Assembly (NCBI GenBank): GCA_946803715.1
Contig: CAMPET010000100.1
Location: forward strand, 61,678 to 125,677
DNA from: Beroe ovata
Taxonomy: Eukaryota > Ctenophora > Nuda > Beroida > Beroidae
Length of the DNA: 64,000 bases
Reading direction: 5' to 3'
This document shows, piece by piece, positions 1 to 64,000 of the stretch (position 1 is the stretch's first letter; every line of letters begins with the position of its first letter). Below the pieces are notes generated by a model. The model searched no databases, was not told the origin of the DNA, and saw only the letters and a program-made list of their open reading frames with translations. The translations under genes were made by a program, and so were the position numbers.

Positions 1-410
1 TGATGGAACATTGGCACTCACAATAACAACATCACGATAACAACAGAATTAAAGGCAGATATCATCAAATACTGACATTCATGCACGTTGCATCCCCCCA
101 TCAGGAGGCATATCAGTGCGATTCACTGTGACACCGTGCCAAACCGAGCATGAAGCATGCCATCTATAACACGAGCTGTCAGACTGCGATCACACGTATT
201 GCAGTCTGACAACCTGACAACCTAATAGGTTGACAGCATGTAGCACTAACAACCTACACACAAACGTCACATCATGTAATGATAACACAATATGTTGCTG
301 AATGCTGATACCAAACAACTGGTACAAAATTGCCGATCTATGACCCTGTCGATAATTTCATTGCGCCGCGCAACGAAATTCTCGTGGTTTACATCACTCG
401 ACCAGTAAAA
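1..410. other. Non-coding flank downstream of the MPPED gene
   Basis: No open frame or conserved motif stands out. The segment lies just past the stop codon of the minus-strand MPPED gene, so part of it may be that gene's 3' UTR. Confidence 0.5.
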
Positions 411-2643
411 CTATACTGGCGCAGTGCCAGGACGTATAGTACATTGGGGTGTACCTGTTGGCGACTGGTTCGGTAGATCGAATACAATGCAGTCCTGAAC
501 TGCACGGTATTGTCTGTTGCACGTGCTAGCGTTGACATACACCGTCTCCCCGTCTGTCGTTATGCCTGGGTCTGTCTCAGGAGAGGGAGTGTTGTCAAAC
601 ACAAGGAAATATTGTTATGAGTCGTATAGAGATTGGCAGACAATAATAGATATGCTCAGATATTTGACGGGAAAATCATACATTGGTATCTGGTACTATT
701 CTAGGGCTAGTATATTCGCATACCAACCCACATAGGTAGTAGGGTGTAGGCTGATTGTCAAACTACACAGATGTTTGGGCTCACCTTCATGGATATGACC
801 GAAGACATGGTACTTGGGGTGAACTCTGGTCTGTACAGCTCGGAGAAGATCAACACACCCACCACGGAGTCCGTTATTGGTCAGGTCACCGTGCACTGCG
901 GTGGATAATACAAGTTAGCTTGTTGTACAAGGTCAGGTTAGGAATCAAATGGATAGCAAAACGGTGTACATTGTGCTTTTGAGAACAGAGTGGCGACATA
1001 TTGATATAGTGCCGGACTCAGATTACAAAATGCTGTGACCGTGATCTCAAGTATACTGACTTATTGGTGGTCCGTGTGTCATGAGGATATCTGTATCATC
1101 TGGTATCTTATCCCACACAGAGTGTAACTCGGCTCCCCGGGTCAAGTTGTACGCCCACCCACAGAACTCTGGCTGCCTGGGAAGTACTGTCACTACTTTC
1201 ATTGTCGCGTTATCAAAAGGGAATTATCCGGCGTCGTGAAATTGAATGGCAGTCTGAAGGCGGTTCGACCCGGAATGATTTTGTTCAAGAGCGTGGCTCT
1301 GGCTTCAGGGGGCTGCTGCCCCCAGTCTCCTGCTGTTTTATTTTCAGGACTGCAAGGCACTTATATGGAACGTGTAAGGCAACATCGGACGACCTGTTGT
1401 TTTTTATCGTTTTTAATAGAGTTGAACAACTGGTTCGGAAAATTGATGTTCAAAGGAGGACAGGTGCCAAGAGCTTTTCGATGTAAAATGTGGACAATGC
1501 ACATCCACTTCTGAAGGGCGATGCCAACTTCCCAGCTGTATAGAATATCTCACCACGGTGACCCGTATATCTTGATCCCGTTAACCGTGACCCACATATC
1601 TTCCAGCAGGACGCAGTTAGTGATACTGTCGATACACTCCTGTCTCTGGTTCACCACCATGTTGAATGTTAGTCGGCGGTCGGCTGTCGGGTCTAGACCC
1701 AACTCGTGGTTACCTGGGGCATGGATGTCAACAAAAATTAGATGTCAAACATTAACGTCACAATGTCATACACTAATGTCACATTAATGTCCGGAATTGA
1801 AAGAATCATGAGAGCAGATGTAATGAACGCGCCGGGTGGAGGTCAGACTCATAGCTCCTCTAATCGGACAAGTTCATCATTCTCTTAGCTGTTAGTCAGT
1901 GCACTGACCTGGTATGACAATCTTGTGCTTGTGGGGCAGACTCCCCATCAACTTACTGAACTCCCTGAACTCCCCCACGGACCCGGACTTGGTCATGTCA
2001 CCGGCATGTAGCAGAACATCGCCTGATGTCATGTGGGAATAATAGCGGGTGAATATAATAATTATTATCATAATAATATTTCATCAATTACGTTATTAGG
2101 GGGAGGAGGGAATACGCTGCAAGTGCAAGCAATAATGCCACATGATTATTATTATCGCAATATTAATGCGATATAAAGTTGTTTCGTTGTGAAGAAAAGA
2201 AACAGGTTGATATCAAGTTTTACTTACCGGGGGGTACCTCTATCTGCAGGGGTCTACTATGAGTGTCTGACATACACACAAACCTGGAGAACGTGAGATG
2301 AAACCCAAATATCACCACTCATGGTTTGTAGGGCAATTCATCCGTTTCATAGCACGCCTAGCGGTTCAACGCAGCTTAACCGCAGATGAAACTCGATAGT
2401 AAGAAGTATCATCAGGATATGTACATACCTCGTGTGATTATCTGGTTTAGGGGTGTCATGAGGGAGTGGTGTCAATCTCTCCACCCGCTGCTTGACACCA
2501 ATCCGCTGAGCCACCCAGTCCGGGGAGAGGGACCACTTTTCCTCGTAGTTGGTCCAGAAATCTGCTAGTGGCTGGTAACCACGGCGACGCGGGGGCATAC
2601 AGCTATTGCACAGTGGGTACGTCATATAGTTTAGAAATTTCAT
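411..2643 (-). CDS. MPPED: MPPED-family (UPF0046) metallophosphoesterase, 7 exons
   Basis: A predicted 308-aa metal-dependent phosphoesterase, close to vertebrate MPPED1/2 in length. Exons on the minus strand: 2643-2429, 2283-2228, 2022-1909, 1713-1554, 1176-1061, 895-785 and 565-411. All have GT/AG borders and phases that match. Visible motifs in order: DTPKPDNHTR then FVCMSDTHS (metal-binding Asp and His, near residues 73-81), LLHAGDMT, GNHE (about 129), TNCVLLEDMWVTVNGIKIYG, MTHGPP (about 214), VFGHIHEG (about 250), and INAST-like VNASTCNRQY before the end. All metal-ligand positions are filled. The His in GHIHEG is present, whereas mammalian MPPED2 has Gly there, so this copy looks catalytically competent. 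The substrate is probably a cyclic nucleotide or phosphodiester, from family knowledge only. The start is the first ATG in the open frame; a further upstream exon cannot be excluded. It cannot be assigned specifically to MPPED1 or MPPED2. Confidence 0.93.
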
Positions 2644-3797
2644 TGACCTGAGCCAGTCGACAGCCGCACCCTCGTCCCTCAATGTAGCCGAAATGTACCT
2701 TAAACGCACCCCTTCAATGAGCCTGCACCCCAAATGCACTCAAGGCACAGTTCTTTGCGCTCTTAATGCACCCTAAACGTACCCATGTTCCATGTTACAC
2801 CGTGTTATTATTGGTGTTGAATTAGAATAATCTGATCTGGAACTGTATAAAAATAATCTGAAACCGATGAAAAAATGACTAGGGGGTGCTCAAGCGCCCT
2901 CCTGTACTCAGTCACAATTAGCTTGTCCTGCGAGAATGAACGTCCGTGACAAGAGCAGGACATGGTATCCACTCGACACCGTCTAGGAGCTGTATGGGGC
3001 GCAACCCTGTTGAAGATCCGCTTGACTGGTTGTAGGAGAAGGTGTGAAGTTCTGTTTGTGGGCACAACTCCACATTAACTGCTTTGTGGGTGTGGTCACG
3101 GGTTAATCCTGTCGCTAGGAATATTGTGTGGAGATTGGTAGCGGGTTGGTGTGAGGATTGGTAGGTAGCTCAACTGGCGCGATTCCCGAGGTTTCTTGAT
3201 CAAATCCAGGTCAATCCCATATTGAGTTTCGCTCCTTCATTGCTGCTTAACAAAGAAACAGCATATTACTGTGATGAGGCAAGATCTGGGTCAAGCAACG
3301 TGAGAACTGGCCGGTGGGAACTGCAGGTCGTTGCCAGACACAAGGCTTGTGTCTGGCCTGGTGATGGGTTTCTATGCGCAGCAGCGAGTTAAATCTCATT
3401 CTCACCCGACTACGAGTCAAGGGGGGGGGGGCATCTAGGGTGGGTTTTGGGTGCATTCAGGGTGCGTAAATGACCGAAAGGTCTAATTCTTAGTAGTCGT
3501 TACTGGATAGTAGGTAGGTAATCAATATCCAATCAAATGGGAACATGCGGTCGAGAAATGAAGCTTAAATGGGATAATAAGAGCAATCAAAAACCAAGTG
3601 TGCCAGCGTAATTAAGTGAAATAGGAACTAATTAGTTTTTGTCCACTTCTTGTCCACACCGTGTCTTCATCCTTTTCATAATCATAAACCTTCTTCTGTT
3701 CTTCAAATTCAATAGTCAAAACCTCCCGAATTTTCTTCTCAATTACACAATATCTTCCGGCGGATTAGGTGATGATTAATGATGGTGGTCAAGCTGG
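2644..3797. other. Intergenic region, no gene recognised
   Basis: Short open frames here have no recognisable motifs. A G-tract lies near 3421-3430. The region separates two minus-strand genes and should hold the promoter and 5' UTR of the MPPED gene and the 3' UTR of the next one. Confidence 0.4.
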
Positions 3798-5431
3798 TCA
3801 GCCCCCAATTTCAGTCATCTGGAGTCCACTGTTGGGATCCTCCTCTTTACCACGGATCTCCATGAAATGACGGACAAGTTTACACAGCCCAGCAGCAGAG
3901 AAGATCAATACAAGTATGACTGATGTCGATGCAAGAAAAACACTCGAAAACACGAATGGATCAGATAGTTTGGGTTGCAATAGCGTCTTAATATGATTCT
4001 CATTGATAAGCATCTGCGATGGTGTGGATGAAACTGCTGTGCTCTCTACAACATCCATTATCGGAGCTTTGACACATGTCAAGAACCGGATAGTGCTACT
4101 GCACGTTATGTTGTACTCTGGAGCGAAGTCGAGCTCGTTAACTCCGAATGTATCGAGACACCTGACCGTGATTATCTGTCCGGGGAGCTGGTAGGGAGAA
4201 TCAGAGTCGTGCTTCAGGTAGCCGTAGAGAATGCTCTCGTTGGATAAGTAGCACAGATTTTCCGAAACCAGAGCATCGTCTGTGTAGTCGACGGGCTTGT
4301 CCCGGAACTCAATGGAGAGCTCGACCTCGTCTTTGCCCGAGCGACCTCCCCCTCCCGCAATTCTGGTAGAGCAGTCCTTGAACGGGTATCTCTGATATCT
4401 GAGACTTATCGTGTTCCCTCCCTTCTTCTTGCACTTGTATATGAAGAGCGATTGCTCCCACTGATTTGATCTGAATCCTATGCATGGTTTATCTTCGTCA
4501 GGTACTACACCACTGCTCAACTCTAGCGTTATCTCGATACCACGTTTGGGGGGCCCTGCACTCCGCTTCAACTGCAGATTCCACGTGTTGGAACTATTGT
4601 GGGTGGAATGACACGGGGACAACATCAAATTGAACGATTCCACTTTGACTTGCCGAGTCTTCCCCTGACCCCCCACCTCCTTCAGATACTGGTACTTCAG
4701 AGCTGTCATGCACTTGTCTGAGAGTGGATACCGCATGTCACGGACCAACCAGCCCTGCCCTAATGCCAGGTCGGAAACTCCGTTCTCTCCGCACCGCCTC
4801 CCTCTTATACAGTGTTTGGAGGCGGTGAGCACTGTTGACGGGGCGTCCGCGACAGACACTCTGTATTTTATACGAGGAAAGAGGAAGCAAGTTTGTACGT
4901 CGTACTTGTATGAGAATACAATACACGATTTAAAGTACCTACAGAAAGTCCAGCATCGGTTGAGGCTAGATGTACGGAATTTGGCGAGTGAAAGATGGGC
5001 GGCAGGCATTTCCCCAGCAATGAGGCAGGACTGATCGATTTCATCTGTCTCAGTGATACTCTGCTGATGTGGCGTCGAACGGGGTGTTTCCTGAAAATGA
5101 ACCAAGGTGAGTTCGAGACAAAAACTTTGCACATCTAGTACAAATCCCACCAATTTTTTGTCATTCAATATTTTGGGACCGGTGACTCAACAACGTAACG
5201 AACGGCGAAGACAGTGTCATTTTACACTTTTACCGTTGTTGTAGGCTGCGTAAAACCCGTTCTAAAGTTGGCGGAATTGCTTCGTCGCACGGAATTTCGC
5301 GGGAAAGTCGCTGGATCGGTTGTGATACGAGTTTCCACTGCATTGGTGCTCAGAACTGAGCCAAGGACGTGAAGTAGTACGAGAAAAACTGTATAGAGCC
5401 TGACGTGGACATGCCCATGTATCCTCGGCAT
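3798..5431 (-). CDS. Type I membrane protein with PAN/apple-like ectodomain
   Basis: Two-exon model: 5431-5234 and 5090-3798, about 496 aa, with donor GTAAAA and acceptor TTTTCAG in matching phase. The N-terminus (MPRIHGHVHVRLYTVFLVLL) is a good signal peptide. A Cys-rich segment around residues 88-165 (CWTFCRYFKSCIVFSYK, then QTCFLFP) has the C-x3-C spacing and aromatic pattern of PAN/apple modules. A long extracellular part rich in paired Cys follows, then one hydrophobic span (VFSSVFLASTSVILVLIFSA) about 50 residues from the end and a short cytoplasmic tail. No catalytic domain is visible in the tail. The start is taken as this ATG because the second copy (7109-8381) keeps it, while the sequence just upstream shifts frame between copies. 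The role is unknown: probably a cell-surface receptor or adhesion molecule, by inference from architecture only. Confidence 0.75.
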
Positions 5432-7107
5432 TTTGGTCGTGTTGTAACAAAATACACCGGATAACAACAACACAGTGAGGTTCACGCAGCTGAAGAGCCT
5501 CAACTCTTAGCAGCCGGGAATGTTGAAATATTGTGTTACTGAGGGCGAAATTTTAATAGTTTTCTTTTGTGATAAAAATTACATTGTAGTCCAGTGAAGA
5601 GCTCTTGACCGTGTTACATGTGACATTTGAGCTGTGGCGCTCCCAAATGCTTCGCTCACGGCGGATACAGTAATTTATAATTATCCCTTACATAGAAAAC
5701 GACGGGGATATTTGTTGAAAAGGATATGTTCATCATAACTGCAGAATCATTTATCTACAGTACAGTGAATATTGGGTATGCAAGGGAACGTGCTCACATA
5801 TTCAATCAAAAACTTAAACAGAGAAGTGCGTAATTCAGAGTGAATTCAGTAGTGAGTTGCATGTGTCATTTCCCTTGAAATTGAAAAGAAACGCCCAACC
5901 GAATCAATATTCAATTTCAATAGGGCAGAAAACTTCCTACTTACTTAAATCAAGAATATGTTCAGGATTTAGTCGCATTTCTACGTAATGCCGGTCTATC
6001 AAACTGTTCTGCATTTATGATATGTCGGGAATCTGTCATTGTCATCTGAAAATAGGTCAATTAACGTGAAGTTGGGGTAATATCGATGAAACAATGTGAT
6101 TAGGCGACCAACTTCTGTGACAGAGTGACAAGTTGACGGCATTCAGTACTGTTAGCCCTACCTGTTATACTCGAAGTTGTGTTTCCCCAAACATAGCTCC
6201 ACCATAACATCAGTCCTCCACAATTCACGCAGTTTCCATCCTAGAAACGAGGACGTTAGATTGACATGGTTTGGCACCTGATCGTCAATCGATAATTACT
6301 ACTGCACTGGCTAAGTTATTATCCTGTTAAATAATATATCAGTCAATCTTGAGATGTAAACCCATGTTAAGTGAGGAAGTGTATTTATTCCTGGCTTAGA
6401 CTGGTTGCGGGGTTCCAACCCCCCGAAAACACGGAAGAGTTCAATATGCTTGCGTGAAAATCATTCATTGCGCGGCTCACGCCGCGCGAAAAATGCAATA
6501 TTGTTATGTTTGAATGTCGCCGCGCGTTACTACAATGTGCCCGTTTTTTCTCGTAATCAGTTCCTGAAACCGATCTTACCAACTGGGAGTGGTCGTAATG
6601 AGACTTGCCAAGGAAGTAATTCTTACCTAATTCCTTAAGGAACTATGAGAGTAGGACAAAAAGGGGCTAATTTTTGAAACATGCCATATGGTCCTCTTTG
6701 AGTACCTCATTTTGTATTGATGAATGCCCATTGAAGATGAACAGTAGTCTTTCAAAGTCGCGGTTCTGCGTCATTGTGGTCGTACACTATCACACACAGA
6801 CACAAACACACACAGACACACACTTACACAATCATACACGTACAGATAAGATTCGCATACAAACAATGAACAAATTCGCTAAGATTGTGAGCTAATTAAG
6901 CAATTATTCAACATTCACTATAATAGTCAAATCGTTGAACTCCACAACGCAGCTCATTGGCTAATCCATGCCCTGAGACGGGAATACTTGCTTCTCATTG
7001 GCCGATAGATTACAGACAGCGCCCATATACGCTCACAGCATGATCATCATGCATACAGTGCTCATAATATTCCATATCCACAGAAACCTCCCACATAGAT
7101 AGGAGAC
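4159..7107. repeat. 2.95-kb direct repeat, copy A
   Basis: This matches 7109-10067 almost base for base, with scattered substitutions and a few short indels (for example around 5450-5520 and 6240-6440). It contains most of the PAN-type gene and its upstream sequence. The two copies are separated by one N at 7108. Uncollapsed alleles are more likely than a true tandem duplication. Confidence 0.9.
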
Positions 7108-7108
7108 N

Positions 7109-8381
7109 CACCTGACCGTGATTATCTGTCCGGGGAGCTGGTAGGGAGAATCAGAGTCGTGCTTCAGGTAGCCGTAGAGAATGCTCTCGTTGGATAAGTA
7201 GCACAGATTTTCCGAAACCAGAGCATCGTCTGTGTAGTCGACGGGCTTGTCCCGGAACTCAATGGAGAGCTCGACCTCGTCTTTGCCCGAGCGACCTCCC
7301 CCTCCCGCAATTCTGGTAGAGCAGTCCTTGAACGGGTATCTCTGATATCTGAGACTTATCGTGTTCCCTCCCTTCTTCTTGCACTTGTATATGAAGAGCG
7401 ATTGCTCCCACTGATTTGATCTGAATCCTATGCATGGTTTATCTTCGTCAGGTACTACACCACTGCTCAACTCTAGCGTTATCTCGATACCACGTTTGGG
7501 GGGCCCTGCACTCCGCTTCAACTGCAGATTCCACGTGTTGGAACTATTGTGGGTGGAATGACACGGGGACAACATCAAATTGAACGATTCCACTTTGACT
7601 TGCCGAGTCTTCCCCTGACCCCCCACCTCCTTCAGATACTGGTACTTCAGAGCTGTCATGCACTTGTCTGAGAGTGGATACCGCATGTCACGGACCAACC
7701 AGCCCTGCCCTAATGCCAGGTCGGAAACTCCGTTCTCTCCGCACCGCCTCCCTCTTATACAGTGTTTGGAGGCGGTGAGCACTGTTGACGGGGCGTCCGC
7801 GACAGACACTCTGTATTTTATACGAGGAAAGAGGAAGCAAGTTTGTACGTCGTACTTGTATGAGAATACAATACACGATTTAAAGTACCTACAGAAAGTC
7901 CAGCATCGGTTGAGGCTAGATGTACGGAATTTGGCGAGTGAAAGATGAGCGGCAGGCATTTCCCCAGCAATGAGGCAGGACTGATCGATTTCATCTGTCT
8001 CAGTGATACTCTGCTGATGTGGCGTCGAACGGGTTGTTTCCTGAAAATGAACCAAGGTGAGTGCGAGACAAAAACTTTGCACATCTAGTACAAATCCCAT
8101 CAATTTTTTGTTATTCAATATTTTGGGACCGGTGACTCAACAACGTAACAAACGGCGAAGACAGTGTCATTATACAATTTTACCGTTGTTGTAGGCCGCG
8201 TAAAACCCGTTCTAAAGTTGGCGGAATTGCTTCGTCGCACGGAATTGCGTGGGAAAGTCGCTGGATCGGTTGTAATACGAGTTTCCACTGCATTGGTGCT
8301 CAGAACTGAGCCAAGGACGTGAAATAGTACGAGAAAAACTGTAAAGAGCCTGACTTGGACATGCCCATGTATCCTCGGCAT
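7109..8381 (-). CDS. Second, 3'-truncated copy of the PAN-type membrane protein gene
   Basis: Exons 8381-8184 and 8040-7109 repeat the gene at 3798-5431 with only a few amino-acid changes (for example HVHV to HVQV, RLYT to RLFT). The same signal peptide, PAN-like Cys segment and intron are present. The frame runs into the N at 7108, so the last part of the ectodomain, the transmembrane span and the tail are missing. The truncation coincides with the assembly join, so it is probably an artefact and not a biological pseudogene. Confidence 0.8.
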
Positions 8382-10067
8382 ATTGGTCGTGGTGTAGGAG
8401 GGTAGCACCGGAGGTTAACGACACAGTGAGGTTAACGAAGCTGAAGAGCAGCCGGGAATGTTGAAATATTGTGTTACTGAGGGCGAAATTTTAATAGTTT
8501 TCTTTTGTGATAAAAATTACATTGTAGTCCAGTGAAGAGCTCTTGACCGTGTTACATGTGACATTTGAGCTGTGGCGCTCCCAAATGCTTCGCTCACGGC
8601 GGATACAGTAATTTATAATTATCCCTTACATAGAAAACGACGGGGATATTTGTTGAAAAGGATATGTTCATCATAACTGCAGAATCATTTATCTACAGTA
8701 CAGTGAATATTGGGTATGCAAGGGAACGTGCTCACATATTCAATCAAAAACTTAAACAGAGAAGTGCGTAATTCAGAGTGAATTCAGTAGTGAGTTGCAT
8801 GTGTCATTTCCCTTGAAATTGAAAAGAAACGCCCAACCGAATCAATATTCAATTTCAATAGGGCAGAAAACTTCCTACTTACTTAAATCAAGAATATGTT
8901 CAGGATTTAGTCGCATTTCTACGTAATGCCGGTCTATCAAACTGTTCTGCATTTATGATATGTCGGGAATCTGTCATTGTCATCTGAAAATAGGTCAATT
9001 AACGTGAAGTTGGGGTAATATCGATGAAACAATGTGATTAGGCGACCAACTTCTGTGACAGAGTGACAAGTTGACGGCATTCAGTACTGTTAGCCCTACC
9101 TGTTATACTCGAAGTTGTGTTTCCCCAAACATAGCTCCACCATAACATCAGTCCTCCACAATTCACGCAGTTTCCATCGTAGAAACGAGGACGCGTTAGA
9201 TGGACATGGTTTGTCTCCTGATCGTCAATCGATAATTACTACTGCACTGGCTAAGTTATCATCCTGTTAAATAATATATGTGTCAATCTCGAGATGTAAA
9301 CCCATGTTAAGTGAGGAAGTGTATTTATTCCTGGCTTAGACTGGTTGCGAGGTTCCAAACCCCCGAAAACACGGAAGAGTTCAATATGCAATGGCAAACA
9401 GTGCTTGCGTGAAAATCATTATATTCATTGCGCGGCTCACGCCGCGCGAAAAATGCAATATTGTTATGTTTGAATGTCGCCGCGCGTTTCTACAATGTGC
9501 CCGTATTTTCTCGTAATAAGTTCCTGAAACCGATCTTACCAACTGGGAGTGGTCGTAATGAGACTTGCCAAGGAAGTAATTCTTACCTAATTCCTTAAGG
9601 AACTATGAGAGTAGGACAAAAAGGGGCTAATTTTTGAAACATGCCATATGGTCCTCTTTGAGTACCTCATTTTGTATTGATGAATGCCCATTGAAGATGA
9701 ACAGTAGTCTTTCAAAGTCGCGGTTCTGCGTCATTGTGGTCGTACACTATCACACACAGACACAAACACACACAGACACACACTTACACAATCATACACG
9801 TACAGATAAGATTCGCATACAAACAATGAACAAATTCGCTAAGATTGTGAGCTAATTAAGCAATTATTCAACATTCACTATAATAGTCAAATCGTTGAAC
9901 TCCACAACGCAGCTCATTGGCTAATCCATGCCCTGAGACGGGAATACTTGCTTCTCATTGGCCGATAGATTACAGACAGCGCCCATATACGCTCACAGCA
10001 TGATCATCATGCATACAGTGCTCATAATATTCCATATCCACAGAAACCTCCCACATAGATAGGAGAC
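7109..10067. repeat. 2.95-kb direct repeat, copy B
   Basis: This is the second copy of 4159-7107. It starts immediately after the single N at 7108, inside the coding sequence, and its right edge continues into unique sequence at 10068. Copy A stops at the equivalent base, 7107. That is the geometry expected of two haplotypes placed end to end. Confidence 0.9.
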
Positions 10068-10074
10068 CGATTTA

Positions 10075-10165
10075 GAGGACTGTTAGAGAATTATATCTGT
10101 TAGAGGATCACATCAGTTAGAGAATTATATCAGTCAGAGGATTATATCAGTTAGAAGATTATAGA
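10075..10165. repeat. Short degenerate tandem repeat (about 16-19 bp unit)
   Basis: About five degenerate copies of a unit like TTAGAGAATTATATC follow the right edge of duplicate copy B. Confidence 0.6.
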
Positions 10166-10839
10166 TGTGTTTCATTCCACTCCCTATAACACAGATGTGT
10201 ACTGCACATACAGAGATATTCCTTGTGATTCAAGGACGGGAATGTGTTATAGAAACCATAGAAATATGCAGCATTCCGCCCCGAGTTGTTACTTGAAATA
10301 GAGCAACTCAATATAATATGTATAGTATGTTATTCGCTATAATGCCGGTATGTTTTTCCATAATATCCATACATCCTCTAGAATGTGCAATAGTAGAATG
10401 TTAGCTGTGAGTGTATCAACAAGTTATGTTGGTAATCTACGGCTCTAATGCACGGATACATCCCAAATTTATCCTTTTTTGTCACAATGACTATGATTCG
10501 TTTTGCAGTTATTGAGTCAAAAGGGGATGCCGGATGAATGAAACAGTGAAAAATTTCTCAGTCAATTCTCTGTAATATGATAATGCCGAATGACACTCCA
10601 ATAGTTAGCAGTAATCTATAAATAGAACATGTACGTATCGTGTATCACCACATTCCGTGACAGCTAATTTAACTGATTAACTGCAGCGTATACACCACAA
10701 TACACACCACACCACAATGTATTATGTACAGAGCTGTGAATGTCTGCGTGTATTGAGAATTAGTTTGAAGAAACAGACACAGTAAGTTGCTGTGTCAATA
10801 ACAGTGTGTTGAGAAGTTGTAAGTGTGTGTTAGATTCAC

Positions 10840-11200
10840 ACGCTACATACAAACACACACACATTCATACATACAGACACATACACAGTACACATACATA
10901 CAGACACACAAACACACTCACACACAAACATACAAACACACATGTCACACACACGTCACACACACTCACACACAAACACACACATACACAATACACATAC
11001 ACAGTACACACACACACCCACACTCACAAAGACACACACAAACACACACACACATACATACACATACATACAGACAATACACAGTACACACACATATACA
11101 GACACTCACACAGACACAAGGACACACACACCAGACACAGTACCTACACACACACAACCACACACAAGCATAGACATAGAAGTACATACACATACAGACG
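10840..11200. repeat. Interrupted CA/ACACAT microsatellite
   Basis: This is a long run of CA-type dinucleotides broken by ATACA, CAGA and GACA units. It is low-complexity sequence. Confidence 0.9.
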
Positions 11201-11878
11201 TTCCTTGCATAGGGACATACACACAAAAATCTTGCACTTCGAACGATCATTTTTATAAAAACCAGAGCTTCGGCTTTTTAATAACATGAGAAAATATAAT
11301 AGTCTCTGGTGCGCTATAATAGTCTATATTAGTGCGCTTGTGGTTTGAACTCTGACGACAAAAAGCTTTTTACTTTTCTGTATCTTTCCAAACAGTGTGA
11401 ATAGGGCAATATTACTGCACGATTCTGTATTGTGAAGCCTCTACTGCCGAAAAGAACAATTTGTTTTATGAGGTACCAACTGAAGCAGGAAGCTAACGTA
11501 ACTCATTTATTGTGCTCATATTTTTTGGTGCTAGAGCAGGGGAAATTTAAAATCTGACCATGTAAAACTTGACTTAAACATTAATTACAGTTCGTAAAAA
11601 AGAAATATAGTGAAGGATCCCCTGAAGAGTAATTTCCTGCATTTGTGTACTGCACTCCCCCCTTGCTTTAACCATCCAGGAGTCATATGTCACAGTGTAA
11701 CTCAATTACCGACTGATGGGCGTTAATTATTCAGTGTAACAGATTATCAGCCCTAGATCTGACAACTATCTTCTCATTAAGATCATTATCACAACAATGT
11801 GTGCGTGTGTGGGGAACAGCAGTTCTATTGTATGATCTCACGAGACCCTTCCAGAGGTGGAAGCTCCACAATCACTAC

Positions 11879-11880
<2 letters not shown>

Positions 11881-11915
<35 letters not shown>

Positions 11916-12127
11916 NNNNNNNNNNNNNNNNNNNNNNNNNNNNNNNNNNNNNNNNNNNNNNNNNNNNNNNNNNNNNNNNNNNNNNNNNNNNNNNNNNNNN
12001 NNNNNNNNNNNNNNNNNNNNNNNNNNNNNNNNNNNNNNNNNNNNNNNNNNNNNNNNNNNNNNNNNNNNNNNNNNNNNNNNNNNNNNNNNNNNNNNNNNNN
12101 NNNNNNNNNNGTGTGTGTGTGTGTGTG
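11881..12127. repeat. GT microsatellite with assembly gap (N 11916-12110)
   Basis: Pure GT dinucleotides flank a run of N on both sides. The gap is most simply the unresolved centre of the microsatellite. Confidence 0.9.
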
Positions 12128-12457
12128 AACCTATCCCATTGTCTGCACCCATGTGATCCAAGATGAAACAATGCCGGGTATACAGTATACACTTCACACA
12201 GTTCTAGAGGGGGACTCATGGAAAAATGGGGTCATAAGTTTGGATTCAGTGGAATGAAATCATAATTTAAAGGTTATTGTAAGTATCACATTGAGCAAAA
12301 CACAATAACTACAGTTTGTATAGCTTGGGAAATAAACAAGTAACATCAAGTAACTACAACATATCAAATGTCTCCATAATGAGATATCCATGGCAACTGT
12401 AATAGTTATCAAAACTTCATAGAAAGTACTAATGTAGTACTAGATAAAACGTTGCTC

Positions 12458-13816
12458 CTATCCGTTGCTACGTGATCCCTGACGACGGTTACTCTGAACA
12501 ACACTGTTGCTGGGAATTTGCCAAGGAGGGACAGGAGATCCAAGAGATCCCTTTCTCACGGGTTTATACTTCACTCCACACTCGGGTAACAGTGAACCGC
12601 CGGTATTCTGATCTGAGAGTCCTGAATCAATCTTACTCGTGACCTTGGTGAACTTCTGTCTTCCCAGAGCTGTATTCCGTTTGAACGAGCCCCCTCCACA
12701 CTTCCTGTCTCCCCAGCACGACTTGGGTCGACACAGAGAAACTCGCTGCTCCGGGGGCTGAGTGACCTGACTGCCGGGTTTCCGACTAACACATGACTTG
12801 GGTCTGGGAGGGGGAGAGGAGGGAGAGTTTTTGGGAGTTGATGAAGATGACTGAGCGATTGTTTCTAACTTGTGGTTGCTTCCCGTAGCCGGGCTTGAGT
12901 TCAGGGTATTTGAATGTGTAGTACTGTCATTGAATCCTGAGTTTTGTTTCTTGGAAATCCTACCATTTTCAGGACAACTCATGGACCGAGTGGTAGTTGG
13001 GTTGGTACTCCCTTTCTTCACTGATCCTAGCGAGCTGGACGACTTCTTGTCGGAACCCGATCCAATGCTACTGTTTGACACAGTTGGACTTGACGTCTTG
13101 ACAATGTAAGCTCGGTCCGGAATTAGCTGGAATCGTCGCCGAGACTTCTCATTGCTGGCAGCTATGTCTGCCAACAACTCTGCTATCCTGTTCTCCAGAG
13201 CCGATACTTCCTGCTCATGTTGGAGCTTCAGCTCCTCATACGCACCCTGGAGTCTGGATAGCTCCTTCTTCAGCTGCTCAATATCCGTCATCTGCAGGGA
13301 GTTTGGACGGAATTGGAGTTTATACTCATTGAGCTCGGTCTCAGCGTCTATCCGTGCTTGACACTCCCGTCCGAGACTCTCCTCATACATTGCCAACTCC
13401 TCTGTGTGACTCTTCTTCAGCATTTCAACAGTCAGGAAATGCTGCTCATTCAGAGCTGTTACTTCCAGTTGATGAGAATTTCTCACTAGTTCTAACTCCT
13501 CCTGCAATGTTCTGATCTTGTCCTTGAGATCACCCGTATCTCGCGTGTATTTCAACTCTGCCAGTTCTAACTCATTCTGGAGTCGGGTTATTTTCTGGGT
13601 CAGTTCTCCAGTGAGGTCTAGGTTCTCCGGAGTTGGCTGATCTGCTGTGATATCGGGTTTGGAACACCGTCTGATGATCACGGGCTGTTTGTAGAACGCT
13701 TGCATCTTCGCTCGACGCAGCTCATCAAGACGGCGTTTCAGCGTGGAAACTTCACTTTCCAAGTCTGTTATCCTGGACTTATACTCAAAAATAGTGGCAT
13801 GTCCGACTTTCGGCAT
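12458..13816 (-). CDS. Coiled-coil protein with Ser/Pro-rich basic C-terminus
   Basis: A single-exon open frame of 452 aa from the ATG at 13816 (MPKVGHATIFEYKSRITDL). Residues about 10-45 and 75-250 are strongly heptad-like (runs such as LQNELELAELKY, LKKELSRLQGAYEELKLQ), so a dimeric coiled coil is likely. Roughly residues 260-452 are rich in Ser, Pro, Lys and Gly, with repeated RPKSC motifs (PRPKSCVSRK and CRPKSCWGD), and look disordered and basic. No enzyme or known domain is visible and I do not recognise the family. A cytoskeletal or scaffold role is only a guess. The long, uninterrupted, compositionally sensible frame is the main evidence that it is real. Confidence 0.75.
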   Translation of the reverse strand: MPKVGHATIFEYKSRITDLESEVSTLKRRLDELRRAKMQAFYKQPVIIRRCSKPDITADQPTPENLDLTGELTQKITRLQNELELAELKYTRDTGDLKDKIRTLQEELELVRNSHQLEVTALNEQHFLTVEMLKKSHTEELAMYEESLGRECQARIDAETELNEYKLQFRPNSLQMTDIEQLKKELSRLQGAYEELKLQHEQEVSALENRIAELLADIAASNEKSRRRFQLIPDRAYIVKTSSPTVSNSSIGSGSDKKSSSSLGSVKKGSTNPTTTRSMSCPENGRISKKQNSGFNDSTTHSNTLNSSPATGSNHKLETIAQSSSSTPKNSPSSPPPRPKSCVSRKPGSQVTQPPEQRVSLCRPKSCWGDRKCGGGSFKRNTALGRQKFTKVTSKIDSGLSDQNTGGSLLPECGVKYKPVRKGSLGSPVPPWQIPSNSVVQSNRRQGSRSNG

Positions 13817-14740
13817 CTTACTCCGCAATCATGTGATATAACTTGTTCTGCAGCTGGGATGGTAACGCCATTTCAAGATAGGATCGAGTTGTAAGATACA
13901 GCCTTCAACCACTGTTTATAAAAACAAGTCTTGCAGTAGTAACGAACAACGTGAAATAACATAACAAGGTTACAACGCATGTTGCAACACACAGAGAAGC
14001 TCAGAGTGTTGTGATATGTGAAATTACATGGGATATAACGTAGTCGGAGATTGGTATGATAAGTATTATCACGTGACAATAAGCAGATCAAGGCAGGGTC
14101 TAACTGATCAAATTGAATGTCAAGCAAGATGAAGTCAAATGAAAATGTAATGCACCAGAATGTCAAGCATAATTGTGTAACATAATGGCATTGATTCAGT
14201 AAGAAATGAAAAAATAATTACTGCCAGAGTTATTGGAGTTAAGTCTTAAGATTTGCATGTCAGCATTGTAACTCATTACTCAGTATTTGTTAAGTAGAAA
14301 CATCATCACACACACAATTGTATTGAGCATGATTGAGAGGTAACGTAGCATACGCGAGCAAGAATGACGGGAATTTCCTTCCTTATTAAAAAGTCAATAA
14401 CACGGAAAAGCAAATCAAAGCAAATGATGCATCATGAGAGGGGAGCGTTAAGTAGCAGTAAACAAAAATATAACGGAGTAAATTGTTTCTAAAACACACA
14501 ATCACGCACTTGTTTGTTTCGTTGACAACTACAGCAGCAATTGGTATGTTAAATAATGTCATGATCAACGCACAAAGTGCTTGAAATACGCAGAGAATTC
14601 CGATCAAAGCAACTTACTCTCATGAATAGAGTAAAAAACTCAACAAATATTATATGAAAACAGAATAGTCATAATAAAAAATAGGCTCGCTGCAATAAAA
14701 CAGACTAAGATTGTTACTACACAATGGATTTCGTTTAACA

Positions 14741-14742
14741 CA

Positions 14743-14782
<40 letters not shown>
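14741..14782. repeat. CA microsatellite
   Basis: An uninterrupted CA dinucleotide run. Confidence 0.95.
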
Positions 14783-14786
<4 letters not shown>

Positions 14787-15248
14787 ATTGTGCACAAAAT
14801 AACGGAGGCTTGACCGAATTGTTGGATTGAGAGCGTGCTGACACAACGTGAAACGTATGAAAACTCCATATTACATGGCGCATATATCGGGGAAGAGTGC
14901 GCATGTAATATGATCACACTGGTAATATACATGTGTTGTGTGAAAGTGTCAGTGACGTGAGCGGTAACGACCTGCTGGTGCAATGGTGATTGGTGGTGAG
15001 ATTCATGGTAAAGTAAGTACAGGGGATTTGAATGTGTCACTGCGTGTTGTACTGCAAAGAGGTAGGAAAAGCAGGTCCTGGAGGAACAATGCGTCCAGCT
15101 CTGATAGTGTAGACTGACCGCTCTCAGCAATCAGTAATTGAGTCTGAAGGAGGCAGGTCGTAGTCATGACAACAAAAAGCTCCTAATGTACTCATGTACT
15201 ACTGCAGGCCTCCCCCGTGGACATATATTTCTCAAGTAGCAACTCGCA

Positions 15249-15250
<2 letters not shown>

Positions 15251-15292
<42 letters not shown>
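15251..15292. repeat. GT microsatellite
   Basis: An uninterrupted GT dinucleotide run. Confidence 0.95.
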
Positions 15293-15295
<3 letters not shown>

Positions 15296-16380
15296 TGAGC
15301 ATGAATGAAGTTGTGAGTCTGGAGAGTAGATTAATGAAGACAAGTTGGCGTTGCAGCTTCGAGGATTAAAGAGTACGGGGGAGGTGTGGGAAATTAGAGG
15401 TCACGTGAGCGCTGAGTGGTTGTTACGGTAACCATTTCACATTACCTCTCTCGATTAAGCGAATCAATTTACAGAACATGAAACATGTTGGCATGTTAGT
15501 TCTACACAGTGAGTGAGTTAGTAGGTAGGTACCTCACTTAGCATGGCCGTGAAACGTGCTTCAGGGCTAGTTTCGTGGCTGATGGGAGCTGTTACTACCA
15601 TCAATTATCACTCTAAATAACTATAAGAACATACTATCACAAACTCCCCCATAACACGTGTAATTGCGTCACGTGCTCTTGCAATATATGACGTGGTATG
15701 ACGTCTGTACGTGATCACCGATTCCTACAACTAGTGACAGGTCACAAAAGTCAGATGAATGTGACGTCACGTCAGGAAGACACACTTTCAAGGGGGGTCG
15801 AGTTTCGAAATATGAAACTTTATTCTCCTTCCTGCAGTAGCTTTGGTGACTGAAAACACACATTCCGGGACTTCAGGGCCCTTCAGTTGCCAGGTTAGAG
15901 TCAGCAGAACAAGAAGCTGGAATAGCAGAAGGAGCAGAGAGTCTGTCAGATGGTGTCAGATGGTGTGATTTGTGAATATCGCAAAACAAGTATGGTGTCA
16001 ATATATAGTATATAGCACACATATAACTAGGGTAGTTACTAGTTACTAGTGTGATCACCATGGAATGCAGGATAATGATAGATCAGTGCACTGAGTAGGT
16101 AAGGATACCTAAATTGTTCAACCAATAAATTTATACACTGTACAACCTTGACCAGAAGAACGTCCTTTTCGAACTTTCCAAACATTGTACATCTCTCATT
16201 TGGGAAAAAATAGCACGTGCACATGCTAGCATACTGGTATTTTATGTCTCATCAGATGATATCATGAACTCATTTGACGTGTACTGAATTTCAGCCGCAG
16301 GTATTCGCGTGTAAACACGGCGAAAAAGTTTTGACAGCAATATACATGATATCAATTATTATACATACTATTATAATACC

Positions 16381-16382
16381 GT

Positions 16383-16424
<42 letters not shown>

Positions 16425-16542
16425 ATCGTGTACAGTTCAGAGCTATTTATAAAACCGTCTCACTTGTCATATGGAAGAGGTGTTAGACACCCACACCCAC
16501 ACCCACACACACACACACACACCCACACACACACACACACAC
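16381..16542. repeat. GT microsatellite followed by CA/CCACAC microsatellite
   Basis: A GT run (16381-16421) and a CA/CCACAC run (16489-16542) lie about 70 bp apart in opposite sense. They could pair as a long hairpin in single-stranded form. Confidence 0.9.
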
Positions 16543-18154
16543 AATATCTGTCTGCTCTCCAAACACACAACTGGCATGATAATGAGTTGTACGATAGTGA
16601 TCTATAGTGATTATGGAAATTTATTTATTTATGGAGGTCCATTATCAACAAGATCATACGAAATGTACACACTACACATCCACTGGTTAGATAGGTTAGA
16701 TAGGTATTATACATCACACAGAATTGAAAAGTGTAGGTTTGTCACTGTGTACTGACTACTGTGTAGTGGTCACTCAGAAGTACAATAAACAAAACACGTG
16801 TACACAGTGTGAAAGCTTCATAAATATCACATTGGGTGCTGACTGGGCATCAATCCTTACACTTCTCCGCAATGAAATGCTTAATTTTTCAGCGGAACAA
16901 AGCGTTGAAGAAGTAATCACTAAAAAATACCATGAAAAAACACGTTACTGGTGTACTGATCGGATGGACAGTGTGAGCTGAGAGATAGTCTCCGTACAAA
17001 CTACAACAGTTATTGTAACCCTGGGATCGAACACTACTTTCGATGGCTATCGTTCATTGGTCATCGCAAGGCTCATTTGAGTACCTAATAGTTCATTGTA
17101 ATGCAGCAGGAACGTGTTTACCGATAACAGTACAAATGAGCAAGATAGAAAAATTGCTGCGGTTCCTGAGCAACATGTAGAACACAATCATCCACGGGAG
17201 AATATACACTCTTTCGTCAACAGTTGAATAACGTGGAAATGCTCTTCAATGCTACTCCCATTCTTACCATGTGCAAAACGATTAATCAATTCTACCAGGG
17301 GGTTAACAACACTCAGAGAGATGGTGATCGATATCATCAGCAATGATCCCACATTGACAACAATGATATCATAGGGCTTAAAACAATCTAGTCCTCCAGT
17401 AAAAATTTTATAGTTCATCATCTATTTTCGGCAACTACATAGGTATTTGTATAATATTCGGTAATTAGATGGTAGGTAGCGAGTTATTTTTTGGTTGCCT
17501 GACGTCATTCGAAACAAAAATTATTCTGTTTTTGATCACCACCAAACATTTTCTGTGAGTTATGAACAGTACAGAGTTAAAAGCGAGCTATTTATAGAAC
17601 AACATCGAATTTTACTTCCACCGTCCACCACACCCAGTGCAGTATTCGTGTACATTCTATAATACGTCATGCCGGTAATATGATAGTGAGTAAAAAGTCA
17701 CGCCCACAACATGGTGAGACAGGCGAACATGCCGGGAATCATGGAAGTGGAACTGTCACTGTTGGTGCAACTTTCTCAGTCACACCCACAATGATTTTTC
17801 TAGGTGATATAGTTCATATATAATATAGTCACGCCAGCTGTGCACATGTATATGGGGTAGTGGTAGTTATATCGGAGTTATTCTGTCATTCGTTGTGGGA
17901 TACTGTCTTGGAAGAGCGTTTTTTGAAATTAACCAAAATTTCTGCAGATGACTTCATGGGTGTTGGTAATGTTAAGAAGCGGACATTATCGCTGACTAGG
18001 TAGGTATGAATTACGAAATCAGAAAATGGAATTGTTTCAAATACTTAGATAAATCATAGCGTATTCTACCATAAAGAATTGGTATAAAGATCAATCAAGC
18101 TGAAGCAAATCAAATATCCGACATAAAGATCCGATAAAAAGCTTACATAACCAG

Positions 18155-18865
18155 CTAATACATCTTCAATGGCAAGACAGGCCATAAGATTGGCTGATTT
18201 TCATCACAGTAAGTCTCATATTTGAGACTCATTTTAGCCTCCAAACTGGCTGCTTTCTGATAGAACGGCCCATACAACTCCTTCAAACGATCTGTTCTAT
18301 CCATATTACTGTTTTGCTGATAATTCATTTTCTCCAGCTGGACCCTAGATAACTTCTCTCTTTCACTTTTCATTTTCGATCTGTGTGCAGAAGTCTGCTG
18401 GATGAAGTTCCTAAACTGATCATCATTCACTTCTTCTGCAGCAGGCAGAATCTCGTCTGGTTCTTCAGAAGACTCTGAAACCAGAGTTGATAACCGCTGA
18501 CTCCTCTGCTTCACAGTAGATCCGACTGTACTAGGGTAGGTGTTCTGAAGCCCAGAGCGGCTTGTGTTGTAATAATTCTTATGATACCCTTGATGATTCT
18601 GCTGTGCACAGTTACAAATGCTATACTGATAAACTGGGTGTTGATGATGGGAGGATTGGGGTTGATACATCTGAAAGAATGTGCCCTGACAGTTACAACG
18701 TTTGTCCTGATAGTAGCCAGAGCTGTTTGGGGATTGAATCTGATAGAAGCTATGAGATTGGTGTGAGCTTATCATCTGAATATAGGCATGCCATTGAGCA
18801 CAGTTGCAGTGCAGTGGGGTTGTTGAAGTAGTAGGAGGTATTGGTGGCATACAAGTACAAATCAT
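18155..18865 (-). CDS. Gln/Asn/Tyr-rich protein with CNC motifs, unknown function
   Basis: A single-exon open frame of 236 aa starting with ATG. The N-terminal half is low-complexity (Gln, His, Tyr, Asn, Ser) and carries three spaced Cys-Asn-Cys motifs (HCNCAQWHAYIQ, RCNCQGTFFQMYQ, ICNCAQQNHQG). The C-terminal 90 residues are charged and look conserved in style: FRNFIQQTSAHRSKMKSERE, then DRLKELYGPFYQKAASLEAK, ending CDENQPILWPVLPLKMY. I do not recognise the family. The different character of the two halves suggests a short helical domain with a disordered leader. Upstream exons are possible but none is obvious. Confidence 0.6.
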   Translation of the reverse strand: MICTCMPPIPPTTSTTPLHCNCAQWHAYIQMISSHQSHSFYQIQSPNSSGYYQDKRCNCQGTFFQMYQPQSSHHQHPVYQYSICNCAQQNHQGYHKNYYNTSRSGLQNTYPSTVGSTVKQRSQRLSTLVSESSEEPDEILPAAEEVNDDQFRNFIQQTSAHRSKMKSEREKLSRVQLEKMNYQQNSNMDRTDRLKELYGPFYQKAASLEAKMSLKYETYCDENQPILWPVLPLKMY

Positions 18866-19497
18866 AGAGACCTTGGAATTTGAGGCTATATGGATGAGGA
18901 TTTTCTTATTGTACGGTATGGATTAGCTTCAAAATTGGTAAATTCTGGTGACTGAAACTTGATAATTTTGTTTTCATTTCAATCAAATTAAAATCTAAAC
19001 AACTGTGCAGGGATTGACAATAGACTGCATATTTTGTACAATATTTTCCGGGCATTAAAGCATAATCATATAATCATCAATACCAGATACATAATACCTA
19101 TGTACTTTGACCATCAAATCAGAAAACTTGATGGCTTTTGCCTCATTCTTCAGACTTTCAAGAAAACTATATCACACTGAAAAGGTCACAAGGACTGCTA
19201 TGTAAAAGTGCTTCCATTAGTGAGGGACAGACATTCAGTTATTCTTTTCCTGGTAACTCATATAGGTACCTAATTTAAAATGAATATCTTCCAACTGAGC
19301 TAGCATTCATAAACATCGAGATATGAGGAAATTATTGTTCAAACTTCTTTTTAAGTTTGTAAGCTTGTAAAAATGATTCTTTATTAACAAATGGTTTACA
19401 GCACAGTATGTATCTGTCGGATACAAATATCTAGATCAACTGCCAAACTTATAAGAACCCAGGTGAGTTAAATTTCAACGAGAAAACATTAAATGTG
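18866..19497. other. Intergenic spacer, no gene recognised
   Basis: AT-rich sequence between two minus-strand genes. It presumably holds the 3' UTR of RNF123 and the promoter of the CNC-motif gene. Confidence 0.4.
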
Positions 19498-22400
19498 TCA
19501 TGAATTTGCATCCTTAAGATCGATGACATTGTCAATACCAGTTTTGCAAAAGAAGCATTCTTTAGAGTTATACAAATGCATGGTTATGCAAGCCCGACAT
19601 GATTGGTGGCCACATGGATTGAAGGCAGCTGATATTGGTCGGTCATAGCATATTGGACAAAGGTCTTCATCCGCTATTGTCGATTGTCGGGATTCTACAA
19701 TCATGGACCTTTGGATATCCTCAATACGACTGAGAAGATTGTCCACTTCTGCAACTTCACTTGTTGTGATAAAGTTGTAGTCAGGTCTGGATCGTTTCAA
19801 GCCAACAGTTTTGGTAGCATTGATAAAGTTTTGGAATACAACAAGGTCAAATCCACGTTCAGAGATAAGCTTCTTGAGGAATATTTCTGTAAGTAATGGT
19901 GCATTCCTGTGTAGATGAACTATGATCCCTGTAACAGCACAATTCAGCTTCAGAATATCGATAGTACTGAATCTTTGTACGATATAAGCGTCCTCAGTCA
20001 TGATTAGCTGCTTGTTCCTATTCATTATCTGGATTACCAGTTGAACCAGACGCTCCATATTTATCTCAGAAGTTGCATCATAGGTCATTGAGTCGGGGTT
20101 AGCTATCATGATTTGGGGAGACAGGGCAGAAATCATCTCCAAGAATCTGACTAAGATGATGGTCAAGTCATACCACATGAGGCAGCTTCTCTCAACTAAC
20201 GATGTGTAGGAATTCTGAGTTTTCCTGATGTCCTTTCTTGAATTCATGAACTCAGTAAGACAAGAATTCAATTGGTTGAAGACGATATTTGTGAATTTAG
20301 CTCCATTTTCACCTTGTGCCAAGAAGTTGCTGAAAAGATTCTGATACTTCACCGAAGGATTCGGTTCAACTTCATAAATACTCATGTACAGGGCAGTTCC
20401 TGCTAGAACTCCTGGGAGAAGAACCTCATGACGCTTGTTGTAGTATTCAGGGGGATCTCTGTAGGCAAAGCCATGACCCTTCCAAAACCTTATCAGCATT
20501 CGAGAGAGATGCACATAGTTTCCTTTACAGTAACTCGATACAACACTGTTCATGAAATGCTCACAATTAGACTCTGGTAGTCGTTCTAAAGCTTGTAACG
20601 TCTGAGGATAGTTGACAAAGATAACAGATGATTGTAGGATATGGTCTTTCACATCAATTGACTTGATTTGCGGGTTACAGATATGCTTAGCAAAGAAGAG
20701 TGCCAATTCACGGAACAGTGCTGGAGCTTGTCGGTGCCTCATCAAAACTTTCTGTGGGAAGCATTCCTGAAGTGCCCTGTACATATTGAGAATAGCCATC
20801 ATGTAAAATTCTGGCATGAAAATGAAAGCATCGCCATCAACTGCATCAACAGATCTGAGAAGTGTCCTCAGCATCCAGATATTATCATTCATCCTGCTCT
20901 CACTGAGGATAACAGTTTTGATCCAAGCTGTCATTCTGCTTGTTGTCACCGTGTCCTTCTCCAAAACTGCCTCACATTGCTTCAAATCTTGGAGAACCGC
21001 TTCTTCCTCAGGGGGGCAGTTGCGGATTTTTTCTTTAACGGTTTTCAGATGGGCAGCATGATCAGTCATTTCTCTACAAAATAGATCAGCCGACAGCAGA
21101 CGGCGATAAACTCCAAGATGGAAGAGAAGTGCAGTATTGTTGAGAATATGTGACATGTCATCCACTTCAGTTGGTTCTAAATTTGCAAGGAAATCTTTAT
21201 ATTCCTTCTTCAAGTGAGAATGATTGCCTCCAACTCGGGCTAACTCAGAGAAGTCTGACTGCATATTATTTGTCGTATAATATGATGGCTTGATATAAAC
21301 ACGAGATGCTGCAGCATGAGATGGATTTTCTGCAAGAGACCTGGCAATAGCTAGGAATAGGTTAGACATGAATGCTTGCTGGTGGATGGGAATATTGCGC
21401 AAGTTTGATATGGATACTGCTGCTGCAAGAATTTGGTTAATGAAGTCATTCAGGTAAGCAAGGAACTTTTTCAAATGCTTTCCCGACAATAATATGTCAA
21501 GCATTTTTGCGAACATTGCCTCGACTTGTTTGATTGCCCCATAGATGTTTTTTGTGGAATTTTCATATGACTCTTTGTGAGTGTCATTTCCAGGCCACCA
21601 GGCATGGGGTACAACAGAACATAGAAGTTGTCCATCAGGTCCCTTGAAATGTAGGAAGCGCATGAACCTGTGTCCAAATAATGGCGAGTTGATAATGATT
21701 TCACTGAATTTCGGATCAGCCAACATGTCAATGGCGAGCTGCAGCAACTGCAACTTTTGTGTTGGCTGATTTGAGTAAACACAGCAATAGGACATCAGAG
21801 CAACTGTGTGGAATAGTTCATCAACAAAACTCTCAAGTTCCCACTCATCCAAGAAAGTTGTAATTGCTTCAAAGAATCTTGCTCTCTTCTCAGGTAGTTG
21901 ACATTTCTCAGTAATAAATGGTACAATAAGTGAGTGGATTATGTATGGAGTTCTGACCAAGTGACCTATTTTGTCAAATATATGAGCCATGCTGATCTGA
22001 GTATAAAATAAATTGTTTTGCTTAGCAGAATTGAGTTGAATCTTGAGAATAGCATTCACAGATGTCAAGTATTGGTCAACGCAATACAGTTCTTCTGATG
22101 GATAAACCTGGATGGGCTCAAAACCTTCGATCTTGTAATTAAATGGTCGGTCACCAAAGTTTATCCTTATATGCTCTTCAAAGGAAAGTGATACTGCAGG
22201 AAAATATGCAAAACCAGTCCCAGTTCTAACATTTGTGAAGGCAACTCCAAGTGATACTCCATTTCTATAATATGATACTTCCCCTACATCCAAGTCTATA
22301 CAGCAGCCTATAACATCACCAACATTCCATTCTTCACCATAATCTACAGCTCCTTTGTTCCACTTCTTAATTCTTTTTCCATCAAATGCAAATGAGTTTT

Positions 22401-23193
22401 CAGTATCCCCTACTCCCTCTTGAGTTGTGAAGTTTGCAAAACTGCTGGGTGTAGTCCATCCAAGCTGCATGATTCCACGACTGAGCAATAATGCTTCATA
22501 CATCCATTTTCCTTTAGTCAATGCAGTATTAGCACAGCATGTACTGAAGTTAGATTTACCTTCAATGTCTAGCTTATCATGGCTATAAACAAAGTATCCC
22601 ATAGATCTTCCTGGATCCATTCTGACAATGGAGGGACCAAAAACACCATCAACCTCTGCTCTTTTTTTCATATCAACTGCATTATCTTTTGACTTATCAG
22701 TAGGAGTTGGTATAGAAATGGCCTGTCTTAAACGGACATCCAGACTACTGAAAATAAGGGGCTTCTCTGAATTGAACTCATCAACATTTTGCATACTATA
22801 CAGGAATGGAAATGCCTCTTGTAAGAAGCATGTCTGATCATGAGTTGATGAACCGAAGGATAAACTATTGCATAGTTCTGGAGATAGGGTGCTTCTGATG
22901 CTTTCTGAGGACTCTACTATTCTGAGCTGCCTCTTTGAATCTAGAGTGCTGAAAGGAGATTCAGTTATACACAATACTGTGAATATATGAAACAGAATAA
23001 ACTCAACTACTTTGTTCAAAATACATTTCAAAAATAGAGATTCTCTAACGACATAAATCAGCAAACTGAAAATAGTGATTGGATCATTCTTATTGCATAG
23101 TGCTTACCTGCTCCCAGATGAAGAGGGTATTTCAATATGGATTGGAGCAGCAATATCACCATTGATATCATCAGATTCCAAAGATGGGTCCAT
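19498..23193 (-). CDS. RNF123: RNF123 / KPC1 E3 ubiquitin-protein ligase
   Basis: Predicted 1178 aa (human about 1314). Exon 1 is 23193-23108 (MDPSLESDD..., donor GTAAGC). Exon 2 is one very long exon, 22948-19498 (acceptor TTTCAG). A SPRY domain lies near residues 130-300 (KGKWMYEALLLSRGIMQLGW, EEGVGDTENSFAFDG, NVGDVIGCCIDLDVG, YRNGVSLGVAF). The long helical middle contains family landmarks such as AFIFMPEFYMMAILNMYRAL. The C3HC4 RING is at the extreme C-terminus (CPICYDRPISAAFNPCGHQS to ECFFCK, about 1126-1164), with all zinc ligands present. From family knowledge, RNF123 with UBAC1 ubiquitinates p27Kip1 in the cytoplasm and also acts on NF-kB p105. The N-terminus is shorter than human and the intron count is very low for such a large gene. 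Family assignment is near certain; the first exon is slightly less so. Confidence 0.96.
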
Positions 23194-23730
23194 CAAACCT
23201 AGGTTTCACAACATGCTTATCCTGGGAGTGAAGTCAGATTACACATGAGAGGAGTTGTATCTATATTTCAATTTGGTTGTTTGTTTGTCCTTATGTCCAT
23301 CACTAAATGCATGTGCTGATTTTAAGTTAAAGTGTGTGTTGCCATGGACACATGCTACTACTGTTATAGTGAACTGGGAGCTCATTTCTGATGATGGTGC
23401 TTTGTTAACGTTTTAGTTTTCATTGATGGAATGAATGCAAGTAGGTTCTGATTCGAGCAAAAGTCAAATTTCTTTTGAGTTGACAGTTGTTGCTTCTGCT
23501 CTGCAGTTATTCTTCTCGACTCACGTTAATTACAATGTTATTTCCAATATGATTGGATTGAGCCACAATCAAAGCCATTGATAAGCATTAGATACTTGTT
23601 GGCAAAAGTGAATAAACAGTTGGTAAAAGTATACAAAAAGAGTGCAGTGGCTCAATGTGATGGCAATGTTAACTTTGTCACAACATTAAACCGCTGTAAA
23701 AACACTTGCATCAGTGCATATCATCTATAA

Positions 23731-23793
23731 GATTGCAGATGTTATACTTACATTAGCCTATAATAGGCTAATGTTAATATAACATCTGCAATC
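23731..23793. repeat. 63-bp near-perfect palindrome (hairpin)
   Basis: The left arm starting GATTGCAGATGTTATA is matched in inverted order by the right arm ending TATAACATCTGCAATC. Arms are about 31 bp with only about two mismatches, and the centre is CCTATAATAGG. Confidence 0.9.
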
Positions 23794-23883
23794 TACATCA
23801 ATTTAATTCAATTCAATTATAAATTTTTACAGCACATTGCCAAAATATCATTTCATACCTAGATATGTGGAGNTTATAATCAA

Positions 23884-23973
23884 ATAATACCTTCTGGCGT
23901 GAGGGATACGTGCGATAATGCACGAACGCAGTGAGGGCGAGCACGTATCACGAAAACAGCCAGAAGGTATTAT
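23884..23973. repeat. 90-bp foldback element
   Basis: Terminal inverted repeats ATAATACCTTCTGGC and GCCAGAAGGTATTAT enclose a core with further inverted pieces. It sits immediately right of the N at 23873. Confidence 0.75.
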
Positions 23974-25281
23974 GTGTTATAATATTCTCCATGTGATATA
24001 TAAAACAGATATATATTTCAAAACAAAAAATATATAGTCTGTCCCGGAAGAGAGAGCAGTCAAAACAACGAAGGTATTAGCTGCTATAATCTTGCACTGC
24101 GAGCACCATTATCAGAAATAGAGAGCGTGCATTATTAGCGGAAATAACGCCCGGAGAGTATTATAACAACCATTACTCATGCACAAAGTTCAATTCAATT
24201 GCCAAAATATCATTTCATACCTAGATATGTGGAGCTTCAAGTTTGTGCTGACGGCTAGCACCAAGTCAAATCTAAAATATGTTAAGAAGGCCACCCGCTA
24301 AGGACTAAATATATTATATGTGTGTCTTAAGAATATTAATTTCTTTAACTTTTAGAACTAAATACCCTCAGTAACTGGTATATACTGCTTGAATTAATCA
24401 AGCTCTTAGGGAGCTATCAATAAAATAAATAAGATAAATAACAAAATAAATAATAATTTTACAACTCAAAGGTCATGAATTCACACATAATTGCATCAAA
24501 CATCTATATTTTAATTTGGTTGTTTGTTTGTCTTTCTGTATGTCTGTCACTAAATGCATGTGCTGATTTTGAAGTTAAAGTGCGCATTGTCATGGATAGG
24601 TGCTGCTACTGTAATAGTGATCTGGGAGCTCATTTCTGATGATGGTGCTTTGATAACATTTTAGTTTTCGTTGATGGGATGAATGCAAGTATGTTCTGAT
24701 TCGAGCAACGGTAAATTCTCTCCTGAGGCGACAGTTGTTGCTTCTGCTCTGCAGTTTTTCTCATCTACTCATGGTAAAATATGTTGTTTTCAAAAACAAT
24801 ACACAGCACAAATTGAAACGATTAACAAAAGTCGGACAAGTGGGCAAGTATCATTTTCTGTGTTTATTCAAGGAAATGGCCAAATTGTATCAATTGCTCC
24901 TCCATAAAATCATTGGTTCAGTTAATTATGTTGGATTTTTATTACAGGTCATGTTTAGCTGTCGTTCAAAAGTAACATCCTGTTGTCTTTCCAAAGGGCA
25001 GCTAATCACGTCCACTTGGCAGGTTTTCTAGTAACATAATAATATAGTATTATCATATCCAAAAACAATTAAGAACTTTTGACTTCCGCAGCCGTTCAAA
25101 TGCGTAAAAATGATTTGATATGAAATTTATCCGCAGCCCGTCCGTGGCGCGCCCCTCATTCACATATCACACTGCCATGTTATCAATTTTAAATATGATG
25201 TTCCCAGTTCCCACGCTGCGTAACCCTAATTCTCCGCGGCGCGTTCATGCGCGCGCGTTTCCTTTTTACGACTTTTCAGTT

Positions 25282-25420
25282 TACTGAGTAGTTGTCTGGC
25301 GATGCTAGACCGCTGATGCAAGCCGCGATCAAAAATAAGTTGTCTGAGAATAAGTTGCGCGCGCGCGCGACGAAATTCTCGACAGGGTCTATCATCGATT
25401 GACAACTGAGTAGTATAAAA
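25282..25420. repeat. Foldback element with GCGCGC core
   Basis: Imperfect terminal inverted repeats (ACTGAGTAGTTGTC on the left, GACAACTGAGTAGT-type on the right) surround a GCGCGCGCGC core. The internal GAAATTCTCGACAGGG is shared with relatives at about 25800-25890 and 25910-26120. Confidence 0.6.
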
Positions 25421-25970
25421 TTGTATTTAATTTGAAGGATTTTTCCTTACCGTCGCACGCGCACCGCGCATTGCCAACCCACCTCACGCCAATGGACTCG
25501 CCAGTACGCGCGCGCGACCAGACTCANCACTCGACCATTGCATACTGACTTTGCCTGGGCTACTCCAGTACAACTCAAAGGTCATGAATTCAATTTTAAT
25601 TAGGTTGTTTGTTTATCTTTCTGTATGTCTGTCACTAAATGCATGTGCTGATTTTGAAGTTAAGGTGCACGTTGTCATGGATAGGTGCTACTACTGTAAT
25701 AGTGAACTGGGAGTTCATTTCTGATGATAGTGCTTTACTGCTTTGAGTTTGATAACGTTTTAGAATTTTCGTTGATGGGATGAATGCATACGTTTTTGCC
25801 TGGCGATGCTAGACCCAGCCCAGCTGAGAATAATTTGCGGCGCGCGCGCAATAAAATTCTCGACAGGGGCTATCATCGACAGCCAAGTATGTTTTGATTT
25901 GAACAGCTGTGCCTAGCATCGCCAGCGAGAATAATTAGCCGCGCGCGCGTAATGAAATTCTTGACAGGGG

Positions 25971-26073
25971 ATTGTAGAATTTCACCCTACTCTTGCTAGC
26001 AAGATTTTATTCCTGGGATCGACGGATTGAATATCGCGCGCACCGCGCCGACGGTAGGGTAAAATCCTACAAC
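25971..26073. mobile_element. MITE with 8-bp target duplication (TTGTAGRATTT family, copy 3)
   Basis: Ends ATTGTAGAATTTCACCCTAC and GTAGGGTAAAATCCTACAAC are inverted repeats. GACAGGGG occurs directly on both sides (25963-25970 and 26074-26081), an 8-bp target-site duplication. It is inserted in another repeat, and related uninterrupted sequence is visible at about 25855-25880. The length and TSD suggest a hAT-like non-autonomous transposon. Confidence 0.75.
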
Positions 26074-26515
26074 GACAGGGGCTATTAGGGTATTACCCTG
26101 GGCTATCATCGCGACAGCCAAGCAACGTGTGCACAAGACATGACATGACAAAATATGACAAATTTTGTTTGTCGTAAACAGATTTGATCATGCGTGGCAG
26201 ATATGAATAAAGTGAGCTGATTGCTGAATGTCTTGCCGGATGTTATCAGCTCTCATCTTGATAATTTTGCACTTCAGGATTCCCACACTGTGCTATTGTA
26301 TGTTTTATTCATTACAACACTTGATGTGATTGACCTTTCATTGATTTTCTTCATTGGTTTTGTCTCTCATGATGAATCCAGCCAATAAGCAGTGAAGTAA
26401 AAAGGTCCTTCCCTTTCATAAATGAACAATATTGAGGTGCTGATATTGCAATGTTGCAATGACATTAATATTTTTAGGCTTTTTATGACAGGTTTCATGG
26501 CAATGAGAAAAGTTG

Positions 26516-28591
26516 ATGTCAGTAGAAGAAAACACTGAATTGTCGAATGAAAATTCGAGTACAGCCAATTTAACAGATATCAAAAAGAGAGGCGCTTTAT
26601 CTGTCAATTTAAGTTTCACAAGATACGATGTTGTAAAACGTGTTGCAGAAGCACTTGGCTACTCCACTACTATTGAGAATGAAGATGCATTCATAATTTG
26701 GTCTGATAGTACTGTCACTGCTGAAAGATGTGCAGAGCTGAAACCTTATCAAAGAATAAACCATTTCCCAGGAATGGGTGAAATAGCCAGAAAAGACTGC
26801 TTAGCAAGGAATCTACAGAAAATGCAGAAGATTTACTCTGATGACTACGACTTCTTCCCAAAATCATGGACCCTGCCAGCAGATTATACAACATTAATGA
26901 ATCATTATCATGATCTTAAGAAGCGACGTAAGAACAAAACTTTCATATGCAAACCAGCTAATGGAGCCATGGGAAATGGAATTCATTTATTGCAAAATCT
27001 TGAAAAAATTGGTATCCATGACCATATGGTTGTTCAGGAGTATCTTGATAGACCTCTGATTATTGATGGCATGAAGTTTGATCTAAGAATTTATGTGCTA
27101 GTTTTGTCATGCGACCCTTTGAAAGTATTCTTATATGATGATGGTCTTATGAGACTCAGTACAAGTGAATATGCCCCTCCTACAGAGAAAAACATTGACA
27201 ACATGTTCATGCATTTAACAAATTATAGCATAAACAAATCAAATGAAAACTATGAGAACTGTGATGATGAAACCAAAGGAAGTAAAAGGAGTATCAAATA
27301 CCTGCGTTCCTGGATGGCTAGCCACAACTATAGTTTCACAACACTCTGGAACAGCATTGCAGATATTGTGATCAAAACAATGATTGTAGCTGAACCATAT
27401 TTGCTCCATGCATATCGCATGGCACGCCCGGGAACAACATCTGCTTCTACTAGTAGTGTTTGTTTTGAGGTACTTGGGATGGACATTTTTGTTGATAGGA
27501 AGCTACGTCCATGGCTTTTAGAAGTAAATCGAAGTCCCAGCTTTGGTTGTGATAGCAAAGTTGATTCAGATATAAAATTTGATGTAATCAGAACTGCGTT
27601 TTCATTGTTAAACCTCAAACCAAGTGAAAAAAGGAGAGCTCTAGCTGCTCAAAAAGAATTGAGTAGAGCAAGACTTTTGAGACCAAGAAACAGTTTGGCT
27701 AGAAAGACACAGTTTGATGCTAGGAAAGCTCTTCTCAGATCTCAGCTTACTGAGTTGAGGAGAGTGTCGGACCAATCAAAATACGAGGACAACAACAGTG
27801 GGAAATATCGGAGAATATTTCCAGCTCGCACCTCAATTCAAAATGATTATGTTAACCTGCTTAATGGTGCATTCAGGACATTCCTAGCTGGTCGAGGCAG
27901 CATGTTGGAACACAAATCACATCAAGGAATGTTACAACACCTCAGAGAATCTGAGCTGTTGGACATGTTGCAACAGTGTGAAAATGATGAAGCTGAGGCA
28001 CAAAATGCACAAGCTGAAGCAGCGGCTGCTGCAGTTACAGCTGCAACTCAACCAACTCAAAGAGCTACAATCAAGATGCAACCTCTTCATAAGATGAGAC
28101 CCTGGTCCTCACCTCCACCTTCCCCATTTCCATTCTCCCGATACGTAACTTCCCCCACTTCCTACAGCAGTACTCCTGTCAATGAAGACAGCTCATCAAT
28201 CAGATCCAACTTTAGAGCACGACGGTTGAAGTTACACTCTGATGACATGGAAAATTCTCTGAGAAAATCAAATGCAATACTCTTGAAGCGGATTGATTCT
28301 CTATTCAAAGAGGATAACCCTGCAGGGAATAGCAAATTTGTGGATCCAACAAAAAAGGCATCTCCCCTCAAAACTGTTCCATTCCGATCAAAGAAGATTG
28401 TGTTTAACTCAATTATCAAGTACAAAAACAAATCCTTGTTATCTTGCAACATCAACAATTTGAGTGATAACACAATGAACATTGATAGAAAATATGTCGG
28501 TAAGTCCTCTTCAACTACTCACAATCGTTTTTGTCGGTGTCCAGAGGTTTGTGCTAAAAACAAAAATTATCACATTCGGCCTTATCGATAA
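26516..28591 (+). CDS. Tubulin polyglutamylase, TTLL6/13-like
   Basis: An intronless 691-aa frame starting with ATG. Residues about 30-370 form the tubulin-tyrosine-ligase-like ATP-grasp domain. Landmarks in order: NHFPGMGEIARKDCLARN, DYDFFPKSW, the ATP loop CKPANGAMGNGI (about 146), VVQEYLDRPLIIDGMKFDLR, YVLVLSCDPLKVFLYDDGLM, HLTNYSINK, and the metal-binding LRPWLLEVNRSPSF. The pattern fits the TTLL6/TTLL13/TTLL7 group of elongating glutamylases, which add glutamate chains to axonemal and neuronal microtubules. The part after residue 390 is basic, Ala/Gln- and Ser/Pro-rich and probably disordered, consistent with microtubule binding. A GT donor-like site occurs near the end (about 28500), so a spliced alternative tail is possible. 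The exact orthologue is not settled. Confidence 0.9.
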   Translation: MSVEENTELSNENSSTANLTDIKKRGALSVNLSFTRYDVVKRVAEALGYSTTIENEDAFIIWSDSTVTAERCAELKPYQRINHFPGMGEIARKDCLARNLQKMQKIYSDDYDFFPKSWTLPADYTTLMNHYHDLKKRRKNKTFICKPANGAMGNGIHLLQNLEKIGIHDHMVVQEYLDRPLIIDGMKFDLRIYVLVLSCDPLKVFLYDDGLMRLSTSEYAPPTEKNIDNMFMHLTNYSINKSNENYENCDDETKGSKRSIKYLRSWMASHNYSFTTLWNSIADIVIKTMIVAEPYLLHAYRMARPGTTSASTSSVCFEVLGMDIFVDRKLRPWLLEVNRSPSFGCDSKVDSDIKFDVIRTAFSLLNLKPSEKRRALAAQKELSRARLLRPRNSLARKTQFDARKALLRSQLTELRRVSDQSKYEDNNSGKYRRIFPARTSIQNDYVNLLNGAFRTFLAGRGSMLEHKSHQGMLQHLRESELLDMLQQCENDEAEAQNAQAEAAAAAVTAATQPTQRATIKMQPLHKMRPWSSPPPSPFPFSRYVTSPTSYSSTPVNEDSSSIRSNFRARRLKLHSDDMENSLRKSNAILLKRIDSLFKEDNPAGNSKFVDPTKKASPLKTVPFRSKKIVFNSIIKYKNKSLLSCNINNLSDNTMNIDRKYVGKSSSTTHNRFCRCPEVCAKNKNYHIRPYR

Positions 28592-29556
28592 CTTAGGTGC
28601 CTGTTCTCATTAGAATGAATAGAACTTTTTGATATAGTTTAAGTATCTATTCATGTAATGTTGATCTCCCAAGAAACTATATGCTTTTTCAGTAGGTATC
28701 AATGAGGGTTTTATTTCATTTACATTTCAGTTTTGATAAAGATTTATAGCCTGTAGGTAACAATAAATTCAACTCTTTAGGTTGGTGTTATCAATGTCCT
28801 TAGAGCATAGAAACTTAGGATGTGATCCTATATTTTAACTTGGAGAGAGGCAAAGTGTTTTCCTTGATCCCATAATGCTTCAAAAATTTGATATTCTTAC
28901 AATTCAATGATAAATGTTAACTTGAAAAACTGCATGCTAACCAAAGGTATTGAAGAAGAATTTTCGTTAAAAATGTGAATGTGTGATCTTATAATGTATG
29001 CTATATTAACATTGCTAAAACTAATCATTAAGTGGTGTTAGGTACTGCTTGATGAGATTTTTACAACTTGCATGATCTGAGTTATTTCTAAACAACTCAC
29101 GTTTAAAGAAGTATAAGTTTGTCATTTTCAATATGATATGGATTATTCCTGAGCTTCATCCAGTTCATGTCTTGTCAGAGATATAAACTGCGCTTGTGTC
29201 TACTGTCTACAGTATGTTTCGGACTTCGGTATAATTTCTTACAAAAAGGAAGGACGCCCTTGTCATTCAAGGTGTAATGCTTGTATTCAAGGTGTAAATT
29301 TCCTTTCAATTCGACTTTATGAGTGTTCAAATTTTATTGAACAAACTTTCCCTCAGTTCGAAATTTTAGAAATAGCCCTTTTGCTCTGTAATGGTAATTT
29401 GTTGTATATGATGAATGAGACTTGGTAAGATCCCCGACATGTTTTTTTTCCTATTCTTGCCCCTTTCCACTCGATATTCCACCATTTTTATGACAATGCG
29501 GATTTCCCAAACCAATTTCCCCGATGTTGACCTGACCAACCCTCCATCTAGGAATC
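28592..29556. other. Intergenic spacer TTLL to AK8
   Basis: AT-rich sequence with no coding frame. It holds the 3' UTR of the TTLL gene and the promoter and 5' UTR of AK8. Confidence 0.5.
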
Positions 29557-30236
29557 ATGGACGAGACAAAGAGACCACTCAGAATTCCCCCTGAGTTCAC
29601 TATGTATGCCGAGAAGAATGACCTCTTTTCTCTTTACGAGGTTTGTGCATGCCTTCAATTCATCAAGTATATTAGGTTACTTGACAGTGATGTGGTCAGA
29701 GACTCAGAGATTTGGGAATCAAAACAGTCTTCAAAAATAAGGATGGAAATGTCTGATTGCCTGTCCTTCTCTCTGTTTGTGTGCCACGATTTCCACATTC
29801 ACTGTGTTTTTTCCATGGTGTTGGTACCTTAATTCTTCAGTGAAACATCGGGAAATTGGATAGTTGATTCTGTAGTCTTGGATGCATCACATATGCTATT
29901 TCAGGTCACTATTTTCTATGTGCAGGCACCTAGGTACTGACGTACTGTTTTAATGAAGCAAACTTACATTCTCAATGTGTACCCCTTGCATTAACTCATT
30001 AATTAACTAAGATGCTCAGAATTACTCAGTACTACAAGGTGGCTTTGTCATTGCCACGTGATAAACACGCAACAAACATGCACAAGTACCTAGGCCTCCT
30101 GCCAGAAATCAGTCAGTTATGCCACAACAATAATAGGAATAGTAATAAACAGTGTAATGAGGCACAAATGATTCTGTCTGGCTTAATATGCACAAGACTC
30201 ATTCTCATGTCTTTATTAGCTCCTAATATGCAAGTA

Positions 30237-30276
<40 letters not shown>

Positions 30277-33200
30277 ACACACACCCAAACAAAAAAAACA
30301 AAAAATAAAGACANNNNNNNNNNNNNNNNNNNNNNNNNNNNNNNNNNNNNNNNNNNNNNNNNNNNNNNNNNNNNNNNNNNNNNNNNNNNNNNNNNNNNNN
30401 NNNNNNNNNNNNNNNACACACACACACACACACACGCCACAAAATTTCGTCCTCCATCGATTAGCAAGTTTCAATCCAGCATGCAGAGCTGCATTATCAT
30501 TGATATAACTCACTTAGGTTGATGCAACTCAGGTTGTGAATTAGTGAATTCGGATCCTGATAGTAGGACTAGGTATACTGCAAATACCGAAAATAATCAG
30601 GCTACCTATATCAGAAACTAAACACATGCATCGATTTCAAACACAAGAATAGCTAGAATCTGTTAATAACCAATACAAGCGGTTACCATACAGTAGATAA
30701 TACCCTCGGATGCGAAGCAAGGCACATGTCCTGCATTGTCCAATGAAAAGTCCGATGATTTGGGAACTATAATAACATGACACTCTATTCAATATTCATC
30801 CTATACATGTTATCTGACAGTTATCTGACAGCTGGCAGTTGAGACATGTTATCTGACAGCTGACAGTTGAGACATATAATCTGACAGCTGACGCCTGACA
30901 CTGTTTCAGAGGATGATACAGGAGGTTGTGGTGTCACAGCCGGTTGACCCACTCGAGCACATGATCAACTTCCTACACCGACAAAATGATGACGGTAAGT
31001 CAGCGTGAGGGAGAGAGTGTTGAGGTAAAGAGAGTGTTGACCGTCCAGATGTCAGGGGGATAAGTGTTTGGGGGGGTCAAATGTTTGGGGTGGTGCAATG
31101 TCAGGGGGTTAATAAGTGTATGGGGGGGGATCAAATGTGGCAGTGATATCTACAGTGAGGGTGAGAGTCACTGGGTGAAAGTGAAGAATGTGATTTCGGC
31201 TTCATTGAAATATAACAGAGGGCTGAGAGGCGATAGAGTTAGCTAATTTATTGTACTCTTTTGTTGATCTGCAACTCCTATTCAGTGCCACAGATCGTTA
31301 TAATTGGTCCGCCGGCCTCTGGAAAAGGAAGTATCGTAAGTGCGAGATTGATTGAGGACTGGTTCTTTGAATATACTAGATTTTAGTAGCCCGAATATTG
31401 TAGGGAGTAATTTTAACGCTCATATCAACCACTCAGGCACAGCTGATTTGCAAAGAGAGTGGTATTCGGAAGATTGACACCAAGGAAATTCTTTCTGTTG
31501 AAATTGAACAAACAAAGCAGGTGCTTTTTTTTAACACACTTCAAAATTATTAGCTCATTCAAGTTTGTTCTGATGACACCACTTCAGAATTTGACATTAA
31601 CACCGGAAACTTCTTTGTCCCACCTTTTTACTAGCACCTCTTCGATCCATTGACACCGCTATAATGTTTCTTGACACCACTACGTGTGCGTGACATCCCT
31701 ATGCATTAACGTGACTCAGTAATCACATCCGAACATTAGCAAGCCCCCTTGCTATGTCAGAGGAGGGCATGTATAATATGCTGTTATATCCCAATATCAT
31801 CTGCTACATATTTACTGGTCATTGTCTCAATCGATCTAAATATGACAAACACTTTGTTTCTTAGCAAGAATAAGTGACGCGATGTTAGTATGCTAAATGC
31901 CAATAGCAATAAGAACACTAAGTGACCCTATCTCAGACTTGATGCTTTCAGTAACCAAGTCTTTTTTCCTCAGGTTAAAGAGTGTATCGAGAAGAATACT
32001 GACATTCCTGGTGATATTCTTGGAGCAGTTGTTAAGAACAGGATTTCAAAGAAAGATTGTGTTGACCAGGTTTGTAACTGATCGCCACTGAGTCATATTT
32101 ACTTCATCTATTTTGCTCATTGTCGATGATAGTTCGTACTTCGTATTCACGACATAATATTTTGTTTTGCCATTTGGCCAAAGAATATTGCACATATACG
32201 GAACGCGCGCTAGCACTCTTTTGTGCTAGTCGCCAATTTGCGCGCGTTCCCATAGTGACCGCAACATTTCACAAATTGTTGCAACGAAAATACTGCATTC
32301 TTATCTTGTTATCGGTAAACTAGCATATTTCACCGGAAACGCTCACAGGGATGGGTTCTGGTTGGATATCCTAAGACACGTGATCAGGCACTGGCTCTAC
32401 AGAGACATGGCATATTTGCTAAACACATGGGTATGAAACACGCTGCTCGCATACAGTTCACTTCACTATTTAAACAACTCATATGAAAACAGATTGGATA
32501 ACGGATAACATTAAGTGGAAAATTGACATGCTATTGTATTCTGCAGTGTTCATGGAAGCTCCGGATGTCGTACTTATGGAACGGTTTATGGGAAAACGAA
32601 TCGACCCTCAAACAGGGGGTACGTACTCAAATTAAATATACTCACTACTTCGCTAGACCTTTTGTGTGATATGGGGGGGAATACTTGAGTACTTTTCTTC
32701 TAAATCATGAGTGTGTGTGTGTTTCAGACATATACCATGTGACATTTGAGCCGCCAGAGAACCCCGAGGTTTCACGACGCATCACAACAATTGATAACCA
32801 GACGGAGAAATTCATTCGGAAACAGTTGATCCACTTCCACAGGTAGGGAATATGATTGGAATGGGGAGCTCTCCAGCCCCAACAACGTTCTTTTCATTCT
32901 GTTTGCAAATTGTCGTATTATTGTAGTGGAAAGAATTTATAGAAAGCAACTGTATAGTGTTAATTGAAGCATGATAAACTCAACTTTTCTATGCTTACTA
33001 ACGAAACTTGCTCCGAGTTTAAATTCCGATATACCATTGAAAAAGTTAAAGAGCGTTTCATCATGGAAAACTGTGCGGATGAAAGCTTTTCCCTGGTCCA
33101 TATTCTACACACTTCTTTATACATGAATGCTGGTGATGTCAGATGAGAGCAAGTTTTGTTCCTTCATTGCATAGTGATACACATTGCACAAACACACGAC

Positions 33201-35337
33201 GCGATGCCACACCTCAATGCCCCCTGCGTTGATTACTGACTCTGTCACAGAACCGCGTGTAACGTTCAGAATATCATGTCATATATGCCATGTCATGTTG
33301 TGAAATGTCATCGCATGAATATGCAGAAAATATGTGTACACTGGACACGCGACACATTATCTCGATAAAAGGTTGTGACATCGCAACGTCACTATCTTAA
33401 TATTATGAGAATCTTTCATGTTAAAAATGGCGCAATTTTTTAGGAATATCGAAGGAATCCGGGCTGCAGTTAAGAATGGCACTACGAAAACTGTAAACGC
33501 TGACCAGCCTAAAACAGACGTCCACGCGCAGGGTAAACCGTGGCTGCTGTTCATTTGTGAACCCCTCCTCTACTCGCACTGTAACCCCTCCTCTACTCCC
33601 ACTGTAACCCCTCCTCTACTCCCACTGTAACCCCTCATTTTCCCCCATCCAGTGTACCACTTCCTCTGTCAACAGCCGAGGTCAGTGGCTCCGCAGTGTC
33701 CACGTGTAATTCTGCAGGGACCGAGGGGAAGTGGCAAAGCCACCCAGGCAGCTCTCCTGTCTGCTAAATACGGCCTCGTAAATGGTGGGTTGGCACGAAG
33801 AATTGTGAAATTGCTAAACATCCAGATGAGTAGTTCTAATAGAAATATGTATTCGAAAATTCTGATATTTCTATCTATAACCCGTAGTGTCCATGGTGGA
33901 GCTTATCAAACAAGCGATAGCAGACAATTCTAAAGTGGGTAACATGATGAGCACTTACATTGACAAGAAAATGATGGGTAAGTCTCATTTAGGTGCTGAG
34001 TGCTGACGTACTTAAGTCCTATTCAATCTTATTTCGTCACTATAAGCCCGGTACTGACGAGTGACGAGTGAACCCCACTATTCCCTTATTGACAATGAGT
34101 AATTACAACCTAATTACGTATCATGGCTTATGACACTCAATTAGAGGAAGAGTTTTCATGATATTGATTCACCCAGGTGTCCCCGGCAATAATCACGATT
34201 TGAGTAAAGTTGGTCTTTGTAAGTTGCACTGGCACCATGACGGCTCTATTATCAGCATACTTGAACGCAATTACTTGAATTCTCGGATACTTATGCCCAT
34301 AATCATATCCATTACCCCCATGGTTTTGATTGAATACTTAACCGAGCTCCGAAGATTTACAGCACTATTTATTCTTCCGGCGATCAAGCACTGAGTTTCA
34401 GAACAGTTCACGAACTCCTCAATTTCAGAAGTGGCAGCTATGATAAAGCTCAATCATATGCAAATAGAATTTTCACTCCCTCTCCCAACTCGTAACTAAC
34501 TCGTCACTCTGCCCAGTGCCCGACAACATCGTATTGAAGTGCCTGGTGGAGAGACTGTCCAAATTGGACTGCGCCACCAAGGGTTGGGTGCTCCGTGGTT
34601 ACCCCAGATCCAGAAACCAGGCTGAGGCACTCTCAGAAGCCGGATATGCTCCCAACAGGTATACTCATTAAGAGTGGATTGGCCGTTATGTGGGCGCAGC
34701 TATAAGATTGACTCAACCGCCAGAAGATTTGTATAGATAGAAACGGCCTGCAATCATTCATCATGTAGACAATAGACATAGCATTACATTGCTCAAGCCC
34801 ATATCCAATGTTGTACTAATACTATATAAACCCGACACCCCCGCTACCCAGGGTATATTTCCTGGACTGTCCCACCGACACGATCGTGGAGCGGTTGTCT
34901 CTGCGGAGAACAGACCCGGTCACTGGTGTTCAGTCTCATCTCATCTACAATCCTCCTCCCTCCCTCGAAATGAAGAGGAGACTAAAAACGGTATGGTTCA
35001 GCCGAGACTATATAGATATGAAACCCATCATTGCCATGTTTTTCGAAGCATTTTGCCAATGTCAAATTTGTTGACCTCGTCACCGATTTTCCACAACTCC
35101 ATCATAGCTCTATAGTGCATTTCTCACTCTGTCCTGATTCCACAGAATCCCAAAGACGCAGAGCAAGCTGTGGACGAGGATATTGTCTCGTACGAGAGCG
35201 CTCTGGAGGAGCTCGTCGATTACTTTTCCTCTGCCCAGACGATAAATGCCGACCAGGATCCCCATACTGTCTTCGAGAGTTTGGAGAGTCTGCTCGTGAA
35301 GCCCCTGCCAAAACAGACACTCAGATCTGCGATTTAA
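29557..35337 (+). CDS. AK8: Adenylate kinase 8 (two kinase domains), 14 exons
   Basis: Predicted 483 aa (human 479). Exons: 29557-29640, 30910-30994, 31286-31335, 31437-31520, 31974-32069, 32349-32430, 32547-32618, 32728-32842, 33444-33532, 33653-33784, 33888-33977, 34517-34658, 34852-34990 and 35146-35337. All are GT-AG and phase-consistent, and the total is a whole number of codons. The start [20 protein letters not shown] matches the AK8 N-terminus. Domain 1 has the P-loop [28 protein letters not shown], and [20 protein letters not shown]. Domain 2 has [37 protein letters not shown], and [12 protein letters not shown]. The enzyme moves phosphate between AMP or dAMP and nucleoside triphosphates. 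AK8 is cytosolic and linked to cilia and ventricular ependyma in vertebrates. Introns are short, except intron 1, which holds a CA microsatellite and a gap. Confidence 0.97.
30237..30435. repeat. CA microsatellite with gap (N 30314-30415) in AK8 intron 1
   Basis: CA dinucleotides lie on both sides of the N run, with an A-rich stretch at the left edge of the gap. Confidence 0.9.
30810..30900. repeat. Tandem repeat upstream of AK8 exon 2
   Basis: About three copies of a ~32-bp unit containing TTATCTGACAGCTGACAGTT end just before the exon 2 acceptor. Confidence 0.75.
32200..32250. repeat. 51-bp foldback in AK8 intron 5
   Basis: GGAACGCGCGC and GCGCGCGTTCC are inverted, with a second inner pair TAGCAC/GTGCTA. 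It is probably another small foldback of the GCGCGC-core type seen at 25-26 kb. Confidence 0.65.
33557..33640. repeat. 23-bp tandem repeat in AK8 intron 9
   Basis: About three and a half copies of CCCCTCCTCTACTCCCACTG plus TAA lie immediately upstream of the exon 10 acceptor. They form a very long polypyrimidine tract. Confidence 0.85.
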
Positions 35338-36480
35338 ACATATCCACGATTTTGCACAGCTATATTTGTCAATTTTAGATACAGCATATGAGCTGATGAT
35401 GAGCTGGATTTTCCGAGGTTGTGGAACTGGATTGCGATGCATGATATTGGGACTTGTAGGAATAAGATTCCCCACTGCTGCCCATGCCAGCTAGTTCCAT
35501 TTCCCCTACCGCCAGCTAGTTGAACTATTAGTTCGATTCCCCGTTGGCCGTTACTCCCTAGAGTGCGTGCTGCGTATTCGATTGTTCCGCGAAATTTCTA
35601 TTGGATATCATTTCTTGTTCCAGCTTTTCTGCTTTTCCATAATTCCAATATTCAAATTTGTGGAGCAGTTTAGTTTTACTGTTCCCAATCCCAACCTGTT
35701 CCCAATTCAAATGTCCTTTAATTTTTCGGGTGATCAGTGACCCTAACCTTGAACCAAACCCTAACCCGAGGGTTTTAAAAATAAACGCGATTAAGTGGAA
35801 AAATGTCTGGTATGGTCACGTGACCAGATCAGTTTTTCGCCCACAACTCGCTAGGGAAGCATTTTTAGTTTTTACCCTACATCACATGGGGTGATTCGGA
35901 ATTAGTGCTTAAAAATAAGTCGACTCTTGCTTGTTTCACCTAAAATTGAAAATAGAGAGAAAAATAAGAATTTTCAAAAAATTAGGGCGATGAAATTAAA
36001 TCTAGTAGTAGTACGAGCCCGGCCCTGTTTGATGTGATTGTGCACACGTTGCGCGCGCCCCTGTTCAGGTTCTACTCAGTACTGAACTGAAAAGTCGTAG
36101 AAAGGAGACGCGCAGCGCGCGCGCGGAGTATTCGAGTCACCCGGTCACGCAGCGCGGAAACACATCCGGCAAGGACTGATAACATCCTGTTGTAGGATTT
36201 CACGATCACCCTACCCTTATATACTGGCGGAATGACAATTGCGCGGCGCCGACGGTAGGGTAAAATCTTACAAACATCCTGCAAAAACATCCTGTCAATC
36301 ATTTAACTTGAAGTTGAAGTTGAAGTTTGACCAATACAATGACCATTAATTAATAAAGTCTGATCATGTAATAGAAAATGGTATTCTTGGGGAGGGGTCT
36401 CATACCTTTTCAGTCATGTGATAGCATAGCATGTGATAGCAATCGACCATGACCAATGAGATCACAGATATATAACGGAT
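35338..36480. other. Intergenic, repeat-bearing, left of the retrotransposon
   Basis: AK8 3' flank, then GC-rich repeat sequence (about 36030-36180, related to 25240-25310 in inverted sense), a MITE at 36190-36273, and a segment (36179-36480) that recurs at 40467-40878. No gene is seen. Confidence 0.6.
36190..36273. mobile_element. MITE with 8-bp target duplication (copy 1)
   Basis: 84 bp, running from TTGTAGGATTTCACGATC to GGTAGGGTAAAATCTTACAA. Direct ACATCCTG flanks lie at 36182-36189 and 36274-36281. It is the same family as 25971-26073 and 40478-40564. Confidence 0.75.
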
Positions 36481-36543
36481 AGGCTCGTGCTATTCTGCCT
36501 CGTTTGAATCCGCGCACGACGGTACTTGCGACGCGCCTGNTGC

Positions 36544-37764
36544 ATGCTTGACAGTGAAAAAGTCAAGACTATCATTGGAAAATTGATTGATAAAGCTACT
36601 CTATCTATCAGACCAGTTATTTCTAGTTTTGACTGTTTTCAGAGTCGTTCGAGCAATATCCACCGTATCAGTCAGCACACCGTCGCACTTCTCGAATCTT
36701 GTGCTGAGTTCCTTGGGATCTCCCTTTCAGACGACAAGGGTTTCAAATTGTTCAACAAGTCATCTCTCGTGAGCCGCATCTACCTTGGGTTGGTGGCATT
36801 AATGCCAGCCACATGTGCAGAATGTGGAGAGGGCTACGTGACTGAGCACGAAGCTGACCCTGCACCGTTCTTCTACTGTTTCAGGTGTTTCAAAGGGGCA
36901 CATAACTGCGAGAGAAACCGTGTCCTGCATCAGACATTCTCAGTACTGGACACGCCGACCGGGTTCGTGTGGCTCTGTGACACATGCCACGCTGATGTGG
37001 ATCCAATAGAGCCCAGAAAACAGAGATCACGTCACACTTCAACTTCCATTGCTACGGACAGTACATCTGATCTCTCTAACCTCACTCTCTCAGGTGCAAT
37101 GTCCTCAACACAGAGACATTCCCGTGACACACCCCCTGTGGGTGGAGCACATTCTTCCACCTCATCTGCTACAGCACCGGTGGTGACTCAGCCAGCCACA
37201 CAGGTCTGTCAGAAATATCTCAACTGGGACTGCCCTCATGGGATATCTGGTAGGAAGGAGATCAATGGACAGTGTTGTCCCTTCTCACATCCCAGGCTCT
37301 GTAATCAGTTCAGACAATCAGGGTCGAAAGGTAGGAGAGGATGTAAGAAAGGAGCAAATTGTCAGTACCTACACCCTGACATCTGTGAATGTTCGCGGAG
37401 GAAATGCTCCAAGTTCCACCCCATATCTGACATGAAAAAAGCAAAGACTGAATCTCGCAATAATGTGGGGAAGGCGCCGAAGAATAGGAACTCTAAATCG
37501 GGCAGTAAAGCTGGTTCTAGCTCGAGTGATTTTTTAGAGTTAAAAAACTTGGTCGCAGGGATGGCGACCAAGATGGAATCTCTGGAGAAGAGGATGGAAC
37601 AGGGTGCGGCATTGCCAGGCTCGCAGGCAGTCGCACACCCAGCTCCACATCACCCTTACCACTTCCCCCAGGCCAGGGTGTACCCAACTCCATCACCGCA
37701 GATTCCACAAGGAGTATCCAGCCTTCCTCTCCAAACGTCTTTCTCTCATCCCTACTGCTTCTAA
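36544..37764 (+). CDS. Retrotransposon ORF1 protein: PHD-like plus CCCH-type zinc fingers
   Basis: About 406 aa from the first ATG after the N at 36540. Around residues 90-160 there is a PHD-like Cys/His cluster (CAECGEGYV, CFRCFKGAHNC, WLCDTCHADV). A Ser/Thr-rich linker follows. Residues about 225-310 then carry repeated CCCH-like units (CPHGISGRK, CCPFSHPRLC, CKKGANCQYLHPDIC, CSKFHP). A short helical stretch (LVAGMATKMESLEKRMEQ) and a Pro/His-rich tail complete it. ORF1 proteins bind element RNA and chaperone it into particles. Zinc knuckles are common in non-LTR ORF1, but a PHD-like module combined with CCCH fingers is less usual. The ORF2 frame overlaps its 3' end. Confidence 0.8.
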   Translation: MLDSEKVKTIIGKLIDKATLSIRPVISSFDCFQSRSSNIHRISQHTVALLESCAEFLGISLSDDKGFKLFNKSSLVSRIYLGLVALMPATCAECGEGYVTEHEADPAPFFYCFRCFKGAHNCERNRVLHQTFSVLDTPTGFVWLCDTCHADVDPIEPRKQRSRHTSTSIATDSTSDLSNLTLSGAMSSTQRHSRDTPPVGGAHSSTSSATAPVVTQPATQVCQKYLNWDCPHGISGRKEINGQCCPFSHPRLCNQFRQSGSKGRRGCKKGANCQYLHPDICECSRRKCSKFHPISDMKKAKTESRNNVGKAPKNRNSKSGSKAGSSSSDFLELKNLVAGMATKMESLEKRMEQGAALPGSQAVAHPAPHHPYHFPQARVYPTPSPQIPQGVSSLPLQTSFSHPYCF

Positions 37765-40465
37765 ATGCTAGGAGTATCAATCCGTCTGCTCAGGGTGTCG
37801 GCAGATGGAAGCTCAATGAGCTCATTGGGCACGTCGAGGAGAAACGGAACACTGGACAACTGTTTCCTTTCATAGCTGTAACTGAGACATGGTTGAAATC
37901 TTACATCAGTGATGCGCAGGTTCACATTCCAGGTTACAGTGTGTCGCGTAGTGATCGCGGTGGGAGGAACGGTGGGGGTGTGATGCTTTACTCACTTTCA
38001 TCTCTTCCTGTTTCTGTTTCTGAATGTTATGATGACGGCACGTGTCAGGCACTATGCAACGTGTACCCTTCCGCCAAACTTCTCGTTGCAGTCGTATACA
38101 GGCCTCCTGACGCGAGCTATTCCAGCTTCTCTCAGTTGTTAGACAACATCAGACACAATATCGACATGTTACCAGACACTAACTACGATATCTTCATTAC
38201 TGGTGACTTCAACCTACCTCAGATAGATTGGCAGTCCCTTCAGATTATGAGTGGGGGGGCATCTGAATCGAATTTATCAGCACAGTGCCTGCTTAATCTG
38301 ATGTCGACATATCTGCTTAATCAGATGGTTTCGGTGTCGACAAGAGGCCAGAACACTCTTGACCTGGTTCTCTGCAATAACGACAGACTGATATCGAATG
38401 TTTCAGCTGAAGCTACAGAGCTATCAGACCATGACATGGTAAATGTTCTCTTCTCATTCACGCCAGGTCTAATGGAGGATCCTCAGACCTCCTACCTCGA
38501 TGAGATGAGCTTCCGGTCACTAGATTTCAGTCAGGCGGATTTCCAGAAACTTGATGATGAGTTTGCCAGTATTGAATGGAAGAAATTACGGGATTCTGGA
38601 TCTTTTGAGGATCTCCCAGCTAGGCTCAACCGAGTCATTCTGGAGGTGTGTTCGAGGAATGTCCCTCGTAAGCGTCATCCAACTGGTAAACCGAAGGTTT
38701 ACAACTCTCTCAGGAGAAAGAAATCGAAGCTAAAAACACGTCTCTCGGCTGCTCGATGTTCAGGTGACGCTGTGCGCATCAAGAAACTGGAAGATGAGAT
38801 TGGGCGTGTCTGCTACGACATCAAGGAAGCTGTCACCAACCACTTCGACCAAGGTGAGAAGCGAGCTGTCGAGAGAGTTAAGTCCAACCCCAAATATTTC
38901 TATTCATACGCTAAATCCTTCTCCAAGGTTAGGCACAGTATAACAAGCCTCATGAATAGAAATGAGGAACTGGTAACGGATCAAAAGAAGCTTGCTAACA
39001 TTCTCCAAAACCAGTTTTGCTCAGTGTTCAGTGACCCAAACTGTCCTGACAAGACTGAGCCCTCTTTCACTGTACCTCCTCTCACTAGACAAGACCCAGA
39101 GCCAGTGCTGACATTGGAGAACATACAAGAAGCTATATCTGAGATCAAGCTGGATTCTGCCCCAGGTCCTGACGGTGTGCCAGCTGTACTGTTGAAGAAA
39201 TGTGCCAACAGCCTGAGCGTGCCCATTCATATTCTCTGGTCAGAGTCTATGTCAACTGGCATCGTGCCAAGTTTCTACAAGAGAGGATACATCACACCGC
39301 TGTTTAAAAAAGGTAGTAGGTGCAATGCAGCAAACTATAGACCTGTCACCCTAACATCCCATGTTGTCAAGGTTTACGAAAGGGTGGTCAGGAAATGTAT
39401 GATTGAGCATCTCGAAACTAATAATCTCCTCAGTGATAAACAGCACGGTTTCAGATCCAACAGAAGCTGCTTGACCCAGATGCTCGACCACTTTGATGAC
39501 ATATTTCAAGGGTTAACACGTGGAGAAGATACCGACTCTATCTACTTGGACTACGCAAAGGCGTTTGATAAAGTCGACTTGGATCTGCTCATCAAGAAAC
39601 TGTCAAGGTATGGTTTTAATAGCAAAATCATTGATTGGGTTCAATCATTCCTCTCTGATCGGGAACAGGTGGTAGTTCTGAACGGTGTTCATTCAGATAG
39701 CGCCCTTGTTAGGAGTGGCGTTCCTCAGGGGAGTGTATTGGGACCCCTACTCTTCATACTGTTCATCAACGATTTGGAGCAGGTGGTGGTCTCATCCAAA
39801 GTCAGTTTCTTTGCGGATGATACAAGGGTCTCCAAACAGATTTCTTGTTATGCTGACTGCATGTTGCTCCAAGATGACCTGTTGCGCATACTAGACTGGT
39901 CACGTGCCAATAACATGGAGCTTCATGAGCAGAAGTTTGAGCTGTTAAACCATCTTCATAACAGCAGAAGCTCTCTACTGGAACTTCCGTTCTCTGCCGA
40001 AGCTCTCCAGTACAAGGTATCTAGCGATCAAATTCTCCTCCCCGTTGATAAAGTCCGTGATCTCGGTGTCCAGGCATCGAGTGACTTGAGCTGGTCGAGA
40101 CACATAGCTGATATGGTCTCTAGAGCCAGGAGCACACTCTCATGGGTGTTCAGTGTTTTCCGGACTCGAGATAGCGTTACTATGGTGACACTGTACAAAT
40201 CGCTAGTAAGGAGTACGCTAGAGTACTGTTGCCCACTTTGGAACCCCAGCAAGGTGACGGACATACAGCTTATTGAAGGAGTCCAGCGGACATTTACGAG
40301 CCGAATAGATGGTCTCCGTAATCTAGGCTACTGGGAGAGGCTTAAGAAGCTCAACTTGACATCTTTGCAGCGCAGACGTGAGCGCTACATCATCTTAATG
40401 ATGTGGAAAATCCTCCACAAAGTTGTCCCTAACTGTTGCAACATCCAGTTCAATGCTTCATCAAG
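37680..40465 (+). CDS. Retrotransposon ORF2: endonuclease and reverse transcriptase
   Basis: The frame is open from at least 37680, overlapping ORF1, and runs to the N at 40466. The true start is unclear. The APE-type endonuclease shows LLNARSIN, AVTETWLKSYI, VVYRPPDASY, FITGDFNLPQIDW and ELSDHDMVNV. The reverse transcriptase shows KLDSAPGPDGVPAVLLKKC, NYRPVTLTSHVVKVYERVV, DKQHGFRSNRSCLTQ, YLDYAKAFDKVD, SGVPQGSVLGPLLFILFIND and the catalytic FFADDT. These are the standard domains for target-primed reverse transcription. No stop or frameshift interrupts the RT domain. No RNase H domain is visible before the truncation. Confidence 0.9.
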
Positions 40466-40477
40466 NATAACATCCTG

Positions 40478-40564
40478 TTGTAGGATTTCACGATCACCCT
40501 ACCCTTATTATATACTGGCGGAATGACAATTGCGCGGCGCCGACGGTAGGGTAAAATCTTACAA
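40478..40564. mobile_element. MITE (TTGTAGRATTT family, copy 2)
   Basis: The equivalent of 36190-36273 in the right-hand copy of the flank. Target repeats are ACATCCTG (40470-40477) and ACATCTTG (40565-40572). Confidence 0.7.
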
Positions 40565-40685
40565 ACATCTTGCAAAAACATCCTGTTAATCATTTAACAA
40601 TAACTTGAAGTTGAAGTTGAAGTTTGACCAATACAATGCAATGACCATTATGATTAATTAATAAAGTCTGATCATGTAATAGAAA

Positions 40686-40951
40686 ATGGTATTCTTGGGG
40701 AGGGGTCTCATACCTTTTCAGTCATGTGATAGCATAGCATGTGATAGCAATCGACCTTGCCGGATGTTATCTGTCCACTTGCCACTGTTTCTTGCGCGCG
40801 GCGCGCGCAAGAAACAGTGGACAGATAACATCCGGCAAAATCGACCATGACCAATGAGATCACAGATATATAACGGATATAACCAATGAAAATAAAGAAA
40901 CACTGTCACGTGATCAAAATCATGTGAGACCTCTCCCCAACAATACCATTC
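40686..40951. repeat. 266-bp inverted-repeat element
   Basis: The left end AATGGTATTCTTGGGGAGGG and the reverse complement of the right end (AATGGTATTGTTGGGGAGAG) match over about 27 bp, with weaker inner matches around CATGTGAT. The left part also occurs at about 36381-36480. It hosts the 82-bp foldback at 40757-40838. Confidence 0.7.
40757..40838. mobile_element. 82-bp foldback transposon with 8-bp target duplication
   Basis: The left arm TTGCCGGATGTTATCTGTCC and right arm GGACAGATAACATCCGGCAA are perfect inverted repeats. They continue through CACTGTTTCTTGCGCGC, apart from a 7-bp insertion in the left arm. AATCGACC lies on both sides (40749-40756 and 40839-40846). The other copy of this flank has the same site empty (36441-36448), with a single AATCGACC. 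The 8-bp duplication fits a hAT- or P-type transposase. Confidence 0.88.
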
Positions 40952-41471
40952 TTTATTGTATTTGTATCAACTTGAACTATCAAAACGACTGAATTTGATT
41001 CACAAGCAGTCCTGGTCTTCATCTCCACATCACCGCATAATTCAATATGTAATTGAATTTTAGAATAAGATTAAAAGCAACCAAATTCTAAAATGGGATG
41101 TTTAAAACCTAAAGGTATATTGTATCTAACTATAAATATGAAAATGAAATAGCAAGTCTAAAAGTAAAAACTCAATCGAAAAGTAAAACCTCGCATCTAT
41201 ATTTGTCTTTTCATTTTAAACACTTCAATTTCCATCAATTGAATCACAACGAGTATTTCAATTTGCAATTTGCATCAATATCCTGATTAGAGTAAGAATT
41301 AGTCAGTTTCATTGCACCATTTCGTTCTGATCTAAGTCCGGATCGTGAGACCAAAACATACTCAAAATTCGACAATGAACAAGCTCACGTGCACATCTAT
41401 TCTCCAATTATTTCCCGGCAGTCCATTCTATAGCTGATGAAAGGCTCCTTGTCTCTCAGAGTAGGACTGCC
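40879..41471. other. Intergenic spacer left of the OAS-like gene
   Basis: The right end of the inverted-repeat element, then AT-rich unique sequence with no coding frame. It is probably partly the 3' UTR of the OAS-like gene. Confidence 0.5.
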
Positions 41472-44400
41472 TCACCTGTCGATATGTCCCGGGAAGAATG
41501 CACTGCTCGCTCGACTGGCTTGTGGTGACGTCACTTTGAACTGGTAGTCCGTCTCCTCGAATGGGTCCTGGTCAGCTTCACCGACACTGCATCCCGCGCC
41601 ACACATGATGGACGAGATGAGGGATCGGCCTCGGCCACGGGTTCGGAATATCTGCGCGGTTATTGTTTAGGTTATTTTGTTATTTAGAGCGACCTAATTG
41701 TTATTGGCGAGAAATTCTATTCACCCACGTGCGATATGCGGATTTCGAAATAATCTCATATCTGTGACATTATATCTGTGATTCCATCATTCATTTCATG
41801 TCTTCAGTTGCTCATACAGTATACCTGGCTCTCATTAGAGAAGTCTGGGAAGTTGATGATGATGCGGTGTTTCACGGACTGTGAGCCCAGGTTTTCAGCT
41901 AGTGTCACTTCCCGGGCTTCAGTAGCCCTGAGTTGGAATATTGTGTAACTAACACACTAATGTCGGCTGTGTAAAGCTATGGGTCTGTGCAAATTAAGTA
42001 TCCGAGTGGCTACTCCAATGCAGTACTTCCACATGTTAGCAGAAAATGAACAGAAAGATACGTCAATAGCATTACTTATTCACTTGAGTAATGAGTAAGT
42101 AAGTAAGTAGCAATAATACCTCATGAATTCGATGAGGACAAGGCCCGATACTGCCCGATGGAAACTGCTGCTCTCAGCTGCCTGGTGTTTCCGTGTGTCA
42201 GCAATAGCACACTGTCTCCACAGGTAGAGGCGAGAAGAGAGACTTGGCAGGAAGTCAGCCGGGATCATCTCCTGGAATAGAGACACCATTAAAAACATCT
42301 CCAGATTTGTCCATCAAGTCGCACTCTGTTCGGGCAGAGTATTACTGACATTGGATAGCGTGAGAATACGAAGAATATACGAGGATGGCTGCAACCCTCC
42401 CCCTAGCATGCTAGGACCACAGTTAATTACTTATTTAGGCCTATCCTGGTCAGTACTCGGTATGGATACTGGGAGTGGGATAACTAGCAACATTGCAACA
42501 AGTAACTAGCTACATTGCAACAACTAGCAACATTGCAACAAGTAACTAGCAACAAGTAACAACTGCAGTTCATCTCACTGCCAACACAATACCTTCTTGT
42601 TGCTCTGAATGGTAATCTGAATAGCCGGTTCTGTGGAAGGCTGGAACACGAAATGGAAGCTCCCCATGCGCTCAATTAGCCATGATGGGTACGGCCGTAC
42701 TGAGAACAGATCTGTTCGGAAACTCCTGGCAAACTTCATACACCGCAAAAACTCATCCGAAGCATCCTGAAACAGGTAATTCTCAAACGTGATCAGAGAC
42801 TCTGATCACGTACTGATTCAGAGTACTATCAAGTACTGATTCATAGTACTATCAATTAGAGCTATCTACTTATGATAATTGGAATAAGAGATTCCCAATA
42901 ATAACTGGAATTTATCCCCTCGGAAATAACTGAATTGAAAAACAAACAGTAGGTATAGCCCGCACCGAAAATCTTTCCAAATCCTCGGGTGAAATGTCGT
43001 GGAGTATGTTTGTGTAGGGGAAGGAAACATCCAGGATGTAGGGGATTTTGAAGGGCTGGCCGACTGCCAGGGGCCGGTTTTTGGGGTATTGTCTCGTATC
43101 TATCCGGATAGAGTTGAACTTTTTGAGAGCTAGGAGGAAGTCTAGGAACAGAACATGGTAATCCTCAGAGTGATGCTTCCTCTTACACACGTATACCTGA
43201 CCAGGGGGGGATTGGTAAATCAATGTGATGAGGAATTACAGTGGTGCTTCCTGGAAGACTGGAAGAAATGATATTGATAAGAAGCCATCACTAGTAGTGA
43301 AGACAATGTGGTAGTCAAAGTAGTGAAGGATATACATGGTCCAGGATATATGCACATGCTCCAGAACTGAATGGAATTGGGAAGATGATGGAATTATGGA
43401 GCCAACTCACCGCAATGGCCTCCACATATCTGAGTAGACCGAAGTGGACATTGTTGAGGAACACCTTGAGACACCAGAACTTACAGACCCGGATAAAGGA
43501 GACGCAGAATTGGGACTGGTTAGCAAAGTAATCGTGGTAACATTCCGTCAAGGAGGAACTGCGTGAGAATTTATAAATTGTTAGGAGTTACACATTGTTA
43601 GGAGTTACAAATTGTTGGGAGTTACAAATTGTTGGGAGTTACAAATTGTTGGGAGTTACAAATTGTTAGGAGTTACGAATTGTTAGGAGTTACACATTGT
43701 TAGGAGTTACAAATTGTTGGGAGTTACAAATTGTTAGGAGTTACGAATTGTTAGGAGTTACAAATTGTTAGGAGTTACGAATTGTTAGGAGTTACAAATT
43801 GTTGGGAGTTACAAATTGTAAGGTTCATCCTCCGTGACTGGATACATTGAAGCATGATTTGAATTCAAATTGGGGACTTCATCTTGAAATAGATATTTTG
43901 AATCATGTAACATGACGCGTCAGAGTGCACATCACGACACACGTGTACCTGTATCTCCGTGCCAAGTTTTGAACTACGTACAATCTGTCTGTAGCATCGC
44001 TCATAGACGCAGTTTGTTCCTCTATATGCAGAATCACGTTCTTACACTGGGAAACAGTCTGTTTTTACACGGTACATGGTGAATACCAGTTTTTACACTG
44101 ATTTACACTGGGAAACAGTATGTGGATTAACGAATACCAGAGCGTATCATGTCCTCATCAATATGCGTTTTCAGGAAGCGCCATCATGAAAACACAGTCT
44201 CATGATCACCTGTGTTTTGATGAGTTGCCGCAGAACGCTCTGAGACGGTTGATAGAACTCCTCATTACGTTGGAAGGTATCACTCCTATTCTCATAGGCA
44301 TGCTCCCAGCTCCCTGCTGTCCTGCTGCTTCTCATTGTTTCTGATTTGTCATGCAATGACGTACTGTTGCTTTTCATTGTTGCTGACTTGTTATGCAATG

Positions 44401-47100
44401 AAGTTCTAGTGTTGCTTTTATGTGAATTATTCCTTTTTGATATCGCATTACCATTCTTCACGCCATTTTCTGAGTGTGAATTGCTGCTTTTTTGCAGAGA
44501 GTTGCTCGAAATATTGTTGCTATTGTCATCAATGTTGCTCGCAGACACAACGTTAGACACATCGTTGCTGCTTGTCACAAAGATGTTGCTAATATCGTTG
44601 GTACCACCGGACAAGTTTTCATCCACCACAACATCCCCAGCACGGTTGTCATGGTTGTGGTTGTCATGGCTGTGGTTGTCATGGTTGTGGTTGTCCTGGC
44701 TGTGGTTGTCCTGGTTGTGGTTGTCNNGTCATGGTTGTGGTTGTCATGGTTGTGGTTGTCATGGTTGTGGTTGTCATGGTTGTGGTTGTCATGGTTGTCC
44801 TGGTTGTGGTTGTCATGGCGGTGGTTGTCCTGGTTGTCCCCCTCCACCAGGAGGATATCGGACACGTCTAGGACAGGGGACATGAGGTCATCGTCCAGTG
44901 ACTTGTGATCGAATATCATCTCGCTCCCGCCAGACATCATCTCGTCCGACTTCTCTGTGGAGAGGGGGGGATATTGGGAGCAGAGATTGTCACCACTTTG
45001 ACTTAGCATAAATATGATGATATTGCCAGGATCGGCATGGTAATTGATAACTGTCAAGTCCAAGCGTTTCGGCTCGTTGAACCTAGTGACTGATTTATGC
45101 CTGGTCTATGTAGCATGCGAAATTCTGTCAAAAATACTAGGCAGATTCATTTCTAATTAATTCCGCATGAAGATTGACACAGCACAAAAACTTAATTTCG
45201 TATGAAGATTTCTAGACATTTATGAGAAAGTTAAACTACCATGCTTCTGTTGTGCCATGCGTAGGACATCTGCAACAAACTGATCAACATTATCAACTGT
45301 GATCACGAAATCATCACTTTCTGGAGATGCAATCAAATCCTCGCGATCATTCGTCGTTTCCAGCGAGTCAGGTTTTCGTACACTTTTCTGAAAAAATGAA
45401 TAATAATTCAATTCATGACCTGTCGAAAAACAGAATATTCCTGCTGGAATGCCGGTTATTAACTTGACATTGGGAAACCACTAAACTGAAACACGCCACC
45501 TATTTTAACAATCCATTCCCATGCATACCACACAACATGGAACTATAGCCGTGAAGTGAGCCAGTGAATGATGTAAATGGGTGAAATATGCTCTGGCCAC
45601 ATTACACTGAGTGTTTGACCGATTTAATCTCACTTTTGTGGCGCATTTGACGCATGAATCCAACACATGGGATGATTGTGTTGAAAGATTGGCATGAATG
45701 AATATTGAACAGTGCGCTATTTTACTATTTTCAATCCAGATTTCTGCAGTTCTAACTTTCTAACTAGTGAAATTTTCGTCCCCGACCCAGACAAAGTATG
45801 GTATTTCTGAAACTACAAGACTAAACTGCTCATACCTGTCTTTCGACCACACCCACAAGTCCATTATCATCGAGCTCCAGCCACAAGTCATAGTCACTCT
45901 GCTGAAATTGGCATCGTTCCAAGAGGACCATGTCTCTGGCAACCAGCATGTTCACAGTCACACCTTGGGAGAGAGAGAGAGTGTGTGTGTGTGCGTGTGT
46001 GTGTGTGTGTGTGTNNNNNNNNNNNNNNNNNNNNNNNNNNNNNNNNNNNNNNNNNNNNNNNNNNNNNNNNNNNNNNNNNNNNNNNNNNNNNNNNNNNNNN
46101 NNNNNNNNNNNNNNNNNNNNNNNNNNNNNNNNNNNNNNNNNNNNNNNNNNNNNNNNNNNNNNNNNNNNNNNNNNNNNNNNNNNNNNNNNNNNNNNNNNNN
46201 NNNNNNNNNNNNNNNNNNNNNNNNNNNNNNNNNNNNNNNNNNNNNNNNNNNNNNNNNNNNNNNNNNNNNNNNNNNNNNNNNNNNNNNNNNNNNNNNNNNN
46301 NNNNNNNNNNNNNNNNNNNNNNNNNNNNNNNNNNNNNNNNNNNNNNNNNNNNNNNNNNNNNNNNNNNNNNNNNNNNNNNNNNNNNNNNNNNNNNNNNNNN
46401 NNNNNNNNNNNNNNNNNNNNNNNNNNNNNNNNNNNNNNNNNNNNNNNNNNNNNNNNNNNNNNNNNNNNNNNNNNNNNNNNNNNNCAATTACCTTGGAATG
46501 TGAATTGAAAACCACCCAGAATGTCCTCAAAGTCCATTATCTCCCATGTCAAAACAAGATCCTTGATCTCGCGTAGACATTCGGGCGAGTCGAAATTACA
46601 GCTGAATAATTGATTGAAGATCAGATGAAAGTTCAAATTTGACTCATTTCACACTACTATAATCATGTCATGGAAGGACCATGTTATTGTTGCATGATCA
46701 TTCTGACCCTCTTGCTGTTTGCGCAATAAAGGACCGCGGGGTGATCCTGACAAATTACTGATTATATATCAACCTCACCTCACGTGTAGATAGATAATCA
46801 GATCCAACTCGAAATCAAACGCCACACAGTGGGGCTTGCTCTTGTCATCCAATATGGAGTATCTAGAGACAGGGGTGGGGTGAGGTGAAAATTGTATAAT
46901 TGGACCGCGATAGTTGAACCAAATCGTATTATCTCGCTGAAATTTGACATTTGAACTAACCTCTGTATAGCAAGGTTTGGGTATTCACGCTGTAGCCCGT
47001 GAACTAACTTCCTCAGATCCTCAGTCACATGCTCCTCGACATACGGTTTCAGTGTTTCAGACAGATCCTCCAGAGCCGAAGAGAAGTAATTGTGGTCCAT
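41472..47100 (-). CDS. OAS-like nucleotidyltransferase with low-complexity insert, 13 exons
   Basis: Exons: 47100-46961, 46862-46779, 46601-46492, 45963-45836, 45387-45240, 44954-44210, 44019-43949, 43558-43411, 43196-42966, 42766-42593, 42271-42120, 41927-41825 and 41651-41472. Phases match except across the NN at 44726. Length is about 800 aa. Resemblance to 2'-5'-oligoadenylate synthetases: an acidic strand [11 protein letters not shown] followed by a LREIKDLV helix; [11 protein letters not shown] at the third-Asp strand; [12 protein letters not shown] then [10 protein letters not shown], as in SSSLTELQ..F / LIRLVKxW; and [17 protein letters not shown], where OAS has ILDPxxPxNNV. Against activity: no Gly-Gly-Ser loop, Glu-x-Asp where OAS has Asp-x-Asp, and Asn at the third Asp. 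Exon 6 adds a long Asp/Asn/His and Ser/Asn-rich insert. The C-terminal 200 residues are unassigned. The final stop lies at a possible donor, so a further exon is possible. Family call moderate; exon model good. Confidence 0.62.
43577..43820. repeat. 17-bp minisatellite in OAS-like gene intron
   Basis: About 14 tandem copies of ATTGTTAGGAGTTACAA, with variants TTGGGAG, TACACA and TACGAA, lie in the intron between exons 7 and 8 (minus strand). Confidence 0.93.
44640..44843. repeat. Coding minisatellite (Asp-Asn-His repeats), broken by NN at 44726-44727
   Basis: Units like GGTTGTGGTTGTCAT (plus strand) encode DNHNHDNHN on the minus strand within exon 6 of the OAS-like gene. The two Ns fall inside the array and disrupt the frame, so the true copy number is unknown. 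Confidence 0.85.
45971..46484. repeat. GA/GT microsatellite with assembly gap (N 46015-46484)
   Basis: GA then GT dinucleotides run into the largest N run of the window, inside intron 3 of the OAS-like gene. Exons 3 and 4 join in phase across it, so no coding sequence need be missing. Confidence 0.85.
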
Positions 47101-50100
47101 TCGTCACGCGTGACGTGTAACCAGGGACACGCGTTTTGTGTAACCAGGGACACGCGTGAGCGGTCACGTGATTTGCACGTGTGTGCGCGTCTCAGAGAGT
47201 GATACACTGATACACCCCTCAGGAAAACAGTCCTGGACTCCTGTCCATGTTATTTCGAGGTGCTCCCATGATATTGGGTCATAGATTGCCACCCCTATTA
47301 GATGAAGGAATAAGAGGATTGTACTGGAAGGAAAACAAAATTCACGAAAAACAAAATGTGCGTAAAAAACTGAGAAGAATCAAGAACTAAACAAACCGAC
47401 CAGTTAGAGTCATAATAGCGGGAATGACAATATGAAGACGCGATTTCCTATGATATGGTTATAAAGCTTGCGATGATAGGCGTCATAAAAGTTGTGTTAG
47501 AGCCAGAAATGGTATCGATCATCAACACTTCAGACTTACTATAGATCTAGGTTGTTTGGCAAATTGACAGAGATCACGGATAAGGTGTAGGCTCTATTTT
47601 CCTCGGGAAATGCCGTATGTAAAACTAAACCAAATGTTCATGTAGCTGCCACAATATTATCAGGAAATGACACTTGTCATAACTTGTCAGAGGAGTGAGG
47701 GGAAGAGGAGAGAGGAGTTCAATCTAGTGTCATATCTTGACATGTTTAGGATATGTGTCATAATTTGATAAAACCCTGTACACACAATACCCCCTACCTA
47801 TGTGGAATATTTGTTGTCAGATATATATTGTACACAACTATATTCGAATCCACACAAGGGCACCAAGACAAGGCTCGAGAGTGTTTATGTCGTGAGCAGA
47901 ATGATCTAGATTTGATCTTTCCGGAGGAATTTTCTACACGCCCGTTTTTGACAAGATTCTGAGAAGAGGGCAACGCGATAACAGTGATCGGTAGTGAGGT
48001 ATCATGCCACCTGGATCCAACAGTTCCCCCCATCTCAATACCTGTGTGTCTTAGGTTCCAATCAGAGGAGAGAAATCTGAAAATAGCTATGACATAGACC
48101 TATTCCTAGTACCTATTATAGCAGCTACTACTGTACTGGGGAAAATTGAAAGTGCGAATATGTTATTATGAAAACAGCAAAGTGTAGGCGGAATACTGTT
48201 GGAAGAGGTAACACCTTGAAATAGACTTCCCATGAGCACCTACCAGAATCACAACAAGCTCCACTGTTAATAAAGATGGATATTCTGGGGATATTATTAT
48301 TGCTCTGAGGGGGCTAAACACTGGGTATATATTGGAGGATTATAAACCTGGTATAAGTGAGTGTTGCAGTAGGTATAAACACTGGCGATGAGAAACATGC
48401 TGCCAATCGATATAGGCACCAGGCAGGTATTATACACTATACAAACGTTATAAGAAAACAAAGTTGCTATTATTAGTTGCTAATTAAGATGCTATTGTGA
48501 ATACAATTACAAAGCTGAATCAATAGAATGGAGTTGTACAATGTACATGAACACAGCTTGATGAAGAGAAGTTAAGATTGTATGAGGAGTGTCCTATGAC
48601 CTAACCCTTTTTATAACCGATTTGAAATTAGGTATGGCGCAGATGGATGATTCCTCAAATGGATCATCCTTGAAATAAGAGAAAGGTTGTAGTCACTTCT
48701 AAGTTGGAAACAAGCCAAACGATTGTAACACTTCGAACTACAAAGAATACGCAGTAGAAGGCCCAAAAGTTGAAATTTAAGGCGTGGTAAAAGTAACACT
48801 AAAATAAAATAGTCCATGGCATTGTGTGGAGAAAAAAGAAGCTATTGATTAAACAAATACAAAATATTATATGAGCTCAGTCTACACACACACATACCTT
48901 AATTTAATTACCCAAAGTTATAATTTTGGTATTAAATGAAGATAGAATGATTAGGTTATCGCTGCCATATTCGATCACGGATGTTCTGAGACGGAGCGCG
49001 GCTCAATCTGCTGTTCTCCAATTTCATTGTTTTGGATAGAGGACCACCAAAATGGAAAGAAATAAAAATGAATGAAAGGGCAATATAAAAGAAATTAGTA
49101 AATTATTAATGATAAGAATGAAAACAATAATTAGTGCACCAACTACCATTGTGCCATTACCACGGTCGATTGACAGCAACACCAAAGTGAACAAGTCAGA
49201 TCACACATATGAAATTTAGCTTCTGTAACCAATTAGCGCGTCTCTACGTGTATGTAATTTGCACTTGTGATGAAACAACTTCAACACGCATAAGGTAGAA
49301 ATGACAAGATGAAAGCACTGAGTAACTAAAGTGGAAGGAGAACAGTCAGAAAACTGATAAATGTGTGACCAGCTGCAAAAACAACTGAAAATAATGGAAG
49401 ACACATAAATGTATTATATGTGTGTGCAAAACTACAGACTGGCCAGAAACTATAATATCGCTGTAAGATATATTACCCAGTCAGACACGTCATGTGTGAC
49501 TGTGTGTGTGTGTGTGTGTGTGTGNCGTTCCCCCTGGCTACTTTTGAATCGGCGCGATTGGATTTCACTTAAAAACCTGCGCAAAAGTACTAGCAAACGT
49601 GCCCTCGCGTGATTGTGCCATTACCACGGTCGATTGACAGCAACACCAAAGTCAGATCACACATTCGATATTTAGCTTCTGTAACCAATTAGCGCGTCTC
49701 TCCGTGTATGTAATGTGCACTTGTGATGAAACAACTTCAACACGCATAAGGTAGAAATAATAAGATGAAAGCACTGAGTGAACTGAAGTGGAAGGAGATT
49801 AGGAGAAAAGTCAGAAAACTAACAAATGTGTGACCAGCTGCAAAAACTACTGAAAAAATGGAAGACACATAAATGTATTATATGTGTGCGCGCAAAACCT
49901 CAGACTGGCCAGAAACTATATCGCTGTAAGATATATTACCCAGTCAGACACGTCATGTGTGACTGTGTGTGTGTGCGTGTGTGTGTGCGTGCGTGCTAAC
50001 ATAATATGGATATAACCACGCACGAAATGCACATGGGAAGTCACATGGAATTAAATTGTGAGGTCAGCATAAATGTCAAACATAATTTGACCTGCAAAGT

Positions 50101-51085
50101 GCCGAAAATGTCAGTGCGTGTGCTCGAAGGGTGTGTTACAATATTTGGCATAGGAAATGTGTGATTCATACATTGTACCCATTCTATAACAGTCTGACGG
50201 TGGCATACATAGCATGCGTCAGGGCTGAACATATTCTTGGCTGAATGTATATCGCTCAATAAATAATATAACGGGTACCTATTGCGTAACAAATAAGTTA
50301 TTCAGGCAGTCTGAGGGAATTTTGGCCCCCTAGTCAAGCGGATAAAGATATCCACTTCCTCCAGACAGCCAGTGCCACAATTCTGATTAGAATTATAATC
50401 ACGTGACAGTTACGACAAGTATTATAGGTGGCACATTCCAGCTTTAAATTCCATATTATTCAGATATAATCTCCATGACGTGTTTCCATACATGTCTCGT
50501 ATAATACTTACCATATAATACTTACCATATAAGATACCGACACAATTATGAACAAACTCACTTGTAGTTGTTGAATATGCTCGAGTTACAATACGGAGTT
50601 ACAATATTGTCCCTTCATTTAACCCCCGACCCCTGATCTACAAGAATTTTCGATAAGCAAAGTACAATATGGAGGTCTTAGGATGTGAAAAGTTAGACAA
50701 CGAGATACGATAAAAACAATAAAATATAGGAAGAGTCTATAGACGACCACAAATAATCATCGTCACAGTTTAGCCCGTATACAATCTGTCAAATTCTGTC
50801 AGAATATTTGATTACCAACTTGAGCTATGACTGATGGCCATATGACTGGGGCTGATTGATTAGTCTGAGCAAGTAAATTCCAATTTTATGTCCCTTGTAA
50901 TATGTCCCCAAACCATTTATACGAGCAATTATATGTCTAACATAAGGATTGCCCCAGTACCACGCCATTCCAAGGAATGAAAATGAAATAGATGAGCAAC
51001 TTCACTGGTATACCGCGTGACCAGTGACCACACCTACACTCTGCACAATAGTTAATGTCATACTGTGTCCTGAGGATAGCAAGTA
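47101..51085. other. Intergenic, 4 kb, no gene recognised
   Basis: AT-rich sequence with short random frames only. The 5' part holds the promoter of the minus-strand OAS-like gene. A duplicated block lies at 49150-49524 and 49613-49990 around the N at 49525. Confidence 0.5.
49150..49990. repeat. Direct repeat pair (49150-49524 / 49613-49990) around a single N
   Basis: Both copies begin TGTGCCATTACCACGGTCG and end in a GT microsatellite after CATGTGTGACTGTG. Between them, 49526-49610 is a fragment of the foldback family at 56917-58385 (CTACTTTTGAATCGGCGCGA and GCAAACGTGCCCTCGCGT). It is read as a second haplotype or a foldback insertion difference. Confidence 0.8.
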
Positions 51086-58944
<7,859 letters not shown>

Positions 58945-59323
58945 GCTACACATGATGTGGATTAGTTTGAGCAATTACCATTGGAGTTACTGGTACATTC
59001 TGTAAAATACAATACAAAAACTACATGTTCAAACTTAGGGACAAGAGTGAAATTAGGGTAAAATCAGAGTTCAAAAGTTATCATGCTAAGATTGTTTCCG
59101 TTATAATACAAAATACGAGTTAAATTGATCATTAAAAAGGATAAAGAGTGTTTTGGCGTTAGAAATTTACAACATGCACTGACAAAATTACAGGTTTTTA
59201 CAAATGAAATAATGGTAAAATACTTCATTTCTAAATAGGTAAACTAAATGGAAACTGTACCGATAGATCAAAACTACTCACTACTGTATGAAAACAATAT
59301 TCACGTCTATTTCGTGAGCTCCT
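58945..59323. other. Spacer between PPIE and the protoglobin gene
   Basis: AT-rich, no coding frame. It holds the PPIE promoter and the 3' UTR of the next minus-strand gene. Confidence 0.5.
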
Positions 59324-60321
59324 TCATTTTCTCCCAGAGAACGCAACATATGCTAGTGCCCCCACAAACCCCACAGTTGCCAAGCAGATAGCAGCTGTTA
59401 TAGTACCGGGTACAGCAGCGGGGGAACTGGACTCGGGAATGCGCTCATACCACTTGCTGATAAACTGTCCCAGAACAGCCAGTATCTTACAGAATGCCCG
59501 AACTGTGCCGACTATATCAAAATCGTGACTCCCTAGGAAATCATTTGTTGTTGGGAACAATGAACTGTGAACAGAGGGCATTTAAACCGGTATACACCGT
59601 ACATCATTAGATTTGTCAAGCTAAAATATGGGAAAGATAGTAATGGGAAATACTAAATTCTGTATTGAGAGGAATCTCCAAATGTGACTCACCCTCACTA
59701 CCAGATTGGTGGAAAGTGTAGAGTTCAGCAATCACTGCATCCTGAAGGAATGCGAGCAACACCTGCATGTGGATCAACTCCACGTTTATCGACGTTCGTC
59801 CAGAGAGGGGCGTGTGAATCCGTCCCATTCTGTCCAGCTCGTCCAGCATTGCGCCGTCATACGGTTTAGTTACCAGTCTGTCAGGAGCGGAGCAAGTGAA
59901 AACTATCATGACGTACCATTGAGTGAGTTCCTAATACTTGGTAGTAAGTGCCAATAATAACCAACAAAAGAAGATTCAAATTCATTCAGGAATGATGGAC
60001 CAGGAACTCTCTATTTACCTCACAAGGAATCTCTTCAAGGATGACTTCCTCATCCCAATTTGTGGCTTGTTCAAATCGTAGTTGTCCAGAGTTACCTTTG
60101 CTGACGGATCGTCATATTTTGTTCGTTCTCTGAAAAACACCTGCAAATTCACACTCAGGAAATCGGGAATTTGTCTGGGTTGCGGAAATTGAACTCTTTA
60201 CACCGCTCGTACAGCGAGTAGAAGAAAAAATACCTTCTTAGTGCAGCTGTAAGCGAATAGTTTATCGTAGACGGCGTCTACCAGTGCATCAACTCTCGGT
60301 CCAAGAACACTAGCCGAACCT

Positions 60322-60353
<32 letters not shown>

Positions 60354-60522
60354 GAGATCTCGAGTGTGCGCGCGAGGGAGCGAGGGGGAGCGGGGGGGGG
60401 GGTGGGAGGGGANNNNNNNNNNNNNNNNNNNNNNNNNNNNNNNNNNNNNNNNNNNNNNNNNNNNNNNNNNNNNNNNNNNNNNNNNNNNNNNNNNNNNNNN
60501 NNNNNNNNNNNNNNNNNNNNNN

Positions 60523-60555
<33 letters not shown>

Positions 60556-60829
60556 TTTGATTAATCATTAATGAGTCATGGAACATCATAGGTAGAATGA
60601 AGTTGGGAATTCCGAGTTATAATACAATATAATCACAGAAAGGAGTTAAAGTCATAGAAAGAGAGAATCGAAGTCGGAATTTGCTGTTTCTCCCCTTACC
60701 ATGAATAAGATCGATATCAGATTCGTTGATCCCTATGAAATCACTAAGGTATGAGTATCTGTAGCTCAGATCTGTATACAGTCTGCCCTCATCAATATTC
60801 TTAACAGGTATCACAGTAGCAGCTTCCAT
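59324..60829 (-). CDS. Protoglobin-family globin with C-terminal membrane anchor, 5 exons
   Basis: Predicted 243 aa. Exons: 60829-60700, 60319-60234, 60140-60019, 59877-59693 and 59532-59324. All are GT-AG with matching phases and sum to whole codons. The fold signature reads through the joins: LYTDLSYRYSYLSDFIGINE, DIDLIHGSASVLGPRVDALV, DAVYDKLFAYSCTKK, LNKPQIGMRKSSLKRFLV, RLVTKPYDGAMLDELDRMGR, IHTPLSG, and VRAFCKILAVLGQF. This corresponds block by block to protoglobins and sensor-type single-domain globins (PF11563). The His of GRIHT falls at the proximal, haem-binding F8 position. After the globin, a linker (ERIPESSSPAAVPG) leads to one hydrophobic span of about 20 residues and SGRK, a tail anchor of the kind used for ER or outer mitochondrial membranes. 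Intron 1 carries a microsatellite gap. Ligand (O2, NO or CO) and partners are unknown. Family confident, anchor likely. Confidence 0.86.
60320..60552. repeat. GT microsatellites around assembly gap (N 60413-60522)
   Basis: A GT run, then a GA/G-rich stretch, then N, then another GT run, all inside intron 1 of the protoglobin gene. The CA complement ends directly at the exon 2 acceptor AAG. Confidence 0.9.
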
Positions 60830-60972
60830 CGCTAATCACGAGAAAACATTGTGATTCCCTGAAATCAACTTACTTCTACAGGCTATGAAATTGGAAAATC
60901 GAAATAGGCAGGTATGAAATTTAAGATGAACTTAAAGACTTAAAGAGACTGAAGGATTAAAATAAAAATTAT

Positions 60973-62049
60973 CTACATTTTTCTCCCGAAACCCTGAACT
61001 TGGGTCATTTCCTGCCCCAGAATGAATCCCGATATGCCATCTCGAAAGTGTCGTGCTCCCCCGACAATTATCTCTCCAAACAACTCCTCTCGAGAGGTTA
61101 CGAGAGGAGGAATATCATTTTTACGGGGATCATCAGATTTGTAGAAATGGAGATGAAAACTGCTGCTTTCATACAGCTTCGTGAAAATATACCTGAAATA
61201 GCAGGGATCAAATACTAGTGCCAAAGATCATCCCCCTTGATCACATTGACTGAAAGGTATGACTTGCGTTCATAGACTTGGCTCCTGAGCTTGATATTAA
61301 GACACCTACTTTGTTCTAGCAATGTGGAAAGTAATGTGTATGCTAGATATGTTGTTATGTGCTATGTTGTTATGTGCTATGTTGTTATGTGCTATACTGT
61401 TATGTGATGCCACAGCGCTCGGATCAAGTAACGGACTGAGTAACGGTTTTTGTCAGTTCTTATCAATGGAGCGTTAACAAAACCGTGACAAGTGGTTCGA
61501 TTACTACAATGAAACTGAGTAGTGATAGAAGAGATGCACAACCTATCTTGAATAATACTAAACATGTATATTGTATAATGTATAACCACTATGTATATTG
61601 TTTAACCACCATGTATATTGTATAACCACTATGTATACTACATAACCACACCCATTTATCACCCAATCCCCCATAGGTACCGTTGCTCTTGTAACCAGTA
61701 GTGATAACACACTGTCTCTCGTCGTGTAGTTGTGGAGAATGATACAACCGCGCGCCCGACTCTCGAGATGAATGTTTTGTTCATTTCGCCTGAGATGGAA
61801 CGCCTGCAGGACCATCATTTGCTGTCAACTTATCAATGATAAATCCTGAGTAAAGTATTGAATTTATCATATACGGTAATTATTACGGTTAATATTCCGT
61901 AATATATCAGGAATAACAAGAATCAATATAAATATAAGGTTGGAACATGTACTAATGAGTGCTTGGACAGTCGACAAACTCACTTCTATTCTCGTTGTAA
62001 GGAGGACAGTCCATATAATAATGATGATAATATTAAGTCCATTGTTCAT
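60973..62049 (-). CDS. Putative small secreted protein, exon model incomplete
   Basis: The first exon (from ATG at 62049) encodes a signal-peptide-like leader (MNNGLNIIIIIIWTVLLTTR) and ends at a GTGAGT donor. A second likely exon (about 61817-61690) encodes QMMVLQAFHLRRNEQNIHLE and TRDSVLSLLVTRAT. The last exon (acceptor CTATTTCAG, about 61206-60973) encodes YIFTKLYESSSFHLHFYKSD, REELFGEIIVGGARHFRDGI and SGFILGQEM before the stop. The last part resembles the closing strands of LamG/concanavalin-type folds (G-x-I...F-x-G-x-I-x-x-F), but this is a weak likeness. Middle exons do not join in phase in my hands, so one is missing or misplaced. A real gene is likely; its product is uncertain. Confidence 0.4.
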
Positions 62050-62299
62050 TCCTTAGATACCTATACTACTCCCTAGATGCGCATGGGAACGATTCGTTAT
62101 AGAAATACATTCATTTGGACTGGTTATCATGAATCAAAGATCAATTATGAATTAGTCAAATACCTACTCAGATGGCGAAAATCACAGTAAAAGAGCAATA
62201 AAATATTTCAAGGAGCGATACACGTCTTATGTTGATATACAGCTCATGTTCACGGTCTACCTATGCAATCCGGCTCATTTCTACAGGAAAACACAGTCA
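62050..62299. other. Spacer, no gene recognised
   Basis: Short AT-rich interval between two minus-strand genes. It should contain the promoter of the gene at 60973-62049. Confidence 0.5.
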
Positions 62300-63074
62300 T
62301 TAGTTGAGCGTGTAGTTCTCCCTTAGCTCATGAAGATGCTGCTTTATCTCTGAAATATCATCCTGCAGGACTCCAGCAGCGATCAAATCAGTGTTCTGGT
62401 TGACGTTCACCGGCTCAGATAATACCTGAGAGTGGAGAGGCGAAGGTGGTGAAACAAAACTTCAGAAAATGGACAAACGAAACACTTTCATTGGGAAAAC
62501 ATGTTCCATGATATCAAACCAAATAGGAAATGGATACATTTTCTATGACAAACGATGACAGCATGACATTTGTATTGTGTGTCGTGTACTTTATTTGAAG
62601 TTCAGTGACTAATGAGTACCCTGTCTATAAGATGTATTGGCTGGTCTGAGTTTTGGAGCATGGTTATAACTGGTAGCTCTGTGACAGCAGACTTCCGGAC
62701 CTTCTCGTGAGGCTGCCTCAATCTACCTGTTATTATAGAAAACGTACAAAGTGTAATTTATAACAGTGCTGAGGGAATGCTTGTTGAAATGATTTTAAAA
62801 ACCATCCGAAATATAGAAGGCCACCTATATATGAGTATATCATATAATTATAGACAAAAACAATTGAAAGCACTGTCTAGGACAGAAACACAAATATACT
62901 CAATACTCACCATCTGATAATATCGTTTTACTGAAAAACTGTGGAAATTTTGGGGATAGCTTTATTGATGAAGGATGGTAGGAGAATTTCGTTGCTGAAC
63001 TGAACACCGATGTAACTCCAGAGAGATGTGAGAAGAAGGAGTGGCTGTTGCCAACACTTGGGATACCACAGCAT
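62300..63074 (-). CDS. 3' end of unrecognised gene, copy 1
   Basis: Exons 63074-62911 (cut by the N at 63075), 62726-62620 and 62425-62300. They encode the same C-terminus as copy 2, ending DISEIKQHLHELRENYTLN. Relative to copy 2 it lacks 9 bp in the first exon (VTSVFSS instead of VTSETKVFSS), an in-frame three-residue difference. It is most likely the other allele and not a second gene. Confidence 0.55.
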
Positions 63075-63107
63075 NATCCGGCTCATTTCTACAGGAAAAC
63101 ACAGTCA

Positions 63108-63870
63108 TTAGTTGAGCGTGTAGTTCTCCCTTAGCTCATGAAGATGCTGCTTTATCTCTGACATATCATCCTGCAGGACTCCAGCAGCGATCAAATCAGT
63201 GTTCTGGTTGACGTTCACCGGCTCAGATAATACCTGAGAGTGGAGAGGCGAAGGTGGTGAAACAAAACTTCAGAAAATGGACAAACGAAACACTTTCATT
63301 GGGAAAACATGTTCCATGATATCAAACCAAATAGGAAATGGATACATTTTCTATGACAAACGATGACAGCATGACATTTGTATTGTGTGTCGTGTACTTT
63401 ATTTGAAGTTCAGTGACTAATGAGTACCCTGTCTATAAGATGTATTGGCTGGTCTGAGTTTTGGAGCATGGTTATAACTGGTAGCTCTGTGACAGCAGAC
63501 TTCCGGACCTTCTCGTGAGGCTGCCTCAATCTACCTGTTATTATACAAAACTTACAAAGTGTAATTAATAACAGACTGAGCGAATGCTTGTTGAAATGAT
63601 TTTAAAAACCATCCGAAATATAGAAGGCCACCTATATAAAAGTATATCATATACTGAATACTCACCATCTGATAATATCGTGTCACTGAAAAACTGTGGA
63701 AATTTTGGGGATAGCTTTATTGATGAAGGATGGTAGGAGAATTTAGTTGCTGAACTGAACACCTTGGTTTCCGATGTAACTCCAGAGAGATGTGAGAAGA
63801 AGGAGTGGCTGTTGCCAACACTTGGGATACCACAGCATGAAACATAGGTGTGATGGAGTGGTAGGTTCAC
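63108..63870 (-). CDS. 3' end of unrecognised gene, copy 2 (upstream exons outside window)
   Basis: Exons 63870-63666, 63534-63428 and 63233-63108, all with matching phases, give the last 145 residues of a protein. Visible segments: VNLPLHHTYVSCCGIPSVGN, KLSPKFPQFFSDTILSDG, HEKVRKSAVTELPVITMLQN, QPIHLIDR, VLSEPVNVNQNTDLIAAGVL, and a short amphipathic helix at the C-terminus. I see no known domain. The first exon opens at a CAG acceptor preceded by an in-frame stop, so the start lies beyond the window. Confidence 0.6.
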
Positions 63871-63919
63871 CTGACCATGGATTGGCAATTATAAACAGTC
63901 TAGGGGTCACATGAAACGA

Positions 63920-63996
63920 CCGAAGCTTCGGCTTCGGCTTCGGCTTCTGCAAACTTCGGCACTTTTTTGACATTCGGCTTCGGCTTCGGCTTCGGC
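63920..63996. repeat. TTCGGC hexanucleotide repeat
   Basis: Two clusters of GGCTTC/TTCGGC units separated by about 25 bp, running to the window end. Confidence 0.85.
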
Positions 63997-64000
63997 AAAA

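Follow-up and report, generated by a model that had tools for sequence, protein, structure and literature searches.

A ctenophore gene with five exons encodes a single-domain S-family globin with a putative C-terminal membrane anchor

The closest described relatives of the globin reported here are planctomycete-type protoglobins (for example P0007, P0011 and those of Gimesia, Gemmata and Schlesneria), which have the same domain and the same pocket residues, the nearest at about 44-46% identity. These proteins are mostly about 190-200 aa long, with no tail found, and each is encoded in one open frame, usually with a divergent Rrf2 regulator alongside. The bdelloid S globins (Philodina roseola ACD54784.1 and Rotaria P0292) are likewise single-domain S globins of animals; the Rotaria protein, a strong match to PF11563, is 29% identical to our globin, has 199 aa and no tail, and finds its best relatives among other planctomycete-type proteins. 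The protoglobin of Methanosarcina acetivorans (2VEB), at about 16% identity, is archaeal and lacks a membrane tail. Globin-coupled sensors such as AfGcHK, GsGCS and HemAT bear a signalling part, whereas our protein has no second Pfam domain. Globin X and other membrane-bound animal globins belong to the F family (PF00042) and are lipid-anchored through N-terminal acylation, in contrast to the S-family domain and C-terminal span found here; being held at a membrane, as predicted for our protein, would be common to both. S globins from fungi, one rotifer (Philodina roseola) and one Naegleria were published in 2012, according to the accessible text of PMC3287990. The statement in the preliminary description of our locus that no metazoan member had been described was therefore mistaken, and the Rotaria protein is a further animal example.

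The gene occupies positions 60829-59324 on the minus strand of the window (the whole stretch of DNA that was analysed, 64,000 nucleotides), and its five exons splice to 243 aa and a stop codon (Table 1). All four introns have GT-AG borders, with entry phases 1, 0, 2 and 1, and the open frame starts two codons before the ATG. For intron 4, 18 AG acceptors were tried, skipping those less than 30 bases into the intron, and four of them (59532, 59511, 59502 and 59394) leave the tail in frame; acceptor 59532 yields the full 243 aa and retains the residues that align with relatives. An exon-5 acceptor at 59564 was rejected for breaking the frame. One intron contains unread bases and is thus of uncertain length.

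Table 1. Positions in the window of the globin exons, the codons of the hydrophobic span and the neighbouring RRM exons.
Feature	Positions	Strand	Content and evidence
Exon 1	60700..60829	-	Start codon, residues 1-43; frame, GT donor; P0001 match at residues 4-43
Exon 2	60234..60319	-	Tyr61 (predicted B10); spliced frame and P0001 match
Exon 3	60019..60140	-	Arg103, Leu107 (predicted E helix); P0001 match
Exon 4	59693..59877	-	Proximal His134 (GRIHT); P0001 match
Exon 5	59324..59532	-	Last globin helix, hydrophobic tail, stop; P0001 match
Codons of C-terminal hydrophobic span	59336..59404	-	About residues 217-239, then SGRK; hydropathy
PPIE-like gene, RRM exons	58593..58974	-	RRM matches; next downstream of globin

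The gene model aligns with its relatives across all four junctions. When the relative P0001 was searched against the 77.8 Mb assembly, five matches at E<=10 were obtained, one per exon and all at this locus (58-74% identity, E 3e-27 to 8e-9); the exon-3 match overruns a few bases into the intron, crossing one TAA there. By this search, only one locus of this globin was found in the assembly. Relatives P0001-P0005 have uninterrupted frames of 204-236 aa on contigs of 766-1145 bases, which leave little space for introns and provide indirect transcript support. A PF11563 scan of the unspliced DNA yielded one weak exon match (26.1 bits), so that the gene would almost have been missed without splicing. 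The five in-phase exons and the protoglobin domain with its GRIHT histidine (His134) that had been read from the sequence were all recovered in the 243-aa product; the observation is confirmed, and the gene is real.

A search of the spliced model with PF11563 (Protoglobin), which had been proposed as a check, gave a significant match of 92 bits (cut-off 25, E 5e-26) over residues 23-205 of 243. Two families matched at E up to 10; the second fell far under its cut-off, and the canonical F-family globin model PF00042 was not one of the two. No C-terminal signalling domain was found in the 38 residues that follow the PF11563 match, where no other family rose over its cut-off. With 243 aa, one S-globin domain and no other family over cut-off, the protein is a single-domain sensor globin (Sgb), a class described in the available part of PMC3287990 as one S-globin domain of generally <260 residues. 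His134 is conserved in 173 of 173 alignment rows and Tyr61 in 172, and a profile alignment sets them opposite His120 and Tyr61 of MaPgb, at weak E-values. We take these residues to be the F8 histidine and the B10 tyrosine of the pocket. A single-sequence phmmer query against the PDB returned chance-level matches (the best to alliin lyase, E 0.52), and the PDB relatives were reached with a profile instead. The structure model of P0001, a relative modelled in place of the window protein, has a globin fold closest to protoglobins and sensor domains, and the nearest solved folds include the sensor domains of AfGcHK, GsGCS and HemAT. The gene encodes a ctenophore single-domain S-family (protoglobin/sensor-type) globin.

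The host is identified as a ctenophore by an RNF123-like gene in the window (19501-23103; SPRY, TPR_RNF123 and RING domains), whose best named match, from Mnemiopsis leidyi, is 85% identical over 95%; another contig protein reaches 94%, and the next named animal, Nematostella, 31%. The host thus differs from the M. leidyi represented in that database. The preliminary description had argued against contamination from the introns and from animal neighbours, with PPIE placed upstream. The introns and the animal host stand, but the PPIE-like gene is located downstream, on the same strand, with about 380 bases between the globin stop and its first ATG, and it does not by itself prove an animal genome, as the RNF123-like gene does. 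This PPIE-like gene has its cyclophilin motifs at 51.4-51.9 kb. Between these and its RRM exons (51400-58974, minus strand) is a MATE-type transporter ORF (PF01554; 52774-54393, minus strand), which looks as if nested within a PPIE-like intron. Ten ORFs around the globin gene have no Pfam match over cut-off. Elsewhere in the window, a long ORF that encodes an endonuclease domain and a reverse transcriptase domain (37530-40463, plus strand) represents a LINE-type retrotransposon, and two near-identical ORFs (3801-5186 and 7111-8136, both minus strand), the former with a PAN-domain match below threshold, mark a recent local duplication. A repeated block with near-identical ORFs (62300-62760 and 63108-63600) is located close upstream of the globin.

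Six relatives, at 52-73% identity to the window globin, were found among the best 120 of 440 single-sequence matches, P0001 being 73% identical over 86% of the 243-aa model. The window globin and these six form one clade in our tree (support 100/100), which we call ctenophore because it groups with the window gene; P0006 is presumably from Pleurobrachia, judging by the naming style of its gene model. A profile of the six relatives, for which the best 7998 candidates were scored, gave 68 matches: the same six, seven short ORFs, the rotifer protein P0292 and 54 others. The short ORFs (P0291 and P0293-P0298), from other contigs, each cover about one exon, and the similarity of all seven stops at or near a junction of the window gene. 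Junction 1 is also seen in P0297 and P0298, junctions 2 and 3 in P0295, and junction 4 in P0291, P0293 and P0296, as well as in P0294, where the similarity weakly overruns the junction by up to 8 residues. If these contigs are taken as genomic, each of the four intron positions would recur elsewhere at least once. The divergent P0004, P0293 and P0006 have a six-residue gap following the proximal His; as this gap is also present in the short ORF P0293, from another contig, it could be genuine and indicate a paralog.

The single C-terminal hydrophobic span that had been claimed for the protein is present. It is the sole strong one, at about residues 217-239, with a best Kyte-Doolittle 19-mer mean of 2.15 (221-239, four residues beyond) and none comparable elsewhere. 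On an insertion scale, the tail 19-mer sums to -0.06, versus 8.26 for the best 19-mer of the globin part. One span at the extreme C-terminus and none elsewhere is the predicted arrangement of a tail anchor. Tail anchors of the mitochondrial outer membrane or of peroxisomes are typically short, moderately hydrophobic spans that end in basic residues, and the tail of this protein is, judging from its sequence, likely a membrane anchor. The possibility that the span is the last globin helix was rejected, since that helix ends earlier in the P0001 model. In that model the tail is unfolded (pLDDT under 50), and in the P0003 model it is a low-confidence helix (pLDDT about 45).

A hydrophobic span is also found in four of the six close relatives (P0001, P0002, P0003 and P0005); P0004, which terminates at 204 aa, has no tail, and P0006 stops short of that point, at 166 aa. 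The span is absent from the remaining 172 of the 178 database matches examined, 130 of the 178 being at most 198 residues long, with no room for a tail past residue 180, and 48 being longer. Among the bacterial loci, 70 of 80 proteins are at most 204 aa long, and the best tail score, given for the 10 proteins above 204 aa, is 0.94.

Outside the clade, the next relatives are at about 40-46% identity, and those that are named are mostly Planctomycetes (best 120 of 440 matches). Our genome scan, in which 80 of 179 loci were kept, likewise yielded loci mainly from Planctomycetota, together with some from Verrucomicrobiota and other groups. The larger tree comprised 105 rows (79 of the 80 loci, with L061 excluded for its odd 365-aa frame, 18 database proteins outside the clade, the rotifer and seven clade rows), and its bootstrap was unsettled; here the ctenophore clade adjoins P0007 (95/90), a protein on a 12-kb contig that is taken to be bacterial, among mainly Planctomycetota rows. 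The rotifer P0292 sits on a very long branch. In an AU test on a smaller tree (47 of the 80 loci, seven database proteins outside the clade, the rotifer and seven clade rows), joining ctenophores and rotifer in one clade was not rejected (p 0.567), the tree constrained in this way scoring better than the unconstrained tree by 3.3 log units. Both trees were built without the fungal and Naegleria S globins. By BLAST, the window globin is ~45% identical to planctomycete-type proteins versus 29% to the rotifer protein (rank 253 of 259), and P0292 is ~41% identical to planctomycete-type proteins, with its best clade member at rank 244 of 256; given the very long rotifer branch, these ranks are indecisive. 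The simplest reading of these comparisons suggests an old transfer of a planctomycete-type gene, separate from that of the rotifer.

The bacterial genes are frequently accompanied by a regulator. By tblastn, an Rrf2-family regulator is encoded in divergent orientation no more than 600 bases upstream of the globin at 58 of 80 loci, with an Rrf2 match at 59 of 80; no Rrf2 match was found in 20 of the 78 loci with 500 or more bases of upstream sequence. When predicted ORFs were clustered, only 36 of the 59 cluster members, all from distinct loci, fell in this divergent position within 600 bases, and the cluster included spurious overlapping ORFs. Rrf2 and the bacterial protoglobin (L007-L086) are apparently a conserved regulatory pair. 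Both regulators tested exceeded the Rrf2 superfamily cut-off and no specific cut-off: an NsrR identity was unsupported (42 and 55.7 bits against a cut-off of 182), and the SUF-regulator (57.9 and 62.1) and RirA (51.8 and 60.9) models outscored it. A third neighbour cluster (16 loci) was dropped as a mixture that included out-of-frame ORFs; the one protein tested matched nothing in Pfam or NCBIfam. Members of the Rrf2 family frequently respond to NO, to iron or to the Fe-S state, and their adjacency makes a role of the bacterial genes in NO, O2 or iron stress plausible.

The best explanation for the ctenophore gene, which we hold with about even confidence, is a planctomycete-derived S globin that binds haem, is tail-anchored at an organelle membrane and performs NO or O2 chemistry. 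A bacterial planctomycete-type single-domain protoglobin was most likely acquired before the sampled clade members split, and the captured gene would later have gained four introns and the C-terminal tail anchor. We infer that the protein binds haem b through His134 (F8), with Tyr61 (B10) touching the ligand and Leu107 at E11; from this arrangement, a five-coordinate haem open to O2 and NO is predicted. Anchored in the mitochondrial outer membrane or the ER with its globin facing the cytosol, it would probably carry out NO dioxygenation or a related detoxification near the main O2 consumer. An exon-by-exon search of the ctenophore genome, with prokaryotes as controls so that absence is unproved, detected neither a PF00042 globin nor an NO synthase; with no NO synthase found there is no evident endogenous NO source, which counts against this explanation. 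The NsrR scores of the bacterial regulators, the unfolded or low-confidence tail in the models, the lack of a tail in P0004 and P0006 and the AU result also weigh against it. The same genome has one HNOB domain of the soluble guanylate cyclase type (G000:C81:51421-51876, plus strand). PMC10073611 reports a possible loss of NO synthase in Pleurobrachia and Beroe; neither of these two showed the immediate toxicity that the same NO-donor doses caused in Bolinopsis, and Mnemiopsis was affected moderately. These observations would fit an NO-handling role only loosely.

The globin might instead be a membrane-tethered O2/NO sensor, in which the ligand would alter globin shape or pairing and a membrane partner would relay the signal, replacing a HIF-type response. 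We regard this as a tentative possibility. The sensor domains among the nearest solved folds favour it, as does the suggestion, in the accessible sections of PMC5800844, that haem proteins are possible alternative sensors in ctenophores, where HIF-alpha, PHD and VHL orthologs were not found; however, no signalling domain is joined to the globin, fold likeness is no proof of function, and, according to those same sections, a bHLH-PAS protein of one ctenophore, Euplokamis, contains a HIF-like motif. Concerning origin, vertical descent of an S globin from an early eukaryote, with loss from most animals but retention in fungi, Naegleria, bdelloid rotifers and ctenophores, would agree with the known occurrence of S globins in fungi, Naegleria and a rotifer (PMC3287990, accessible text) and with the AU result for a joint ctenophore and rotifer clade, but appears unlikely to us, as the window and rotifer globins are each closer to planctomycete-type proteins than to each other. 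Bacterial contamination, misassembly or a dead gene is barely credible. The nearest proteins outside the clade are indeed bacterial, but four GT-AG introns occur at positions common to other contigs, the window carries a ctenophore gene, the frame is intact and the pocket residues are invariant. Rather than nesting in a contaminant lineage, a concern raised in the preliminary description, the globin falls with its six relatives in the fully supported seven-row clade, in a ctenophore host and with shared introns, and contamination is very unlikely. Returning to the favoured bacterial capture, a more sweeping version, in which a ctenophore ancestor captured a bacterial NO/O2 globin that became a tail-anchored organelle sensor or enzyme replacing HIF, and ordinary globins where these are reported absent, seems doubtful.

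No description of an S globin in ctenophores, and no paper with both 'ctenophor' and 'protoglobin', was found in the literature searched, which excludes preprints and most subscription journals. The survey in PMC7771090 reports that Pleurobrachia bachei yielded no globin, but notes a clade-III-like (globin X) sequence from one ctenophore; for M. leidyi, the available parts of PMC6077788 and PMC13331133 report one globin-like gene and an androglobin, respectively. Surveys using F-family globins would be expected to miss an S globin. An animal S globin is not in itself new, and the tail is seen in the ctenophore clade alone among the proteins examined. Because it is conserved in the clade, has a tail limited to the clade among those proteins and occurs in a phylum in which no HIF pathway has been found, this globin merits experimental follow-up. 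Ctenophores represent one of the earliest branches of the animals, and a clade-conserved, tailed S globin is a candidate for how they handle or sense O2 and NO; a gene of bacterial type would then have become part of the biology of an animal.
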